A stretch of 64,000 bases of DNA. Origin: Acidobacteriota bacterium (GTDB taxonomy: Bacteria > Acidobacteriota > Terriglobia > Terriglobales > Acidobacteriaceae). How positions within the stretch are numbered: the stretch's first letter is position 1; each line of letters opens with the position of its first letter. The stretch spans positions 496,001-560,000 of the forward strand of contig JACPYL010000012.1 in NCBI GenBank assembly GCA_016196065.1. The letters run 5' to 3'. Shown one piece after another: positions 1 to 64,000 of this stretch. The translations under genes were made by a program, and so were the position numbers. The notes under the pieces are model-generated. The model ran no database searches. It had not been told where the DNA came from and worked only from the letters and a program-made list of their open reading frames with translations.

Positions 1-65
1 CTCAACCCCATGCAACCAAAGCCGAGCGCCGATACCTCAAGATTGCCAAGCTTGCGCTTCTTCAT
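1..65 (-). CDS. Aldo/keto reductase, N-terminal fragment cut by the window edge
   Basis: Only the first 21 or so codons are present; the gene runs off the left edge. The readable start is MKKRKLGNLEVSALGFGCMG, which is the typical first strand of the aldo/keto reductase barrel (R-x-LG...VS-x-LGFG-x-MG). A GGAGG ribosome-binding site lies at 71-75, five bases before the ATG. The family reduces aldehydes and ketones with NADPH in the cytoplasm. It lies just downstream of the cupin gene on the same strand and probably shares its transcript. Together with the AraC regulator at 1345 this resembles YqhC-type control of aldehyde reductases, which is an inference from layout. Confidence 0.7.
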   Translation of the reverse strand, partial: MKKRKLGNLEVSALGFGCMGL

Positions 66-86
66 GCGAACCTCCAAAAGGGATCT

Positions 87-548
87 CTATTTCGCGCTGT
101 TGTAGTCCTTATCGGAAACCGGCTCTAGCCAGACTGTTTTTCCCTTTTGAATCGGAGTCGTTGCCAGATAGGTGAAGCCACTTGTCGGTGATGCGCCGTG
201 CCAATGCTCTACGCTCGGAAGGCATTTGATTACGTCGCCTTTGTGAACGACTTGTATTGGCTTGCCTCTTTCCTGGTAATAGCCGGTGCCTTCCAGAACA
301 AGCAGGATCTGACCGCCTGGATGACTGTGCCAATCCAGCTTTGCGCCGGCATCGAAGGTGGCCACCGCGAGCGCGTAGTCGAACGTACTGTCACCGGCAT
401 TTAACTCGCTAAGCCAGACTTTTCCCGTGTGATTTTTCGTGGTGGACAACTCACCTTTCGGGAAAATTGCGTCCCCTGTCTGTGCACGGGCCGGGAAGCT
501 GAATACAAGGCTGACCGCGATCGCGATAATTTGGAACACTGTTTTCAT
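87..548 (-). CDS. Secreted single-domain cupin, hydroxynitrile-lyase-like
   Basis: This 153-residue protein starts with a signal peptide (about residues 1-23, ending in ARA-Q), so it is probably periplasmic. One cupin domain covers about 40-140. The metal site is visible as H74-x-H76 with Q80 in motif 1 and H115/H117 in motif 2 (EHWHGASP). The same spacing and the HWHGA-x-PT motif occur in the manganese cupin hydroxynitrile lyases known from Granulicella, also an acidobacterium, so it belongs near that group; whether it cleaves cyanohydrins cannot be told. It lies 22 bases upstream of the aldo/keto reductase gene in the same direction. A detoxification or carbonyl-metabolism role is possible. 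Confidence 0.85.
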   Translation of the reverse strand: MKTVFQIIAIAVSLVFSFPARAQTGDAIFPKGELSTTKNHTGKVWLSELNAGDSTFDYALAVATFDAGAKLDWHSHPGGQILLVLEGTGYYQERGKPIQVVHKGDVIKCLPSVEHWHGASPTSGFTYLATTPIQKGKTVWLEPVSDKDYNSAK

Positions 549-646
549 TTTGATCCTCGTCTTCTAATGCGCTAGTTGGATGCCTGCGGCCAGAACGTCG
601 CCACCTATTTCTTGGGCACCGCCTCGACTCCGCTCTACCTGTGTGG

Positions 647-1189
647 CTAATTTTTATTGTTATTCATTTTGACTGGCCTAAGCAGATGCGAGAACGTGAG
701 TTGGGCGAGCTTCCACTTGCCGTTTTCCTTGCTATACACCTCAGTCACCGTAAAAGGATTGGTGACTTCGTGCTCACCGACTACTACCTGCAAATCAATG
801 TCCTCTAGCAGGATGGCTGTGTTACCAAATATGCGAGCGTCAACTGCGTATACTGCGGCTTTTTTGTACCAGATGCCACCGCTCTTGATGGTAGCTAGTT
901 CCTGGGTTTTTCCCCATGTCCCTCCCATGTGAGTGAACATTGCTTTGTCATCAAATAGTGTCTCTAAGAAATCGACCTTCTTGTCTGCCATCCAATCCCA
1001 TTTCATGTTTGAGAGGTTGATGACTTCTTTTTGCTCGGGTGTAGGACTTGCGGCAGTTTTAATCGTTTCCGATGGCGGCTGTGGCGACTGCTGCGCGTAG
1101 GACGATTGCGCAATCATTGTGAATAGAAATAGACCCACAAGTAGGTTTAGGGTTTTCAGGGCTCTCTCTCCAGGCGTGCGCGTCTTCAT
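647..1189 (-). CDS. Exported DUF4440/SnoaL-like (NTF2 fold) protein
   Basis: The 180-residue product has an N-terminal hydrophobic signal segment (about 12-32, ending near SYA-Q) followed by a DUF4440/NTF2-like domain. Typical family features are the early helix containing WDWM-ADKKVDFLETLFDDKA and the C-terminal strands VTEVYSKENGKWKLAQ. NTF2-fold proteins of this sort bind small ligands or act as simple hydrolases or isomerases; the substrate is unknown. It is transcribed with the cupin and aldo/keto reductase genes (98-base gap), divergently from the AraC regulator gene whose promoter lies in the shared 155-base spacer. Confidence 0.8.
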   Translation of the reverse strand: MKTRTPGERALKTLNLLVGLFLFTMIAQSSYAQQSPQPPSETIKTAASPTPEQKEVINLSNMKWDWMADKKVDFLETLFDDKAMFTHMGGTWGKTQELATIKSGGIWYKKAAVYAVDARIFGNTAILLEDIDLQVVVGEHEVTNPFTVTEVYSKENGKWKLAQLTFSHLLRPVKMNNNKN

Positions 1190-1344
1190 TTTGTTTCCCT
1201 CACTCCGACACTATGACCCAATGACGATGAGACGGTAGCCCGATCCTGCCTACTTATTGCCTATTCCTCTTGTCATGCGAGAAATCAATGGCTTTGCTGG
1301 AGACACGCGGCTATCTTTAGAAAGAGACGGTAGGGATCGATCAC

Positions 1345-2304
1345 ATGAAAAACACTAAAGAAAAGCCCATCCTGAAAGCGAACCAGGCCCGCGGGTCGCA
1401 GGTGGAACTCGCCCAGAAGATTGCCTCCTTCTTGGGCAGGGAAGAGAATCGTACAACAGCAATTCCCGGCGTTAGCCTCCACCAGCGAACTGCGCCTACC
1501 CCACCGTGCCGGATGACCTACCATCCGGGAGTCATCGTGGTCGCACAGGGCAGCAAGCGGGTGAACCTTGGCCGCACCAGCTTTATCTACGACGAGTCGC
1601 GCTTCGTCGTGACTGCTGTCGATTTGCCGATTGTGAGCTGGGTAGCCTCGGCGACCGAGGACGTTCCCTGTCTCGCCTTGTCCATCAAGTTCGACATGTC
1701 GATGGTGCGGGAATTGCTCAACCGCGAGGAAATTCACGTCGCAGAAGCTCCATCTGACAGTCCGGCGATGTCAATCGGCGAGACCACGCCGGAATTCCTG
1801 AACGCGTGCTGCCGCCTGGTCGATCTATTGGCTCATCCGCAGGACATTCCTTTTCTGAGCGGCCTGGTCCAGCGCGAGATCATCTACCGCGTCCTGCGAG
1901 GACGCGTGGGAGCGCGCTTGCGCGCCGTAGCAACACTCGGAGATCAAAGCCACCGGACGGCAAAAGCGATTGCATGGATATCCGCGAACTACGCGAAGCC
2001 CCTGCGCGTGGAAGAACTCGCACATGTGGCGAACATGGGCGTATCCACACTGCACCATCATTTCCGTACTCTGACTGCGATGAGTCCACTGCAGTATCAG
2101 AAACAACTCCGGCTCCAGTCCGCGCGGAGTCTGATGCTGAACAGCGGTCTCGATGCGGCCAGCGCGGCTTTTGAGGTTGGCTACGAAAGCGCAACGCAAT
2201 TCAATCGCGAATACAGCCGCTTCTTCGGCCAGCCTCCGATACGGGACGTTCGGGCGCTTCTTTCTCCGGGTGCTCCGAAACTCGAATTGGTCGGCAGTGT
2301 CTGA
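1345..2304 (+). CDS. AraC-family transcriptional regulator (AraC_N / YqhC-like)
   Basis: The 319-residue protein has an N-terminal AraC_N cupin-like sensor domain (about 45-190) and a C-terminal AraC DNA-binding domain with two helix-turn-helix units (about 222-241 and 271-292, ending in the usual GYESATQFNREYSRFFGQPP). This architecture is that of YqhC, which senses aldehydes and activates aldo/keto reductase genes. The gene diverges from the DUF4440, cupin and aldo/keto reductase genes, so that group is the natural target; this is inference from position. The start used here is the first ATG in frame. No upstream Shine-Dalgarno sequence stands out. Confidence 0.88.
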   Translation: MKNTKEKPILKANQARGSQVELAQKIASFLGREENRTTAIPGVSLHQRTAPTPPCRMTYHPGVIVVAQGSKRVNLGRTSFIYDESRFVVTAVDLPIVSWVASATEDVPCLALSIKFDMSMVRELLNREEIHVAEAPSDSPAMSIGETTPEFLNACCRLVDLLAHPQDIPFLSGLVQREIIYRVLRGRVGARLRAVATLGDQSHRTAKAIAWISANYAKPLRVEELAHVANMGVSTLHHHFRTLTAMSPLQYQKQLRLQSARSLMLNSGLDAASAAFEVGYESATQFNREYSRFFGQPPIRDVRALLSPGAPKLELVGSV

Positions 2305-2350
2305 ATTTGAGGAGTTCGCAACGGCGAGGCAGTTGAAGGTAAGTGTTTTT

Positions 2351-2745
2351 GGCAGCCGGATCTGTAAGCCGAATTTTGTCCGCGGGATTGCTCCCGCAGG
2401 ACGGCCATTCCTCTGGGCCGTGCATTACTGCCCGGCTCTAGCGACCTACCCGAAGGTTTGACGCACCGAGCCGGCACGTGTCCCCGGCCGAAGCCAGGAA
2501 CTTCCTCCCTATTTGGTCTTGCTCCGTGTGGGGTTTGCCCTGCCCGCGGCATTACTGTCGCGGCGGTGCGCTCTTACCGCACCTTTTCACCCTTACCTGA
2601 GCCTTGCGGCCCGGGCGGTATGTTTTCTGTGGCACTTTCCGTCCAACCGGCTTAAACCGGCCGTCCCGGACGTTATCCGGCACACTGCTCTGCGGAGTTC
2701 GGACTTTCCTCTACCTTGCGGCAGCGGCCGTCCGATCCGGCTGCC
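2351..2745 (-). ncRNA. rnpB: RNase P RNA, bacterial type A
   Basis: Read on the minus strand, the 395-nt RNA opens and closes with a perfect 11-bp P1 helix (2735-2745 with 2351-2361). The universally conserved blocks occur in order: GAGGAAAGTCC near the 5' end, ACAGAAAACATACCGCC, GGTAAGGGTGAAA, a GAGCAAGACCAAATAGGG block, and the 3' ACAAAATTCGGCTTACAG before P1. It is the catalytic RNA that trims tRNA 5' leaders. No protein gene should be called in this stretch. The ends are set by P1 and may be off by a few bases. Confidence 0.95.
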
Positions 2746-2754
2746 AACCCACTC

Positions 2755-2760
2755 ATTATA
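2755..2760 (-). promoter_or_regulatory. -10 box of the rnpB promoter
   Basis: A perfect TATAAT reads on the minus strand nine bases before the first base of the RNase P P1 helix, the right distance for transcription to start at or next to the mature 5' end. No good -35 hexamer is visible at the usual spacing (GCGAGG lies there). Confidence 0.65.
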
Positions 2761-2846
2761 TGCGATCGCTGGGATCTCCTCGCCTCATGCGCCCCCTGCC
2801 GGGCCCCGCCTGCTCTGCTAGACTTGTTACCGCATAGGTTTCTGGG

Positions 2847-4109
2847 ATGTCACGAACCGAAATCCTACGAAGTGGCGCAATGACCTCGAGCGAGGGCTTG
2901 CGCATCGCCCTGCAGTCACTCTGGGCGAATAAGCTCCGCTCTTTCCTCACCATGTTGGGAGTCGTGATCGCCGTTGCCGCGGTGATTGCGGTCGTCACTT
3001 TCACCAGTGGCCTCGATCGTTACGTAGCGGAGAGGGTCTTCCGCCTGGGAACGGATGTCTTCATCGTCAGCAAGGTCTCTCCCGTGGTCACCAACATCGA
3101 CCAGTTGATCGAAGGTGAGAAGCGTAAGAACCTCACCATGGAAGACTATCAGGCCGTTCGCGATGCCTGTCAGAAGTGCTCCGTCGTCGCTGCCTCGCTC
3201 CTCAACCCGACCGGTCACGTGCGCTATGCGGAACGCTCGATTAATGATTCCTGGATCCGGGGCATGACTCCCACCATGGCGACCGTATTGGATCTCAACC
3301 TGACCGCTGGCCGGATGCTGAACGATACCGATGAAGATAACCGCTCCAATGTCGCGGTCATCGGCACCGACATCGTGGACAATCTTTTCCCCGGTGAAGA
3401 TGCGTTAGGTAAAGAAGTCCGCCTGGATGGGCAAATCTATCGAGTGATCGGTGTTGGCGAAAAGCAGGGAAAGACGCTCGGCCAGAGCCTCGACAACTAC
3501 ATTGCGATTCCTATCTCCACCTACTTGAAACAGTATGGCGCCCACACTAGTATTCGGATTTCCGGCAAGGCCCACGGAGTCGGAAACCAGTTGAATGGAG
3601 CCATCGATGAAGTCCGAGTGGTGTTGCGGGCGCGCCGCCACGATGCTCCTGGACAACCCGACAGTTTTGTCGCCGAAACCAACGACAATTTTCTGACGTT
3701 GTGGCGCAACCTCACGCAAACCCTCTTTATTACGATTACTGCGATCGCCGCTATCGCTTTGGTGGTCGGCGGTATCGTGATCATGAATATCATGCTGGTG
3801 TCCGTCACCGAGCGCACAAGGGAAATTGGTATTCGCAAGGCGATGGGCGCCCGGCGCAAAGATGTGCTCATGCAGTTCCTGATTGAATCAGCCACGGTGG
3901 CGGCTCTGGGCGGATTAATGGGAGTGCTGTTCGGCATCGGCTTTGCCAAATCGATTACGGCCCTGATCGGGATGCCATCCGCGGTTCGTTTATGGGCAGT
4001 CGTGGCTGCCTTGCTGGTCGCGACGAGTGTGGGATTATTTTTCGGAGTATATCCGGCGAAGCGCGCCGCCAAGCTCGATCCAATTGCAGCGCTGCGGTTC
4101 GAACTCTAG
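2847..4109 (+). CDS. MacB-like ABC transporter permease (first of pair)
   Basis: The 420-residue protein has the MacB/FtsX permease layout: one N-terminal membrane helix (about 33-55, after the LWANKLRSFLTMLGVVIA motif), a large extracytoplasmic MacB core domain (about 60-280), and three C-terminal helices. The FtsX signature [20 protein letters not shown] follows the second helix. Family members pump peptides, antibiotics or lipoproteins, or transmit mechanical force across the membrane. It lies nine bases upstream of a paralogous permease, so both are one operon. No ATP-binding subunit is encoded in this window; rnpB lies upstream on the other strand. An alternative start is the ATG at 2880. 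Confidence 0.88.
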   Translation: MSRTEILRSGAMTSSEGLRIALQSLWANKLRSFLTMLGVVIAVAAVIAVVTFTSGLDRYVAERVFRLGTDVFIVSKVSPVVTNIDQLIEGEKRKNLTMEDYQAVRDACQKCSVVAASLLNPTGHVRYAERSINDSWIRGMTPTMATVLDLNLTAGRMLNDTDEDNRSNVAVIGTDIVDNLFPGEDALGKEVRLDGQIYRVIGVGEKQGKTLGQSLDNYIAIPISTYLKQYGAHTSIRISGKAHGVGNQLNGAIDEVRVVLRARRHDAPGQPDSFVAETNDNFLTLWRNLTQTLFITITAIAAIALVVGGIVIMNIMLVSVTERTREIGIRKAMGARRKDVLMQFLIESATVAALGGLMGVLFGIGFAKSITALIGMPSAVRLWAVVAALLVATSVGLFFGVYPAKRAAKLDPIAALRFEL

Positions 4110-4118
4110 GTCCTCAGA

Positions 4119-5378
4119 ATGCGTCGAAGCGACTATCTCGAGAGCGTCCAGATGGCGATGGACACCATCCGCAGTAACAAGATGCGCTCTGCGCTCACCG
4201 TTCTGGGCATCGTAATTGGTGTCTCCGTAGTCATCGCGATTTCTTCCGTTGTCAGTGGCCTGAATGAAAGCGTGACGCAGTCGATCAGCAGTCTGGGTTC
4301 AGACCTGGTCTTCGCTTTTCACATTCAACCATTTAACGTGGGGCGCCCCACCGAGGAGATGCGCACACGGAAACAACTGACCCTCGACGACTGCCTGGCC
4401 ATGAAAGACCTGCCGCACGTGAAAGAGGTGACCACTGGCCTTCGTTATCAGCGGCCCGAATTCGGTAGCGGCACCTACGTGGTGAAATACGGTGACCGTC
4501 GCGCCAAGAACACCATGCTCGAAGGCGACACCGGAGATTGGAACAAAGTTTTCGATCTGGAAGTGACGTCGGGGCGCTGGTTCAATGAGATGGATGACGA
4601 GCGGCACGCCTCGGTCATCGTCTTAGGTGCCGATACCGCCGACGAACTGTTTCCCAACGGAGGTGCGCTCGGCAAGGAAATCAATATTGACGGCCAGTTG
4701 TTTACCGTCATCGGGGTTTCTGAAAAAAGAAAAAGTGCCTTTGCCGGAGGCAAGAATCCCGAAGACAACATCGTGCTTTTCCCGTTGACAACGTTTCGTA
4801 AATTGCATCCGGAGCTGAAGGACTACTGGATCACTGCCAAGGCCACTTCGCACGCGGACATGCCGAAGTTGCAGGACGAGATGCGCGAGCTTTTGCGGCG
4901 ACGGCGGAAGCTCTCTCCGGAAAAGGAAGACAACTTCGCAATCTTCACCCAGGAATCTTTTACCGATTTCTGGAACCAGATCACGGGGGCGGTCTTCGTC
5001 TTCATGTTCGCGGTTTCCAGCGTGGGTCTGATCGTGGGCGGCGTTGGGGTCATGAATATCATGCTGGTGTCGGTCACCGAACGTACCCGGGAAATTGGCG
5101 TTCGCAAGGCAATCGGCGCGCGCAAAGGGGATATTCTCATGCAGTTCACCCTCGAAGCCATCACCCTGACAGCCGTCGGCGGAGTGATTGGAGTCGCGGT
5201 AGGCGCTGCCATTACGTGGTTGATTCCGATTGTCTGGAGTTCGATGCCCGCCAGCATGTCGCTCTTCTGGACCATTTTTGGTTTCAGTTCGGCCGCAGCC
5301 GAGGGCCTGCTCTTCGGAATTTATCCAGCCTGGAAAGCGGCCAACCTCGATCCGATCGAGTCGTTGCGCTACGAGTAA
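4119..5378 (+). CDS. MacB-like ABC transporter permease (second of pair)
   Basis: The 419-residue paralogue of the preceding permease has the same order: N-terminal helix after [15 protein letters not shown], a MacB-type periplasmic core, then three helices with [20 protein letters not shown]. The two subunits probably form a heterodimeric permease that needs an ATPase encoded elsewhere. The gene starts nine bases after the stop of the first permease and ends nine bases before the glycosyltransferase gene, so all three are probably co-transcribed. The substrate is not predictable. Confidence 0.88.
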
Positions 5379-5387
5379 ACTTCCAAC

Positions 5388-6602
5388 ATGCACCTGAGCG
5401 CCCGAACTTTGTTCGAGACCGTCGCTGCGCTCGGAACGCTCGCCAGCCTTGGCTTTTACGTCCTCTCCGCTTACGGCATCGCAAGTTTCCTGCGGCACAC
5501 TCGCCGCGCATCCGCAGGATCGTCGTCGCATCCATTCCTTCCGCCCGTCACGATTCTGAAGCCGCTGAAGGGAATCGATCCGCAAATCTGGGAAGCATTT
5601 TGCAGCCACTGCGAGCAGAACTATCCCGACTACCAGATTATTTTCGGTGTCGACGATCCGAACGATCCCGCCGTCGAGGTTGTTCGAAGACTGCAGGCAA
5701 GATATCCGGACCGGAAGATCGATCTGCTGATCTGCCCGCGAAATCTTGGGACCAACCGCAAGCTCAGCACTCTGGTTCAGATGTTGCCTACTGCGCGCCA
5801 CGAAATTCTTATCGTGAACGATAGTGATATCCGTGTCGCATCCGACTATCTGCGCCGTGTCATGGCGCCGCTCAAGGACTCCGCGGTCGGAATGGTGACT
5901 TGTCTCTACCGTGGAATCGCAAGTCCGAGTCTTGGCTCGAGACTCGAGGCGCTTGGAATCAGCATGGATTTTGTTCCCGGCGTCCTCAGCGCCAGAGTGA
6001 TTGAACGCGGCATTCATTTCGGATTGGGATCAACGCTCGCTTTCCGCCGCACCGACCTGCAAGCCATTGGCGGCTTCGAAGGCGTGCTCGACTACCTCGC
6101 CGATGACTATGAACTTGGTTACCGTATCTCGGCGCTCGGAAAGGGAGTGGAACTCAGCGAAGTCGTCGTCGAAACTTTTCTGCCTGCCTATTCCGTGCGC
6201 CAGTTTCTTGACCATCAACTTCGATGGGCCCGCAGCGTTCGCGGCTCGCGCAGTTGGGGATATTCCGGCCTGCTGTTTACATTTGTTCTGCCTTGGGCGC
6301 TCCTGACATTGCTGGCCGCGCACGGAGCCGCGTGGTCCTGGTGGCTACTGTTGGCGGCGATCACGGTGCGCGTCGCGGTGGGGTTGACCGCTGCCATGAC
6401 AGTGATGGGGGATACTCACGCGTTGCGCGATCTCTTTCTTCTTCCCATACGCGATTGCCTTGCGCCGTTCGTTTGGGCAGCAGGCTTGATCGGGAACCGC
6501 ATCGTGTGGCGCGGCGATGTGTTCTCTCTCAAGGAAGGACGGCTGGAAAGAATCGGCAATGAATCCGGCACCCAGCCGGAAATACAGCGTCTATCACATT
6601 GA
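5388..6602 (+). CDS. Family 2 glycosyltransferase, ceramide glucosyltransferase/HpnI-like
   Basis: The 404-residue protein has an N-terminal membrane helix (about 8-34), a GT-A catalytic domain and two or three C-terminal helices (about 295-370). The catalytic aspartates are visible in the order expected for this family: D89/D90 (GVDDPNDP), D145/D147 (VNDSDIRV) and D239/D240 (ADDYELGYR), followed by the QLRW motif (277-280). This matches ceramide glucosyltransferase-like enzymes such as HpnI, which adds N-acetylglucosamine to bacteriohopanetetrol. No hopanoid genes flank it, so the acceptor lipid is uncertain. It follows the permease pair by nine bases, and its last nine bases overlap the convergent GT39 gene. 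Confidence 0.82.
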   Translation: MHLSARTLFETVAALGTLASLGFYVLSAYGIASFLRHTRRASAGSSSHPFLPPVTILKPLKGIDPQIWEAFCSHCEQNYPDYQIIFGVDDPNDPAVEVVRRLQARYPDRKIDLLICPRNLGTNRKLSTLVQMLPTARHEILIVNDSDIRVASDYLRRVMAPLKDSAVGMVTCLYRGIASPSLGSRLEALGISMDFVPGVLSARVIERGIHFGLGSTLAFRRTDLQAIGGFEGVLDYLADDYELGYRISALGKGVELSEVVVETFLPAYSVRQFLDHQLRWARSVRGSRSWGYSGLLFTFVLPWALLTLLAAHGAAWSWWLLLAAITVRVAVGLTAAMTVMGDTHALRDLFLLPIRDCLAPFVWAAGLIGNRIVWRGDVFSLKEGRLERIGNESGTQPEIQRLSH

Positions 6603-8456
6603 AGCAAACGGCTGATTAGTGAAGATAATCTTGCCTCCGCGGCGAGCGAGTTCATAAAAAGCCAGGCCACGCAGCTCTTTTGGGCTGTCTTCCTCGGCCC
6701 ACAGAAACACGCGCTGTGGCCCGTCCCACAAATGCTTGAACGTTTCCGGAGTTTCAAAGACGCGCGGCGCATCTGGAAATTTCGATCCGTACCACATGTT
6801 GCCGGCAGGTTCACGCAGGCTGCGCAATGGCACTCCCGTATAGAAGTTCAGCGCCGAAGCGTTCTCATACTTCCCAATCACGACGATCACATCACCGGGC
6901 CGGTACTGCTTCTGAATCGCCATCGCCAGATCTTTGGACGAGAGGATCGGAGAAAAGAGTATGAACGCGGAGTGCACGCACGCCAGGACGACGATCATCA
7001 TCAACGCCAGCATCGCGTTGCCAAGTTCCGCATGATTGCGGCGGCGGAAAACCAGGTTTAACAGAGTGCCCAGCAGCAACGCGAGCGCGACGCCTAACAG
7101 TGGACCCCTGAATACGCCCATCGCTTGCGGCGTAAGATCCAGAAAGTGCCCGAACGAGAGCGCGTAATCTTCAGGATGTTTCTTCAGCAGGTCCGACAAT
7201 TCCGTTCCCGGTGTGGGCGGTTTCGAAAACCAGAGCAGGGCAAATCCCACCGCCGCGACGACGATCCCAACCACCAGCAACGCTGTCGCGGATCGGACTC
7301 CTGCGCGTCGTTCCGCGCTCGCCGCCGCAGAAGTTCGCTCGCGGCCAAGCCATCCACCGATCAGCAGCGCCATCCCCGGAATTGCTGGAATCGTGTAGTA
7401 CTCCTGTCGCGTCGAAAAGCTGAAGAAGCCGACAATCACCAGTGCCCACAAAATGAACAGCAGATTCGCACGCTGGCGACGCGACATCTGCGATCGGAAC
7501 TCCCGCCACCGTCGCGGAACTTCCAACATACCTTGCGGAACGAAAGCGCTCCACGGCACCAGCCAGACGATCAACAGCGCCCAAAACAATAAGAGCGGAA
7601 CGGTGTCATAGTCGCGCGGCACACGCTTGTTCAGGAAGCGTAAGAAATGCTCGTTCACAAAATAGAACCATAGAAATCCGCGCACTTGTCCTTGCGCAGG
7701 ATTCGCCAGTTCCGCCAAAATGTGCCACGGCGCCGCGATAGCAAAGAAGATCACCGCGCTCGACGGCAGACGCAGCTTGAGAAAGTGCTTCAGATTTCCC
7801 GTCAGCAGCAGATAGAGTCCAATCGCACCCGCCGGAAACACCAGGCCGATTAACCCTTTGGTCAGGACATTGAGCGCACACACGGCCGCCAGTCCCCAAC
7901 ACACCCATCGCGAAGGCTTCTCTTCTTCCAGCGATTTCAAAAACAGCCAGTAAGTCAGCGTGAGCCAGAGTCCGACAGGCACATCGGGAATCAGAAATCG
8001 CGTGAACAGGTACGGACCAAGCGCAGTCGCCATCACCAGTCCGGCATCGAATCCGCCTTCCGAACCAAAGGCCCAACGCCCCATCCCGTAAGTCGCCAGG
8101 ATCATTCCCAGCACGCCAAGCATCAATGGGAAGCGCGTACTCCATTCACTGACCCCGAATACCGTGTAGCTCGTGGCGACACTCCAATACATCAGTGGCG
8201 CTTTTTCCAGGTAGCGCACACCGTTTGCATACAGCGTGACCCAGTCATGCCGCAGCACCATCTCCCGCGCCGCTTCGGCATGCACAGTGTCTGCATCATC
8301 GAGCAGAGCGGGCGTGGAAAGGCCGACTATGTAAATGATCAACCACAGAGTTGTAAGGGTAAGAACGGCGATGCGCCAATCCGAAAACAATTTTCCCGGA
8401 CGATGAATCGGGTCGTTTTGTAGCGGCTCGGCCCGGAAGGCCTCAGCAGAAGTCAT
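6594..8456 (-). CDS. ArnT/PMT-like glycosyltransferase (GT39)
   Basis: The product (about 620 residues from this start) is a polytopic membrane protein with some 11-12 hydrophobic segments and the GT39 N-terminal motif: an acidic pair followed by VHAEAAREMV and a YLEKAPLMYW region. Such enzymes move a sugar from a polyprenyl-phosphate carrier to lipid A or another acceptor on the outer face of the inner membrane. The frame stays open to a GTG at 8522, but a TATAAT on the minus strand at 8470-8475 argues for the ATG at 8456. It is in line with the GT4 gene upstream (8529). Confidence 0.82.
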   Translation of the reverse strand: MTSAEAFRAEPLQNDPIHRPGKLFSDWRIAVLTLTTLWLIIYIVGLSTPALLDDADTVHAEAAREMVLRHDWVTLYANGVRYLEKAPLMYWSVATSYTVFGVSEWSTRFPLMLGVLGMILATYGMGRWAFGSEGGFDAGLVMATALGPYLFTRFLIPDVPVGLWLTLTYWLFLKSLEEEKPSRWVCWGLAAVCALNVLTKGLIGLVFPAGAIGLYLLLTGNLKHFLKLRLPSSAVIFFAIAAPWHILAELANPAQGQVRGFLWFYFVNEHFLRFLNKRVPRDYDTVPLLLFWALLIVWLVPWSAFVPQGMLEVPRRWREFRSQMSRRQRANLLFILWALVIVGFFSFSTRQEYYTIPAIPGMALLIGGWLGRERTSAAASAERRAGVRSATALLVVGIVVAAVGFALLWFSKPPTPGTELSDLLKKHPEDYALSFGHFLDLTPQAMGVFRGPLLGVALALLLGTLLNLVFRRRNHAELGNAMLALMMIVVLACVHSAFILFSPILSSKDLAMAIQKQYRPGDVIVVIGKYENASALNFYTGVPLRSLREPAGNMWYGSKFPDAPRVFETPETFKHLWDGPQRVFLWAEEDSPKELRGLAFYELARRGGKIIFTNQPFASM

Positions 8457-8475
8457 TGAGCGAACGCTCATTATA
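8457..8475 (-). promoter_or_regulatory. -10 box and abutting palindrome before the GT39 gene
   Basis: On the minus strand TATAAT (8470-8475) is followed directly by the palindrome TGAGCG-aa-CGCTCA (8457-8470), which touches the proposed start codon at 8456. The palindrome sits where a repressor or a 5' hairpin would act. No -35 box is clear, so the promoter call is tentative. Confidence 0.35.
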
Positions 8476-8528
8476 AGGATAAAGTCAGCAAACGTCCTGA
8501 TAGAAGCCGGAAGCGGCCGCACAGGAAC

Positions 8529-9689
8529 TCAGTCTGCTGCCACCGCGCCCGAACCTTTGCCTCCGGCCACTTCGCGGTAGATGGCAAGAATTCTTTCCAC
8601 CGAACTGGTCCACGAGAAACGTTTGGCCTGATCGTAGCCTCGCTGCTTCATACGCGTACGAAGCGCCGGATCCAGCAGCGCTCTCTGCAGCGCTCGTTGA
8701 ATTTCAAAAACGTTCTCTGGATTCACCAGCAGCGCCGCATTGCCCGCCACTTCCGGCAGACTCGATGTGTTCGACGTCACTACTGGAGTTCCGTGTGCCA
8801 TCGCTTCGAGCGGGGGTAATCCAAAGCCCTCGTAGAGCGATGGGAAGACGAAGACCTTGGCCACGTCGTAAAAAATTCTCAACACTTCGATCGGAACGAA
8901 ACCAAGGAATCGCACATCATTCTGTACGCCGCTCCGGACCACTGTACGCCGCAGGCCAGGATGTCCGGAAAGATCGTCGCCGATGATGATCAGCTTCAGA
9001 TCCGGTAGTTGCTGTTCTTTTTCCAGCTCGGTTTTCAGCGCCGAGAACGCCTCGATCGTTCGCACCACATTCTTGTGCGGACGAATCGCACCCGCATACA
9101 GTAGAAACGGATAATTCACCTGGTATCGCTCGGCGATCAGATCGCGGTCCGCGTGCGATGCGTGTCCATGGAGGAAGCGCTCGTCGATCGCGTTGTACAC
9201 CACTTCCATACGCTCGTCTGGAATGGCAAAAGTTTTTTGGACTTCACTCCGTGTGAACTGCGAGACGGCAAGAACCCGCGCCGCCTTCCGAAGCGCCCGT
9301 CGAGTCAGTTGCAGTTGCAAATTGCGCCGAATATTCGAGCGGTCGCGCGCGCCGTACATGTGGTCCAGCAGATCGTGGACCGTCACCACGTACGGACAAG
9401 GCAGCCCGCGCGGAATCCAGAACAGATGCGGGATGTGAACGACATCGCACTGCAACCGCCGCACAATCGCCCGGAACTCCAACCCGCCCTTCACGGTGTT
9501 TTCCAGATCGGCTAACGGTACTGCGTGGAAATTGGGCGGCAGCGGGCCGCACTCGTCGACTTTGGCAGGCATGCCAATCAGGAAATAGTCGCTCTCGCGA
9601 TCCAGGCGAGCCAGCGTCCGGACCACGTTGCGGATATAGGTGCCAATCCCGAATTCCGTCATGCGACGGATGTCGATGGCGACTTTCAC
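8529..9689 (-). CDS. Family 4 (GT-B) glycosyltransferase
   Basis: The 386-residue protein has the GT4 two-domain GT-B fold. The N-terminal domain begins MKVAIDIRRM and carries the FGIGTYIRNV loop. The C-terminal donor-binding domain carries the E-x7-E signature in YEGFGLPPLEAMAHGTPVV, then TSNTSSLPEVAGNAA. It adds sugars from nucleotide-sugar donors on the cytoplasmic side, as in capsule, O-antigen or glycolipid synthesis. It lies upstream of the GT39 gene on the same strand, and the two may serve one surface polysaccharide or glycolipid pathway. The acceptor is unknown. Confidence 0.87.
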   Translation of the reverse strand: MKVAIDIRRMTEFGIGTYIRNVVRTLARLDRESDYFLIGMPAKVDECGPLPPNFHAVPLADLENTVKGGLEFRAIVRRLQCDVVHIPHLFWIPRGLPCPYVVTVHDLLDHMYGARDRSNIRRNLQLQLTRRALRKAARVLAVSQFTRSEVQKTFAIPDERMEVVYNAIDERFLHGHASHADRDLIAERYQVNYPFLLYAGAIRPHKNVVRTIEAFSALKTELEKEQQLPDLKLIIIGDDLSGHPGLRRTVVRSGVQNDVRFLGFVPIEVLRIFYDVAKVFVFPSLYEGFGLPPLEAMAHGTPVVTSNTSSLPEVAGNAALLVNPENVFEIQRALQRALLDPALRTRMKQRGYDQAKRFSWTSSVERILAIYREVAGGKGSGAVAAD

Positions 9690-9770
9690 GAAAGGAATTT
9701 AAACACAGTGAAGGTGCCTACCGCAGTATTTCGTTCGAGGGTCGTATATAACAAGCCCTTCCCTAGATTC

Positions 9771-9844
9771 TGTCATCCCGAACGAAGTGAGGGATCTGCA
9801 GTCCCCGGCAAGATGCAGATCCCTCGCTTCGCTCGGGATGACAG
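9771..9844. repeat. Long imperfect inverted repeat (REP/ERIC-like)
   Basis: The 74-bp element begins TGTCATCCCGAACGAAGTGA and ends with its near-perfect complement, giving arms of about 29 bp around a short loop. It lies between the divergent GT4 gene and the SDR gene end. Intergenic elements with the core GTCATCCCGA...TCGGGATGAC are common dispersed repeats in bacterial genomes. It could act as a bidirectional terminator or as a mobile repeat; no T-run follows. Confidence 0.8.
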
Positions 9845-9925
9845 TATCTTTTGAGGATAGGAATGGCAGTTCTATTGAAGATAGGAATGACAGTTCCGTT
9901 GAGGGTAGGAAGGCGACGCTGCAGG
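9845..9925. repeat. Three degenerate tandem copies of a ~25-bp unit
   Basis: Three successive units share the pattern TTGAgGATAGGAATGaCAGTTC: about 9851-9874, 9875-9898 and 9899-9920, the last one decayed. They lie directly beside the long inverted repeat, so the two may have arisen together. The array is too short and too irregular for a CRISPR. Confidence 0.6.
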
Positions 9926-10696
9926 TCACCGGTGGCGCAGTCGCAAACTCTCCCAACTCCCGTCGGAGGCCCATCCGCCATCGACTGAAAGCGCATGGCC
10001 ATTGACGAAACTGCTCTGCATTGGGTCGGCGAGGAACGCGACTGCCTGCGCGATGTCGTCGGGAGTCGCGAAACGCGCCATCGGCACGCGTCCCGTGATA
10101 TCGCTGTCCGCATACAGGCCCGCGTCCTGCGCGGAGTCATCCATCGGCGTCTTCACCCATCCCGGACACACCGCATTGCACCGAACGCCTCGTCCACCCC
10201 ACTCCGCTGCGAGCGTGCGCGTTAGTCCGATGAGTCCGTGTTTCGAAGTGTTGTAAGCCGCGCGATCCGCCACTCCTAGCAATCCTGCCACCGACGCGAT
10301 GTTGATGATGCTCCCCGACCGCTGTCGCAACATGATGCGCCCGAAGGCGCGGCAGAGAAGAAACGGCCCAAGCAGATTGATGTCCATCACGCGCCGCCAT
10401 TCCGCGGCCGTGATGTTTTCCGCCGGCGTAATCGAACTGACGCCGGCATTGTTGACCAGCACATCGATGCGTCCGAAGTGGTTCATCACCAACTCCGCCA
10501 TGCGCGCGACGGCGGATTCGTCCGCAACATCGCCCAGCACTTCGACGGCATCAACGCCCTGACTCTTTACGCGGGCGAGTGTCTCGGAAGGCGACCGCAA
10601 GTCATTCAGCGCGAGCGAGAACCCGCGCTCGGCAAGGACTTCAGCCGTACGTTGTCCGATGCCTTGGGCGGAGCCGGTAACGAGGGCTACTTTCAT
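9926..10696 (-). CDS. SDR-family oxidoreductase
   Basis: The 256-residue protein is a classical short-chain dehydrogenase/reductase. Visible features are the cofactor-binding TGSAQGIG near residue 7, NNAG near 86, the catalytic serine region (IINIASVAG), the YNTSK active-site motif near 153, and a C-terminal FVNGHALSVDGGW typical of FabG-like enzymes. It should oxidise or reduce a hydroxyl/keto group with NAD(P)(H). The substrate cannot be read from the sequence. It stands alone on the minus strand downstream of the 169-residue membrane-protein gene. Confidence 0.88.
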   Translation of the reverse strand: MKVALVTGSAQGIGQRTAEVLAERGFSLALNDLRSPSETLARVKSQGVDAVEVLGDVADESAVARMAELVMNHFGRIDVLVNNAGVSSITPAENITAAEWRRVMDINLLGPFLLCRAFGRIMLRQRSGSIINIASVAGLLGVADRAAYNTSKHGLIGLTRTLAAEWGGRGVRCNAVCPGWVKTPMDDSAQDAGLYADSDITGRVPMARFATPDDIAQAVAFLADPMQSSFVNGHALSVDGGWASDGSWESLRLRHR

Positions 10697-10732
10697 GAGT
10701 CGTATCTCATATCTGGACGGAATACCGCGAGA

Positions 10733-11236
10733 CTACCTGGTGCCAAGACGGATAATGAAATGAAACACCCAAGGCACCGCCGCGATCACTGCAACAGCTT
10801 TCACCCAGACGATAGCCACGCGCGCCCAGTCGATAGGCTTTTTGGCTAGCACCTGGAATTCTTTGCTGCCCTGTTCACGAAAAAATCGATAGGTCGCGGT
10901 GGGGACAAGAGGGAAGAAAAATATCACCACGAAAAGCGTTGCGTTGTATTCCTCTCCGACTCCGCGTACTTCGACGTTTGATCGCCCGTACAGGCGCTTT
11001 CCCATTCCTTGCCCAGACAGTCCCAGCCTGCCCAGATTTAGGTCGTCAAAGTGTTTGTCTTGAGCCTGCTGGGCCGAGAAAGCTGCCAAGCGCTCCGGTG
11101 CGTCGAGGCTTCTCCGCCGCAGTTCGGTCGATAGAACTCGTTGCGCTTCCTCGGTCAGCGAATCGAATTCGAGGGCCAGAGTAAGCAGTTCATCGTCGGA
11201 CTTGGTTGCGTAATCGGGACCGATTCGATCATCCAT
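10733..11236 (-). CDS. Conserved hypothetical protein with two C-terminal membrane helices
   Basis: About 167 residues. The N-terminal half is soluble and helical and carries an acidic region, SDDELLTLALEFDSLTEEAQ. It is followed by two hydrophobic stretches, one around FVVIFFFPLVPTATYRFF and one at the C-terminus (VAVIAAVPWVFHFII). I do not recognise a named domain. It lies between the SDR and glyA genes on the same strand, 21 bases from glyA's stop, so it may be the last but one gene of a glyA transcript. The ATG at 11236 is preferred over an in-frame TTG six bases upstream. Confidence 0.65.
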   Translation of the reverse strand: MDDRIGPDYATKSDDELLTLALEFDSLTEEAQRVLSTELRRRSLDAPERLAAFSAQQAQDKHFDDLNLGRLGLSGQGMGKRLYGRSNVEVRGVGEEYNATLFVVIFFFPLVPTATYRFFREQGSKEFQVLAKKPIDWARVAIVWVKAVAVIAAVPWVFHFIIRLGTR

Positions 11237-11257
11237 GGGCAAAACGGTGCCGCGGAT

Positions 11258-12541
11258 CTACGCTCTGACTTCCGCCTTGGCCCGCCGCTCCGCATATAGA
11301 GGAAATTCCTCGGCGAGTTCCAGCACTTGAGCCCGGATCTTGGCCAGCGCGCCCGCGTCCGTCCGATGATGCAGCGCCTCCGCGATAAAGTGCGCGATCT
11401 GCCGCATCTCCGGCTCTTTCATTCCGCGCGTCGTCATTGCCGGAGTCCCGACGCGAATGCCGCTCGGCTTCATCGGCGGATTCACGTCGAACGGAATCGC
11501 ATTCTTGTTCACCGTGATGCCCGCTTCTCCCAGTGCCTTTTCCGCTTCGCTGCCCAGCATACCTTTGGCGAACACATCGACCAGCATGACGTGCGTATCC
11601 GTTCCACCCGAAACGATGCGGAAACCTTCGGTAGCCAGCGACTCCGCCATCACCTTGGCATTTGCGACAACCTGGCGCGCATATTCCTTGAAACTCGGTT
11701 GCATCGCTTCGAGGAAGCACACGGCTTTCGCGGCGACAATGTGGACGAGTGGTCCGCCCTGAATACCCGGGAAAATATTCTTATCGATAGCCGCGCCAAA
11801 CTCTTGCTTGCTGAGAATCATTCCCGCCCGCGGGCCGCGCAATGTCTTGTGCGTCGTCGAAGTCACAATGTGCGCGTGCGGCACCGGCGACGGATGCGCG
11901 CCGCCTGCCACCAGTCCTGAGAAATGCGCCATATCGACCAGGTAGAGCGCGCCAATCTTGTCCGCAATCTGGCGCATGCGTGCGAAATCAATAATCCGCG
12001 GATACGCACTGCCTCCGCCGATAATCAGCTTTGGACGTTCCTCCTCAGCGATCCGTTCCAATTCGTCGTAGTCGATGGTCTCGGTTTCCTTGGTGACGCC
12101 GTAAGGAATCACTTTGTAAGTCTTGCCCGAGAAATTCAGATGATGCCCATGCGTGAGATGCCCGCCGTGCGCCAGGTTGAGTCCGAGAATCGTATCGCCC
12201 GGCTGGAGCACGGAAAAGAACGCTCCCATATTTGCCTGCGACCCCGAATGCGGCTGGACGTTGGCATGTTCGGCGCCGAACAGTTTCTTGGCGCGCTCGC
12301 GAGCCAGTTCTTCCACCACGTCGGTGAATTCGCAGCCGCCGTAATAGCGTTTGCCGGGATAACCTTCCGCATATTTGTTCGTGAACACGGAGCCGGCCGC
12401 TTCGAGCACGGCTTCGCTGACAAAGTTCTCGGAAGCAATCAGCTCCAGCCCTTCATGCTGGCGGCGAGCTTCGTTATCAATCGCGTTGGCGATCTCGGGA
12501 TCGACTTCATACAGCGGGCGGTACATCGATGAATTGTTCAT
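11258..12541 (-). CDS. glyA: Serine hydroxymethyltransferase
   Basis: The product of about 427 residues matches the full length of bacterial GlyA. It interconverts serine and glycine while loading tetrahydrofolate with a one-carbon unit, using PLP in the cytoplasm. Visible signatures are [12 protein letters not shown] near the N-terminus, [11 protein letters not shown], the PLP-lysine motif [11 protein letters not shown], and the C-terminal [10 protein letters not shown]. The start is set at the ATG (12541); a GTG three codons earlier is possible, and neither has a clear Shine-Dalgarno sequence. Confidence 0.95.
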
Positions 12542-13074
12542 AGCGGGCACGGATTATTTTACCCCGTAACCTCCGATTGGCATGACTTCACTACGAATTT
12601 GTGATTTGCGGATGTAGGGCGAAGCTTTGCTGTTTCTTGGGCAGAGTTCGGGCACGAAAAAAGGAAGAAATTGGAATCCCCGTGAACGGCACCTCACTGG
12701 GGGAATCAAGAAAGTACAAAGTGGCAGAAACGATCAAAAGCGCATTAGTTTTCGAAGCTGTCCGGCTGCTCGGCTGGGCGTGAGTGGACTTTCCCCTCAT
12801 CCAAATCATCAGCCCGGAGGGCTGACCGACCCTAGCCCAGCGCTTCAGCGCTGGGTAGCCATCAAGTGGATGAATCAAGTCCCGGAGGGACGGCTGACGG
12901 TACCCGCTCTTTACTTCCCAATCTGAGCACAGGAATCAAGATCGTAAAAAGTGGGATAACCGATTCAAAGCCTGAGGCATGCTGCCTGAACCGAAGTCAG
13001 TTCTAAGGTCAAAGTGGGACAGGCAGGTTCCGCGAACCAAGGGAGTTAACATCATCCCGTCCCGGAGCTCGGCG
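12542..13074. other. Intergenic stretch with dispersed-repeat hairpins
   Basis: No convincing gene lies in these 533 bases; the short open frames lack ribosome-binding sites and family features. The stretch holds an exact palindrome (arms CCCAGCGCT/AGCGCTGGG, 12836-12855) flanked by two short hairpin-like motifs around CCCGGAGGG and TCCCGGAGGGA. Similar sequences recur elsewhere in this window, which suggests dispersed repeats rather than a regulatory leader. Confidence 0.6.
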
Positions 13075-13641
13075 TCACTCCCGTCCCACTCCTAGCGCAT
13101 CCGCGACCCGATTGATGTAGTTGAACCAGGACGCAATCAGCGTGATCTGAAGAATCGCCTTGTCGTCAAATCCCACGCCGCGCAAGCCTGCGTGATCCTC
13201 TTTCGAGACCTTCGTTGCATCCTTCGTGATCTTCACCACGTAGTCCAACATGAGGCGTTCCTGCGGCGTGATCGGAGCAGTCATGTAGTCGCGCTCCAGC
13301 GCCTCCACCATTTCTTTGTCTAAAGTCACGCGACGCAGAAACTCTGCGTGAGACTCGATTCAATACACGCACCGGTTGGTCACCGAGACCATGGTCGCGA
13401 TCATTTCGTGATGCCGTCGTTCCAGCGGCAGGTCCGGAGACATCAGCGACCCAAACGTGGCGAACGCATGATAAAGAGCCGGCGGAATCAGGGAGTGCGA
13501 TTCCACGATCTGCGCCCCACCACCTTCGGAAGGATGCACCGGCGTCGCATATTCGACGGGATAAAGGTGCCGTTGTCCCTCAGCCGCGCGCCGCAGTTCC
13601 TCATCCGCTTCCGCCAGCGGAATCGTTTTGATCCAAGCCAT
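13075..13641 (-). CDS. Peroxidase-related (AhpD/CMD-family) protein with in-frame UGA: candidate selenoprotein
   Basis: Two same-frame open segments (13641-13363 and 13359-13075) are separated by one TGA at 13360-13362. Read through, they make a 188-residue protein that aligns end to end with the uncharacterised peroxidase-related branch of the carboxymuconolactone decarboxylase/AhpD fold. The family active site is CxxC in an N-x-C-x-YC context; here it reads NRCVY-UGA-IESHAEF, so the UGA (codon 94) replaces exactly the second catalytic cysteine. The downstream part ([28 protein letters not shown]) is well conserved. A hairpin lies 10 nt after the UGA. Selenocysteine insertion fits better than a nonsense mutation. 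Selenocysteine genes are not in this window. The enzyme would reduce peroxides. Confidence 0.8.
13333..13349 (-). promoter_or_regulatory. Candidate bacterial SECIS hairpin
   Basis: On the minus strand ACGCAG-AGUUU-CUGCGU forms a perfect 6-bp stem with a 5-nt loop. It starts 10 nt and its loop starts 16 nt after the UGA at 13360-13362. Bacterial SECIS elements lie directly after the UGA, within the coding sequence, with the apical loop roughly 16-37 nt away and a G among its first loop bases; here G is the second loop base. The match is structural only. Confidence 0.6.
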
Positions 13642-13976
13642 GGTCGACCTGCTCCTGTTCAGAAGTGTCCCGCCCGATGCAGGCGTCCCGAAACCTTACA
13701 CGGGGCCTCCGACAATTGCCAATAGCGCGAAAATGTTAGTCGCCCCGCGATTACTTTTGACCGCGTCCGCCCTACTCCCAATGGAGTCTCCACGCCGTCG
13801 CGGTCGGCGGTAGAATAAACACGGCCTTGTGATCTGGCTCACCGCGCTGCCCGTCGGCAGTCGCTAACTTCATGTGAGCCAGTAGTGTGAGGGCCTGTTT
13901 TCGGCGATTTGTGCTGCCTGCGGTATGCAGTCCATGGCCTCGCACTGCGCCCTGCTGCTACTCCTTGGAGGCTTTG

Positions 13977-15284
13977 ATGCCGCAAGATTCTCTGACCATT
14001 ACCGACAACCGCACTGGCCAGACCTATACCCTCCCCGTCGAAAATGGAACCATTCGCGCGATGGATCTCCGCAAGATCAAGACCGATCCCGAAGACTTCG
14101 GCCTGATGACCTACGATCCCGCCTTCATGAACACGGCATCTTGCCGCAGCGCGATCACCTACATCGACGGCGACAAAGGCATCCTCCGTTATCGCGGATA
14201 TCCCATCGAAGTCCTCGCCGAGCATTGCACGTATCTGGAAGTTGCCTACCTGATCATGTTCGGCGAACTGCCTACCGCCGCCCAGTTGAAAGAGTGGGTG
14301 TTCGAGATCACCCATCACACCATGCTGCACGAGACTACCAAGAAATTCATGGAAGGTTTCCGCTACAACGCGCATCCGATGGTGATGCTGGTCAGCACGG
14401 TAGCCGCCCTTTCGAACGTGTATCCCGATTCCAGAAAGATCGATGACCCCGCCAGCCGCCTGCTGCAAGTCAAGCGCCTGATCGGCAAGCTCCCGTCGAT
14501 CGCGGCGATGTCTTATCGCCACATGGTCGGATTTCCGTACGTCTATCCCGACAACGATCTCACCTACACCGAAAATTTCATGAACATGTTGTGGAAGATG
14601 GTCGAGCCGAAATACGCTGCCAATCCAGTCATCGCGCGCGCTCTCGACATTCTTTTCATTCTGCATGCGGACCACGAACAGAATTGCAGCACCAATGCGA
14701 TGCGTGCGGTGGGCAGTTCGCATACCGATCCGTACCTCGCCACCTCGGCCGCTGCTGCTGCCCTCTCCGGACCGCTCCATGGCGGAGCAAACGAGGAAGT
14801 CCTGCGTATGCTCGACGAGATCGGCTCCAAAGACAATGTCCCTGCCTACATCAAGAAAATCAAGGAAGGCAAAGGCAAGCTCATGGGATTCGGTCACCGC
14901 GTCTACAAGAACTACGATCCGCGCGCGAAAATCATCAAGTGGGCCGCCGACCGCGTCTTCGAGATCACTGGACGCAACACAAAAATCGAGATCGCCCTCG
15001 AACTCGAACGCATCGCGCTCGAAGACGATTATTTCGTGACCCGCAAGCTCTATCCCAACGTCGATTTCTATTCCGGGATCATGTACCAGGCCATGGGTTT
15101 CAAGCCGGAAATGTTCACGGTGCTGTTCGCGATTCCGCGAGCCGCAGGATGGCTGGCCCAGTGGCAGGAAATGCTCACCGACCCGGAACAGAAAATCGCT
15201 CGCCCGCGCCAGGTCTGGATCGGCCACGAAACCCGTCCCTTCGTACCGATGGAGCAGCGAGGCACCGGAGTTACGGCGCGGTAG
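13977..15284 (+). CDS. gltA: Citrate synthase
   Basis: The 435-residue protein is a type II citrate synthase, which condenses oxaloacetate and acetyl-CoA at entry to the TCA cycle. Visible features are the N-terminal domain (MPQDSLTITDNRTG) that type II enzymes carry, the histidine motif LHGGANEEV, the GFGHRVYKNYDPRA motif with the second catalytic histidine, and the aspartate region near VDFYSGIMYQAMG. The frame is open 30 codons further upstream, but a TTGGAGG ribosome-binding site at 13965-13971 fixes the start at the ATG at 13977. Confidence 0.95.
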   Translation: MPQDSLTITDNRTGQTYTLPVENGTIRAMDLRKIKTDPEDFGLMTYDPAFMNTASCRSAITYIDGDKGILRYRGYPIEVLAEHCTYLEVAYLIMFGELPTAAQLKEWVFEITHHTMLHETTKKFMEGFRYNAHPMVMLVSTVAALSNVYPDSRKIDDPASRLLQVKRLIGKLPSIAAMSYRHMVGFPYVYPDNDLTYTENFMNMLWKMVEPKYAANPVIARALDILFILHADHEQNCSTNAMRAVGSSHTDPYLATSAAAAALSGPLHGGANEEVLRMLDEIGSKDNVPAYIKKIKEGKGKLMGFGHRVYKNYDPRAKIIKWAADRVFEITGRNTKIEIALELERIALEDDYFVTRKLYPNVDFYSGIMYQAMGFKPEMFTVLFAIPRAAGWLAQWQEMLTDPEQKIARPRQVWIGHETRPFVPMEQRGTGVTAR

Positions 15285-15315
15285 AGAAATCAGGCGTGCA
15301 TGTGATCGCCCAGTT

Positions 15316-15334
15316 GCCCGAAGCAAGTTCGGGC
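15316..15334 (+). terminator. Hairpin after gltA, possible weak terminator
   Basis: GCCCGAA-gcaag-TTCGGGC forms a perfect 7-bp stem 31 bases after the gltA stop, followed by GCTAATATTT. The T-run is poor, so it may be a weak terminator or a transcript-end stabiliser. It also lies in the leader of the next gene, 16 bases before its ATG. Confidence 0.45.
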
Positions 15335-15350
15335 GCTAATATTTCGTTCC

Positions 15351-15926
15351 ATGCCGAGCGTCGACCGCCGTACTCTCCTTTACCTGTTCGGAATCGCATC
15401 CGTCACTCCGCTGTTGCCCGCGCAGACGACGGCCACCAGTACGGTGGTCGTGGCGAATCCCGGCGAGAGCCGGTTCGCGTTTTCCACCCAGCAACAAGCC
15501 AAGCTGACTCCCTGCAAGCTGACTTCCGCCGACAGCGGAGGCACTATGACTGCTTTTGAGCTGAGCGCCATGCCGCAGACGGGCCCGTACCTGCACGTCC
15601 ATCATCGGGAGGACGAGTGGTACTACGTGCTCTCGGGAGAATTCCTTTTCAAGGCCGGAGCCGAATCCCACACTCTGCCGACCGGCGCGAGTATCTGGCT
15701 GCCGCGTAACATTCCCCACACTTGGGCCAACACGTCGAACGCGGAGGCCAAACTGATCCTGGTCTGCCAACCGGGCGGATTCGAGAAGTTCTTTGAAGAG
15801 ATGGGAAATGAGATGGCGAAGGCGTCCTCGGCCGAAGCCCAGCAGAAAATGAAAGAAGTGATGGCCAAGTATGGGATGGAGTTGTTGGGACCTCCACTGT
15901 TCAAGCCTTTGCGGGCGGGGCACTGA
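15351..15926 (+). CDS. Exported quercetinase-like cupin
   Basis: The 191-residue protein begins MPSVDRRTLLYLFGIASVTP, a signal sequence with an RR pair that may be a Tat signal, cleaved near LPAQ. One cupin domain follows (about 55-150) with the metal motif HVHHREDEWYYVLSGEF and the second motif around IPHTWAN. The C-terminal 40 residues are helical and charged. Related cupins are annotated as quercetin dioxygenase-like, but the substrate is unknown. The gene follows gltA by 66 bases and may be read with it. Confidence 0.8.
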   Translation: MPSVDRRTLLYLFGIASVTPLLPAQTTATSTVVVANPGESRFAFSTQQQAKLTPCKLTSADSGGTMTAFELSAMPQTGPYLHVHHREDEWYYVLSGEFLFKAGAESHTLPTGASIWLPRNIPHTWANTSNAEAKLILVCQPGGFEKFFEEMGNEMAKASSAEAQQKMKEVMAKYGMELLGPPLFKPLRAGH

Positions 15927-16059
15927 GGAGAACGAGATTTAACCTCGATGGCGTTTAAGGAAAGTGTCAAGTAGGACAAGAGACGCGTATTCCCCTTGCA
16001 GCAAAGAGACCAGCGACCGCTCCGCTCCGCTCCAGCCGCGGCGCGGCGGCATAGGATAG

Positions 16060-16118
16060 CCCGGCACGTGAGTGCCGGGTAAGCCACGGTACGTCGACAG
16101 GAGTCCGCTTTAGCGGAC
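16060..16118. repeat. Two adjacent intergenic hairpins
   Basis: CCCGGCAC-gtga-GTGCCGGG (16060-16079) and GTCCGCT-tt-AGCGGAC (16103-16118) are both perfect stems. They lie in the 274-base gap between the cupin and response-regulator genes. They look like dispersed extragenic palindromes and have no T-runs. I see no gene in the gap. Confidence 0.6.
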
Positions 16119-16200
16119 GGCACGAGCGAACCTCCCCTTCGGAAAATCTCACGCAATGCTCCGACTATAATCATGGGATCCTGACAATCAGGCAGGCTCC

Positions 16201-17253
16201 ATGGTCGAGCGGATTCTCATCGTCGATGACGAAGAAACCATCTGCGAGATCATCTCGTCGATGCTCGTTGGTGCCGGGTACGAGTGTCAGGCCACGACTT
16301 CGGGAGTCGAGGCGCTGGCATGGCTTCGATCGGGAGCACCATTCGACCTGATAGTGTCTGACATGATGAGGCCCGGTCTCGACGGCCCGGCGTTGCTGGA
16401 GCGCGTGCTAGCCGAATTCCCCGCCATACCCCTGATCTTCGCCACCTCAGTTTACGATCATTCCATAGCTCTGGCGGCGCTGCGCAATGGGGCCCGCGGA
16501 TACCTGAACAAGCCCTTTGAGCCGGGTGAATTGTTATTCATGGTGAGCCGGGTGCTGGAGACCCACCGAATCAAGGCCCACACGGGCCCAGACAAAAGTG
16601 AGTTTGATTTATGGACGACAGCCCGGAGTGAGCAACTGCGGAAGACATTGTTAGAGATGGAGGGTGTGGATGAGGAAAAATTGGGCCATGCATGGCGCCA
16701 GCTTGATACGTACGGCGAGCAACATCGCCAGCAGGTAGCGGCGTTCGCCGCGGGAGTTGGCCGCGCCATGAATCTTTCGAAGGAGCAAATCAGCGGGCTT
16801 GCGCGCGGCGCCTTCATCCACGATGTTGGCCAGATTTCCGCCTTTCGCGACCTGCTCCTCGATTCCGGCAAACTCCTTCCACACGAACTCGCCGCTCTGT
16901 GCCGTGGCTGCAACGATGCCTATGCGATATTGAAAACGATCCCCGGCCTGAAAGACGTCGCAGAGACTGTCTATGCATATCAGGAATGTTTCGACGGTAC
17001 AGGCCACCCGCGCGGACTGAAAGGCAGCCAGATTCCATTGGAAGCGCGAATTATCACTGTTGTCCACGGGATGATTACCGCCAATTGGGGAAGGGGACAT
17101 CGCGATTACGCGCGGAGTATAGCTTCCGTTAAGGAAGAAATGCAGCGCCGGTCCGGACGACAGTACGATCCGGAAATTGTGGAGGCAATTCTCCCGATGT
17201 CCGCAGACGACTGGGAGGATGTGGATGCGGAGACGCGATTGATGCGGTGGTAA
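16201..17253 (+). CDS. Response regulator with degenerate HD-GYP output domain
   Basis: The 350-residue protein has an N-terminal receiver domain (about 3-120) with the phosphoacceptor D54 (IVSDMMRPG), the acidic pair D9/D10 and K104. The C-terminal half is an HD-GYP-like domain: HD is present (IHDVGQ, 207-208), but the GYP motif reads GTGHP (266-270), the histidine pair before it is replaced by YQ, and the usual DxxDA helix after it reads VVHGM. Intact HD-GYP domains hydrolyse cyclic di-GMP. The lost ligands suggest a non-catalytic signalling domain, which is inference. No histidine kinase gene is adjacent. Confidence 0.85.
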   Translation: MVERILIVDDEETICEIISSMLVGAGYECQATTSGVEALAWLRSGAPFDLIVSDMMRPGLDGPALLERVLAEFPAIPLIFATSVYDHSIALAALRNGARGYLNKPFEPGELLFMVSRVLETHRIKAHTGPDKSEFDLWTTARSEQLRKTLLEMEGVDEEKLGHAWRQLDTYGEQHRQQVAAFAAGVGRAMNLSKEQISGLARGAFIHDVGQISAFRDLLLDSGKLLPHELAALCRGCNDAYAILKTIPGLKDVAETVYAYQECFDGTGHPRGLKGSQIPLEARIITVVHGMITANWGRGHRDYARSIASVKEEMQRRSGRQYDPEIVEAILPMSADDWEDVDAETRLMRW

Positions 17254-17421
17254 TGGCCGCGGCGTGAAAAAATGAGAGTCGCGCGAAACAACCTACGAGG
17301 ATAGGCCCGTGGAATCCCACCTTTCGAAAACCGCGAAAGGTAGGGCACCCGTCGGCGGCCTGGGGTTCAAAGGGGGGCCACCCGCCATGGTGAATTCCAG
17401 TGCTATCGATCCCTTCATACA

Positions 17422-18912
17422 TCACGACACGGCACGTGTTTTCTGTGCGTCTCTGCCACAGCAACGCTTGTACCGTTTGCCGCTACCGCAAGTGCAGCGG
17501 GAGTTACGCGATATTCCAACCGATGACGGTGTCACCTTCGTCGGATAGTCGTGTTCCGTCCCACGAGAAATCTTGACGTTCTTCAGCAGTCCCAATTCAT
17601 TTTGGATTGCTCTTGCTTCTCGTTCCTCAGCATCCGTCCAGTCCGTGGCATCGTAGTAGAGCGCGTCCTCCGTATGAGGAGAACCGTCGAGCCCAACCTC
17701 CGTGGCAATTCCAACGATGTGTTCAGCACCTCTGTGCTCGAGCTTTGTCACCATGCAGTAGTCGGAGAGAAGTTGCCGACGGGCGGTTCGATTCTCGTGT
17801 TCCGGCACACTTGAGTAGTGTGGGAATGCGAGGAAAACGTAATGAGGATCACCGGGGTTCGACGGAAGAATTAGGCGCACTCCCCAGTGATCACGCGGCG
17901 TGATGGCAACCTTCTCGAGAAGGGCATTCGACAACATTCTTCGACGTGTCCGGGGCTCCTTCGCCATGAACCGGAAAATTCTTTCCTGTTCGCTAACGCC
18001 AGCCGGACTTGCTTCATACTGGGTACCCTGCATGACATGATGACTGAATTTCTCGATCAACCCGTCCCAGAAATAGCTAACCTTGTCTGCCTCCAATTGC
18101 GCCGCCCTCTCCGGACTAACAAGGAATCGCTCCCAATGACCTTCCGTCAGAGCTACTGCATCGTATCCGCCGGGAAACACAAAGTCGTGGCGTTCTTCTG
18201 AATTGAGGTGCCCAAGATAGTAGGCGAGCAGCTCTTCTTCCCCGGTTGCGCTGATTTTCGTATTGCCAGCGAAAAGCCTTTCCTTACTTTGCAGATACCA
18301 CACAAAATCTGTAATTGTGTCGAGCGTCTTCACAACGATGTCAAGTGTCGTGTCATCGAAAACGTGCACATACCCCTCGGAAGTATCTCCAACCCAACCA
18401 ATAGTGAAGGGGATATCGTAATGACGATTTCCTGCGACGTCTGACATCAACATCAGGCTTCCGCTCCCACCACCCAACCTCTTGAACGGCTTGCTGACTC
18501 CGTGGGCCACAACGATACGGTGAAATATCGCATCTCCCGGAGTCGGCAGAGCGATCGGAAATCTGTTACGGCACGCACGGTCTAGGAAGAGTCGCGCCGG
18601 GAAGCTTCGTATCCACCTTTCCGCGCCTCGAACCTGATCAGCGGATTTCAGCACTGCCTTGCGGAACCACCTCGACCACGCCAAGTTGATGTCGTTGCCT
18701 TCCTCAAAACGGCAGTGTTTGTCGGAGAAGATGATTACGTGTTGACCGCATACGACGAGTAAGTCACAAACCTCTTTTCCTTCTCGACCGGGGCCCATCT
18801 GGTCTCGGTAGATTCCTGGATAGCTCCAAAGCGAGAGGAAGGTCCGAGAGCATAGATCATGCAGGTAACGCTCGGACGGAGTTTGAGCAACGGATTTTGA
18901 AATCGGCTCCAT
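17422..18912 (-). CDS. SEC-C motif protein of unknown function
   Basis: The product is about 496 residues. The C-terminus carries a SEC-C zinc motif (CTCGSGKRYKRCCG), as found at the end of SecA and in many unrelated proteins. The rest has no domain I can name. An early region with VCDLLVVCGQHVIIFSDKHC resembles the start of nuclease-like folds, but the catalytic residues cannot be assigned. The ATG at 18912 is chosen because the frame upstream of it runs through a terminator hairpin. The gene is downstream of the nrdJ transcript on the same strand but separated by that terminator. Confidence 0.75.
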   Translation of the reverse strand: MEPISKSVAQTPSERYLHDLCSRTFLSLWSYPGIYRDQMGPGREGKEVCDLLVVCGQHVIIFSDKHCRFEEGNDINLAWSRWFRKAVLKSADQVRGAERWIRSFPARLFLDRACRNRFPIALPTPGDAIFHRIVVAHGVSKPFKRLGGGSGSLMLMSDVAGNRHYDIPFTIGWVGDTSEGYVHVFDDTTLDIVVKTLDTITDFVWYLQSKERLFAGNTKISATGEEELLAYYLGHLNSEERHDFVFPGGYDAVALTEGHWERFLVSPERAAQLEADKVSYFWDGLIEKFSHHVMQGTQYEASPAGVSEQERIFRFMAKEPRTRRRMLSNALLEKVAITPRDHWGVRLILPSNPGDPHYVFLAFPHYSSVPEHENRTARRQLLSDYCMVTKLEHRGAEHIVGIATEVGLDGSPHTEDALYYDATDWTDAEEREARAIQNELGLLKNVKISRGTEHDYPTKVTPSSVGISRNSRCTCGSGKRYKRCCGRDAQKTRAVS

Positions 18913-18918
18913 AATAGG

Positions 18919-18942
18919 AAAAGGCACGGCGTTTGCCGTGCC
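18919..18942 (-). terminator. Rho-independent terminator downstream of the nrdJ operon
   Basis: On the minus strand GGCACGGC-AAAC-GCCGTGCC (18923-18942) makes a perfect 8-bp GC stem followed by TTTT. It lies 118 bases after the small gene that follows nrdJ and just before the SEC-C gene start. Confidence 0.65.
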
Positions 18943-19059
18943 TTGCACTTCACGGTAGACGTCTACTGATTTCTACGACTTGTTAAATCTCTGCGGTCAA
19001 AGCCGTCCAGGCTTCTGTTCTCGTTTCGGCAAGGCTAGAGCCATGCCCTTCCCGAACGA

Positions 19060-19287
19060 CTATCGGCGATGCTTCAGATAGTCACTCAACGAATTCGAGT
19101 TCGTTTCCCGCAGCACAGTTCCGAGCTTCGCATCGCTACGGAAGTCGTCGGCGAAACCATCGCCATACTCCTCCCGAAGCGTACGCACGAGTGTGTCGCT
19201 ACGCTTACGACGAATCTCGCCGTCCGCGTCTCTACACCGATCATCTAATCCGTGATTGCAGTGGTCGTTACTCAAACATCCTCCCAA
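19060..19287 (-). CDS. Small conserved protein following nrdJ
   Basis: The 75-residue product begins MGGCLSNDHCNHGLDDRC and continues with a charged helical part (IRRKRSDTLVRTLREEYGDG...LGTVLRETNSNSLSDYLK). The C-terminal part looks like a real folded small protein. I do not know its function. Its start lies four bases after the NrdJ stop, which implies co-transcription and perhaps translational coupling. The start could also lie within the cysteine-containing N-terminus. A terminator follows at 18919-18942. Confidence 0.6.
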   Translation of the reverse strand: MGGCLSNDHCNHGLDDRCRDADGEIRRKRSDTLVRTLREEYGDGFADDFRSDAKLGTVLRETNSNSLSDYLKHRR

Positions 19288-19290
19288 ATC

Positions 19291-22281
19291 CTAGCTGCAG
19301 CCGCTTGTGCTACCGCAGCTCATGCAGCGGTAGCAACTTCCGTTTCGCGTCATGATCGAACCGCAGAAGCTGCAGGATGGGGCATCGCCCATGTCCACGA
19401 TCCCGGACAACGCATCGGCTGCATGAATGGAACCGGCTCTCAGATCACGATTCTCCGTTCCCAGTGGAAGCGTCGGGGAGCTTTCAACGCCTGAAGTCCC
19501 TTCCGGCGCAGGAGATCCCAGCGCTCGGGGACGCAGGTTTTCGAACAGCAACTGTTGCTGTCCGCTGAGGAAGCGCAGTTGGAGCCAGCGGAAGATGTAG
19601 TCCATGATCGACTTGGCAAAGCCAATGTCGGTATTGCTCGACCAGCCGCTCGGTTCAAAGCGCGTGTGCGCGAACTTTTCGCAGAACAGTTTCAGCGGCA
19701 CGCCGTGTTGCATCGCGATCGAGACGGCCAGCGCGAAGCTGTCCATCAGGCCGGAAACAGTCGAGCCTTCTTTCGCCATCTTGATGAAGATCTCGCCCGG
19801 CTCGCCATCGGGATACAGGCCGACGATGATGTAGCCTTCGTGGCCTCCGATATTGAACTTGTGCGTGACCGACATCCGCTCTTCTTTCAACTTGTGCCGC
19901 ACCGCTCGCGGAGGCGCGTCGAGACTCATCTCTTCCACATGATGAGCGGCATTTCGGGCAGCATCATCTTTGGTCGAGTTCGCGGTCTTCGATCCGGCAG
20001 CCGACAATGGTTGCGATTGCTTGCAGCCATCGCGATACACTGCGACCGCTTTCAATCCAAGCTTCCATGCCTGGATGTAAGCCTCCATGATGTCTTCGAC
20101 TGAAGCAGCATTCGGCAGATTGACCGTCTTCGAAATCGCACCCGAAATAAACGGCTGCGCCGCCGCCATCATCTTCAGATGTCCCATGTAATGGATCGAC
20201 CGAGTCCCCTTCGCCGGCTTGAAGGAGCAATCAAACACAGCCAGATGATCGTCCTTGATGTGCGGAGCGCCTTCGATCGTCCCCGTCGCATCGATGTAAG
20301 AAACAATCGCGTCCGTCTGTTCGTGGGTGTAACCGAGTTTGAACAACGCACCCGGGACGGTGTTGTTCACAATCTTGATCATCCCGCCGCCCACCAACTT
20401 CTTGTACTTCACCAACGCCAAATCCGGCTCAATCCCGGTAGTGTCGCAATCCATCATGAACCCAATCGTTCCGGTGGGAGCGAGGACGGTTACCTGGGAA
20501 TTGCGGTAGCCGTGCTTTTCACCGTTGGCGAGAGCTTCGTCCCAAGTGGTTTTCGAGGCTTCGAGTAATGATGGGGGGACGTTCTTCGCGCTGATGTTGT
20601 TGACGCTGGCGCGGTGCATGCGGATTACATCAAGAAATGGTTCGCGGTTGATGTAGAAGCCGGGGCAGGCGCCGCCGGGCATGGCTTCGGCGGTGGTGAC
20701 TCCGAGGCGATTTTGTACGATGTCGGTGACGGGCACGAGTGGCGGGCACAATTCGGCGATGCGGCTCGATTGCAGATACGCTTCGCCGCACATGATGGCG
20801 GTGACGCAGGCGGCATAGTCGCGTCCGCCGTCGGAATCGTAGGGAAGTCCGGCAGCCATCAGCAGCGCGCCGAGATTCGCATAGCCCAAACCGAGCGGGC
20901 GGTATTCGTGCGAGTTCTTGCCGATCATCTCGGTGGGATATCCAGCGTTATCGACCAGAATTTCCTGCGCGGTGATGGTGATGTCCACGGCGTGGCGATA
21001 GGCTTCCACGTCAAAGGTGCCGTTGGGCGCGAACTTCAGGAGATTGAGGCTGGCCAGGTTGCAGGCGGAGTCATCGAGGAACATGTACTCGCTGCAAGGA
21101 TTGCTGGCGTTGATGCGACCTGTGTTTTTCGACGTGTGCCAGCGGTTGACGGTCGTGTCGTATTGCATTCCGGGATCGCCGCAGTGCCACGTGGCTTCCG
21201 ACAACTTGAAGAGCAGCTCTTTCGCTTTGTAAGTATTGACGACGCGGCCGTCGACGATGGCTCGCGTGGAGAAGTCGGTGTCGCGCAGGACGGAGACCAT
21301 GAAGTCTTCGGTCACGCGCACGGAGTTGTTGGCGTTCTGGAAGAAGATGGAGCTGTAGGCGTCGGAATCGGGATGCGAACCGTCGTATCCCTGAGCAACC
21401 AAGGCGTGTGCCTTCGCTTCTTCTTTCTGCTTGCACTCAATGAAGTCGACGATATCGGGATGGTCAATGTTCAGGATGACCATCTTGGCGGCGCGGCGAG
21501 TCTTGCCGCCGGACTTGATCACGCCAGCGAACGCGTCGAAGCCTTTCATGAAGCTGAGCGGGCCGCTAGCGGTGCCGCCGCCACTGAGAGTTTCGGTCGA
21601 CGAACGCAGCGGAGAGAGATTCGTGCCGGTACCGGATCCCCACTTGAAGAGCATGCCTTCTGTCTTCGCCAAGGTGAGAATGGCGTCGAGCGAATCTTTG
21701 ACCGAGTTGATGAAGCAGGCAGAGCATTGTGGACGCGTATATCCAGTGACTCCGAATTCCACTTGAGCGGTGGTGGAATTCCAGTGCCAGTTGCGGGCGT
21801 CGGAATCGGGCTCGATGCGATCGCAGCCTACGTTGAACCAGACGGGCGAATTGAACGCGACATGCTGGCGGATCAGCAGGTGCACGAGTTCGTCATGGAA
21901 CGTTGCTGCGTCTTCCGGCGTGCGGAAGTATCCATCTTTCATGCCCCAGTCGCGGATGGTTTCGGCGACGCGGGCGACGAGCTGTCGGACACCAGTTTCG
22001 CGCTCGCCGTTGTCCTGGCGCCCGTGAAGATATTTGCTGGCGACGATATTGGTCGCGGTCATCGACCAGTCTTTGGGTGTCTCAACGTCTTTCTGCTCAA
22101 AAATCACATTGCCCTGGGCATCGGTGATCTGAGCGAGGCGGAGTTCCCATTCGATTTCGTCATACGGCGACACGCCGGGCTTGGTGAACAGGCGACGGAA
22201 GGCAAGACCGGGGGTCTTCTTCTTGTTGACAGGGGTGATCGCGGCTTCTGCTTTTTTAACTTGTTCGCGCACTTCGGGCAT
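19291..22281 (-). CDS. nrdJ: Vitamin B12-dependent (class II) ribonucleotide reductase
   Basis: At 996 residues this is a full-length NrdJ, which makes deoxyribonucleotides using adenosylcobalamin and works with or without oxygen. Visible features are the reductase core with PQCSACFINSV, the NPCSEYMFLDDSACNLASLN loop with the active-site cysteine, the PTGTIGFMMDCDTTGIEPD barrel motif, a TSCPD-like domain, and a C-terminal cysteine-rich tail (CSFCG...CYRCMSCGSTSGCS) that feeds electrons. I saw no class I reductase genes in the window. No cobalamin riboswitch or NrdR box was found upstream. Confidence 0.96.
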   Translation of the reverse strand: MPEVREQVKKAEAAITPVNKKKTPGLAFRRLFTKPGVSPYDEIEWELRLAQITDAQGNVIFEQKDVETPKDWSMTATNIVASKYLHGRQDNGERETGVRQLVARVAETIRDWGMKDGYFRTPEDAATFHDELVHLLIRQHVAFNSPVWFNVGCDRIEPDSDARNWHWNSTTAQVEFGVTGYTRPQCSACFINSVKDSLDAILTLAKTEGMLFKWGSGTGTNLSPLRSSTETLSGGGTASGPLSFMKGFDAFAGVIKSGGKTRRAAKMVILNIDHPDIVDFIECKQKEEAKAHALVAQGYDGSHPDSDAYSSIFFQNANNSVRVTEDFMVSVLRDTDFSTRAIVDGRVVNTYKAKELLFKLSEATWHCGDPGMQYDTTVNRWHTSKNTGRINASNPCSEYMFLDDSACNLASLNLLKFAPNGTFDVEAYRHAVDITITAQEILVDNAGYPTEMIGKNSHEYRPLGLGYANLGALLMAAGLPYDSDGGRDYAACVTAIMCGEAYLQSSRIAELCPPLVPVTDIVQNRLGVTTAEAMPGGACPGFYINREPFLDVIRMHRASVNNISAKNVPPSLLEASKTTWDEALANGEKHGYRNSQVTVLAPTGTIGFMMDCDTTGIEPDLALVKYKKLVGGGMIKIVNNTVPGALFKLGYTHEQTDAIVSYIDATGTIEGAPHIKDDHLAVFDCSFKPAKGTRSIHYMGHLKMMAAAQPFISGAISKTVNLPNAASVEDIMEAYIQAWKLGLKAVAVYRDGCKQSQPLSAAGSKTANSTKDDAARNAAHHVEEMSLDAPPRAVRHKLKEERMSVTHKFNIGGHEGYIIVGLYPDGEPGEIFIKMAKEGSTVSGLMDSFALAVSIAMQHGVPLKLFCEKFAHTRFEPSGWSSNTDIGFAKSIMDYIFRWLQLRFLSGQQQLLFENLRPRALGSPAPEGTSGVESSPTLPLGTENRDLRAGSIHAADALSGIVDMGDAPSCSFCGSIMTRNGSCYRCMSCGSTSGCS

Positions 22282-22542
22282 TTCCTTCGCTCCTAATTAG
22301 ATGATGGCGGTGGTGCTTATGATCTTCATGATGCGGGGGTACCGTTCCTATGGACTCTATCTAAACCATTCTATTCCCAGCGCTTACGCGCCAGGCTAAA
22401 GAATCATGCCCGTACTGGGCTCACTGAAAAACTGTCTGTCGGACATCCTTCAGAATTTCAAAATTCAAAGATCGCGAAACCATCGCGGCCAAGGCACAGG
22501 CCAGCGACGGGGTGAAGCGCCGCCTACCGAAGCCGCAAGGGC
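22282..22542. other. nrdJ upstream region with a dispersed palindrome
   Basis: This region should hold the nrdJ promoter, but no clear -35/-10 pair could be fixed. It contains a palindromic repeat at 22368-22404 (ATTCT...CCAGCGC-ttac-GCGC...AGAAT), of the same GC-rich type as the one at 12836. No gene is seen. Confidence 0.45.
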
Positions 22543-22713
22543 TTAGGTTGCGAGGCTTATTTCAGCGGTCTTCCGGTAATTGTGTTCAGGCAATGCCGCG
22601 GGCAGAGGAGCCGGGGCTGGGAGAACGGATTCAGACATCGGGATCGGAGTCGTTGGGCATTCAATGCCGTTGCGGGCAAATGACTCGGCGACGAGTTGAA
22701 TCAAACCTTCCAT
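22543..22713 (-). CDS. Possible small proline-rich protein
   Basis: A 56-codon frame starting MEGLIQLVAESFARNGIECP has a plausible GGAG six bases before its ATG and a proline/alanine-rich second half. The frame continues upstream, but without coding character. I recognise no family. It may be spurious. The remaining bases 22714-23116 show nothing convincing. Confidence 0.25.
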   Translation of the reverse strand: MEGLIQLVAESFARNGIECPTTPIPMSESVLPAPAPLPAALPEHNYRKTAEISLAT

Positions 22714-23116
22714 CGGGGGCTCCTGGAACCGCAAATTCATCGGCTGGCGGGGTGTTCGTCCTCGCCGGCGTCGTTCTTTTGATGAATCCCCCGTGGGGAC
22801 GCCTAGCCAAGCTAGACCGGGGGAAGTCACCGCTTTATTCCATCCATTTGGGAGGGATGGGACTCCGCTTAGGAAGGATTCGAAGCCACCTCTGACCACG
22901 AATCGCCCCTGTTTTTTTGTCCTGGCCCCTTTGCACGGGGTCTAAAAAAGTTCCTACGGGATGCTTAACGTACTCCCGCCAGTTGTGCCTGTCAAGAGAA
23001 TACCTCTATAGGTTGTGGCCTTAAAGTGCCATAGGTACCCACTTGGGAAAATACCTTAGCTGCGGGCATCGAGTTACGAGCTGCGAGATCGGATTTTTCC
23101 CGGAGCATGGCCAGAT

Positions 23117-23425
23117 TCACCCGGCGGCTCCCATCTGAGCCGAAATGCGTTCGTGACCGGACTGCGAAACCCGCACTGGAGGTCTGCCTGGTTGAACGCT
23201 GGGATCGGATGAAGTGCGCGGCGACTCCAAAGGTACGTAGATATCCTCGAAGGCTTCGCGCGGAGTGATGCGACGCACGCCTTCCCGGAATTCGACCAGG
23301 TAGTCGCCGACCTGGCCGGAATGTTCACGGCCCAACGCATCGGTGAAGACGAGAGGCTCGGTGAGTTGACGTGCTTGCACGAGAAAGCGCGTTCGATAGA
23401 CGTTCCACGAATGTTCCAAATTCAT
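23117..23425 (-). CDS. Conserved hypothetical protein (102 aa)
   Basis: The protein begins MNLEHSWNVYRTRFLVQARQ and contains a compact beta-rich core around GQVGDYLVEFREGVRRITP followed by EAFEDIYVPL. The last 30 residues are proline/serine-rich and probably disordered. The core reads like a conserved small domain with a PGDYLV-type turn, but I cannot name the family. It stands alone on the minus strand. Confidence 0.5.
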   Translation of the reverse strand: MNLEHSWNVYRTRFLVQARQLTEPLVFTDALGREHSGQVGDYLVEFREGVRRITPREAFEDIYVPLESPRTSSDPSVQPGRPPVRVSQSGHERISAQMGAAG

Positions 23426-23773
23426 AAGTCATTCACCCTTGGGGGGAGGGCGTGCGGGTTTCTAGTTGATGGTTCGGCGTGCCAAGCGTTTGTGCCAAAG
23501 GTTATGCGACCGATCGCGGCCGCGCGGGGCTGGTTTTTCAGGTGCGAAGTGAAGTGACTGTACGCGGCAACCGGGAGCGGGTCAATACGCAAGAGTTGTG
23601 CAAGTGCGAAATTCTTTTTCGCGGATCCGCGCGGCGGAATGCGGATCAAGGGAAGGTTGAATAGGGCGCTCACAAGGCCTTCGAATCGGGCGTTCGCGAG
23701 CGCGGACAGAGGAGAGCGTGATTCTTTGCTACACTCGACAGCCGGAATTTGCACAGAGGGTTCCACAGGAATT

Positions 23774-23826
23774 GCAGAGGTCAGAAGTCAGATTGCAAAC
23801 GTCAGAGGTCGGATTGCAGAAGTGAC
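23774..23826. repeat. Short tandem array of an AGGTCAGA-GATTGCA unit
   Basis: Three imperfect copies of about 20 bp follow each other, sharing the phrase GATTGCAgAgGTCAGAgGTC. Related sequence recurs after the MBL gene (27187-27222) and after serA (30433-30510). It lies just upstream of the amidohydrolase start. Confidence 0.55.
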
Positions 23827-23862
23827 AAACGGCTGGATGCAGTGACGTACCCGGAGAATGCG

Positions 23863-25236
23863 ATGCCACGAATCTTCATTGCACTAATGGTTGTCGGATC
23901 GTTGTACGTAGCAGTTGCGCAGCAAACCATAGTCAAACCAGCGGGAAACAGCGGAACCATGGTCGAGGGCGGAGCGTTCGTGGAACCTTCGCAACACACA
24001 ATCTACATCGAGTGCGGTGCCATTTTTGACGGCAAAAGCGAGAAACTGATTCCCAAGGTTCGAGTTGCCGTAACCATGCCAGAGGGAAAGATCGTCGCGA
24101 TCCAACAACACCGAGAGGGCGTTGGATTTGGAGTCGCATCTGGAACAGTCGAGAGAATCGATTTGTCGCACGAAACTTGCCTGCCGGGGCTGATCGATAC
24201 TCACACGCACGTCCTGCTGCAAGGTGACATCACGGCGGTAGATTATGACGAACAATTGCTGAAGCAGTCACCGGAGTATCGAACGATCCTGGCCACCGTG
24301 AATGCGCGGCGGGCGCTGGAGTATGGGTTTACGACCATTCGCGATCTGGAGACGGAGGGTGCGGGGTATGCGGATGTCGATGTTAAGCGAGCGATTGACA
24401 ATGGCGTCATCCCGGGTCCTCGAATGCAGGTGGCCACGCGCTCGATGGACGTGACGGGAGCGTATCCGCTGCTGGGGTATGCGCCGAATGTTGAAGTGCC
24501 GCATGGCGTGCAGGTCGTGGATGGAGTAGAAGGCGGACGAAAGGCGGTGCGGGAACAACTCAGCCACGGCGCGGACTGGATTAAAGTGTATTCCGACCGG
24601 AGCTACCGGCTGCGGGATGACGGTGTGCTCGACGACATTCCAACCTTCACGCTCGACGAACTCCGTGCCATCGTGGACGAGACGCACCGGCAGCGGCACA
24701 AAATCGCATCGCACGCGATGGCGCTGAATGGGGTACACAACTCGGTCGAGGCGGGCGTTGATTCCATCGAGCATGGAAACTACATTGCAGAGGAAGATTT
24801 GAAGACGATGGTCGCGAAGGGAATCTATTACGTCCCGACAATCTATGTGGGCGAGTATGTAGCGCAGGGACGAGCGGCGGCCGGCGCGCCCGTCTGGGTG
24901 AAGATGATCGCGGTGCATGAAGACACTTTTCGGCGAGCCATGAAGGCTGGTGTGAAAATCGCGTTTGGCACGGACGCAGGCGGGTTCGACTGGAAGATCA
25001 ATCCGGCAAAGGAATTCTCGTCGATGGTGAAATTCGGGATGACACCGGCGCAGGCGCTGAAGTCGGCGACCTCTTCGGCGGCGGAGTTGCTGGGCATGCA
25101 GGATAAAGTTGGGACGATTGAAGGGGGGAAGCTTGCGGATATCGTGGCAGTGCCGGGAGATCCGCTGACGGATGTTTCGGTCATGGAAAAAGTGGATTTT
25201 GTGATGAAGGGCGGTGTTGTGTACAGGAAGCCCTGA
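23863..25236 (+). CDS. Exported amidohydrolase, imidazolonepropionase/prolidase-like
   Basis: The product from the chosen ATG is 457 residues, with a signal peptide (MPRIFIALMVVGSLYVAVAQ). The metal-dependent hydrolase barrel shows HTHVLLQGD (first metal histidines), the lysine region DWIKVYSDR, a histidine in SHAMALNG, SIEHGN, and the catalytic aspartate in FGTDAGGFD, ending with IEGGKLADIVAVPGDPLTD. Such secreted enzymes cleave cyclic amides or proline dipeptides; the substrate is unknown. The frame is open 38 codons further upstream but runs through tandem repeats, so the ATG at 23863 is preferred. Confidence 0.85.
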   Translation: MPRIFIALMVVGSLYVAVAQQTIVKPAGNSGTMVEGGAFVEPSQHTIYIECGAIFDGKSEKLIPKVRVAVTMPEGKIVAIQQHREGVGFGVASGTVERIDLSHETCLPGLIDTHTHVLLQGDITAVDYDEQLLKQSPEYRTILATVNARRALEYGFTTIRDLETEGAGYADVDVKRAIDNGVIPGPRMQVATRSMDVTGAYPLLGYAPNVEVPHGVQVVDGVEGGRKAVREQLSHGADWIKVYSDRSYRLRDDGVLDDIPTFTLDELRAIVDETHRQRHKIASHAMALNGVHNSVEAGVDSIEHGNYIAEEDLKTMVAKGIYYVPTIYVGEYVAQGRAAAGAPVWVKMIAVHEDTFRRAMKAGVKIAFGTDAGGFDWKINPAKEFSSMVKFGMTPAQALKSATSSAAELLGMQDKVGTIEGGKLADIVAVPGDPLTDVSVMEKVDFVMKGGVVYRKP

Positions 25237-25277
25237 CCGCGAAGAGTACGCGACGGGATCCATATTTCAGAGAGTCG

Positions 25278-25329
25278 GGGCTGAAGCCCAGGTCAAAACA
25301 AAGGGCTTTCCGCAGCGGTAAACCGCTGC
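25278..25329. repeat. Two intergenic hairpins
   Basis: GGGCT-ga-AGCCC (25278-25289) and GCAGCGGT-aa-ACCGCTGC (25312-25329) are perfect stems in the 128-base gap before the thioredoxin-like gene. They belong to the short GC-rich extragenic palindromes seen across the window. Confidence 0.55.
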
Positions 25330-25364
25330 GCCACGTAAAAGCTTTGGTATAAGCTGGGCGAACC

Positions 25365-26249
25365 ATGAGTGCTTCTAGTTCGATCCGCAAGACGCTGGCC
25401 TTGATTGTGGTGCCGATCATGGTCTTGGCTATTCAGAATTCCTTCGCGCAGAAGAATACCGTCTGGAGCGCTGACGAGAAGCCACTGGCTGATCAGATTC
25501 ACGGGCTGCGCGCGTTGCCGGACGACGTGCGCGCGACCACGACTCGAGATCTGGCTCTCAAGATCCGGCAGTTGCCGATGACGGACAACAGGATGCGTCT
25601 CGCGATGGGCTTGGCTGGACTATCCACTGAAGGTGATTTTGGAATCGAGGCGCTCACCGCGGTCGCTACTACTCTCGCTGAAACGTTGCGCGCGAAGCCG
25701 GTGCCGCCGGGGAAGAAAGGCGAGCCTGCAGGTCCGTATCTGCAACTGGCTACGCTGGCGCGCTACGAACATGTGCCGGTGACGCTCGACGATCCGCAGT
25801 TTGCGCAGGCGATGGCGCGGTTGGAAGCGGATGACCATCGGCGCGAGCATCCGGAATTCACGCTGCATGACCTGGCAGGCAAGAAATGGAAATTTTCGGA
25901 TTTGCGCGGCAAGGTGGTGGTGGTGAATTTCTGGGCGACGTGGTGTCCTCCGTGCCGGAAGGAGATGCCGGATCTGGAAACGTTGTACCAGCGCTTTCAA
26001 GCGAAGGGATTCGTTGTGCTGGCAATTTCCGATGAAGAGGCCGCGAAGGTCGAGCCGTTCATCACGGAGCGGGCCGTGACGTTTCCAGTCCTTCTGGATC
26101 CGGGACGCAAGGTGAATAAGGCATTCATCGTCGATGGGATTCCGCACAGCTTTGTGTACGACCGCGAAGGAAAGCTGGTCGCACAATCGATCGACATGAG
26201 AACGCAGAAGCAGTTTCTGGAAATGCTAGGGAAGGCGGGACTGGAATGA
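25365..26249 (+). CDS. TlpA/ResA-like thioredoxin-fold protein
   Basis: The 294-residue protein has an N-terminal signal or anchor (about 9-28, ending SFAQ), a helical region of about 130 residues with no name I know, and a C-terminal TlpA-like redoxin domain (about 160-290). The active site is C194-PP-C197 in NFWATWCPPCRKEMP. Family members reduce disulfides or act in cytochrome c maturation on the outer side of the inner membrane. Its stop overlaps the start of the following MBL gene by four bases, so the two are translationally coupled. Confidence 0.85.
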   Translation: MSASSSIRKTLALIVVPIMVLAIQNSFAQKNTVWSADEKPLADQIHGLRALPDDVRATTTRDLALKIRQLPMTDNRMRLAMGLAGLSTEGDFGIEALTAVATTLAETLRAKPVPPGKKGEPAGPYLQLATLARYEHVPVTLDDPQFAQAMARLEADDHRREHPEFTLHDLAGKKWKFSDLRGKVVVVNFWATWCPPCRKEMPDLETLYQRFQAKGFVVLAISDEEAAKVEPFITERAVTFPVLLDPGRKVNKAFIVDGIPHSFVYDREGKLVAQSIDMRTQKQFLEMLGKAGLE

Positions 26250-27187
26250 GGCTGCTCTTTGCCATGGCGGCTGCTGGCGTGTTGAGTGCCGGATGCTTTG
26301 GTCAGGCGCCCGCTCCGACGCTGGATTCGCACGCGCAGGTGGTGGTGCTGGGAACGGGCACTCCGCTGGCCGATCCGGAGCGGTCGGGGCCGGCGGTGGC
26401 AGTGGTGGTGAATGGAGCAGCTTATCTGGTCGATTGCGGGCCGGGAGTGGTGCGGCGGGCTGCAGCGGCGGAGAAGGCCGGGATCAAGGCGCTGGCCGTC
26501 GACAAGCTGAAGATTGTATTTATCACTCACCTGCATTCCGATCACACGCTGGGATATCCAGATCTAATTTTTTCGCCGTGGGTCCTGGACCGGCATGAAC
26601 CGCTGGAAGCGTACGGGCCGCGCGGATTGCGGCGGATGACAGATCACATTGAGAAGGCATGGTCGGAGGACGTCAAGTTGCGGTTGGGCGGGTTGGAAGA
26701 GGCGAATTCTACCGGATACAAGGTCAATGTGCATGAGATCGCTGACACGCGGGCGGGGGCGCCCGCGCCACACGTGGTGTATCGGGATGCGAACGTGACC
26801 GTTTCGGCGTTTCCGGTGAAGCATGGGACGTGGAAGTATGCGTATGGCTATCGCTTCGATACCAAGGACCGGCGGATTGTGATTTCCGGAGACACCGCAC
26901 CTACGGACGAAGTGGTAAAGGCTTGTAATGGTTGTGACGTGTTGCTGCATGAAGTGTTCAATCCGAAGCGGAAGAAGATTGTGGAGAATCCGACGAAGCA
27001 GCTCTACTTCAGGGCGTTTCATACTTCTCCGGCTGAGTTAGGCGAACTGGCTGCGCGGGCACGGCCCAAGCTGCTGGTGCTTTATCACCAGGTGATGGGA
27101 GAGACGACGGAAGAAGATCTCGTACAACAGGTCAGAGAACATTATGCGGGGACGTTTGTTTCCGCGAAGGATCTGGGAGTTTATTGA
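26246..27187 (+). CDS. MBL-fold metallo-hydrolase, exported
   Basis: The 313-residue protein has a signal sequence with a cysteine (SAGC) at residue 17, so it may be a lipoprotein, although the position three residues before the cysteine is serine. The metallo-beta-lactamase core begins VVVLGTGTP, with the metal motif H95-L-H97-S-D99-H100 (THLHSDH). An aspartate in VISGDTAP and a histidine near the C-terminus (LYHQ) complete the RNase Z/arylsulfatase-like site. It overlaps the TlpA-like gene (ATGA) and is followed by a strong terminator. The substrate is not known. Confidence 0.85.
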   Translation: MRLLFAMAAAGVLSAGCFGQAPAPTLDSHAQVVVLGTGTPLADPERSGPAVAVVVNGAAYLVDCGPGVVRRAAAAEKAGIKALAVDKLKIVFITHLHSDHTLGYPDLIFSPWVLDRHEPLEAYGPRGLRRMTDHIEKAWSEDVKLRLGGLEEANSTGYKVNVHEIADTRAGAPAPHVVYRDANVTVSAFPVKHGTWKYAYGYRFDTKDRRIVISGDTAPTDEVVKACNGCDVLLHEVFNPKRKKIVENPTKQLYFRAFHTSPAELGELAARARPKLLVLYHQVMGETTEEDLVQQVREHYAGTFVSAKDLGVY

Positions 27188-27234
27188 GGGCAGAGGTCTG
27201 AGGTTCGATTGCAGAGATTCAAATCAACAGCTTT

Positions 27235-27261
27235 AGGCCGCGGAGGACGCGGCCTTTTTTC
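27235..27261 (+). terminator. Rho-independent terminator after the TlpA-MBL operon
   Basis: AGGCCGCG-gagga-CGCGGCCT forms a perfect 8-bp stem (27235-27255) followed by TTTTTTCTTTT. It is the clearest intrinsic terminator in the window and lies 47 bases after the MBL stop. Its minus-strand reading lacks a matching T-run, so it serves the plus strand. Confidence 0.9.
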
Positions 27262-27279
27262 TTTTCTGATCTTCTTAAG

Positions 27280-27717
27280 TTAGTTCGACGGTTTTTCTTC
27301 GGCGGGTTTCTGCTTGGCCAGTGAGCGGGTGTAGTTCACGAGATCCCAGAGTTGGTTGGTCTTCACGCGATCGCCTTCGGGCGGCATTTGTCCGCGGCCA
27401 TTTTTCAATACGTAGAAAATTTCCCCGTCGGTGCGGTCTTTCAAGGCGGCAGGGTCGGTCAGGTCCGGGAGTTTGATGTCGTTCGCGACGGCGGTCTTGC
27501 CGTCTCCGGTGAGGCCGTGGCAACTGGCGCAATCGTAACTGTAGATCTTCTTGCCGGATTCAAGAGACTCGGGCGTGGCTTTGACCGGATTGGGCTCGCG
27601 CGCAGCCGTGACGGGCACCGGATGGTACGCGACTTTGGGAGTGGGCTTGCTGGTTTGCGTCACAGCAATCGCGGGCGCAAATAAGAAGAGGATCGGAACC
27701 AGCGTGCGAATGCGCAT
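27280..27717 (-). CDS. Periplasmic c-type cytochrome
   Basis: The 145-residue protein has a signal peptide (about 1-21) and one class I cytochrome c domain. The heme motif is C63-AS-C66-H67 and the likely sixth ligand is M111 in RGQMPPEGD. Such small cytochromes carry electrons in the periplasm or serve as the heme domain of alcohol- or sugar-oxidising chains. It is the last gene of a minus-strand set (truncated hemoglobin, superoxide dismutase, cytochrome c), though gaps and a hairpin separate them. Confidence 0.9.
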   Translation of the reverse strand: MRIRTLVPILFLFAPAIAVTQTSKPTPKVAYHPVPVTAAREPNPVKATPESLESGKKIYSYDCASCHGLTGDGKTAVANDIKLPDLTDPAALKDRTDGEIFYVLKNGRGQMPPEGDRVKTNQLWDLVNYTRSLAKQKPAEEKPSN

Positions 27718-27779
27718 GATCGGGCTCCCCGCAGACAGGACAGAGATTTACTCACGGTCATTGTACGCCGGGAAGAGTC

Positions 27780-27803
27780 AGGGCGGACGAGGGCGTCCGC
27801 CCT
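27780..27803. repeat. Hairpin between sod and the cytochrome gene
   Basis: AGGGCGGACG (27780-27789) pairs perfectly with CGTCCGCCCT (27794-27803). It lies 13 bases after the superoxide dismutase stop and has no T-run in either direction. It may slow transcript decay or be an extragenic palindrome. Confidence 0.55.
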
Positions 27804-27815
27804 GCACGCGCGGTG

Positions 27816-28430
27816 CTACTTCTTGCTGGCTTGATAGCGCTTGTTGATTTCGTCCCAGTTGATGACGTTCCACCATTGCTGGAGATACTCGGGACGCCGA
27901 TTGTTGTATTTCAGGTAGTAGGCATGCTCCCAGACGTCGTTGCCGAAGATGGGATAGAGGCCTTGCGAGATCGGGCTGTCCTGATTCGGCGTGGACATGA
28001 TTTTCACTTCGCCCTTGGAGTCGCCTGCCAGCCAAACCCATCCGCTGCCGAACTGGCCGACACCGGCGGCGTTGAATTTCTCCTGAAATGCCTTGAAGTC
28101 GCCGAAGGACTTCTTGATCGCGTCGGCGATGGGGCCGGTCGGATCTCCGCCGCCTTTGGGCTTCATGATCTGCCAGAACATGGTGTGGTTGACGTGTCCG
28201 CCGCCGTTGTTGCGAACGGGCCCGCGGATGTCCTCGGGAATCGCGTTCAGATCGCGGATCAAGTCTTCGGCACTCTTGGCGTGCAGTTCGGGATGCTTGT
28301 CCAGGGCCGCGTTCAGGTTCTTCACATAGGCGGCGTGGTGCATGTCGTGGTGCAGGTGCATCGTTTTTTCGTCAATGATGGGTTCGAGAGCCGTGTAGTC
28401 ATAGGGCAGGGGGGGTAGTTCGTGCGCCAT
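27816..28430 (-). CDS. Superoxide dismutase, Mn/Fe family (Mn-type features)
   Basis: The 204-residue enzyme dismutates superoxide. The metal ligands fall where expected: H27 (LHHDMHH), H82 ([11 protein letters not shown]), D165 and H169 (DVWEHAYY). The second-sphere glutamine is in the C-terminal part (Q150, NQDSP) with glycines in GGGH, which is the manganese-type or cambialistic pattern rather than iron-type. There is no signal peptide, so it is cytoplasmic. The exported truncated hemoglobin gene lies upstream on the same strand. Confidence 0.94.
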
Positions 28431-28580
28431 TCGTTTCCTCCGAAAACTTAATGATGACTGGGCGGGCGTTAGGATTCAACTCGAGCTATGCCAGTTTTCC
28501 AGTGTCTCACTATATTTGTAACACTTCGGACGGAGGACGTGCGTCGGGACGGAAGCGAGTCCCGTCCCGACGGTTGACGG

Positions 28581-29042
28581 TCACTTGGTGACGATGTCGG
28601 CTTTCAGGCTGGTGATAGCAGCCAGAACTTCGTTCTTCTCCTTTTCCGGTACCTTGAACTTGTCGAGCGTCTCGACCAGGTGCTTGGCGGAGAGATCCCA
28701 GTCGGCTTGTGCTATTCCGAGCCCGGCGTGCGCAGTCTTCATGTCGCGCCCGGTGTAGATGCAGGGACCGCCGGTGGCGCTGCACAAGAAGTCGACGATG
28801 TGCTGACGCAAGCGCTTCTGCGAGTCGACGCTCAGTCCTCCGAAGAAGCGCTGAAGTTGGGGATCGGTGGACAGGCGGACAACAAAATCATCGGTGACCG
28901 CGGCAATGGCGTCATAGCCGCCGAGGCGCTGGTACAGCGTATGCTGTTGCTGCGCCAAGGCTTGAGGTGGCGCGGCGAGAAATGGTCCGGTTACGGCAGA
29001 TAGCACCAGGGCAAGATACAGAAATGGGGTTAGGCGTTTCAC
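28581..29042 (-). CDS. Exported group 1 truncated hemoglobin
   Basis: The 153-residue protein starts with a clear signal peptide (about 1-30, ending ALA-Q), unusual for truncated hemoglobins. The globin follows from LYQRLGGYDAI, with the phenylalanine pair at FFGG (66-67) and the proximal histidine H105 (KTAHAGLGI). Group 1 members bind oxygen and nitric oxide and can detoxify NO. It lies 150 bases upstream of superoxide dismutase on the same strand, which suggests a shared role against reactive oxygen or nitrogen species; this is inference. Confidence 0.87.
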   Translation of the reverse strand: MKRLTPFLYLALVLSAVTGPFLAAPPQALAQQQHTLYQRLGGYDAIAAVTDDFVVRLSTDPQLQRFFGGLSVDSQKRLRQHIVDFLCSATGGPCIYTGRDMKTAHAGLGIAQADWDLSAKHLVETLDKFKVPEKEKNEVLAAITSLKADIVTK

Positions 29043-29232
29043 AGTAGTGTCTCCTCCTGAATATCCGGCGGCTTGAAAGCCACCGCTAGAAGTACGCGGG
29101 CGCGCAAGAATTGGATTCAGGAATCACGCGTCGATCGCTGTTTGCAAGACGCAGTAGGAACTACCCTTCCGCCTTCCATGAAGCAGCGGAGTAGCCCTTT
29201 ATAATCGAGATATCAGTTTAAGCGGAGGAATT

Positions 29233-30432
29233 TTGAAGGTTCTATTGCTGGAGAATATCAGCGGGGTGGCGGTCTCACAATTCGAGGAAGCGGGATTCGA
29301 AGTGCAGGCGATGAAGGGCGCGCTCGAGGAGAAAGAACTCATCGAGAGAGTGCGCGGCGCTTCGATTCTGGGAGTGCGCTCGAAGACGCGCATCTCGGCG
29401 GCGGTGCTGGATGCTGCTCCGGAACTGGTGGCGGTGGGTGCATTTTGTATTGGCGTCGACAAAATTGATCGCACGGCTTCGAGCGAACGTGGCATTGGCG
29501 TGTTCAACGATCCTCACTCCAATAGCCGGTCGGTGGCGGAGTTGACGCTGGGAGAGATCATCCTGCTGTTGCGCCGGGCATTTGAATCGAGCAGCCAGAT
29601 GCATCGCGGCGTGTGGAACAAGTCGTCCGATGGGGCGCACGAGGTGCGAGGACTGACGCTGGGAATCGTGGGCTATGGAAAGATCGGCTCGCAGGTCTCG
29701 GACTTGGCGGAAGCACTCGGGATGCGGGTCGTGTTTCACGATATCTCGCACGTGCTGGCGCGGGGCAATGCGCGCGCGGTGAGCTTCAAGGAATTGCTGG
29801 AGACTTCGGATGTCATCACGCTGCATATCGATGGCAAGCCGCAGAATCAGAATTTTTTTGGCGAAGACGAATTCCGGCAGATGAAAGACGGCGCCTGCTT
29901 CATCAACCTGAGCAGGGGCTTTGTCGTAGACCACGAGGCGCTGGCGAAACACCTGAAGAGCGGGAAGCTGGGCGGGGCGGCGGTGGATGTGTTTCCACAG
30001 GAGCCGGAAACTGGAGGCAAGTTTTCCAGTCCCTTGCAAGGACTCGGGAATGTGATCCTCACTCCGCACGTGGCGGGGAGTACGGAAGAAGCGCAGCAGA
30101 ATATCGGACAATTTGTTTCCGTGCGGATGCTGGAATACTTGCGGACGGGCAATTCGCTACTGAGCGTCAACATGCCGCATTGTCATCTGGACTATGAATC
30201 GGGTTCGCACCGGTTGATGCATATCCATCACAATGTGCCGGGCATATTGCGTGCGATCAACGACATCCTGGCCGATCAGGAGATCAACATCGAGCGGCAG
30301 GTGCTGGATACGCGCGGCAATCTGGGGTATGCGATTTATGACATCAACCGTCCGTGCGATGCGGAGTTGATGCGGCAGTTGCGGGCCGTGCCGAATACGA
30401 TCCGGGTGCGAACGGCGGGCGAATGTAATTAA
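29233..30432 (+). CDS. serA: D-3-phosphoglycerate dehydrogenase
   Basis: The 399-residue protein has the SerA layout: split substrate-binding domain, NAD-binding domain with VGYGKIGSQVSDLAEALGM, the INLSRGFVVDHEAL motif, the catalytic histidine in TPHVAGSTEEAQ, and a C-terminal ACT domain (NVPGILRAINDILADQEINI) that usually binds serine for feedback control. It takes the first step of serine synthesis in the cytoplasm. The start is a TTG at 29233 with a GCGGAGGAA ribosome-binding site at 29222-29230. No in-frame ATG exists nearby. Confidence 0.93.
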   Translation: MKVLLLENISGVAVSQFEEAGFEVQAMKGALEEKELIERVRGASILGVRSKTRISAAVLDAAPELVAVGAFCIGVDKIDRTASSERGIGVFNDPHSNSRSVAELTLGEIILLLRRAFESSSQMHRGVWNKSSDGAHEVRGLTLGIVGYGKIGSQVSDLAEALGMRVVFHDISHVLARGNARAVSFKELLETSDVITLHIDGKPQNQNFFGEDEFRQMKDGACFINLSRGFVVDHEALAKHLKSGKLGGAAVDVFPQEPETGGKFSSPLQGLGNVILTPHVAGSTEEAQQNIGQFVSVRMLEYLRTGNSLLSVNMPHCHLDYESGSHRLMHIHHNVPGILRAINDILADQEINIERQVLDTRGNLGYAIYDINRPCDAELMRQLRAVPNTIRVRTAGECN

Positions 30433-30504
30433 GGTAAGAGGTCAGAGGCGAAAGGTCAGAGGCAAAAGCGATATTGCACTGCTATCTGACTTCGAACCTC
30501 AGAC
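30433..30504 (+). repeat. AGGTCAGAGG-type repeat forming an imperfect hairpin
   Basis: Two copies of aGGTCAGAGGc follow the serA stop, and their imperfect complement CCTCAGACCT occurs just before TATTTTTTC at 30508. The hairpin and T-run could terminate serA transcription while overlapping the end of the convergent gene. The sequence is related to the arrays at 23774 and 27187. Confidence 0.4.
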
Positions 30505-31083
30505 CTATTTTTTCATTGCGTCGATGGTCGCGTACAACTGGCTGAGGTCTTTCACTTCCACGAAGGGTGTCCCGGATTTCTTGTCGGTCACGACGTAGAT
30601 GGTCGGGGTATGGTCGATGTTGATGGACTTGCCCAGGTCACGATCCGCGAGCACCGAGGCACTCAGCTTGCCCGCAGGGTCCACCACAAACGGAAACTCG
30701 ACTTTGTGTTCGGTGGCAAACTTCTCCGCGAAGCCGCGCAAATTGTTGGGGAAGATCTCGCGCTGGTGATCGAAAATGTAGAGGCGGAACGCGTCCCCAA
30801 CCGCCTTGGAGCGGGTGTCGAAGTAGCGCGCCATGATGGCCGCATCCATCGACCAGTTGTGCATCGGCAGCGGGAAGTCATGCTGCACGAGCGGAATCTT
30901 ATAGGTCTGTGAGGCCTGTGCCAGCAGAGGAGCCGAGCGAGCACATTGCGGACATTGCAGGTCCTCGAAAACCACCAGTGCAACCGGCGAGCCTTTCGGC
31001 GGACGAAGCACGCTGGGTACATCCTGCGCGAAGGCAGACAGGCAGACACTGACAATCAACAGCAGTAGTTGAGAGATCTTCAT
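30505..31083 (-). CDS. DsbA-like thioredoxin-fold protein
   Basis: The 192-residue protein has a signal peptide (about 1-19, ending AFAQ) and a thioredoxin-like fold with the active site CPQC (FEDLQCPQCARSAP) near residue 41, helical insert, and the cis-proline region HTPTIYVV. It resembles the DsbA/DsbC-like thiol oxidoreductases that act on protein cysteines in the periplasm. It is convergent with serA and lies 70 bases downstream of the TonB-like gene on the same strand. Confidence 0.86.
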   Translation of the reverse strand: MKISQLLLLIVSVCLSAFAQDVPSVLRPPKGSPVALVVFEDLQCPQCARSAPLLAQASQTYKIPLVQHDFPLPMHNWSMDAAIMARYFDTRSKAVGDAFRLYIFDHQREIFPNNLRGFAEKFATEHKVEFPFVVDPAGKLSASVLADRDLGKSINIDHTPTIYVVTDKKSGTPFVEVKDLSQLYATIDAMKK

Positions 31084-31153
31084 AAGCTCTAATTTGGATG
31101 CAGGTTTTTAAGAAACTGCCCTCTATGGTAGCAAACGTCGGTAATTGCGCACG

Positions 31154-32272
31154 TTACTTCATGTCAATTTCGTTGAGGTTGTAGAAGTAGTAAAACCGCA
31201 AGCCCAGAATCTTGCCGGGGAACTCTTTAGGCAGCGGCGGGAAGGGAATCGATGCAGTGATGCTGGCCCAGGCGGCGCGATCGAGCGCCACGTCTCCGGA
31301 CGTAGTGTGGAGCGTCATGCCGCTGACTTTTCCGTCCTTGAGAATGACAAATTCAATCGACAACTTGCCCTGCTTCAGGATCGGCGGATATACCGACGGC
31401 GGCAAGGCAATCATCCAATTCGAGCGAACGATTTGCGTAATCCGAGCGAGATACGGGCCGAAATCCACGCCCATGGTATCGGTCAGGATCTCTGCCTGGT
31501 CGAGAGCCTTCGCTCCGCTGCGCCCCTGATTCAGCCCGTAGTCGCCGGACTCCCCGCCTCCATAGTTGCCACGGTTCGCGGCCGCTGCTCGCGCCGCTTG
31601 CTCGATGGCCGAACCGGCGGTGACTGGAGTCGTGAAGCTGGGCTTGGCACGGGGCGGAGTCTGCAATTGCGACTGCTGCGGATTCTGGTTCGGTGCGATC
31701 AGACCCGGATTGGGATTTGGATTCGGCTGCTGGTTTTCCTGGGGCGGCGCCTGATTCTGCGCGACCTGCGGAGGCGGCTGTCCTTGCGACGGCCCGGCTG
31801 GCTCCGGCCTTCCCGGGCGAGCACTCTCCAGCAATTTCTGCAGGTCTCGTCGATTGATCTGGGGCGCTTTGCTGGTGGCGATGCGGTCTTTATCCGAAAG
31901 AACTTTCGCATCGGGACGCCGCGTCAGCTTTTGCTCATCCGGCGGCAACTCGAGATAGGTCGCGTCCTTTTGCTTTTCGAGGTCAATCGTCGCCGGCAAC
32001 ACCAGTGCTCGATGTGGAAACAGGTTGAGCAATTTGTCGGAGTTGACCAGCAGGATGACAACCAGCAAATGCAATACGACTGATAGCCACACGGCCTCGC
32101 GTTTACGGGAGCGCGAAAGGTCGTCCTGCAACTGGATGAGGAGGTGCGGAACGGCGGCCGGGTTGAAGCCACGGTAGGCCGTTTCCCAGTGTTGCGCATC
32201 CGAAAGGTCGCGAGGTTCCAGGGGCTGGGACGGGGCCACAGGGTCGCGCGGCGGAATTTGTGTGACCGACAT
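31154..32272 (-). CDS. TonB-like energy transducer protein
   Basis: The 372-residue protein has a cytoplasmic N-terminus, one membrane helix (about 63-80, VVLHLLVVILLVNS), a long proline/glutamine-rich periplasmic linker (about 150-240, with PNPNPN repeats) and a C-terminal TonB-like domain (about 285-372, LSIEFVILKDGKVSGMTL). This is the layout of TonB/TolA proteins that couple proton motive force to outer-membrane receptors. No exbB or exbD gene is adjacent. The family variant with the long N-terminal tail is frequent in Acidobacteriota. Confidence 0.82.
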   Translation of the reverse strand: MSVTQIPPRDPVAPSQPLEPRDLSDAQHWETAYRGFNPAAVPHLLIQLQDDLSRSRKREAVWLSVVLHLLVVILLVNSDKLLNLFPHRALVLPATIDLEKQKDATYLELPPDEQKLTRRPDAKVLSDKDRIATSKAPQINRRDLQKLLESARPGRPEPAGPSQGQPPPQVAQNQAPPQENQQPNPNPNPGLIAPNQNPQQSQLQTPPRAKPSFTTPVTAGSAIEQAARAAAANRGNYGGGESGDYGLNQGRSGAKALDQAEILTDTMGVDFGPYLARITQIVRSNWMIALPPSVYPPILKQGKLSIEFVILKDGKVSGMTLHTTSGDVALDRAAWASITASIPFPPLPKEFPGKILGLRFYYFYNLNEIDMK

Positions 32273-32470
32273 CTGCAGCGACTATAAATGCTTAGACACA
32301 CGCGCAAGTCCCTGCGTTGCGTAAAGTTACGTAAAAGACCACGTAAACGGCGAGGGCTGGCGACGATGGTTCTTGATTTCTATTGTCGCACTTTTCTGCA
32401 ATCGCAGGTAAGTACCAGTGGACAACGTACTTTAGAAGTAATGGAGGGAGCAAAAGCGAGACAGGGCAGG

Positions 32471-32476
32471 TAAAAT
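32471..32476 (+). promoter_or_regulatory. Possible -10 box of the tRNA-Ser gene
   Basis: TAAAAT lies 28 bases before the tRNA 5' end, a usual leader length. No matching -35 box was found. The 232-base gap upstream of the tRNA holds no gene. Confidence 0.3.
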
Positions 32477-32504
32477 GAAAATCGCTCCCAAGAGTGCGGG
32501 TCGT

Positions 32505-32591
32505 GGAGAGGTGGCCGAGTGGTTGATGGCTCCGGTCTTGAAAACCGGCGTACCCGAAAGGGTACCGGGGGTTCGAATCCCTCCCTCTCCG
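32505..32591 (+). tRNA. tRNA-Ser, anticodon UGA
   Basis: GGAGAGG (32505-32511) pairs with CCTCTCC (32584-32590), followed by discriminator G and an encoded CCA (32592-32594). The D-arm GGCCGAGTGG, anticodon arm CCGGTCTTGAAAACCGG with anticodon TGA, a long class II variable arm (TACCCGAAAGGGTA) and T-arm GGTTCGAATCC are all present. It reads UCA and related serine codons. Its 3' end is the insertion site of the 15.4-kb element. Confidence 0.97.
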
Positions 32592-32594
32592 CCA
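32572..32594 (+). repeat. attL: 3' end of tRNA-Ser
   Basis: This 23-bp segment runs from the T-loop TTCGAATCC through the acceptor strand to the CCA. It is identical to 47982-48004 and differs at one base from 48101-48123. Being inside a functional tRNA gene next to the integrase, it is the left attachment site. Confidence 0.85.
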
Positions 32595-32628
32595 CTGTTT
32601 CAAACACTTACCGATCGCACCTGCTGTA

Positions 32629-33735
32629 TCACCTGCCGTTCAACGCTAACGCCGTGACTTTCCCACTCGCTACGGCCATATCAGCCGTGGCTGCAGTCCC
32701 GTAAACGTTCATCGTCGTTCTGATGTCCGCATGGCGCATTAGTTTTTGCTGCACGCCGATTGGAGTACCGACCGCATCCAACCATGATCGGTGGGTGTGG
32801 CGGAACGTGTGGGAACTGATGTGACCGATGCCAGCCTTGACTGCTGCTCTTCGAAGCGCCTGCCACACTCCCGCGTAGGAAACGGGCAAACGTCCGATTT
32901 TCACCGGGCTGGCGAACATCCAGTCGTCGCTGGCGCGGAACCGAGCTGTCTGCTTCCACGTATTGAGCACATCCAGCATCCCGTTATCGATGTGCATCAA
33001 ACGCTGCGACTCTGCTGTCTTCACATCATCGACGACCTGATGCACAATGCCACGTTCGACTTTCAGCGTACCGTGCAACCAATCGACATCGGACCAGCGC
33101 AGAGCCAGGCACTCGCTGATACGCAGACCGAAGCACACACAGACCAGTGCGATCGTGTGGAATGGCTCTTCAAGCTGCTGGGCCAGCAGTCGGAACTCTT
33201 CCACGGTGAGGCTACGCGGTTGGCGTATGCGTTTCGAGGCCCCTTTGATCTTGACCAGTTCCATCGGATTCCGCTGTATGGGCACGTCACCGCGCCACAT
33301 GGCGAAGTCCCACAGAACGCGGACAAGACCACGGATGTGAACCTTGCTCTTGGGAGCAAGTTTCAGCGATTGCAACCACAGGTCAACGGGACGGGCCTGT
33401 AGTTCTTGCAGACTGCAGCTACCCCACGTCGGGACGATGTAGTGATTCAGCCACGTGTTATAGCCTTGTCGCGTCATCGTTCGCTTGGGCATCTTTTCTG
33501 CTCGGTACAGCTCGACGAAATTCGTCACGGTTGGTATTGCGTTACCAATGTTGACGTGGTTCTCTAACGCATCGCGCAGCGGCTTGGCTGCACGGTACGC
33601 TGATGTTTTCGTGGGAAACTGGCTCAGGGTGCCGATCTTTTTTGAGCGCCGCTTGCCATCCTCCCAGTAGAAAAAGTTCCACGTCTTGATTCGTTTATCC
33701 AGTACCACACTGCCACTTCTGTTCCGTTGTCTCAC
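32629..33735 (-). CDS. Tyrosine recombinase/integrase
   Basis: The 368-residue protein has an N-terminal arm-binding part, a SAM-like core-binding domain (about 70-160) and the catalytic domain (about 175-350). The active residues are visible: R205 (GLRISECLALRW), H309 and R312 (SHTFRHTHRSW), H335 (LMRHADI) and Y345 (VYGTA). It should integrate and excise the element at the tRNA-Ser 3' end. The start is a GTG overlapping the stop of the HTH gene (GTGA), so the two are coupled. Confidence 0.93.
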   Translation of the reverse strand: MRQRNRSGSVVLDKRIKTWNFFYWEDGKRRSKKIGTLSQFPTKTSAYRAAKPLRDALENHVNIGNAIPTVTNFVELYRAEKMPKRTMTRQGYNTWLNHYIVPTWGSCSLQELQARPVDLWLQSLKLAPKSKVHIRGLVRVLWDFAMWRGDVPIQRNPMELVKIKGASKRIRQPRSLTVEEFRLLAQQLEEPFHTIALVCVCFGLRISECLALRWSDVDWLHGTLKVERGIVHQVVDDVKTAESQRLMHIDNGMLDVLNTWKQTARFRASDDWMFASPVKIGRLPVSYAGVWQALRRAAVKAGIGHISSHTFRHTHRSWLDAVGTPIGVQQKLMRHADIRTTMNVYGTAATADMAVASGKVTALALNGR

Positions 33736-33971
33736 TCGTTCCTTCCTTTCGTGAGAGCAACAGACGGCGCGGTCATTGTAGCGTCCAGGTCTTCCGAGCG
33801 AAAGCGCCAGGTAATGCGCTCAGTGCCGGAGAGAACGTAGCCCTTGATGCGTCCCCGTCGGGCCCACAGAAGAAGGGTGCGAGGCTCGATTTTCAGATAG
33901 CTCGCGGCCTCTTTGGCCGTGAGCCATTTTGATTGTTGGCCGATCATTCGTTTGATTCCCTGAACTTTCAT
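33732..33971 (-). CDS. Excisionase-like helix-turn-helix protein
   Basis: About 79 residues from the ATG at 33971 (a GTG at 34001 would add ten). The HTH_17/MerR-like excisionase domain is clear: WLTAKEAASYLKIEPRTLLLWARRGRIKGYV, a helix-turn-helix followed by a wing. Such proteins bend att DNA to steer an integrase toward excision, or regulate it. It lies directly upstream of, and overlaps, the integrase gene. Confidence 0.85.
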   Translation of the reverse strand: MKVQGIKRMIGQQSKWLTAKEAASYLKIEPRTLLLWARRGRIKGYVLSGTERITWRFRSEDLDATMTAPSVALTKGRNE

Positions 33972-34009
33972 CGCAGCCCCCAATTCGGGCTGCGTTCGCA
34001 CCTTCCCAC

Positions 34010-34558
34010 CTAATTTTTCTTCGGCGCAGCGCTTGCCGACCTCGCGGCCGACCCCTGATCCACAGCGGGCTTCACCTGGACCCCCTGCGCCTGCGCGCGG
34101 TCGGCCACTTTACCCATCGACTCCAAGAGCCCCTGAATATGGTCGATCGCGGTCAGCCACTGGTAGGCTTTTCGGCCACCCTTCCGCAGAACAACCTTGA
34201 CCTGGCGGTTCTTCACCAGGCGCTGGAGCACTACGTGGATGGAAGACAAAGGATTGGAGTAGCGGGAAAAATCAAACCCCTTGGCCTCCATCCGCTGTTT
34301 GAGTTCACTCGTGCTCAACGGAATGAACGCTTCTTCCAGAATGACCCGTGCAAGCTCGGTCAGACCCGTCGTTAATTCCACCTTGGTGGTGCGTTCCTTG
34401 GCGGCTCGATCGCCGAGTTCTCGACACAACCCCTCTAGATGGGCGATGAGGGGTGGCAGCCGGGCCATCTTTTCATCAATCTTCTGTCGTTGCCTCAGCA
34501 GGTCGGCAAGCTCTCGCTTGCGGGCCAGCAGGTCACGGCGATAGGAAGTCAGGCTCAT
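34010..34558 (-). CDS. Hypothetical protein with coiled coil and winged-helix-like domain
   Basis: The product from the ATG at 34558 is 182 residues. The first 55 are charged and heptad-like (LLARKRELADLLRQRQKIDE), probably a coiled coil. Residues 70-140 (LARVILEEAFIPLSTSELKQ ... VVLQRLVKNRQVKVVLRKGG) look like a winged-helix DNA-binding domain. The C-terminal tail is alanine/glutamine-rich. It is in line with the HTH and integrase genes (eight-base gap), so it may regulate island mobility. A promoter with start-site spacing close to the ATG lies just upstream. Confidence 0.7.
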   Translation of the reverse strand: MSLTSYRRDLLARKRELADLLRQRQKIDEKMARLPPLIAHLEGLCRELGDRAAKERTTKVELTTGLTELARVILEEAFIPLSTSELKQRMEAKGFDFSRYSNPLSSIHVVLQRLVKNRQVKVVLRKGGRKAYQWLTAIDHIQGLLESMGKVADRAQAQGVQVKPAVDQGSAARSASAAPKKN

Positions 34559-34565
34559 ATTCTTA

Positions 34566-34593
34566 AGTATACATATACTGTATAACTGTACAA
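34566..34593 (-). promoter_or_regulatory. Promoter of the integrase operon
   Basis: On the minus strand TTGTAC (34588-34593), a 16-base spacer and TATACT (34566-34571) resemble a sigma-70 promoter. The expected start point falls one or two bases before the ATG at 34558, so the mRNA would be nearly leaderless. The spacer itself contains TATACAGTATA, a palindrome that could be an operator. Confidence 0.5.
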
Positions 34594-34666
34594 GTAACAG
34601 TTGATGCAGCGTGCATGGACCTGCGACCGCGCGAACCGTCATGCGATTTTCGCGTTCCCCGGCTGT

Positions 34667-34684
34667 AGCACGAACGTTCGTGCT
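34667..34684. promoter_or_regulatory. Perfect 18-bp palindrome, likely TetR operator
   Basis: AGCACGAACGTTCGTGCT is an exact inverted repeat 24 bases before the TTG start of the TetR gene and between it and the divergent 34010-34558 gene. TetR-family repressors bind such palindromes, usually in their own promoters. It could control both divergent transcripts. Confidence 0.7.
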
Positions 34685-34707
34685 TAATGGCATTTCTAGG
34701 AGGCTGA

Positions 34708-35397
34708 TTGACCAATGCACGCGCTACGAGAGAACGAATTCGCAGCAAGGGGCTAGCGACTCGGGAGGAGATCGTCGCCCGAGCCCTCAACATTGCTGCA
34801 CTTGAAGGACTGGGGGCACTCTCGATCGGAGGTTTGGCGAAGGAATTAAAGATGAGCAAAAGCGGTTTGTTCGTCCATTTTGGCTCCAAAGAAAATTTGG
34901 AAAAGGCCGTCATCGAACATGCCCGCACTCTGTTCTTCGATCAAATCCTGATTCCCATTGATCATGCAGGTCTGGAAGGAATCGAACGTCTCTGGGCTCT
35001 TTGCGATCACTGGCTTACTTTCGTCGAAAAGAGCGCCTTGCCCGGAGGATATTTTTTTACCGGGGCCTTTTTTCAGTGCGCGGGACGTGATGGACCTGTT
35101 TCCGCACAGATCACCGAGGTCGTCCGGGAATGGTTCAATACCCTGAAACACGCGGTTGACGAAGCGCGAGGGAACGACGAGCTTTCCCCGAGTGTTGATG
35201 CTGCGCGGACCGCCCTCGAACTAAATGGCACCTTGATCGGGGCCCAATGGTCTCATCTGCTGGAAGGCAAGGATCGCACGCGAGCCCGCTCCGCCATCGT
35301 ATCCAAGCTCGGCAGCCTCGCCACCGACAAGATACCCGCTGGTGCATTTGATTCGGTGAAGGCCTGGAGGAAATACCTTGGGAGCAAGCACGACTGA
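34708..35397 (+). CDS. TetR/AcrR-family transcriptional regulator
   Basis: The 229-residue protein has an N-terminal TetR HTH (about 14-65: ATREEIVARALNIAALEGLG, then KMSKSGLFVHFGSKENLEKA) and a C-terminal ligand/dimer domain with ALPGGYFFTGAFF. It starts at a TTG with a TAGGAGG ribosome-binding site (34697-34703). The 18-bp palindrome upstream suggests self-repression. No efflux pump or enzyme gene follows it, so a target gene other than itself or the integrase operon is not evident. Confidence 0.87.
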   Translation: MTNARATRERIRSKGLATREEIVARALNIAALEGLGALSIGGLAKELKMSKSGLFVHFGSKENLEKAVIEHARTLFFDQILIPIDHAGLEGIERLWALCDHWLTFVEKSALPGGYFFTGAFFQCAGRDGPVSAQITEVVREWFNTLKHAVDEARGNDELSPSVDAARTALELNGTLIGAQWSHLLEGKDRTRARSAIVSKLGSLATDKIPAGAFDSVKAWRKYLGSKHD

Positions 35398-35437
35398 ATC
35401 TGCCGAAACGCTTCCTCATGTGTTCTTGCTGCTCCGA

Positions 35438-35842
35438 TCAGCCCAGCGAACTCTGTTTTCTAAGGTAGGCAATTCGTGCCTGGCCCCTTGCCGTGATGCG
35501 GTAGCAGAGCTGGCCGCGCCGGGCGTTCGGTCTGGGTTCCAAAAGTCCTTGCCCCCGAAGGCGGGCGAGGTAGCTGTAAAACGACCGGCGATCCGGACGC
35601 GACTGGATTTGTCGGCAGGCCTGGTCTGGCGTCAAAAAACCGTTGGCTTGATCGAAAACTAGCAGTACCGCTAATTTGGTCACGGGAATTTGGAGTAATG
35701 CGAGTTTCTGTTTTGGTGTGCGACCAGGGTTTCCAGAGATATCTATTGTCGGTGTAGTGCTGGCCTTCGTCGGCATCGCCGTAGCGCTCGCTCCGCCGTA
35801 ACCAACTACGGGCCACGCGCTAGCGACGGTATCCATCACCAC
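35438..35842 (-). CDS. Small winged-helix (MarR/PadR-like) protein
   Basis: Of 134 residues, the first 45 are low-complexity and may follow a wrong start. Residues 45-125 (KLALLQIPVTKLAVLLVFDQ, then FYSYLARLRGQGLLEPRPNA and GQLCYRITARGQARI) have the helix-turn-helix plus wing of small DNA-binding regulators. It is convergent with the TetR gene with a 40-base gap. The target is unknown. It could be a relic of the element's own control region. Confidence 0.6.
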   Translation of the reverse strand: MVMDTVASAWPVVGYGGASATAMPTKASTTPTIDISGNPGRTPKQKLALLQIPVTKLAVLLVFDQANGFLTPDQACRQIQSRPDRRSFYSYLARLRGQGLLEPRPNARRGQLCYRITARGQARIAYLRKQSSLG

Positions 35843-36334
35843 ATGCTAGTGTATGATAACCATTCCTGCCACTTCGGAACCCTCTCACTTTGTTTTATTT
35901 GGTATGAGTTTTATGCAAATCGTAGTTTTTTGCCTGCGTATTGTTTGGTTTTTCCAGGATCATAAACCGCCAACTTTCCCTTATTGAACACGGCCTCCCC
36001 GCTCGCGGGGAAAGGCGTATTCAAACTCCTGCGCCGCAGGTTTTCATACTGAAAACAGTTTTGAATCCAGCAATTTGGGTTGTTGGTGTAATGGCGATTT
36101 TTCGCCAACAATGCCTCCTCCCAGCAAACGGATTGTCGACCTAATCTAATACCGCACATCAGGATGTGACTCATTTCACTGACAGAACACGCTCACTCGT
36201 GTTCGCATTGCGGCGTCTCGCCTCTCCGAAGCGCAGTTCCCGCCCGTTGAGATGCACACCCCCTGAGGCGAGCAGTAATCTCAAACCTCGGCCCCTGCTC
36301 CTTAGCCTGTACAAGCTTAAAAAGGAGACTTGAA
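35843..36334. other. Non-coding stretch with one island palindrome
   Basis: No gene is supported in these 492 bases. An 87-codon minus-strand frame (36174-35911) reads through the palindrome at 36080 and has no family features. The region is richer in A+T than its surroundings. It must hold the promoter of the HAF-repeat gene at 36335. Confidence 0.5.
36080..36111. repeat. Island palindrome, copy 1
   Basis: Reads TTGTTGGTGTAATGGCGATT followed by TTTCGCCAACAA. The outer ten bases (TTGTTGG...) pair with TCGCCAACAA. It belongs to a seven-copy family with the core GTTGGTGTAAtCGCCTGnTTACgCCAAC on one strand. Confidence 0.7.
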
Positions 36335-37303
36335 ATGAAAAAGTTCATCTTGATCGCAGCAGTTTTATTCGCGTCCGTTACTTTCACTTATGCCCAACTC
36401 CAATTCACCAGCATTGACTATCCCGGAGGCTTTGCAACCCGCACCCGTGGCATCAACAACCACGGCCAAATCGTTGGCTCCTACGCCGACCAAGACGGCA
36501 ATCTGCATGCCCTGCTTTCCCAAAAGGGGAAGTTCATTCCCCTGGCGCCGGAAACAATTCTGGGCACCACCTACAGTGACGCTTTTAAGATCAACGACCG
36601 CGGCGATGTGGTCGGTTGGGTCTGTCCCTATTTCTGCCATGGATTCCTGTTTCGGAAGGGTGTGGTGACGACCCTCGACTTCCCCGGGGCCACCGCCACA
36701 TATGCGTGGGACATCAACGAATCCGGCACGGTCGCGGGTGTTTGGGATCTCTTCGATTCCCAAGAAAATTTCCTCTACGAAGGCGGTTTCATTTGGAAAG
36801 ATGGCAACTTCACAGAGGTGACCTTCCCGGGTGCTGGAGACACGGGCGTCACAGCGATCAATGCTCGCGGTGACTTTGTGGGAGCATGGGACCGAGGCCC
36901 AAACACGACAACATCCGGTTTTTTCTCCTCGAAAGGAAAGTTCGCCAGCTTCGATGCGCCGTTCCCGGACGTGACCTTGACGCAGCCACAGGGTATGAAT
37001 GAGCGTGGCCACATTGTCGGGGCAGGGTATGTAAACGGGATCCCGCACGGTTTTCTGAAGATAGGAACCTACTTCATGGAAATCGCCTATCCCGGTGCAG
37101 CATACACATCGGCATGGGGCATTGACTCAGCCGGCCAGATGGTTGGCAACTGGCTAGACAGTGCGGGCACTGTGCACGGCTGGCTGGCCCAACTCGGCCA
37201 TAAGTGCAAACAGCCATACGCGCCGGGTAGTGCGAAACGCAGCGTCCCCTCACCGCTTAATAATCCAGTGCATGGGAAACGAGTCTCATCGACCATCGAT
37301 TAG
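36335..37303 (+). CDS. Secreted HAF-repeat protein
   Basis: The 322-residue protein has a signal peptide (MKKFILIAAVLFASVTFTYA) and about six HAF-type repeats of 40-50 residues, each with a G-x-N-x-x-G-x-x-VG core (GINNHGQIVGSY, KINDRGDVVGW, DINESGTVAGVW, AINARGDFVGAW, GMNERGHIVGAG). HAF repeats form beta-propeller-like extracellular domains of unknown role. An AAAAAGGAGA ribosome-binding site precedes the ATG. A second HAF-repeat protein lies at 45527 in the same island. Confidence 0.83.
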   Translation: MKKFILIAAVLFASVTFTYAQLQFTSIDYPGGFATRTRGINNHGQIVGSYADQDGNLHALLSQKGKFIPLAPETILGTTYSDAFKINDRGDVVGWVCPYFCHGFLFRKGVVTTLDFPGATATYAWDINESGTVAGVWDLFDSQENFLYEGGFIWKDGNFTEVTFPGAGDTGVTAINARGDFVGAWDRGPNTTTSGFFSSKGKFASFDAPFPDVTLTQPQGMNERGHIVGAGYVNGIPHGFLKIGTYFMEIAYPGAAYTSAWGIDSAGQMVGNWLDSAGTVHGWLAQLGHKCKQPYAPGSAKRSVPSPLNNPVHGKRVSSTID

Positions 37304-37453
37304 CAGCGTGCATCCCGGGACAAAGCCCTGCCGAGGATTCGGAAACATCAGGGTCGTAGCAAACGAGTCCGAAGAGTTACGTCAACCCAAGTACTTGCCG
37401 CCCGATGTCTGGGCGGCTTTTCGTTGCACCACGTTCGAAAGCAGGAGCAGTAA

Positions 37454-37483
37454 CTGGCGTAAAACAGGCGATATCACCAACAA
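37454..37483. repeat. Island palindrome, copy 2
   Basis: AACTGGCGTAAAACAGGCGA then TATCACCAAC. It is a degenerate copy lying 30 bases before copy 3. Confidence 0.55.
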
Positions 37484-37512
37484 CTGCCCGAACCGGGCGG
37501 CGAAGCAAAGTT

Positions 37513-37543
37513 CTTGGTGTAATGGCGATTTTTCGACAGCTAC
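37513..37543. repeat. Island palindrome, copy 3
   Basis: CTTGGTGTAATGGCGATTTT then TCGACAGCTAC. It closely matches copy 1. Its minus-strand leading edge (GTAG) supplies the TAG stop codon of the small membrane protein gene at 37540-37806. Confidence 0.65.
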
Positions 37544-37806
37544 TCGTTCCTCCCTCCTCGAAACCATGTGATAAACCGCTTACCTTGGGGACTCAGCCGA
37601 AATAGAGTCGCGAACACTCCGATAGCTCCAGCAAGCATCAAGTAGCCTTCTGCCGCGCCTCCGAACCAAGAGGGCCAGAACCACCAGTGATGCAGGTTCG
37701 CAGAGGATGACACCGCGCTCGGAGAGATTCCGTCCAGCCCCTTTTTAAAAAGCATGAACCCACCACACCACGCCAAGAATTCAATGAATGAACTAACAGC
37801 TTTCAT
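37540..37806 (-). CDS. Small membrane protein
   Basis: The 88-residue product has a hydrophobic N-terminal segment (FIEFLAWCGGFMLF), a tryptophan-rich loop (HHWWFWPSWFGG) and a second helix (EGYLMLAGAIGVFATLF), then a basic tail. I know no family. The stop codon is the first TAG of a palindromic repeat. It stands as a single gene between two such repeats. Confidence 0.5.
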   Translation of the reverse strand: MKAVSSFIEFLAWCGGFMLFKKGLDGISPSAVSSSANLHHWWFWPSWFGGAAEGYLMLAGAIGVFATLFRLSPQGKRFITWFRGGRNE

Positions 37807-37867
37807 GCCTGTGCTCCAAGGATTGCTGCTACGCCAGCACTCTACGCCGATTCTCAGCAGCGTTCCA

Positions 37868-38308
37868 CTATTGTTGGCGTAAACAGGCGACTACACTCAG
37901 AACCACGATTGTGCTCGTATTTTGGGGGACGGTGCTCATCACCCAGAATATCGCCGTCGCGAGAGATGCCACGCCAATCGGCACGATGAACCGAGGCCGC
38001 CCAATCAAGGCGAGGAGAAGTGCCCCAGCACATGTTCTGACGCAGATTTTCGTCCAAAGCTCAGCGAAATGGACTTGCTCTCGCACCCCGACACCGCTGC
38101 TCCAATTAGCAGCGGGCCACAAGGCTGGCATGACGAACCTCAAGCAGACGGCCACAGAAATCATGCTCAATGCTAGGAGGCTAATTCGTCCGCGCCATCT
38201 GAATGACTTGTCAGGCAACATCTTCAAGAGAGAGAACCACGAGTAACCAAAGCAAAGAAGACCGGCAACCATGAGCGTTAGCAGAGCGACCTGTAATGAC
38301 GTGCTCAT
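37868..38308 (-). CDS. Four-helix membrane protein
   Basis: The 146-residue protein has four hydrophobic segments (about 5-25, 43-63, 91-105 and 107-135) and no recognisable motif. Its last residues (VVACLRQQ) and stop codon are encoded by palindrome copy 4, so the natural C-terminus may have been replaced when the repeat arrived. It is a single minus-strand gene between repeats. Confidence 0.55.
   Translation of the reverse strand: MSTSLQVALLTLMVAGLLCFGYSWFSLLKMLPDKSFRWRGRISLLALSMISVAVCLRFVMPALWPAANWSSGVGVREQVHFAELWTKICVRTCAGALLLALIGRPRFIVPIGVASLATAIFWVMSTVPQNTSTIVVLSVVACLRQQ
37871..37900. repeat. Island palindrome, copy 4
   Basis: TTGTTGGCGTAAACAGGCGA then CTACACTCAG. It overlaps the 3' end of the membrane protein gene at 37868-38308. 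Confidence 0.65.
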
Positions 38309-38632
38309 GAGCGCGATGGTCTAAACCTGCCCGATTATCATCAGCCTCGTCTCAACTGTTGTAAACAGGCGTTTACACCAACTACCTTCCCGCAGTTTCT
38401 TATCTTCGAGAGGCTGACCAGTTGGTGGAAAACCGCTGACCCGTGGTGGAAGGTGTCAGCGAGTCAGGCGCTTACGCTCATCGACCGTCGATCAGCAGGC
38501 TGGGTTGGGCGCAATGCATTTGCTGTTTCTGGTAGGCCATCACATGGATAGGTATTGCACATCACAGCCCCAGAAACTTATGCGAGAACATGATTGCACT
38601 CCTCCCAGCAAGATCGGGCTTCGCCACTCTAG
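38309..38632. other. Non-coding stretch between island genes
   Basis: These 324 bases hold palindrome copy 5 (38354-38385) and no supported gene. Confidence 0.5.
38354..38385. repeat. Island palindrome, copy 5
   Basis: AACTGTTGTAAACAGGCGTT then TACACCAACTAC. The arms TGTAAAC/GTTTACA pair well. Confidence 0.65.
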
Positions 38633-39034
38633 TCAGTGGAGGTTTTGGTAACCCACCTCAGTAGCCAGAAATGAATCGAACGAACTGGCGATTGCCCTTG
38701 CGTCCGTCGGCAAGCCAATAAATGGAACCTCATATACCGGCGCGTCCGTGCGTGAAAGGTCGAACGCGAAGGCTTCCCCGCCGCCGTCGCTTCCTATGAA
38801 GAACAAGTTCGGGAAGAACTCCGAAGTTTTGTAGGCACGGTTCATCTCCGCAAGTTCTTCGGCCCTCCACAACTGCACGTATCGGGCACCAATGAAACCC
38901 TCGCCTCCATTTGTGCGTGCAAGGAAGGCAAAGTAGCTTTCCGGTAGAGATTGCGCCAGCGCAGTTCTCAACGAAGCGCGAGCCTCAGTGGAGGCAGGGG
39001 CATTTGGCTGAAAGGCTTGATCGTCTGCTTCCAT
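38633..39034 (-). CDS. SMI1/KNR4 (SUKH) family protein
   Basis: The 133-residue protein fits the SUKH fold: LPESYFAFLARTNGGEGFIG is the family's core motif, followed by LWRAEELAEMN, the FIGSDGGGEAFAFDL strand pair and VPFIGL. SUKH proteins often act as immunity proteins against contact-dependent or polymorphic toxins. No toxin gene is adjacent, so this may be an orphan immunity gene carried by the island. It is the third consecutive single minus-strand gene between palindromes. Confidence 0.78.
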   Translation of the reverse strand: MEADDQAFQPNAPASTEARASLRTALAQSLPESYFAFLARTNGGEGFIGARYVQLWRAEELAEMNRAYKTSEFFPNLFFIGSDGGGEAFAFDLSRTDAPVYEVPFIGLPTDARAIASSFDSFLATEVGYQNLH

Positions 39035-39060
39035 CGGTCGACAATTTTATAGCAGACAGG

Positions 39061-39095
39061 CTTGGTTGACGTAATCAGGCGATTACACCAACTAC
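39061..39095. repeat. Island palindrome, copy 6
   Basis: CTTGGTTGACGTAATCAGGC then GATTACACCAACTAC. It is one of the two best-formed copies: GTAATC pairs with GATTAC and the outer bases pair partly. Its leading minus-strand TAG ends the short frame at 39092-39253. Confidence 0.7.
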
Positions 39096-39253
39096 GATCT
39101 GGAAACCGGCCCTGTTGAATTCGCCCTGCGCCGCACCAGAAGCATCCCAATAGTCAGGAAAGCAGCCGCCCACAGAGGCGCTTCCACGGGATCAACGGCC
39201 ACTACAAGATTCCCAACATGGAGCAGAAATCCGGGGATAGGGAGCCGCAACAT
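39092..39253 (-). pseudogene. Possible remnant of a PEP-CTERM-like C-terminus
   Basis: A 53-codon minus-strand frame reads DPVEAPLWAAAFLTIGMLLV followed by RRRANS, that is a short proline-containing lead, one hydrophobic helix and an arginine cluster, as in PEP-CTERM/exosortase sorting tails. It has no ribosome-binding site and no upstream domain. The stop is the TAG of palindrome copy 6. It may be the tail of a lost surface protein gene; chance is also possible. Confidence 0.3.
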
Positions 39254-39282
39254 GAAAGGAAGAAATTTGGATGATTATGCAC

Positions 39283-39311
39283 TTGACACAGATGGCTATC
39301 AAGCGTAATCT
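39283..39311 (+). promoter_or_regulatory. Near-consensus sigma-70 promoter with leaderless start
   Basis: TTGACA (39283-39288), exactly 17 bases, then TAATCT (39306-39311). The start point is expected at about 39318, which is the A of the ATG of the first small membrane protein, so the mRNA would have no leader. It drives the cluster containing the transposase. Confidence 0.7.
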
Positions 39312-39317
39312 AGGGCC

Positions 39318-39422
39318 ATGTCAATTCCATCCGAACACAAAGGGGCGTTCTGGTTAGTATTTGTGGCCACGATAGTGCTTTGTGTTGTCGTGCTATGGCT
39401 CGTACTGAGGGCGGCCCAATGA
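39318..39422 (+). CDS. Tiny membrane protein, first gene of the transposase cluster
   Basis: The 34-residue product (MSIPSEHKGAFWLVFVATIV then a hydrophobic run and LRAAQ) is a single membrane helix with a short soluble lead. It starts seven bases after a near-consensus -10 box and ends in an ATGA overlap with the next gene. Promoter, overlap and helix together support a real gene, though the size makes it uncertain. Confidence 0.5.
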   Translation: MSIPSEHKGAFWLVFVATIVLCVVVLWLVLRAAQ

Positions 39423-39586
39423 AAATTCTAGAAATGATAAGCAAGCCCGGTGCGATGGTGAGCGGATCCACAAGCGCAGTCCTGTGTTTCAGTGCGGCGG
39501 CTGGATTCTGGGTGGCGGGGCAGCACAACAGGTCAATTATCTGGGTTGTATTGGGTGTGGCTGAAGTCTTAGCCATTGTTCTCTAA
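39419..39586 (+). CDS. Small membrane protein, second gene of the transposase cluster
   Basis: The 55-residue product (MKILEMISKPGAMVSGSTSA...) carries one or two hydrophobic stretches (AVLCFSAAAGFWVAG and IIWVVLGVAEVLAIVL). Its ATG overlaps the TGA of the preceding gene, implying coupled translation. It ends nine bases before the transposase gene. I know no family. Confidence 0.5.
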   Translation: MKILEMISKPGAMVSGSTSAVLCFSAAAGFWVAGQHNRSIIWVVLGVAEVLAIVL

Positions 39587-39595
39587 GGAAACGAT

Positions 39596-40537
39596 ATGAA
39601 AATGATAGACGTTTCAAAGACTCTCGCCACTGACGAACAGTGTCTAGCCTACCTAGAGGCTTCGCGCTGGCCTGCGGGTGTGCGCTGCACGGTCTGCGGA
39701 GCCAAGGAAGTATCGCGGATCACGCGCAAGTCGAAGTCGAAGAACGTTCGCGCCCAGCTTTATCAGTGCCTAGAGAAAACCTGCAAGACTCAGTTCTCGG
39801 CCACGTCCGGCACGATCTTCCATGACTCGCACCTTCCCCTGCCGAAGTGGTTTACCGCTATTGCTCTGATCGTGGATGCCAAGAAAGGCAAGTCGGCTTT
39901 GGAACTGTCGCGCAACCTGGGATGTAACTATCGGACCGCGTGGTATCTCTCGCACCGCATCCGTGAAGCCATGAACGAACCTGACGGCCTGAAACTGACT
40001 GGCACGGTCGAGATCGACGAAACCTACATCCGCGGAAAGCAGAAGGGCCACAAACGCAAAAAGCTCAAAGACGTAGTGCTCGGCATCCGGCAACGCGGCG
40101 GCCCTTTGAAGCTCGTACAGGTAAAGGACAACAAAGCAGGGACTCTGTACGAGCAAATCGAAAAGCACGTTGACACGAACGCGGATCACATCATGACGGA
40201 TGACGCTGGCTGGTACAACTTCCGCCTGACGAAGTTCCGCAATGTGCCACACTCGAAAATCCGGCACTCTGCTAAGGAATATGTTCGCGGCGAAGTTCAC
40301 ACGAACACAGTCGAGAACTCGTTTTCACTGCTCAAGCGTGCAGTGATAGGGACGTATCACCAACTGTCGATAAAGCATCTGCAGCGCTATCTGAACGAGT
40401 TTTCCTATAGGTTCAATCGGCGGGAAGATGCGGATATGTTCGAGCAGACTGTATCGCGCATGGCTGGCATCAAAGCGATGCCTTATCAGAAACTGGTGGA
40501 GCAAAATGCCTTTACACCATTCGTGCGGCCGCAGTAG
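39596..40537 (+). CDS. ISXO2-like (IS1595-type) transposase
   Basis: The 313-residue protein begins with a zinc ribbon (C31-x2-C34 ... C58-x4-C63) and a helical linker (PLPKWFTAIALIVDAKKGKS), followed by the ISXO2-like catalytic domain. Acidic residues are D141 (VEIDETYIRGK), D202 or D203 (IMTDDAGWYN) and E240/N241 in HTNTVENSFSLLKRAV. The length is normal for the family. I found no clear terminal inverted repeats or target duplication around it, and it is tightly packed with neighbouring small genes on the same strand. It may be a cargo or domesticated transposase rather than a free IS. Confidence 0.88.
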   Translation: MKMIDVSKTLATDEQCLAYLEASRWPAGVRCTVCGAKEVSRITRKSKSKNVRAQLYQCLEKTCKTQFSATSGTIFHDSHLPLPKWFTAIALIVDAKKGKSALELSRNLGCNYRTAWYLSHRIREAMNEPDGLKLTGTVEIDETYIRGKQKGHKRKKLKDVVLGIRQRGGPLKLVQVKDNKAGTLYEQIEKHVDTNADHIMTDDAGWYNFRLTKFRNVPHSKIRHSAKEYVRGEVHTNTVENSFSLLKRAVIGTYHQLSIKHLQRYLNEFSYRFNRREDADMFEQTVSRMAGIKAMPYQKLVEQNAFTPFVRPQ

Positions 40538-40546
40538 TGTATCTCC

Positions 40547-41392
40547 ATGGCCGACCCAGAAGTTCTGCGAGTATCTCTAAAATATTCCGGCCCTGATGTC
40601 GAAGACGGATCTATGTCGATTAATGACATTGTTCCGGCTCTCCACGGCTTCGCAAATGCATATGAGAAGATTGCCTCCTTCGAGAATCTATCCCACGATC
40701 ACCACCTGCGCTTAGTTGGCCTTACCAAGTCATCGGCGGAAATCCATATCAATGTTTTGGAGTGGATCGGAACACATGCTACGCCACTTCAGGTGTTAGG
40801 GGGATTCGCATCTGGGATCGTCACCACGATCATTGCGGTGATTAAGTTAAAGAAACATGCCGAAGGAAAACCAACCGAAATCACAGCCGCCGCTAGCGCT
40901 TCTAATAAAATCGAGGTCCAGAATCACCTTAGAGTATCAATGGAATTTGACCCACGCATCTATGAAGTATTTCGGTCTCAGTTAATTGATGGAGAATTGA
41001 GCAAGATCGTATCGCCACTAAGGGAAAAACGTATCAATGAAGTGAGCCTCGGATCACCGGAAATTGATTCGGGAGAAATTGTCCTGGCTGAGGAAAAACA
41101 GTTTTTTGACCTTGAAAAAAAGACAGTAGTGACGACCCGCGAGGTATGGCTGGAAGGTTTCATGGACTCGCTCAGCAAATCTAGAAATCGTGGGACGTTC
41201 TACTTAAGAGGTGGGCGAAGTATATCCTACAAATTGTCCGCTGCTAACCCTTCGGCGCTCTATGTAGACTTCGCATATAACGGTCCTGTTCGGGTCCGGT
41301 GTTTGGCGGAACTGGACGAAAACCTAGAGCCAATGCAACTTGAGATTTACGAGATTCAACGTATGCAATCGAGCCTGTTTCCAACTGGCTAG
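40547..41392 (+). CDS. Conserved hypothetical protein with central hydrophobic segment
   Basis: The 281-residue protein starts nine bases after the transposase. The N-terminal 75 residues (VSLKYSGPDVEDGSMSINDI, VPALHGFANAYEK) look like a beta-alpha domain of a widespread but uncharacterised family; a glycine-rich hydrophobic stretch follows (LQVLGGFASGIVTTIIAVI), then a lysine-rich link and a C-terminal beta-rich half. The base composition is lower in GC than the flanking chromosome. I do not know its function; it is probably membrane-linked and co-expressed with the transposase. Confidence 0.75.
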   Translation: MADPEVLRVSLKYSGPDVEDGSMSINDIVPALHGFANAYEKIASFENLSHDHHLRLVGLTKSSAEIHINVLEWIGTHATPLQVLGGFASGIVTTIIAVIKLKKHAEGKPTEITAAASASNKIEVQNHLRVSMEFDPRIYEVFRSQLIDGELSKIVSPLREKRINEVSLGSPEIDSGEIVLAEEKQFFDLEKKTVVTTREVWLEGFMDSLSKSRNRGTFYLRGGRSISYKLSAANPSALYVDFAYNGPVRVRCLAELDENLEPMQLEIYEIQRMQSSLFPTG

Positions 41393-41481
41393 GCGCTCCG
41401 CTTCTGCGGTTTCGCCTTGATGAGCTTCCCCAGAACCCTATCAAAAGCGGCCTTTGGAACCTTGACTGACTTCTTGGGCAT
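41389..41481 (-). CDS. Very small basic protein
   Basis: A 30-residue frame reads MPKKSVKVPKAAFDRVLGKL then IKAKPQKRSA; an in-frame ATG at 41496 would add five residues. The pattern of a basic lead, then an AAFD-x-x-LGKLI-x-AKP helix, is a recurring type of tiny bacterial protein, which supports a real gene. It is convergent with the preceding gene and overlaps it by four bases. Confidence 0.45.
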   Translation of the reverse strand: MPKKSVKVPKAAFDRVLGKLIKAKPQKRSA

Positions 41482-41779
41482 TTTGGTTTTCCTCATATTT
41501 CCAGCCATTTGAAGGGTTTTCCCCCGACCATCCACAGTTTCTCCACAGAAAACACGATTTACGCTGTTCCGCACAGCTCCAGCTTTTGCTATCACGGGAG
41601 TAGGCGGAGGCTGACTGGACGGTACCAGAGCCGGATTTATAACCCGGAGTTCCCCGACAGGAACGGTGTTCGACCCACCCAGCCTCCGCCACAACTCCCT
41701 CGCACCACGTTATACCACTGGTGCGTCCCGACAGGGAACTTTTGGTACAATCCTCGCCATCGTCTGAGGAGACCGCGCC

Positions 41780-41947
41780 TTGCCGCAAATTCCAGAAGAA
41801 CTTCCCACCAGCCCGTTGTCTCTCGCCTGCCCTCGCTGTGGCGCCAAACCTGGTCACATCTGTTTGATATTGGATGGCCAGCTTGAAGTCGTCCACATCG
41901 CACGTATCAGCGCGGCGGCCGCTATAGACGAAACAAATCGCAAGTAG
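41780..41947 (+). CDS. Small zinc-finger protein (CPRCGAKPGxxC-HxxR type)
   Basis: A 55-residue protein starting at TTG, with TGAGGA upstream as ribosome-binding site. It carries CPRCGAKPGHICLILDG and a following HIAR, the CxxC...C...H pattern of small zinc fingers common in phage and mobile-element DNA. A TACAAT -10-like box lies 28 bases before the start. The protein probably binds zinc and perhaps nucleic acid. Confidence 0.6.
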   Translation: MPQIPEELPTSPLSLACPRCGAKPGHICLILDGQLEVVHIARISAAAAIDETNRK

Positions 41948-42015
41948 AACCTTCCTGTAACCCTCTGATGTACAATCATCGCCTTCCCCTTTCTTCCCCA
42001 GAAAGCGAGAAGTGA

Positions 42016-42249
42016 ATGGCACTCTACAAAGAACCTAACTACTTGGAGAGATCAACCGACAAAGCCTTTGATTCTCTTCATCAACCTGGCGGCAAGACTC
42101 CCCATTCTGGAATCTACCGTTGCGAGAACTGCGGTGACGAGATTGCATCTAATGAGGGCAACCCACTACCACCGCAAAACCACAAACAACACCAGCCCAG
42201 CAGAGGCGCTATTCTTTGGCGCATGATTCTGTATGCTGTGCAGAAATAG
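42016..42249 (+). CDS. Small zinc-ribbon protein (PHSGIYRCENCG type)
   Basis: The 77-residue protein carries a conserved core PHSGIYRCENCGDEIASNEG followed by NPLPPQNHKQH and a C-terminal aromatic strand (ILWRMILYAVQ). One CxxC pair and two histidines could bind a metal. This type of small protein recurs across many bacteria with no known function. A TACAAT box at 41968-41973 resembles the one before the zinc-finger gene. A GAGAAG ribosome-binding site precedes the ATG. Confidence 0.65.
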   Translation: MALYKEPNYLERSTDKAFDSLHQPGGKTPHSGIYRCENCGDEIASNEGNPLPPQNHKQHQPSRGAILWRMILYAVQK

Positions 42250-42295
42250 GCTCTTGGGATACCCGTAAAGGGGCTTGCAATTCTTGCTTTTTATA

Positions 42296-42628
42296 ATGAC
42301 CCCACAGCAGAGGTGCAAGCTCATTCAAGCACTCGGGTTTATCGCCGTATTGGTAGTGTTTCTTGTCGCTGCGATCACTCTGCTAGTCAAGAACAAGTCC
42401 AGCTTTGCAGCACTGGCCTCGATTCGGTTCTGGCCTTATTGGCTTCTGATCGCTCCCTCGTTTGGGGATCGGTGGTTTCAGGTAAGCGCCGTGCAAGCGG
42501 CGTACTACTTTCTGTGTTTTGCTAGTCCTGCCTTTTTTGCGTTCGCCGCAGGTGCAGTTCTCTACCGGCCTGTTGTCGCCCACTCGACCGCACTCATGGG
42601 AGTTGTGAGTGTACCTTGGCTCTATTAG
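42296..42628 (+). CDS. Integral membrane protein, three to four helices
   Basis: The product from the ATG at 42296 is 110 residues and almost entirely hydrophobic: segments around LGFIAVLVVFLVAAITLLV, FWPYWLLIAPSF, YYFLCFASPAFFAFAAGAVL and the C-terminus. No motif is known. It follows the zinc-ribbon gene on the same strand by 46 bases. Confidence 0.5.
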   Translation: MTPQQRCKLIQALGFIAVLVVFLVAAITLLVKNKSSFAALASIRFWPYWLLIAPSFGDRWFQVSAVQAAYYFLCFASPAFFAFAAGAVLYRPVVAHSTALMGVVSVPWLY

Positions 42629-42726
42629 GACTTTATCAGCGGCAACGGAATGGGGGAAACCGCATGGCTCATATTCAACCGACCAAATAACGAATATGCC
42701 ATGTACCCGCCTTACGGGTATCGGCG

Positions 42727-43281
42727 ATGGGTTTGCTCTACTCGAACCATCGTTGCTTCACCATGAACCACGGATTCGAGGTCGCGCCGCCGCAGCAACT
42801 CCTCGAACCGATTGACCGAGACTTCTTGCCGTGGTTCCCACCGTGGGGGCAGTTGATTCGCCGCCGAGAACTCGTTGTGGATCTCATGGAGATCCAATTT
42901 GCGTCACATGGACGCGCTGCCTTCCGCGTCAATGCAGGCGTCGTGCCGAGAGATGGCCTCACGACTCCCATGGGGCACCGATCTGTGGAGGAATTGGGTG
43001 TCCATTGGCTTGAAGAGTTCTTCGAGACCCATGCTCGCCCATGGCTGAGACCCGGGCTAAGGGCATTGGGAGTAGAGGCACTTGGTGCTTGGTTTTCCGT
43101 CTGGTGCTGGCCTTATCAGATACCCCTGAAAGAAGACTACGAGAAGGTTGCCCAATTCGCGACGAGTTCCGTGCCAGAACTCGAACTGGCTTTACGCGAA
43201 GGACGATTGGGCTCCCACGTACGGCGGGTCACGATTCCATGGTCCCGTCGCCCTTACCCTCGTAAAATTGAGACCTCTTAA
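42727..43281 (+). CDS. Hypothetical protein (184 aa)
   Basis: A soluble-looking protein with two ordered parts: FLPWFPPWGQLIRRRELVVD near the start and LGVHWLEEFFETHARPWLRP in the middle, followed by a tryptophan-rich strand (GAWFSVWCWPYQIPL). I do not recognise it. The start may be the ATG at 42763 instead. Its 3' end overlaps the convergent gene at 43229 by 53 bases. Confidence 0.5.
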   Translation: MGLLYSNHRCFTMNHGFEVAPPQQLLEPIDRDFLPWFPPWGQLIRRRELVVDLMEIQFASHGRAAFRVNAGVVPRDGLTTPMGHRSVEELGVHWLEEFFETHARPWLRPGLRALGVEALGAWFSVWCWPYQIPLKEDYEKVAQFATSSVPELELALREGRLGSHVRRVTIPWSRRPYPRKIETS

Positions 43282-43558
43282 GAACCCTTGGAAACGACGC
43301 GGATTCCTTAATTGCATATCGCACGAGCGTTTCACCTTGCATCACGTAGGCATCTTCCGATGTGCCTCGGTCCACCTCTTTGCCAATCAACTTAAAAACA
43401 GGCTTTGCGATCACTGGCCTGCGCCGTAGAAGTCCGACCGCATCTTTAGTGCAGGGGGTCCCATCGGGGCCGAGTGATTTGAACGCAGGGTGCTCACCAT
43501 ATTTCCTGATAACGTCCGCCATGGTCTGTTTTCCAAGCGGCACGACCTTGCTACCCAC
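43229..43558 (-). CDS. Hypothetical protein, perhaps 5'-truncated
   Basis: The 109-residue frame starts at a GTG, but protein-like sequence (EWGTLSDYLDWIRG) continues in frame upstream for about 20 codons without a start codon until a TGA near 43650. The readable part has QTMADVIRKYGEHPAFKSLG and a long mixed alpha/beta section. It may be a truncated gene. No family is recognised. A 21-bp hairpin lies just upstream (43601-43621). Confidence 0.4.
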   Translation of the reverse strand: MGSKVVPLGKQTMADVIRKYGEHPAFKSLGPDGTPCTKDAVGLLRRRPVIAKPVFKLIGKEVDRGTSEDAYVMQGETLVRYAIKESASFPRVLKRSQFYEGKGDGTMES

Positions 43559-43600
43559 GCCTCTTATCCAATCAAGGTAATCGCTTAGGGTGCCCCATTC

Positions 43601-43621
43601 ATTCGCATTCGTTGCGAATGA
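43601..43621. repeat. Short perfect hairpin
   Basis: CATTCGCA-ttcgt-TGCGAATG. It lies between the gene at 43229 and the winged-helix gene, where it could be an operator or a terminator for neither strand (no T-run). Confidence 0.4.
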
Positions 43622-43820
43622 GTGGGCTCTGCGTGCGTCAGTTACTCATGGGCTCGGATGGTGTCTTTTGGACAAATGGTCAGAGTACCAATCAGCGGAA
43701 ATTGATTGTGATCTCGACCCAGGCCGGCGGTGACGAAACCCACATATCGCAAAGTGCGCGATTGTGGGGCACCCGGCCGTGGCCGTTCCAAACCCAGGAC
43801 ACCCACTTGTACGTATTATT

Positions 43821-45299
43821 ATGGTGCCCCAAGCTATGGACCCTAGTGCCATCATCGAGCAGATCGACAGAATCCTACGCAGCCGGAGTTTCGCGAGCAA
43901 GAGCCAGCTCAGGAAGCTGCTGCAAGTTCTGCACGAGAACATGCATTCGCAAATCACACTGAAGCCGGATCAGGTGATCAAGGAACTCTGGCCCGCCGAG
44001 ATTCGGACAAAGCGATCCGCAGATGTGGCGGCGGAGATGAACCGGCTGCGGCGTGCGCTGAAATCCTATTACGAGGGCGAAGGCGCGAGAGACTCAATCA
44101 CGATTTGCCTTCCTAATCGTGCGGTAGCCGCTGCAAATGAAACGCGCGAACGGCCGTGGATCATAGCGAAACTTCGTGCGGACGCAGAGGATAATGCGGC
44201 GGCAGATCATCAGCCCAGGTCGCATGTGAATCCTCGTAAGGGGCGAAGAATTGCCGGCCTTGGTGCTGTACTCGGCGCGGCCCTTGTCATCGTGGGCTAC
44301 GCTTCCATCCGAATGCTCACCGTGCACGATCAGCCCAAGTCTGGACGCCTTGACGGTTCAACGCTCAGGATCATGGACGCGGAGGGGAAGGAACTATGGA
44401 ACAAGGTCTTTCCCGAAGGATTCGGTCCCGAGTGGTACATCGCGCAGGGGCCGCGTATCTGGTTCGTGGATGTGGAGGGGAATGGCCGCACCAGTGTTCT
44501 TTTCGTCTATTCGCCAGCGATCCCGGGGCCGCACCGGACGCTGATCTGCTACTCGGATCGAGGCAAAGAGAAATGGCGCTGGACTCCAGGGAGAGAGCTG
44601 CCCGAGCTTGCAGGCAGCCCTGCGACGTACTTGATTCATACCCTTAGGGTACTCAAGGCGAGGGAAGGGAGACCTCTTCGAATCGTCGTTTTAAGTCAGC
44701 ATGATCCCTGGTGGCCCAGTCAGATCGCGATTCTCGATTCCAATGGTAGAACCATTTCCGAGTACTGGCACTCTGGGGGCTTAGGCTACATCACGTTGGC
44801 CGACCTGGATGGCGATGGCAGAGAGGAAATTGTCGCAACGGGAGTCAGCGAGTATGACCATCAAGCCACGTTAGTGGTGCTTGATCCTGACCGGGTGTTT
44901 GGCGCCTCCACCGAGGTGCGGCCCGACTTTCAAATCCACGGCATGGGGGTTGCCCAGGAGAGATTGCGGCTGTTGTTTCCGCGGAGCGATTTGAACCGAG
45001 CGTTGTTCCAGTACGGTCAAGCCATTGAACCCACGGTCGAGCATGGCATCGTTCGACTTACGGTGATGGAATGCATCACCCCGCCGGGTTGCCGCATCTA
45101 TTACGAATTCGACAAGAACTTTCGTCTGATCGCTGCCTTTGCCGGGGGTGACGAATTTCGCAGCGCTCATGCGCGGTTCTATCAGAACGGCAAAGACGCG
45201 CATCCGCTGAATGCGGAAGAACAAGCGGCGTTCCAAAAGGTCCGATGCCTGGTGGGATGCAAGTCGGAGTTCGTCCCCGTTGGTAAGCTGGTCCCCTGA
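43821..45299 (+). CDS. Winged-helix domain membrane protein with FG-GAP-like repeats
   Basis: About 492 residues. The N-terminal 90 (IIEQIDRILRSRSFASKSQL ... LRRALKSYYEGEGARDSITI) form the DNA-binding-like domain often fused to signalling proteins in Acidobacteriota. One membrane helix follows (GRRIAGLGAVLGAALVIVGY), then an extracytoplasmic part with an FG-GAP/VCBS-like calcium loop (LADLDGDGREEIVATG). It could sense an outside signal and act on DNA like CadC, but no target is known. Frames open further upstream lack support; the ATG at 43836 is another option. Confidence 0.7.
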   Translation: MVPQAMDPSAIIEQIDRILRSRSFASKSQLRKLLQVLHENMHSQITLKPDQVIKELWPAEIRTKRSADVAAEMNRLRRALKSYYEGEGARDSITICLPNRAVAAANETRERPWIIAKLRADAEDNAAADHQPRSHVNPRKGRRIAGLGAVLGAALVIVGYASIRMLTVHDQPKSGRLDGSTLRIMDAEGKELWNKVFPEGFGPEWYIAQGPRIWFVDVEGNGRTSVLFVYSPAIPGPHRTLICYSDRGKEKWRWTPGRELPELAGSPATYLIHTLRVLKAREGRPLRIVVLSQHDPWWPSQIAILDSNGRTISEYWHSGGLGYITLADLDGDGREEIVATGVSEYDHQATLVVLDPDRVFGASTEVRPDFQIHGMGVAQERLRLLFPRSDLNRALFQYGQAIEPTVEHGIVRLTVMECITPPGCRIYYEFDKNFRLIAAFAGGDEFRSAHARFYQNGKDAHPLNAEEQAAFQKVRCLVGCKSEFVPVGKLVP

Positions 45300-45526
45300 A
45301 TCCGCAACAACTGAGTTCGACTTCAGAAATGGCATGAAATCGGGCCGATTTCATACCAAATTCATATCATTTTCCGCTCGTTGCTCTGCGGTAAATGCTT
45401 TGTCGTGCTAGGTTAGTTCTCCCCCCGAGAGCATCTGTCCGCTTGATTCTGTATACGTCTGGCTGAGACGGTATGGTTCACGTCATCTAGCGGCAGAACG
45501 AAACTTCGCTTGGAGGCGGAGAAATA

Positions 45527-47344
45527 ATGACGAAACTGGCGGCGTTGGCAACGATCGTTCTTGCGTTTTTTTTTCTGTTCATAGTTCCGCAGCCGAATCG
45601 AGCCGCGAGAATCGACGGCTCTCCTACAATGACGAATAGCAACGGTCCCACCACCACCAGCTTCGACTGCCCTGGCGCAGGCACGGGCGCGCTGCAGGGC
45701 ACCGGCGGCATCAGCAGTAACTCGGCGGGGACCATCGCGGGATTCTGTGTTCTCGCAGGCAATGGCAATGTGGCTCACGGCTTCGTGCGCGCCGCCGACG
45801 GCACGATTACCCTTTTCGACGCTCCCGGCGCTGGCACGGGAATGAATCAGGGAACCTTCCCTATCGGCATCAACGCGGGAGGAGTGATTACGGGAATGTT
45901 CTCCGACACGAACAACGTGTATCGCGGATTCGTGCGAGCTGCCGGTGGCACGATCACCACATTCAACGCTCCGGGGGCGAACGTGGGCGGCCATGCGGGA
46001 ACCACCCCGATGAGCATCAACAAGGCAGGGACGATCACAGGAATGTACCGGGACCCGGCCTTGGTGTATCACGGCTTCGTTCGCACTGCGGGTGGCACGA
46101 TTACGTCTTTCGACGCTCCCGGCGCTGGCACAGGCTACGTTCAGGGTACCCAGCCCCTCAGCATTAACACGGCGGGAACGATCACGGGATACTACAAGGA
46201 CGCCAATTACGTGGACCATGGCTTCGTACGCGCCGCCAATGGCACGTTCACCGTCATCGACGCTCCCGGTGCTGGCACAACCCCGGGGCAGGTTAAGGGG
46301 CTTAAATTTCAAGGAACGATTGCCATCGCCATCAACGCGGGCGGAGTGATCATCGGCGTCTGGGCGGACCCGAACTTCGCCAATCACGGCTTCGTGCGTG
46401 CCGCCAACGGCACGATCGGCGAGTTCGACGCTCCGGGGGCAGGAGGCGCGGGCACGGTTGGAACTGTCTCCGGAAGCATCAACACGGCGGGAGTGATCGC
46501 TGGAGTCTACCAGGATGCCAACGGCGTGTCTCACGGATTCCAGCGCGCCACGGACGCCACGATCACGAGTTTCGACGCTCCGGGCGCGGGAGGCTCGGGC
46601 ATTTTTCAAGGAACTGTCGGCGTGAGCATCAACGACTCCTCGGCCATCACGGGATTCTACGCGGACGCGAACAACGTGTTTCATGGCTACTTGCTTACCC
46701 CTGCGACGGCGGCCTCGGCAAGCTTATCGCCAACTTCTCTGTCCTTCGGGAATCAGGCCATCGACACCACGAGCGCGGTGAAAAAAATTACGCTCACGAG
46801 CTCGGGCACGGCGAATCTAACGCTCTCAAACATCGCGATCACCGGTGCGAACGCGGGCGATTTTGCGCAGACCAACAATTGCCCTGCGAATCTGGCGCCG
46901 GGAAAGAAATGCACCATCAACGTTACTTTTGCGCCGAGCCATGTCGGTTCCCGAAGCGCGAGCCTCACCCTCACCGACAATGCCGCGGACAGCCCGCAAA
47001 ACGTCCCGCTTACGGGCAAGGGCATCGCGCAGGCGACGGTGTCACCAACCTCGCTGACATTCGCATTGCAAACGGTGGGGACGACAAGCGCGGCTAAGAA
47101 TGTGACGCTTCACAACAATCTCGCGGCGAAGCTAACCGTAAACAGTATTGCGTTCACAGGCGCCAACGCGGGAGACTTCGCCGAAACGAACACTTGCGGC
47201 GGGAGCGTGCCCGCCAAAGGCAAATGCACGATCTCAGTCACGTTCACACCCGCCGCGACGGGCACGCGCACCGCGACCTTGACCGTGTCCGACAGCGCCA
47301 ACAACAGCCCGCAGACGGTGTTGGTGACGGGAACGGGGAAATAA
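45527..47344 (+). CDS. Secreted HAF-repeat and choice-of-anchor D protein
   Basis: The 605-residue protein has a hydrophobic N-terminal signal (about 4-23), seven HAF repeats of about 55-60 residues (about 45-400), each with the FDAPGAGT...SIN-x-AG-x-I-x-G-x-Y...HGFVRA core, and two choice-of-anchor D Ig-like domains (about 405-500 and 505-605: SPTSLSFGNQAIDTTSAVKK, then SPTSLTFALQTVGTTSAAKN). These are extracellular adhesion-like architectures. A GGCGGAG ribosome-binding site precedes the ATG. A long antisense frame here is an artefact of the repeat composition. Confidence 0.83.
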   Translation: MTKLAALATIVLAFFFLFIVPQPNRAARIDGSPTMTNSNGPTTTSFDCPGAGTGALQGTGGISSNSAGTIAGFCVLAGNGNVAHGFVRAADGTITLFDAPGAGTGMNQGTFPIGINAGGVITGMFSDTNNVYRGFVRAAGGTITTFNAPGANVGGHAGTTPMSINKAGTITGMYRDPALVYHGFVRTAGGTITSFDAPGAGTGYVQGTQPLSINTAGTITGYYKDANYVDHGFVRAANGTFTVIDAPGAGTTPGQVKGLKFQGTIAIAINAGGVIIGVWADPNFANHGFVRAANGTIGEFDAPGAGGAGTVGTVSGSINTAGVIAGVYQDANGVSHGFQRATDATITSFDAPGAGGSGIFQGTVGVSINDSSAITGFYADANNVFHGYLLTPATAASASLSPTSLSFGNQAIDTTSAVKKITLTSSGTANLTLSNIAITGANAGDFAQTNNCPANLAPGKKCTINVTFAPSHVGSRSASLTLTDNAADSPQNVPLTGKGIAQATVSPTSLTFALQTVGTTSAAKNVTLHNNLAAKLTVNSIAFTGANAGDFAETNTCGGSVPAKGKCTISVTFTPAATGTRTATLTVSDSANNSPQTVLVTGTGK

Positions 47345-47479
47345 AAGCGGCCCGTCTTGTGGACTTTTGCTTCCGTCTAGAGAGCACGCTTAGAACTATG
47401 CATCTCACCCCCGAACTGTCGGTAGGCTCAAGTCCTTGAAAACTAGCCACGAGGGCCAAACTACCGTCGGATGCGCCCG

Positions 47480-47773
47480 TCATTTGGCAGGGAACAACGG
47501 CCTGCGGTAAGATTTGAAACCCATAGCCTGGACGGTCATAGTGGAATCGCCGAAAGGAATATCTGCTTCGTAGACACCACGTTGGTTCGTGGTCACCGTT
47601 TTGTCGAACTGCGCATTATGAAATTCGACTTTGGCTCCAGTAATCACGGCCCCGCTTAGGTCTGTGATTGCTCCCCGCACGTGGAATACCCGAGTGGTCG
47701 GCGCCCCAGACTGTCCAAATGCAGTTGAGCAAAGGAGCAGGACCGTCAAAAAAACTGAAGGAGTGGAGAGCAT
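47480..47773 (-). CDS. Exported carboxypeptidase-regulatory-like domain protein
   Basis: The 97-residue protein has a signal peptide (MLSTPSVFLTVLLLCSTAFG) and one carboxypeptidase regulatory-like Ig domain (VRGAITDLSGAVITGAKVEF, then TTNQRGVYEADIPFGDSTMTV). In Acidobacteriota this domain usually begins much larger TonB-dependent receptor proteins. Here it stands alone, so it may be a truncated receptor or a small secreted protein. It lies near the right end of the island. Confidence 0.65.
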   Translation of the reverse strand: MLSTPSVFLTVLLLCSTAFGQSGAPTTRVFHVRGAITDLSGAVITGAKVEFHNAQFDKTVTTNQRGVYEADIPFGDSTMTVQAMGFKSYRRPLFPAK

Positions 47774-47814
47774 TTGCGATCCTATCGGCTTCTATTCTAT
47801 GCCCGGTTCTGGCC

Positions 47815-47846
47815 AACTGGCGTAACATCGCGATTACGCCAACTAC
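47815..47846. repeat. Island palindrome, copy 7
   Basis: AACTGGCGTAACATCGCGAT then TACGCCAACTAC; the arms GGCGTAA-catcgcga-TTACGCC form the best stem of the family. It lies 135 bases inside the right attachment site. Confidence 0.7.
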
Positions 47847-47981
47847 CGCTAAACAGCACCTTTTCATAAGGCCGCCCTACCTGCCGTTTCACCTGCCGTT
47901 CGCAGTGCTTTGCATGTACTAGGGTCGTCTAAAACGCCGTCTGATGCTCTGTATCTTGTTGAATGTAGGTTTAAGCGCGGA

Positions 47982-48004
47982 TTCGAATCCCTCCCTCTCC
48001 GCCA
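47982..48004 (+). repeat. attR: exact copy of the tRNA-Ser 3' end
   Basis: All 23 bases from TTCGAATCC to the CCA match 32572-32594 exactly, while the sequence on both sides differs (no upstream tRNA body). This is the duplicated attachment site expected at the far end of a tRNA-integrated element. Confidence 0.85.
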
Positions 48005-48100
48005 TGACTACAAATGCGCTTTTGCCGAAGAGGTCCTTCGCTCCGCTCAGAATTTCGGCAGCAGGCTCCCGCTTCGCTCACGCCTGCTAGTCGCCTCAAG

Positions 48101-48123
48101 TTCGAATCCCTCCCTATCCGCCA
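48101..48123 (+). repeat. Third, one-mismatch copy of the tRNA-Ser 3' end
   Basis: It matches the 23-bp core at 22 positions; the acceptor strand reads CCTATCC instead of CCTCTCC. It starts 119 bases after the start of the attR copy. It may be the scar of an earlier insertion or an alternative right boundary. Confidence 0.7.
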
Positions 48124-48242
48124 GTGCTTTCGTCCATTCCCACGAAGCTCGTGAAAAGCCTGAAGGCCCCGAAGTGGAAAGCAGTCAAAACCTGCAATCT
48201 GGTTTTCCATCCGACGGCCTGAGAATCCGCAATCCCTGTTGG

Positions 48243-50171
48243 CTAACGTGCTGCCGCAACCGTCTGGACAGGGAGGTTTAGTCGATTCGTCAGACTTTGG
48301 AAGCGAACATTAGTGCGCAACGGATCCAGTCGCGGCTCTACACCGATAAACTGCAGGTTCCGACAGCGATCACGGTAAGCTTTCTCGAACCATTTCAGAG
48401 CTTTTGCCGTCTGGCCCAATCCGACGTAGACCAGTCCCACGTCATAAGCCGAAACGTAACGCTGCTGGGACTCCTTTTGCAGATTCGCCAGAATGCGTTG
48501 TGCATCGTGCCGACGGCCGGCCATACCGTAGGCATGCCCCAGCTCTGACAGCACCATCTCGTTGTTGCCGGAAAGCTCCGCCGCTCGCTCCAGGGAGAGA
48601 ATTGCGCTCTTGTACATCTTCTTCTGCACATACACCCTGCCGAGGCCGAGATGGATCCAGTAGAAGTTCGGGTCCATCTCTTTCATCTTCATGAACTCTT
48701 CGAGCGCCCGGTCATCCCTAGCTAGAAAATAAGACCACGCGAGGTTGCAATTGATGACCAATGAGAGTGGGTCGAGATCTCGTGCTCGCCGAATCTGAAC
48801 CTGCGCTTCTTGAAAGCGCCCCATCATGTCCAGGTAATTCCCGTACCACTGATGCGCGGTCGCATAGCCTGGACTAAGCTCTACCGCCAGCTTGTGCTCT
48901 CGCTCCACTTCGGGCCAATTCCAGTCGTAGTCTTGCAGCGCTCCAGCCAACGAGGTATGTGCTTCACCAAGACTGGGGTCGAGCTCAAGAGCTCTTCTCG
49001 CTGCGACCTTGGCCTTGGGATAGGCCTCCGTCGGCGAAAGTGCGCTGTAGTAACCGAGTAGTACGTAGCAATCAGCCAGGCCCGCATACGCCTGCGCATA
49101 ATTCGGATCGTCGCCAATGGCCTTCTCGAAATACGAAATCGCCCTACGGAAGCCATCCTCGGTGCGCTTGTTCCAGTAGAAACGCCCTCGGAGATAGTTT
49201 TCGTGAGCCTCAGCTGAGACTGTGTGCTCGCGGCCGGGAGGCCTCGGCTGTTCAGAGGTAACCACGCCGATTCGGTCGGCAATTTCATGAGCGACTTCGC
49301 TTTCGAGCTGCAGCACGTCTTTGCTCTCGCGATCGTAGCTTTCAGCCCACAGGTGTTCATCGGTGGAAGTGCGGATCAATTGCACGCGGATGCGAACGCG
49401 ATCTTGAACGCGTTCGACCGTGCCTTCGACGATGCTGTCCACATGCAGCTCGGTTCCAATTTCAGGGGATTTTTTATCGGAGTGCTTGTAGGTGGCTACC
49501 GACGTCCGGGAAATCACCCTCAGATTCCCGATTTTTGCCAATTCAGTAATAAGTTCGTCCGTCAGACCGTCGGAAAAATACTCCTGGGCTGGATCAGCGG
49601 ACAAGTTCACAAGGGGCAATACAGCTATGGAATGGATGGGGATACTCGTGGGTACATCCTTCTTCCCGACCCCATACCGAACTCCCAGCGCCGTTACGGC
49701 CAGGATTGCAAAGACAGTTGCTGCAGTCCACATCTTCTGTGGGCCACGTGATTTCACGGCTCCGCCGCTGGAGGCACCCTCATCAACTGCACTCTCTTCG
49801 GAGACTGTCTCGGGCTCAGCTACGTTCGCAGTCGTCGCGATGAATCGGTACCCTCGCTTGGGCACGGTCTCCAGAAAGCGTGGCTGCTCGGGATCATCCT
49901 CGAGGACGCCGCGGATCTGCCCCACGGCAAAGTTGAGACCATGTTCGAAATCTACGTAGGTTTCCGAGCCCCACACCTGTTCCGCCAATTCCTGCCGCGT
50001 GACCAATTCGCCGGCTCGACCGGCGAGAATCGCCAGAATCTTGGCCGGTTGAGGTTGGAGTTTTAGCAAGGTGCCGTTGCGGCGAAGCTCTCCAGAGCGG
50101 CAGTCCAGTTCGTACTCACCGAAAACGACACGGTCTCGGGATTTCGTCTTTATCGCCAAAAGGAACTCCAA
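48243..50171 (-). CDS. Winged-helix / TPR regulator (CadC-like)
   Basis: The 642-residue protein has an N-terminal OmpR/PhoB-type winged helix (about 12-105, with ELRRNGTLLKLQPQPAKILA and the VPKRGYRFIA turn), one membrane helix (about 148-165), a TolB-like FlgO-type segment (IAVLPLVNLSADPAQEYFSD, GLTDELITELAKI) and several TPR repeats to the C-terminus. This architecture is widespread in Acidobacteriota and is thought to link envelope signals to transcription. It diverges from the GMC oxidoreductase locus across a 506-base gap, so that locus is a possible target. Confidence 0.9.
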   Translation of the reverse strand: MEFLLAIKTKSRDRVVFGEYELDCRSGELRRNGTLLKLQPQPAKILAILAGRAGELVTRQELAEQVWGSETYVDFEHGLNFAVGQIRGVLEDDPEQPRFLETVPKRGYRFIATTANVAEPETVSEESAVDEGASSGGAVKSRGPQKMWTAATVFAILAVTALGVRYGVGKKDVPTSIPIHSIAVLPLVNLSADPAQEYFSDGLTDELITELAKIGNLRVISRTSVATYKHSDKKSPEIGTELHVDSIVEGTVERVQDRVRIRVQLIRTSTDEHLWAESYDRESKDVLQLESEVAHEIADRIGVVTSEQPRPPGREHTVSAEAHENYLRGRFYWNKRTEDGFRRAISYFEKAIGDDPNYAQAYAGLADCYVLLGYYSALSPTEAYPKAKVAARRALELDPSLGEAHTSLAGALQDYDWNWPEVEREHKLAVELSPGYATAHQWYGNYLDMMGRFQEAQVQIRRARDLDPLSLVINCNLAWSYFLARDDRALEEFMKMKEMDPNFYWIHLGLGRVYVQKKMYKSAILSLERAAELSGNNEMVLSELGHAYGMAGRRHDAQRILANLQKESQQRYVSAYDVGLVYVGLGQTAKALKWFEKAYRDRCRNLQFIGVEPRLDPLRTNVRFQSLTNRLNLPVQTVAAAR

Positions 50172-50677
50172 AGCGAGGCAACACCGGGCGGGGGAAACGA
50201 TTATAGCCCGAAACGCCGAATTCGTTGACTAACAGTGAGTTACATTCCTTACCAAAAACTTACCACGAGCTTACCCGCCGTTGATTGACCGTGGCTCGGA
50301 TTAACCCCCATAGTGCTGGCCAGAGGCCCGCTCTCAGCCCTCGACGCCGTTCGGCGGTGGGCAGTTGGCGGGGCAAATTAGTCAGGGGCCGCAGCGGTGC
50401 GAGAGGGTGACTCACTAGTTTGCCGTTTGCGGTGAGCCAATGTTGCCCCAATTTCCGCATTTGATAGATGACAAGGCGAGGGGTAGGTCTTGGGGTCTTA
50501 GGACCAGGGGAACAAAAGCGGAGATGTTCCGATGCCGCGCGACGGCGGTATTTGCAGAGTGCATGGATTCGGCGACGCTCCCCGCCGGCACCAAGAACTC
50601 ACCTGGCGACCTTTGAAAAATTCCTAGCCCTGAGGCAATTTCGCCGCGGATTGGGTGAGTGTGTGGGAGGAAAGCTG
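50172..50677. other. Divergent intergenic region
   Basis: These 506 bases separate the winged-helix regulator from the GMC locus and must hold both promoters. I found no clear sigma-70 boxes and no gene; open frames on both strands lack ribosome-binding sites. Confidence 0.5.
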
Positions 50678-51376
50678 ATGCTAAACACAAAGTCTGAAGA
50701 AACGAACAGCCTCGCAAGCTCTGATCCGCCTCGATCTGACTCGAATCCCAACCGTAGAAGAATGTTTCTGCGCTCAGCGACACTGGCCGCAGGGGCCGCA
50801 ATGCTGCAGGGGTCACCAATGTTTGCAGGCCTAAAAGTCTTAACTGAAGAAACTGGCGATGATCTCCTTCATGAAACAGTAAACGGTTTGCTCGTTTTTG
50901 TGGTTCCGGGTCCAGACGCATATTCGGTCGCGCAGGGAGTCAGTACAGCGGAACCGGGTGCGATCGAAGCGACAGTTACGGACATCTACATTGACAGCCT
51001 GGATGAATCTGCACCCTACCTGCCGCAATTCTCCCACGTCGTCGCCGGGCTGTTGAACAACCTTGCCTTGGCGGTAAATCCCAGCGCCTCGGGACCGTTC
51101 ACATCGTCCTTTGCCAACCTTAAGTTTGCCGAGAAGGTTGCGGTGTTCCAAATCATGGAGGCAACCGACTCGCTGAAAACTCTGGCCGGTGTTTTGCCGG
51201 CGCTTGCAGCATTCCTTTGCTACTCAGAGGCTGGAGTATTCGACCCCGCCACGCGCTCGCTGACAGGACCGCCCGTGGGCTGGGCGATCTCGCACTACGA
51301 AGGAGTCGCCGACGGCAGGAATGAGTTTCGCGGCTACTTCGAGAATCGCCGTCATGTGGATGACGACCACCACTAG
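50678..51376 (+). CDS. Tat-signal small subunit of a GMC oxidoreductase
   Basis: The 232-residue protein begins with a Tat signal (RRRMFLRSATLAAGAAML, about 28-46) and continues with a helical domain reminiscent of gluconate 2-dehydrogenase subunit 3-type gamma subunits. It has a GGGAGG ribosome-binding site at 50665-50670, and its stop lies 17 bases before the FAD subunit gene. The pair would be exported folded through Tat, with this subunit carrying the signal for both. The exact partner role is inferred from neighbours. Confidence 0.72.
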   Translation: MLNTKSEETNSLASSDPPRSDSNPNRRRMFLRSATLAAGAAMLQGSPMFAGLKVLTEETGDDLLHETVNGLLVFVVPGPDAYSVAQGVSTAEPGAIEATVTDIYIDSLDESAPYLPQFSHVVAGLLNNLALAVNPSASGPFTSSFANLKFAEKVAVFQIMEATDSLKTLAGVLPALAAFLCYSEAGVFDPATRSLTGPPVGWAISHYEGVADGRNEFRGYFENRRHVDDDHH

Positions 51377-51393
51377 AACAGGAGATTTGGCAT

Positions 51394-53160
51394 ATGCGAG
51401 ACATTATCGTGGTTGGGGCGGGCGGCGGTGGCGCGGTGGTGGCGAAGGAACTGGCCGCGCGAGGACTCGACGTCCTCTTGCTGGAAGCCGGAGCGCGTTT
51501 TGCAAAACCCGAAACGGACTGGGACCACTTTGAAAGCGATGCGAACAATCCCTTCAGCGGCTATCTCCGGTTCGGCCCGCCCGATCGCTCCAAACCTGGA
51601 TGGGTGCGCGAACTGCCGCAAAGCTCCCTCTTTGTACAACTCGCTGGAGTCGGTGGAACCACGAATCACTACCAGGGAAATTCTCCACGCGCCATGCCCG
51701 GCGCCTTCTTCGACTACCGGGGTCGGGATCGAAATGCGTATGACACGGCTCACCTTTTTCCAATCTCGTACCGCGAACTGCTGCCTTACTACCAATGGGT
51801 TGAACACACGCTCCCGGTGCAGACGGCGCCCATGGGGACCAAGGAGGAGGTGTTCTTTCACGGCGCCCAGCTTCTGGGATACCCGGTGCAAAAGACAAAG
51901 GACATCACGCGCACCGCGTTCCGGCCGCAAGAGAATGCCATTCTGCAACCCCAAGGGACAGCCGGCAGAACAAACGATCCGAATAAGCTGGTCTATCCGT
52001 TCGCGCTGGGCTGCACGTTCTGTGGCCATTGCTCTCAAGGATGCCTGGAAACCAGAGGCGCCCCCATCAATCTCAAAGCCAAGAGGTCCACATCCGTCAG
52101 TTACATCCCGATGGCACTCACCAGCGATGTGTGGTCGCGCTGCGGAAAATCCCTGACACTGATCACCGATGCCTTCGCGACGCGCATCACCACCGATGAA
52201 AATGCGATGGCGCGCAGCGTCACCTGGAGAATCGGCACCACCGGCGAGACTGTCACCGAAGAAGCTAGAGTGATCGTTCTGGCCTGCGGCACGGTAGAGA
52301 ACCCCCGGCTCTGGCTGAACAGTGAGCTTCCCAATCCCAATGGATGGGTGGGACGGGGCCTCACGGATCACTTCGTGGACGCGGTCACTGGAGTGATGCC
52401 CTTCTATACCGGCTCCACCAAGGGTTCGGGCTCGGGTGGGCGGATCGATATCCCCGGCTACGGCATGCTCGAGGTGGTGGGCGAGACACCCGGCTTGCGC
52501 GCCGCGCTCTCAGCATTCAGCGATGCAGGCATCGCCGGCTTCTATGACAACGGCCTGCCGGGAGGAGGTTATGGCGCCGACACCGTGGGGCGACTGGTGG
52601 GCAAAGACCTCAAGGACTGCATGGCCAATGTGGACCAACTCTTGAACGTTGACATCTTCACCGATGACGACGTGGAGGCACAGAATCGGGTCACGCTCTC
52701 GACGGCACTCCCACCGGACGAGCACGGTCCGGTGCCGCGTATCGAAATTCATCAGAGATCCCGCACGGCTCGCACTCTTCAAAACCGCGAGTTCCTGGTG
52801 GAGCAGGCGGTGCGGTTGCTGCAGAAGTTGGGTGCGACCAAGATCCATCGCATCAACAAGGCCCCCTTCGTAATTCACAGCCACAGCACCATGCGAATGG
52901 GACGTAATGAAACCGATTCGGTTTTGGATGACAGAGCCGAAGCCCGGTGGGTAAAACGCCTGTTTATTGCCGACAACTCGGCTCTCGCGAATGGCATTGG
53001 CGGGCCCAACCCCACGCTCACTACCCAGGCGCTGGCAACCCGAACGGCGGAAAAAATCTTTCAGCGTTACTTCGGCGGACACGCATGGGTAGGGAAGGAA
53101 GATCCCGTCTCGTCGATTGATCCGATCGTCACTCGGGCGGTGCTGCAGCGCGGTCTCTAA
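51394..53160 (+). CDS. GMC-family FAD-dependent oxidoreductase
   Basis: The 588-residue protein has the N-terminal FAD motif VVGAGGGGAVVAKEL and ELLEAG-type second strand, a GMC core (GTTNHYQGNSPRA), and the C-terminal GMC domain (HSHSTMRMG with the catalytic histidine region, then IADNSALANGIGGPNPTLTT). A cysteine cluster (LGCTFCGHCSQGCLE) sits mid-protein, as in cholesterol-oxidase/glucose-dehydrogenase-like members. There is no own signal peptide, which fits export with the Tat small subunit. It oxidises an alcohol or sugar; the substrate is unknown. Confidence 0.88.
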   Translation: MRDIIVVGAGGGGAVVAKELAARGLDVLLLEAGARFAKPETDWDHFESDANNPFSGYLRFGPPDRSKPGWVRELPQSSLFVQLAGVGGTTNHYQGNSPRAMPGAFFDYRGRDRNAYDTAHLFPISYRELLPYYQWVEHTLPVQTAPMGTKEEVFFHGAQLLGYPVQKTKDITRTAFRPQENAILQPQGTAGRTNDPNKLVYPFALGCTFCGHCSQGCLETRGAPINLKAKRSTSVSYIPMALTSDVWSRCGKSLTLITDAFATRITTDENAMARSVTWRIGTTGETVTEEARVIVLACGTVENPRLWLNSELPNPNGWVGRGLTDHFVDAVTGVMPFYTGSTKGSGSGGRIDIPGYGMLEVVGETPGLRAALSAFSDAGIAGFYDNGLPGGGYGADTVGRLVGKDLKDCMANVDQLLNVDIFTDDDVEAQNRVTLSTALPPDEHGPVPRIEIHQRSRTARTLQNREFLVEQAVRLLQKLGATKIHRINKAPFVIHSHSTMRMGRNETDSVLDDRAEARWVKRLFIADNSALANGIGGPNPTLTTQALATRTAEKIFQRYFGGHAWVGKEDPVSSIDPIVTRAVLQRGL

Positions 53161-53198
53161 GGAAGAGAGTTCTCGAGGGCTCACAGCAAGGAGGAGAA

Positions 53199-53744
53199 AT
53201 GGCAGTCACTGTTTACCGGACAACAATCTGGTGTAAACACACGACGAGCACGACGACGATGCTGGCAGATGCACTCGCTCCCATCTCGGAGGCGGGTACG
53301 AATCTTGTAATTACGGCCGGCCATAGTGTTGCCGGCCGCAAGAACAGGACGATTGCGGTTCATCCGTTGCTGAGCCGAAGCGCAGTGCTGGCATCGCGCC
53401 GGAGGGGATTCGCGCGCTCCGCACCGGTACTGATTGTCTCCGGAGACTTCGAAATAGGGCTTGGAGATCGAATCGCAACGGCCGTCGCCGCTCGTGGCGT
53501 CGAAGTCCGTTTCGTCAGCGCCATGGGGGAGAACAACCGATTCGTTGCGGCACTCGGGTTCGAGAGCGATGCGGCGGCCAGGTCTGCGGCCAAAGCCATC
53601 CGCACGGTGGAATCGCAGAAACCTGTGCACACGCAGCGGGGCCGGCCTCGAATGATCATTCGATCGACCATCGACAAAATTGTTGCCAGTGTCTCGACCG
53701 GTGGAGCCTTGGGTCCAAAAAAGAAACCCAAGACACCCAAGTAA
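53199..53744 (+). CDS. Hypothetical protein with ACT-like segment
   Basis: The 181-residue protein follows the GMC gene by 38 bases with an AAGGAGGAG ribosome-binding site. The N-terminal half is rich in threonine and serine; residues 75-140 (VLIVSGDFEIGLGDRIATAV, then VRFVSAMGENNRFVAALGFE) resemble a ferredoxin-like ACT fold. The tail is lysine-rich. The function is unknown; co-transcription with the oxidoreductase is likely. Confidence 0.55.
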   Translation: MAVTVYRTTIWCKHTTSTTTMLADALAPISEAGTNLVITAGHSVAGRKNRTIAVHPLLSRSAVLASRRRGFARSAPVLIVSGDFEIGLGDRIATAVAARGVEVRFVSAMGENNRFVAALGFESDAAARSAAKAIRTVESQKPVHTQRGRPRMIIRSTIDKIVASVSTGGALGPKKKPKTPK

Positions 53745-53856
53745 GCCTACGCCGCAAGAACATCTCGACCACGCAGTCCGATCGCAAACAGGAGCACAGA
53801 TTCACAGCAGTGCAGTTACACGAACTCTAAAACGAATTCACCGGAGGATTACAGCC

Positions 53857-54537
53857 ATGCAAGGAATGTCGAATGTTCGTATGTTAAGCGTGCGCGCAGC
53901 GATCTGGATTGTGCTGGCAGCGACTCTGGCACTGGCGGCGGTCGCGCAGGCGCAGAGCTCTAAACCCAACACCTCTGCCACTTCACGAATGCAGCCAACT
54001 CACGAGGCCAGCAAGCCCACGGAAAAACAAAGCATTGCGGCCCAGGAAGAGAAGCCGGGTGGCCCCAAAGAAGGTATTCAGGTCCATGGGCACTGGGTCA
54101 TTGACGTCCGGAATCCGGATGGCAAGCTGGTTACGCATCGCGAGTTTGAGAACGCCTACGCGGGAGATACCTTTCTACCCCGCATTCTTTCCCGACAAAA
54201 CAGTGTCGGGCTTTGGGGGATCCTTATTGGGGATGGGGGCGGCGTCAACCTGTTCTCTATCAGTGAACCCAATGATCCTGGCTTTGCAGATTCAAAGAAT
54301 TTGATCCTTTCGATTTCGGGTCAGGCGTTCGTGCTCAGGGGTTCGTTAACGGCACTGAGGGAGTTCGGGATCACTCTCGTAATGACTGAGGCACGGTACT
54401 GCGACCCCAATACTGCGCCCGTAACACCCTGCCTTGCAGGCGCGGTTGAATTGTTCACTACCACTCACCCAAGCCCTCCGATCGGCGTCGCCTCCGGCCA
54501 AATCGTGCAAGTGACCGTGACAATCAGCTTCTCGTAA
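53857..54537 (+). CDS. Secreted hypothetical protein (226 aa)
   Basis: It starts at the ATG at 53857 with CCGGAGG upstream and a signal peptide ending AVAQAQ (about residue 30). After a disordered serine/threonine/lysine stretch, a beta-rich domain begins VHGHWVIDVRNPDGKLVTHR, a motif reminiscent of phage tail-fibre or structural domain families. It lies between the ACT-like gene and the giant FG-GAP gene and is probably secreted with it. I cannot name the family. Confidence 0.6.
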   Translation: MQGMSNVRMLSVRAAIWIVLAATLALAAVAQAQSSKPNTSATSRMQPTHEASKPTEKQSIAAQEEKPGGPKEGIQVHGHWVIDVRNPDGKLVTHREFENAYAGDTFLPRILSRQNSVGLWGILIGDGGGVNLFSISEPNDPGFADSKNLILSISGQAFVLRGSLTALREFGITLVMTEARYCDPNTAPVTPCLAGAVELFTTTHPSPPIGVASGQIVQVTVTISFS

Positions 54538-54659
54538 CGCCAATTGCGGGCAATGACAAATCGCATTGAGCAAACCGTTTCGAGGATGGCATATGAGTTT
54601 GCAGTCCGTGAAGCTACGCTTCCCGCGTAGCCAGTGCAATGAGGAAAAAGGAGCATTCA

Positions 54660-57600
54660 ATGCTTCGTCGAAGCGCTCTCGCCATCGCTAGTGTGTTGGT
54701 TCTGGCTGGCTCGGCTGAATTGATTCGTTTGGCGGCTTTGCCTGCGCCCGGCCAAACCCCCTGGCCTCCGGCATCCCAAGTCCTGGGATTGCGCCCCCAA
54801 ACAAAACATCTTCCGCGAACACCGGACCGCCTCCGCGGCAAGACAGGATCGACCGAGAAGCAGGTCCCTCTCGTGCCCGCGGGCAGTCTGGATGTGAGTT
54901 CGCTCTTCCTCACGGCGCCGACATACCTAACAGGGGGAGTGTTCCCGCTTGCCATGGTTGCGACCGACGTTAACAAAGACGGTATCCCCGACGTCGTGGT
55001 AGCGCAGGGACTCAGTCAAGGGACAATCGGAGTGTCACTCGGCAGCGGCGACGGTACCTTTCAGCCGGCGCAGGCGTACGGGGGCGTCGGTGTCACACCT
55101 TACGGGCTGGCAGTTGCTGATATCAGCGGCGATGGCAACCCCGATCTGGTGGTTGCGACCAACTGTGCCGGTGGGGGAGTTTGTTCCGGCAAAGGATCCG
55201 TCGCACTTCTGTTCGGCAACGGAGACGGAACATTCCAGGCAGCCAGGGCTCTGGATACAGGAGCGTTTTACGCGACTGCGGTCGCTGTCGCGGATGTGAA
55301 TGGTGACACCCATCCTGATTTGCTGGTGACCAACCGTTGCACCACCGGCAGCAATTGTTCCGGGCTGGCGTCCGTCTTCCTGGGAAACGGTGACGGCACA
55401 TTCGCGTCCGCGCAAAACTACAGCACCGGCGGTTTGTCACCATTTTCGATTGTGACGGTGGATGTGAACGGTGATGGCAAGGCCGACATGGTGATGGGAA
55501 ACCTCACCAAGACCGTCAATGATGTATCAGGGACCATCGGCGTCCTGCTGGGGAATGGCGACGGAACATTTCAAGGACCGCAAACCTATCCCTCCGGTGG
55601 AATCTACGCCAATGCGATCGCAGTCGCGGATGTGAACGGCGACCACGTTCTCGACGTGGTGGCTGCCAACGACTGCTTCGGGAATTGCAGTGCTGACTCC
55701 GACAGCGCCATTGGTGTGCTGTTGGGGAACGGCGACGGCACATTCCGGTCCGCCCAGCTTTACGATTCGGGCGGGCTCTCGGCGTCGTCGGTTGCGATCG
55801 CGGACGTTAATGGGGATGCCACGCCCGACGTGCTGGTAGCAAACCGCCGCGCTGAAAATGGTTCGGTCGGAGTTCTACTTGGCAACGGCGACGGCACGTT
55901 CCTGCCCATCCACACTTACGACTCGATGGGCAACAGTGCAACCGCCATCGCGGCCGCTGATACCAACGCCGACGGCAAGCCCGACGTCATTGTGGCGAAC
56001 GGGCAACTCAACAGTTCTGATTCGCGCGGCTCAGTGGCCGTGATGTTGGGTCATGGCGACGGCAGCTTTCAGGCGGCGCCAATCTACAGCCCCGGCGCCA
56101 ACCTCAACACGTCCGCGACCATGGCGGACGTGAACGGAGACGGAAAGCCCGATGTGATCGTGGCGAGTGCATGTACTCCTCCCTCCTGCACAGGATCCGT
56201 GGACGTCTTGTTAGGGAACGGTGACGGCACTTTGCAACCTCCCTTGACTTACGACTCCGGAGGAAGCTCTCCAGACCCGTCGAACGTCGAGGCGGTGAAA
56301 GTCGCCGACGTGAACGGGGACGGCAAGCTGGACTTGATCGTTGCGAACCAGTACCCCCCCACCGCCTGCTGCGATCCCTCGAAGAACGGGCTGGTGGGTA
56401 TTCTCCTCGGGAATGGTGACGGCACTTTTCAATCTGTGGTGACCTATGATTCCGGTGGATACTTCGCCAGTTCGGTCGCGATCGCGGACTTGAACAGCGA
56501 TGGTATGCCAGACCTGTTGGTCGCCAATCAGTGTGTGAGCGGCGCGGATTGCGGCAGTGGCACAGTGAGCATTCTGTTAGGCGATGGCACTGGGGCGTTC
56601 GGCGCGGCGCAAACATTCGCATCAGGGGGATTCTCCCCAAATTCGATCGCCGCGACGGACGTGAACGGCGATGGCGTTCCCGATCTGCTGGTGCTGGACA
56701 ATTGTCTGACCGCATCCTGTAGTGACCACGGACAAGTGGCGGTTTTGTTGGGCAACGGAGGTGGCGCCTATCAGGCAGCCCAAATTTACGATTCGGGATC
56801 GTTCTTTGCCCATTCGCTGGCCGTAGCCGATCTGAACGGCGACGCCAAACCCGACCTGATCGTGAGCAACGAGAGTTTTGTGAGCGTGCTGCTGGGTAAT
56901 GGCGATGGAACTTTTCAATCGGCGATTAATTCGCTGGCGGAAGCTGGTTTCACCGGACATCTGGCAGTGGCGGACTTCGATGGCGACGGAATACTGGATG
57001 TGGCATCCAGTGACGGCTCATTGTTCCTTGGGAATGGCGATGGAAGGTTCACGGATACTGCCGGTCTGATTCCGCCCGGTGGACTCGCGGTGGGAGATCT
57101 CGACGAAAATGGGAAGCCGGATATTGCGGTTGGCGGCGTCACAATCCTGCTGAACATCAGTCCCCGTGCCGCAACGACGACAACTCTGTTTTCTTCGCTC
57201 AATCCATCCGAGCTTGGCCAGACCGTGGACTTCACGGCCAACGTTACGAGTGCAGGTTCGGGTACGCCCAGCGGACACGTGACCTTCAAGGACGGCGCCG
57301 CAGTGTTGGGCACCCAACTGCTGTCGAACGGCGTGGCGATTATTAGTGTGTCCAGTCTGAGCGAAGGGACGCACACAATCACGGCTGTTTACGGTTCCGA
57401 CGCAGACTTCAGAGCAAGCAGGTCACTACCTCTGAGCCAGTTGGTAAACGGAAACGGACTTGTGGTCATCGACGTCGCCGAAACGATTCACGTGACGGAC
57501 AGCCCCGAGCTTCTGAAGTCGGTAATGATGATCGTCAACGAGAAGATTCTCGTGACGGATAGCCCCGGCCTCCTGCTGGCTGCCATGATTAACGTGAACG

Positions 57601-59012
57601 AGAGCATCCATGTGAGCGACGCGCCAGCCGTCGTGACGTCGCACGTGACGCCAATCATCACCTGGCCCGCGCCCGCTCCGATAACGTATGGAACGGCGCT
57701 CTCGGTGACACAACTCAACGCTACCGCCAATACTGCGGGAACCTTTATCTACACACCTCCAGCCGGCACGGTTCTTGCGGCCGGCAACCAAACCCTCTCG
57801 GCTGCGTTCACCCCAACCGACACCGCGAACTACACTTCAGCAAACGCAAGTGTTGGCTTGCTCGTAAATCAGGCCAGCACCGCCGTGCAGTTGACGTCTT
57901 CGGCCAATCCCCAGTTTGTGAATCAGCCCATCACGTTCACGGCAACGATTACCTCGCCGGCTGCGGGTTCCGCGACAGGTTCGGTCGTATTCTTCGCGGG
58001 CACCACGAATCTGGGGACTGTCTCCGTCGCAGGAAATACGGCGTCGGTGACGACATCATTTTCCGCTGCGGGGAATCGCTCCATTACCGCTCAGTACTCA
58101 GGCGACAACAATTACGCAGGCAGCACTTCCGCCCCATTGATCCAAAGCGTCGTATCCCAGCAGGTTCCGACTACCTTGACTGTGACCTCCTCGCTGAATC
58201 CTTCTTTTGTAAGCCAGGCCGTCACTTTCACGGCGACTTTCGGGACCGGGAGACCTCCGGACGGGGGGACCATCACTTTCAAACGTGGCGCAGCGAATTT
58301 GGGAACGGCCGCGATCGTGGGTGGGGCAGCTTCTTTCACGACTTCCAATTTGCCACTTGGAAGAAGCAGGATCATTGCGATCTATCAAGGCGACGCCTTT
58401 TTTGGACGGAGTTCGGCGGCGATGATCCAAAGAGTAAATCGCTATACGACTACAACGACTCTGGCCTCGGACTTGAACCCCGCAACCTATGGCCAGACCG
58501 TATCGCTGACTGCCACCGTGACCGCTCTGGATACGGCGTCTGCTACGGGCACAGTCACATTCCGCAATGGAGGTTCCCTCTTGGGAACGGCGACGCTGCG
58601 CAATGACGGGACAGCAACCCTGCCTGTTAGCGGTCTAGCTGCTGGTGTTTACTCGCTAACCGCGACTTATAACGGTAACGGGCGCAACGCGAAGAGTAAC
58701 TCGTCAGCGTTAAATGAAACCGTGAACTTGGCCTCTTCGACCACAACCCTTACCTCGTCGATAAACCCTTCAAGAGCCGGGCAATCTGTGAAATTTAGCG
58801 CATCCGTAGCTACCAACACCGGGGCTGTGGCAAAAGGATCGGTAACGTTCTCCGCCGGCGGCGTAAATCTGGGAACTGTGACCTTAGCCGGCGGCAAAGC
58901 CAGCATTTCGACGAGATCGTTGCCACCAGGAGCAAACGTCATCACCGCAACCTATGCCGGGAATCCCAACGTCACCGGCAGCTCGGCGACGCTAACCCAG
59001 CAGGTGAATTGA
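54660..59012 (+). CDS. Giant secreted FG-GAP / Ig-like repeat protein
   Basis: The 1450-residue protein has a signal peptide (about 1-20). From about 80 to 840 it holds some 13 FG-GAP/VCBS repeats with calcium-binding loops (DVNGDGKPDL, LLGNGDGTF), predicted to form beta-propellers. After them come one Ig-like domain, three short repeats with E-x-I-x-VTDSP cores (about 935-1000), an MBG-like domain (PITYGTALSVTQLNATA) and four Ig-like repeats (TTTTLASDLNPATYGQTVSL type). It is a surface or secreted adhesion-like protein. A GGAG ribosome-binding site places the start at 54660; the ATG at 54639 is less likely. Confidence 0.88.
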   Translation: MLRRSALAIASVLVLAGSAELIRLAALPAPGQTPWPPASQVLGLRPQTKHLPRTPDRLRGKTGSTEKQVPLVPAGSLDVSSLFLTAPTYLTGGVFPLAMVATDVNKDGIPDVVVAQGLSQGTIGVSLGSGDGTFQPAQAYGGVGVTPYGLAVADISGDGNPDLVVATNCAGGGVCSGKGSVALLFGNGDGTFQAARALDTGAFYATAVAVADVNGDTHPDLLVTNRCTTGSNCSGLASVFLGNGDGTFASAQNYSTGGLSPFSIVTVDVNGDGKADMVMGNLTKTVNDVSGTIGVLLGNGDGTFQGPQTYPSGGIYANAIAVADVNGDHVLDVVAANDCFGNCSADSDSAIGVLLGNGDGTFRSAQLYDSGGLSASSVAIADVNGDATPDVLVANRRAENGSVGVLLGNGDGTFLPIHTYDSMGNSATAIAAADTNADGKPDVIVANGQLNSSDSRGSVAVMLGHGDGSFQAAPIYSPGANLNTSATMADVNGDGKPDVIVASACTPPSCTGSVDVLLGNGDGTLQPPLTYDSGGSSPDPSNVEAVKVADVNGDGKLDLIVANQYPPTACCDPSKNGLVGILLGNGDGTFQSVVTYDSGGYFASSVAIADLNSDGMPDLLVANQCVSGADCGSGTVSILLGDGTGAFGAAQTFASGGFSPNSIAATDVNGDGVPDLLVLDNCLTASCSDHGQVAVLLGNGGGAYQAAQIYDSGSFFAHSLAVADLNGDAKPDLIVSNESFVSVLLGNGDGTFQSAINSLAEAGFTGHLAVADFDGDGILDVASSDGSLFLGNGDGRFTDTAGLIPPGGLAVGDLDENGKPDIAVGGVTILLNISPRAATTTTLFSSLNPSELGQTVDFTANVTSAGSGTPSGHVTFKDGAAVLGTQLLSNGVAIISVSSLSEGTHTITAVYGSDADFRASRSLPLSQLVNGNGLVVIDVAETIHVTDSPELLKSVMMIVNEKILVTDSPGLLLAAMINVNESIHVSDAPAVVTSHVTPIITWPAPAPITYGTALSVTQLNATANTAGTFIYTPPAGTVLAAGNQTLSAAFTPTDTANYTSANASVGLLVNQASTAVQLTSSANPQFVNQPITFTATITSPAAGSATGSVVFFAGTTNLGTVSVAGNTASVTTSFSAAGNRSITAQYSGDNNYAGSTSAPLIQSVVSQQVPTTLTVTSSLNPSFVSQAVTFTATFGTGRPPDGGTITFKRGAANLGTAAIVGGAASFTTSNLPLGRSRIIAIYQGDAFFGRSSAAMIQRVNRYTTTTTLASDLNPATYGQTVSLTATVTALDTASATGTVTFRNGGSLLGTATLRNDGTATLPVSGLAAGVYSLTATYNGNGRNAKSNSSALNETVNLASSTTTLTSSINPSRAGQSVKFSASVATNTGAVAKGSVTFSAGGVNLGTVTLAGGKASISTRSLPPGANVITATYAGNPNVTGSSATLTQQVN

Positions 59013-59442
59013 GATTGATCGCCGCCACCGTGTAGGTCCAAGGACAGCGGCTGCAAGTCCGTGGACTCAGAATTTAGGTCACTCCTTCGAATGGCACTGT
59101 TCAATCGCCTCGGGTCGAGTGGCTTGACTTGGGGCCCGTTCCCGAGCCAGCCCGTTCCCCACACCTAGCGCTCTACCGGCAAGAATATGCACTTCGCCGA
59201 GGAAGAGCGTTAGTGACGCCACCGATTAGTAAATGGCCCTGCTTTGGGAAAACAAGATTTCTGTTCACGCGGAACGCACCGGGATTCTCCTGTGACCGGA
59301 ATATCGTCAGGCGGGGATGCTACACGGGAGAGCGCCACCGATCTCTAGTGTTTTCCTGCTATTGCTCGTGATCCTTTTTCTATTTAAGTTCCGACAACTC
59401 GACTCAAACCGCTGCGCGGCTCCAACACGGTAAAGCAGGATC
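59013..59442. other. Intergenic stretch, no gene seen
   Basis: These 430 bases after the giant secreted protein gene contain no supported coding sequence, terminator or RNA motif. Confidence 0.5.
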
Positions 59443-60711
59443 ATGCTGGACGATAACAAGCACACAACTGAAAGTTCGATTCGCTACCCAGGATGGGGAG
59501 TGTGTCTGGCGGCGTTCGTCGGCGTGATGGTGAGCTTTGCCGCCATTATGCCGTACACATTCAGCCTGTTTCTGGAGCCGCTATCCAAGTCATTCGGCTG
59601 GCATCGGGAGGCCATTTCCAGCGCGTTCGGCATTGCGGCGATTACGGTGGCGGTTTTCTCGCCGGGCATCGGAATACTACTTGATCGCTTTCCCCCACGG
59701 TGGATCATTCTCCCCAGCATCATTATCTTCAGCCTCGCGTACCTGTCGTTGAGTTTGCTTACGTCTCACATCACGCAGTTTTATCTGACATATTTTGTTC
59801 TGGGCGTCGTGGGAAATGGAACGGCGCAGCTTGCGTATACACGCGCAGTGCTCACCTGGTTTCAACGACACCGCGGACTCGCGCTGGCGATCGTGCTCAC
59901 GGGAAGCGGCACCGGGTCGATTGTGGTCCCGCTGGTGACGCAAGCCGTCATCCACGCCTATGGCTGGCGCAGCGCCTACGTTACGCTCGGCTGCATCGCG
60001 TTACTTGGTTTTCCGCTGGCGGCGCTTCTGGTGCGAAACCGTCCGGTGAGCGCAACGCATTCCGATGAAACCTTTGCGACCGGAGTTTCGGTGGGCACAG
60101 CGCTCCGCGGAGTCGTGTTCTGGATCATGGCGATCATGATCATGCTGGAGGCGTTTGGATCGAATGGATTGGTATCGCATCTGGCCGCGATGCTCACCGA
60201 GCGCGGCGTTTCGGGAGAAAGTGCAGCCCTTGCTCTCTCCGTGATGGGTGCAACCAGTATCCTGGGCCGGCTGACGACTGGCTTCCTGCTGGATCGCTAC
60301 TTCGCTCCGTATATTTCCATGCTGATGCTGGCGATTGCGGCCGTCGGCATTTTCACTCTGTCGACCGCCGCCACGGCCACTACGGCTTGGATGGGGACAG
60401 CATTGCTGGGCTACGGCCTGGGCAGTGAAGCGGACGTCGTGCCCTATCTCATCGCCCGCTACTTTGGCCGGAAACATTTTGCAGCGCTCTACGGTTTAAC
60501 TTGGACGGCGTATGCCGTCGGGGGCGCCACCGGACCGGTCGCCATCGGCAGGTTTTACGATCGCTTTGGCATGTATCAGCCGCGAATGATCTTTGCGCTT
60601 GCGCTGACTTGTGTTGGTGGAGCCGCGCTCAGCCTGCTGTTGCCGCGTTATCCGGCGGAGTCAGCCGGCGTTCTGGGAGACCTGGCTCCTGACACCCAGA
60701 TCGCATCGTGA
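59443..60711 (+). CDS. Major facilitator superfamily transporter (OFA/monocarboxylate-like)
   Basis: The 422-residue protein has 12 predicted membrane helices. The pattern of FAAIMPYTFSLFLEPLSKSF in helix 1-2, GNGTAQLAYTRAVLTWFQRH in helix 4, and VPYLIARYFGRKHFAALYGL before helix 11 is typical of oxalate/formate- and monocarboxylate-type antiporters. It moves a small organic acid across the inner membrane. The transglutaminase-like gene follows by 71 bases; a functional link is not evident. Confidence 0.85.
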   Translation: MLDDNKHTTESSIRYPGWGVCLAAFVGVMVSFAAIMPYTFSLFLEPLSKSFGWHREAISSAFGIAAITVAVFSPGIGILLDRFPPRWIILPSIIIFSLAYLSLSLLTSHITQFYLTYFVLGVVGNGTAQLAYTRAVLTWFQRHRGLALAIVLTGSGTGSIVVPLVTQAVIHAYGWRSAYVTLGCIALLGFPLAALLVRNRPVSATHSDETFATGVSVGTALRGVVFWIMAIMIMLEAFGSNGLVSHLAAMLTERGVSGESAALALSVMGATSILGRLTTGFLLDRYFAPYISMLMLAIAAVGIFTLSTAATATTAWMGTALLGYGLGSEADVVPYLIARYFGRKHFAALYGLTWTAYAVGGATGPVAIGRFYDRFGMYQPRMIFALALTCVGGAALSLLLPRYPAESAGVLGDLAPDTQIAS

Positions 60712-60782
60712 TTTCACGTCAAACTGAACAGTTTTGTCGCAGGACATAACGTGTATTCTTTTCGTTTTCAAGGGGCGAACTT

Positions 60783-61874
60783 ATGAATCGGCGAAACTTT
60801 CTCCAATCGACCGGCGCAGCCTGCGCTGGTTTGGCATTCACAAAATCAATCCCAGCATTTGCCGACGCGGTTCAGTCGGGCGGCGGGTGGAGGACCTTTG
60901 AGGTCACCACCAGGGTAGAAGTCCTGAAGCCAAATGGAGTGACGCACATCTGGCTGCCTTCCGCGCTGCTTCGTGATACGCCGTTTCAGCGAACGCATTC
61001 CAACAAGTTCAGCGCTACAGGCGGATCGGCCAGGTTCACCAAGGACAAGCCGAGTGCACTCGGCATCGTGTCGGCGTCGTATCCCGAAAAGGCGACCCCA
61101 GTGCTGACGCTGACCAGCCGTGTTTCGCTGAAAGGCTATGGCGTCGATCTCTCGAAACCGGGCAAAGCGCCGCATGTTTCAAAAGAGGAGATCGACTTCT
61201 TTCTCAAACCGACCCGATTTGTGCCGACCGTCGGCATTGTGAAAGAAACCGCGCTCAAGGCGACCGCGGGCGCAACCACTGATTTGGAGAAGGCTCGGGC
61301 CGTTTACGACTGGGTAGTGGACAACACCTTTCGCGATCCAAAGGTCCGAGGCTGCGGGCGCGGCGACATTCGCGCGATGCTGGAGACAGGCGATTTGGGT
61401 GGAAAATGCGCCGACCTGAATGCACTTTACGTTGGCCTGGCACGTTCCGTAGGACTGCCGGCGCGGCATATTTATGGTTTGCGAATCGCCAAATCGGACT
61501 TGGGCTACAAGAGTCTTGGACTCGCAACGGACAAGGCGACCAAGGGCCAGCACTGCCGCACGGAGGTATACCTTCGGGAGTACGGCTGGGTCCCGGTAGA
61601 CCCAGCGGATGTACGCAAGGTAGTTCTGGAGGAGCCACCCGGGAATCGTCCATTGAGCGATGAGATGGTGTCGAAGGCGCGCAAGCGCCTGTTCGGCTCA
61701 TGGGAGATGAATTGGATGGCTTATAACTACGCTCACGATATCGAGTTGCCAGGCTCCGCCAAGCAGCCGCTGGTGTATTTCATGTATCCACAGGCGGAGA
61801 CGGGCGGGGGACGAGTGGATCCGTTCGATCCGGACAACTTCAAGTATGAAATCACGGTGAAGGAGATGAGCTAG
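60783..61874 (+). CDS. Tat-exported transglutaminase-like protein
   Basis: The 363-residue protein has a Tat signal (MNRRNFLQSTGAACAGLAFT). The transglutaminase-like papain fold contains the catalytic triad C209 (GGKCADLNALYVGLARSVG), H257 (GQHCRTEVYL) and D273 (PVDPADV). Such proteins crosslink or hydrolyse peptide bonds outside the cytoplasm. An AAGGGGCG ribosome-binding site precedes the ATG. It is convergent with the FAD-dependent gene that follows. Confidence 0.85.
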   Translation: MNRRNFLQSTGAACAGLAFTKSIPAFADAVQSGGGWRTFEVTTRVEVLKPNGVTHIWLPSALLRDTPFQRTHSNKFSATGGSARFTKDKPSALGIVSASYPEKATPVLTLTSRVSLKGYGVDLSKPGKAPHVSKEEIDFFLKPTRFVPTVGIVKETALKATAGATTDLEKARAVYDWVVDNTFRDPKVRGCGRGDIRAMLETGDLGGKCADLNALYVGLARSVGLPARHIYGLRIAKSDLGYKSLGLATDKATKGQHCRTEVYLREYGWVPVDPADVRKVVLEEPPGNRPLSDEMVSKARKRLFGSWEMNWMAYNYAHDIELPGSAKQPLVYFMYPQAETGGGRVDPFDPDNFKYEITVKEMS

Positions 61875-61910
61875 CAATATTGCTCCTCATCCGAACTGAG
61901 CGGCCTGACT

Positions 61911-63236
61911 TCACGTCACTTTGCATTGTTGGCGTGCGACCGGAGATTTCCGCAGGCCACAGTACCAGTACAGGATCGAGGCACTCATCCGAAAGAATCC
62001 GAGCATGGCATTCAGGATCCATGTCGACCACAATCCGGTTGGGCCTAGACGCGCATACACCACGTTCATGCTCCATGCCGGACTTGTATAGGCTGTCCCC
62101 GCGGTCGACAGTCCGATGTGATTTCTTACCACCGGCTCATAGAGAATCTTTTCGATCCCCTCGTTAAAAAACTTTGCCATCTGCAAAATCCGGCTACTGT
62201 AAGCCTTCCTGGCGCGCTGGGGCAATTCTCCTCGCGTGCGAAATTTTAGGATCAGGGCTGCGGCCTCGGCGGCATGCCGAAGGGCTGCGGTGACTCCATT
62301 GGAAGTCATGGGATCGACGAGCGACGCCGCTTCGCCGGCAATGAGCCAGTTCGGTCCGGCAGATTCCGTGTGAACCCGGCAGCGAAATGAAGTCACGTTC
62401 ACCTCGCTCAGTGCTCCTTGTTGCAGAAGGGGGTCGAAGCGCGAGAACTTGGCGAGTTGCTGACGAAAAATATTCTCAACCGATCCTTCGACATCGCGCT
62501 TGCCTTTAATCGCCGTCCCCGGAGCGATGTATCCCACGCTCACGATGCCGGGGCTCACGGGAATTTCCCAAAGCCATTCGAGATATTCCGCGGGTTGCGG
62601 GTCCATGTAGAGAGTCGTTCCCTCGACTTCCTCTGTCACTTTGAAGTAAGTCCACATCGCTACCTTGGTCGGGCCATATTGCAGAGTTGGCAGGCCTAGC
62701 TTTCGCGCCACCAGTGAGGCGCCAATTCCGGAAGCGTCAATGAGCCAGGGAGAGGTGAAACGCGCGCCGCTCTCGGTTTGGACTGCGCGAATCGTTCTGC
62801 CGTCGGTTTCGAGGTCAACCACCCGATCGCGCACAAACGTGACCCCTTCGTCTACCACCATTTTCAGGATTTCATCATCCAGTTGTGTTCGCTCCACATG
62901 GAGTGTCGCGAGATTGACGTAGAAGGGAGGCCCTCCGAGCCATTCCGAGGGGACGTAGTGCGCGTCGCAACCATCGCGCATTTTCAAAGTGACATGCCGT
63001 TTCCAGGTGGCAATGCGGGATGCGAGCAAACTTTCTGGAGTCAGTCCAAGTGTGCTCAAAAGAGCGGGCGCCGACCAATCGAGCGATTCCCCAACCGGTG
63101 GTCGAACGGCCTGGGGCGGCTCGATGCAGACGACTTTCAAGCCGGCTCTGACCAGATGCAGTGCGGCTGCTTTTCCAGCCAAGCCACCGCCGATAACCGT
63201 TACATCGCAGGGTGTCACCGGGAGCGGGTCAGACAT
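61911..63236 (-). CDS. FAD-dependent monooxygenase/halogenase-like protein
   Basis: The 441-residue protein has the flavin motif G16-G-G18-LA-G21, a PPVGESL segment, an SGI-type second flavin segment near 168-172, and W221-L-W223-E-I225-P226, which is the WxWxIP signature of flavin-dependent halogenases. A C-terminal segment is hydrophobic (about 405-425). The halogenase-defining lysine near the active site cannot be assigned with certainty, and geranylgeranyl reductase-like enzymes share much of this layout. The DinB-family gene lies 21 bases upstream on the same strand, so the two may be one transcript. Confidence 0.75.
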   Translation of the reverse strand: MSDPLPVTPCDVTVIGGGLAGKAAALHLVRAGLKVVCIEPPQAVRPPVGESLDWSAPALLSTLGLTPESLLASRIATWKRHVTLKMRDGCDAHYVPSEWLGGPPFYVNLATLHVERTQLDDEILKMVVDEGVTFVRDRVVDLETDGRTIRAVQTESGARFTSPWLIDASGIGASLVARKLGLPTLQYGPTKVAMWTYFKVTEEVEGTTLYMDPQPAEYLEWLWEIPVSPGIVSVGYIAPGTAIKGKRDVEGSVENIFRQQLAKFSRFDPLLQQGALSEVNVTSFRCRVHTESAGPNWLIAGEAASLVDPMTSNGVTAALRHAAEAAALILKFRTRGELPQRARKAYSSRILQMAKFFNEGIEKILYEPVVRNHIGLSTAGTAYTSPAWSMNVVYARLGPTGLWSTWILNAMLGFFRMSASILYWYCGLRKSPVARQQCKVT

Positions 63237-63257
63237 GAATATCTAAATTGTACGGAT

Positions 63258-63923
63258 TTAGGATGCCTTGCGGGCGGGTGCGCGGTCGAGCGCCTTCAGT
63301 ATCTGTTCCATCTGCCACAGGTGGCGACGCTCATGCGCGGCCAGCATGCGCAGGGCGCCGTACGCGTTATAGCTTAGACGACCATACACAGGTGACTTTA
63401 CTTTCACCTGATCAACAGCCAAGCCGATCGCGGATTGAATCGTCGTCGTAAGCTCGACCTGCGACTGTTCAAACGCTTCCCATGCGGAATGGAAGCCGCA
63501 CTTACGCGGCACAAGCGGCGCGAGGACCTTGAAGCGAAGCCGGTAAGGCGGCTCCAGATTCCTGATGAATAGTCGTGTGAGCGTTCCCGTCCGCAACGCC
63601 CGGTTGGTGGCAAGACGCGGAGCGCGAACGATAGCAGCTGAGATCGCAGGGAGGAACGCATTCGTTGTTCGAGCCAGATGATCCAGACACTGAGTCACCG
63701 ACCACGAAGCAGGTTCGAGACTAGTTGTGAGATCAGCCTCACAGCGGTTGGCGACCAAGTCCCCGGCTTTCAGGGTTACGCCCTCGGCCTGGCGCAAGAC
63801 AGCTTCAAGCTGCCTGGTCGATACCAGGGCTACCCCGCTGCGGATCGGCACGCGAAGAAACTCCGGCACGCGCAGGAGGGCACCCGTCGCTTCGCTGAAC
63901 ATTCCCATATCCAACTTCGGCAC
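63258..63923 (-). CDS. DinB-family protein
   Basis: The 221-residue protein matches the DinB four-helix fold with the metal histidines in CLDHLARTTNAF and AAHERRHLWQMEQIL. The N-terminal extension of about 60 residues may be overlong; a later start is possible. DinB-like proteins bind a metal and often handle thiol cofactors such as mycothiol or bacillithiol; the target here is unknown. It precedes the FAD-dependent enzyme gene on the same strand. Confidence 0.8.
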   Translation of the reverse strand: MPKLDMGMFSEATGALLRVPEFLRVPIRSGVALVSTRQLEAVLRQAEGVTLKAGDLVANRCEADLTTSLEPASWSVTQCLDHLARTTNAFLPAISAAIVRAPRLATNRALRTGTLTRLFIRNLEPPYRLRFKVLAPLVPRKCGFHSAWEAFEQSQVELTTTIQSAIGLAVDQVKVKSPVYGRLSYNAYGALRMLAAHERRHLWQMEQILKALDRAPARKAS

Positions 63924-64000
63924 GTTAGCTGTGAAGGGTCGAGGCGGGCCATAGTTAAAAAGTATTAGAGAGCTGGATGGGATGGTTCGTGCGGATCCTG

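Follow-up and report, generated by a model that had tools for sequence, protein, structure and literature searches.

An AhpD-like predicted selenoprotein gene with a nearly invariant SECIS-type hairpin in Acidobacteriota

Background

AhpD-like proteins in which selenocysteine (Sec) takes the second position of the active-site motif (CxxU) have been in print since 2005, and the family discussed here is therefore not new. The 2005 report of such COG2128 selenoproteins concerned the Sargasso Sea (PMC1088965); they were described in genomes in 2006 (PMC1794560) and in the GOS data in 2008 (PMC2398784), and a 2026 review lists an 'AhpD-like protein TIGR01926 CxxU' (PMC13188914). That review also gives the constraints expected of a bacterial SECIS element: an apical loop of 3-9 nt that has a G as its first or second nucleotide, a stem of 4-16 bp, a spacing of 16-37 nt and a minimum free energy of -7.5 kcal/mol or lower. 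For the phylum of interest here, the deep-Sep report counts 3 known selenoprotein genes in the acidobacterium Occallatibacter riparius (PMC12013277), and the string 'Acidobacteri' is absent from the main text of the 2026 review.

The gene that we describe shares with the published COG2128/TIGR01926 CxxU proteins its TIGR01926 membership, a CxxU motif that ends in a predicted Sec and a SECIS-type hairpin after the UGA. It differs in belonging to a mainly acidobacterial clade with a nearly invariant 17-nt hairpin; the example given in the review is MCB9421940.1. The first-pass annotation of this DNA had pointed to AhpD-like CxxU precedents, which the 2005 paper and the 2026 review bear out, and had suggested that this particular member might be undescribed; with COG2128/TIGR01926 CxxU proteins already in print in those two sources (PMC1088965, PMC13188914), the suggestion holds at most for the present clade. 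We found no account of that clade in our searches of the literature. What appears to be new is this mainly acidobacterial clade, together with the frozen sequence of its SECIS-type hairpin and a single reversion from Sec to Cys.

Results and Discussion

A peroxidase-related gene interrupted by one in-frame TGA

The window, a stretch of 64,000 nucleotides from an Acidobacteriota genome, carries the gene on its minus strand at 13641-13075; the coordinates given by the first-pass annotation were correct, and the strand, which it had left out, is added here. When TGA is read as U, the 188 codons yield a protein of 188 residues with U at position 94, as had been predicted, followed by a terminal TGA (13075-13077). 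The only in-frame TGA (13362-13360) falls where the CxxC motif of AhpD has its second Cys (NRCVY-UGA-IESH), and the residues around it read NRCVY-U-IESHAEF. A Shine-Dalgarno-like AGGAG (13652-13656, minus strand) was read from the sequence 10 nt 5' of the ATG, and a similar motif precedes 75 of the 105 distinct orthologues described below. Calling ORFs mechanically with table 11 returns two, 13641-13360 (93 aa) and 13329-13075 (84 aa), which is the splitting by standard annotation that the first-pass annotation had anticipated. The locus is a clean example, from a major soil phylum, of a predicted selenoprotein broken into two by a mechanical ORF call; routine annotation tends to split such genes in this way, and our results suggest that the TIGR01926 genes of Acidobacteriota merit checking and re-annotation as (seleno)proteins.

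Profile searches place the gene product in PF02627 (CMD; 37.7 bits, cut-off 23) and in TIGR01926, the peroxidase-related enzymes (110.7 bits, cut-off 81.8). It is not AhpD proper (TIGR00777, 20.4 bits against a cut-off of 191.95), nor is it a member of two related families that NCBIfam names as (seleno)proteins, NF041238 AhpD_rel_CFYUT (57.4 bits, cut-off 175) and NF053654 GroundWater_YciW (37.5 bits, cut-off 310).

Its nearest relatives of known structure are Cys-type peroxidase-related proteins, which belong to the same family by both sequence and fold. An AlphaFold2 model, built from an alignment of 38 rows (one for the window gene, the others for 37 loci drawn from the best 80 of 265 on GTDB contigs), was of moderate quality, with a mean pLDDT of 72.9 and a pTM of 0.67. 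Its best fold matches were 6k40, 2pfx, 3c1l, 2oyo and 2prr (rmsd of about 6 Å to the top matches; 24-28% identity over the structural alignment), and the same five structures lead by sequence (E values from 9e-22 to 3.6e-17). Position 94 aligns with the second Cys of the motif in 2pfx and 3c1l, as the first-pass annotation had proposed, so that these two proteins have Cys where the window protein has its predicted Sec. AhpD of Mycobacterium tuberculosis (1gu9, 1knc) is a distant fold match to the model.

Conservation of the TGA and of the reading frame

Orthologues were collected with queries that carried Cys at position 94, and the searches therefore did not favour TGA at that site. Codon 94 is TGA in all of the first 110 loci, a set made up of the best 30 found in the order (298 genomes) and the best 80 of the 265 on GTDB contigs, and this TGA is the one stop that each locus has within the aligned stretch. 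A search of 396 genomes of the phylum gave 30 rows in 29 genomes at E < 1e-60, of which 29 have TGA (two of them in G376) and one, in G310, does not. Twenty-five further loci from this search brought the set to 135 (L023-L157), and merging identical coding sequences left 105 distinct CDS; the Cys orthologue from G310 (L158) and a locus of only about 40% identity (L159) were excluded. In every one of the 105, Glu79 (13405-13407, 12 residues before Cys91), Cys91 (13369-13371, the first Cys of CxxU), the TGA at codon 94 and His98 (13348-13350, four residues after position 94) are conserved, giving a CxxU motif with an AhpD-type Glu and His.

The protein on the far side of the TGA is also maintained. 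Median pN/pS relative to the window gene is 0.264 before the UGA and 0.205 after it (n = 104), and the second half is at least as constrained as the first, a mark of purifying selection in these sequences. The earlier descriptions of both halves as intact and conserved, and of a chance nonsense mutation at this codon as improbable, agree with these values and with the count of 105. Decay in close relatives, which the first-pass annotation had named as something to look for, is not what they display: they keep the TGA together with an intact and constrained downstream frame.

In 3 of the 49 orthologue-bearing genomes of the order the orthologue is split or frameshifted (L169 in G117, L170 in G116 and L171 in G173), which may reflect assembly errors or decay. 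Among the best 80 of the 265 GTDB-contig loci, three that are 74-78% identical to the query (L085, L124 and L129) come from contigs assigned to Latescibacterota and Gemmatimonadota bins, reflecting either horizontal transfer or misbinned contigs.

A single orthologue with cysteine

The alignment of homologues at codon 94, recommended beforehand as a check, uncovered one exception. The G310 orthologue (L158; L172:5461-6012) has TGC at the site and a Thr replacing the first Cys of CxxC, and no hairpin is present at the equivalent place. Searches of the G310 genome found no selA and no SelB above the cut-off; of the top two RF01852 matches scanned there, ARAGORN assigns the best (47.1 bits) to tRNA-Ser and the second to tRNA-Cys. 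In a tree of 58 hand-chosen loci (59 rows after identical rows and matches of 100 query residues or fewer were dropped), the Cys orthologue nests within the UGA clade, with a fork support of 99/68. We read G310 as a change from Sec to Cys that went along with loss of the Sec machinery, a reading taken from sequence and one for which the long branches in the tree call for care. Together, the UGA orthologues, 94 of 105 with one and the same hairpin, and a single Sec-to-Cys reversion with neither the hairpin nor detected Sec machinery make the clade a natural test set. selA was also not found in G036 and G200, whose Cys-type relatives are more distant.

A SECIS-type hairpin frozen at synonymous sites

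Downstream of the UGA lies a hairpin, ACGCAGA-GUU-UCUGCGU (13349-13333, minus strand), with a stem of 7 bp and a GUU loop. The first-pass annotation had correctly placed its start 10 nt after the UGA and a G in its loop, and had given the stem 6 bp, one fewer than we count. Measured against the values in the review (PMC13188914), the loop of 3 nt with G first, the 7-bp stem, the spacing of 17 nt from UGA to loop and the energy of -8.8 kcal/mol all lie within the four published constraints. That energy was obtained for a 19-nt piece (z -4.0; 2 of 200 shuffles were equally good); folds of 41 nt and 60 nt were not exceptional against shuffles (z -1.25 and -0.01). Within the window the 17-mer has a single exact occurrence, at 13333, and no copy follows the terminal TGA.

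Conservation of this element exceeds that of the gene around it. Of the 105 distinct CDS, 94 share one and the same 17-mer, in a set whose proteins range down to about 62% identical to the query. Mean third-position identity is 0.98 over codons 98-103 versus 0.59 over the other 181 codons, and positions 98-102 stand alone among the gene's degenerate codons in that a single triplet accounts for at least 97% of the sequences at each. One of these triplets is GCA, used for 10% of the alanines in the rest of the alignment; codon 103 is CGT at 95%, and CGT makes up 8% of Arg codons elsewhere. Among the 11 variants of the hairpin, one loses the A-U pair beside the loop and five lose the outermost pair, and in the other five an inner pair persists as G-U or U-G. 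No two-sided compensatory change was seen among them, and covariation is hardly testable because the hairpin is nearly invariant.

Such freezing of sequence raises the question of a function beyond SelB docking. We consider it rather unlikely, and put it forward tentatively, that the 17-nt element is a SECIS with a second, sequence-specific reader or an additional regulatory role; in its favour, the hairpin of the UGA-containing paralogue in the same genome (see below), judged by eye, looks different. If true, it could provide, for example, a selenium-dependent switch between products of 93 and 188 residues.

A stronger departure would be for the hairpin to have no part in Sec insertion, acting instead on transcript stability or on pausing with regulated termination, with the short product as the main one. 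A sequence nearly frozen beyond what structure alone needs is compatible with such a role, which we nevertheless judge very improbable and have rejected: the position, loop and energy of the hairpin fit the bacterial SECIS model, the hairpin is absent from the Cys orthologue, the protein after the UGA is constrained, and the short product would be without both residue 94 and His98.

Selenocysteine machinery and its co-occurrence with the gene

The window's genome (G000; 5.5 Mb in 29 contigs, estimated to be 100% complete) encodes the apparatus for Sec insertion, which the first-pass annotation had set beforehand as the test by which its proposal might fall. Profile searches detected selA (548.8 bits), selB (380.4 bits) and selD (364.2 bits), all above their cut-offs and dispersed in the genome, and the product of selC was recognised as a tRNA-Sec, named SeC by ARAGORN, with anticodon TCA and a score of 67 bits to RF01852. 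A second RF01852 match in the same genome, at 47.3 bits just above the gathering score, is called tRNA-Ser by ARAGORN, and a match to the covariance model alone is therefore insufficient to assign a tRNA-Sec.

Across the 298 genomes of the order, the orthologue (E < 1e-45) was present in 49 and selA (E <= 1e-60) in 136. selA was found in 48 of the 49 genomes with the orthologue versus 88 of the 249 others (P = 6e-18, a value that is descriptive only, since the genomes are related). The sole exception, G211, has a selB of 379 bits, above the cut-off, and a tRNA-Sec, and for this reason a gap in the assembly probably explains its lack of selA. Among the matches listed at E <= 1e-15, with the split G173 copy excluded, selA is present in 30 of the 31 genomes with a UGA-containing paralogue and in 2 of the 27 with a Cys-type row. 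G074 is the one genome among those listed matches with a UGA paralogue and no selA at E <= 1e-60.

These data bear on whether the UGA might be read as some other amino acid, by near-cognate read-through as Trp or Cys or under a reassigned code. Selenium-free read-through is compatible with the sequence, and low-level misreading may go along with Sec insertion. As the main explanation we give it very little credence, with a tRNA-Sec(UCA), selA, selB and selD in the genome and with the only Cys orthologue found residing in a genome without detected selA or a SelB above the cut-off. A reassigned code was rejected, because TGA also serves as the terminal stop in 43 of the 105 orthologues. Least credible of all is a plain nonsense mutation leaving a pseudogene or a truncated 93-residue protein, which we likewise rejected: the two-ORF call and the 3 split or frameshifted copies among 49 speak for it, but it runs against an identical TGA in 105 of 105 distinct CDS, the lack of any other stop within the aligned stretch of the first 110 loci, purifying selection on the half after the TGA and a hairpin frozen at synonymous sites.

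Predicted decoding and active site

Reading the UGA at codon 94 as selenocysteine is the best explanation of the sequence evidence, and we assign it a probability of about 95%. It follows from the conserved UGA and hairpin, the full Sec machinery, the constrained downstream protein and the pairing of Cys and Sec at this position among relatives. The candidate selenoprotein of the first-pass annotation is in this way supported by the conserved UGA, the hairpin and the machinery.

We infer that Sec is inserted in the cell: SelB with Sec-tRNA(UCA) would bind the hairpin, nt 11-27 after the UGA, and the ribosome would insert selenocysteine at codon 94. The product would be a thiol/selenol peroxidase or oxidoreductase of the AhpD-like kind (TIGR01926, CMD fold), with a predicted active site of Glu79-(11)-Cys91-x-x-Sec94-x-x-x-His98. 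The AhpD of M. tuberculosis has the equivalent Glu-(11)-Cys-x-x-Cys-x-x-x-His spacing, with Glu79 presumably at the AhpD-type proton-relay position and His98 at that of the catalytic His. By analogy with AhpD, Sec94 may attack a hydroperoxide or disulfide substrate, and Cys91 may resolve the selenenyl intermediate. Hydroperoxidase activity is a prediction from family and fold, and the natural candidate would be a selenol-based reductase of hydroperoxides or disulfides in which Cys91 is the resolving residue.

Paralogues and gene neighbourhoods

The window's own genome contains a second UGA-containing TIGR01926 gene (C10:724298, L160:1550-2191; 99.9 bits), preceded by an ORF that we take to encode an APC-type transporter. 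Its hairpin, read by eye from the sequence, seems to be different and further downstream. In seven relatives (L161-L167, from G110, G129, G208, G142, G198, G277 and G203), chosen because the paralogue lies near selA, the order selD-selA-selB-AhpD(UGA)-deiodinase-like(UGA) occurs in all seven. To judge from sequence, this cluster unites the Sec machinery with two predicted selenoproteins; a second stop falls close to an end of the matched stretch in the paralogue match of L167 and in the deiodinase-like match of L161. In G095 (L168), too, the UGA paralogue adjoins a deiodinase-like UGA gene. The 4 kb surrounding the paralogue in the window's genome showed no deiodinase-like gene.

Around the orthologue itself, 33 of the best 80 of the 265 GTDB-contig loci have a large, homologous ORF nearby, which is downstream on the same strand in 32 of those 33 and within 120 nt downstream in 7. 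The one member scanned (P0002 from L067, L067:5617-8157) is a fusion of AMP-binding, PP-binding and acyltransferase domains. This large ORF is not beside the gene in the present window. A link to Aas-like lipid repair is possible and is kept as a lead only, because the window's genome has just a 33%-identical homologue, on another contig. Inference of function from gene neighbours was set aside as weak. The neighbours of the gene in the window are ORFs that we presume to be glyA-like and citrate-synthase-like, and two Acido-Lenti-1 RNAs (RF01687) flank it on the minus strand, at 12810-12855 and 16034-16079.
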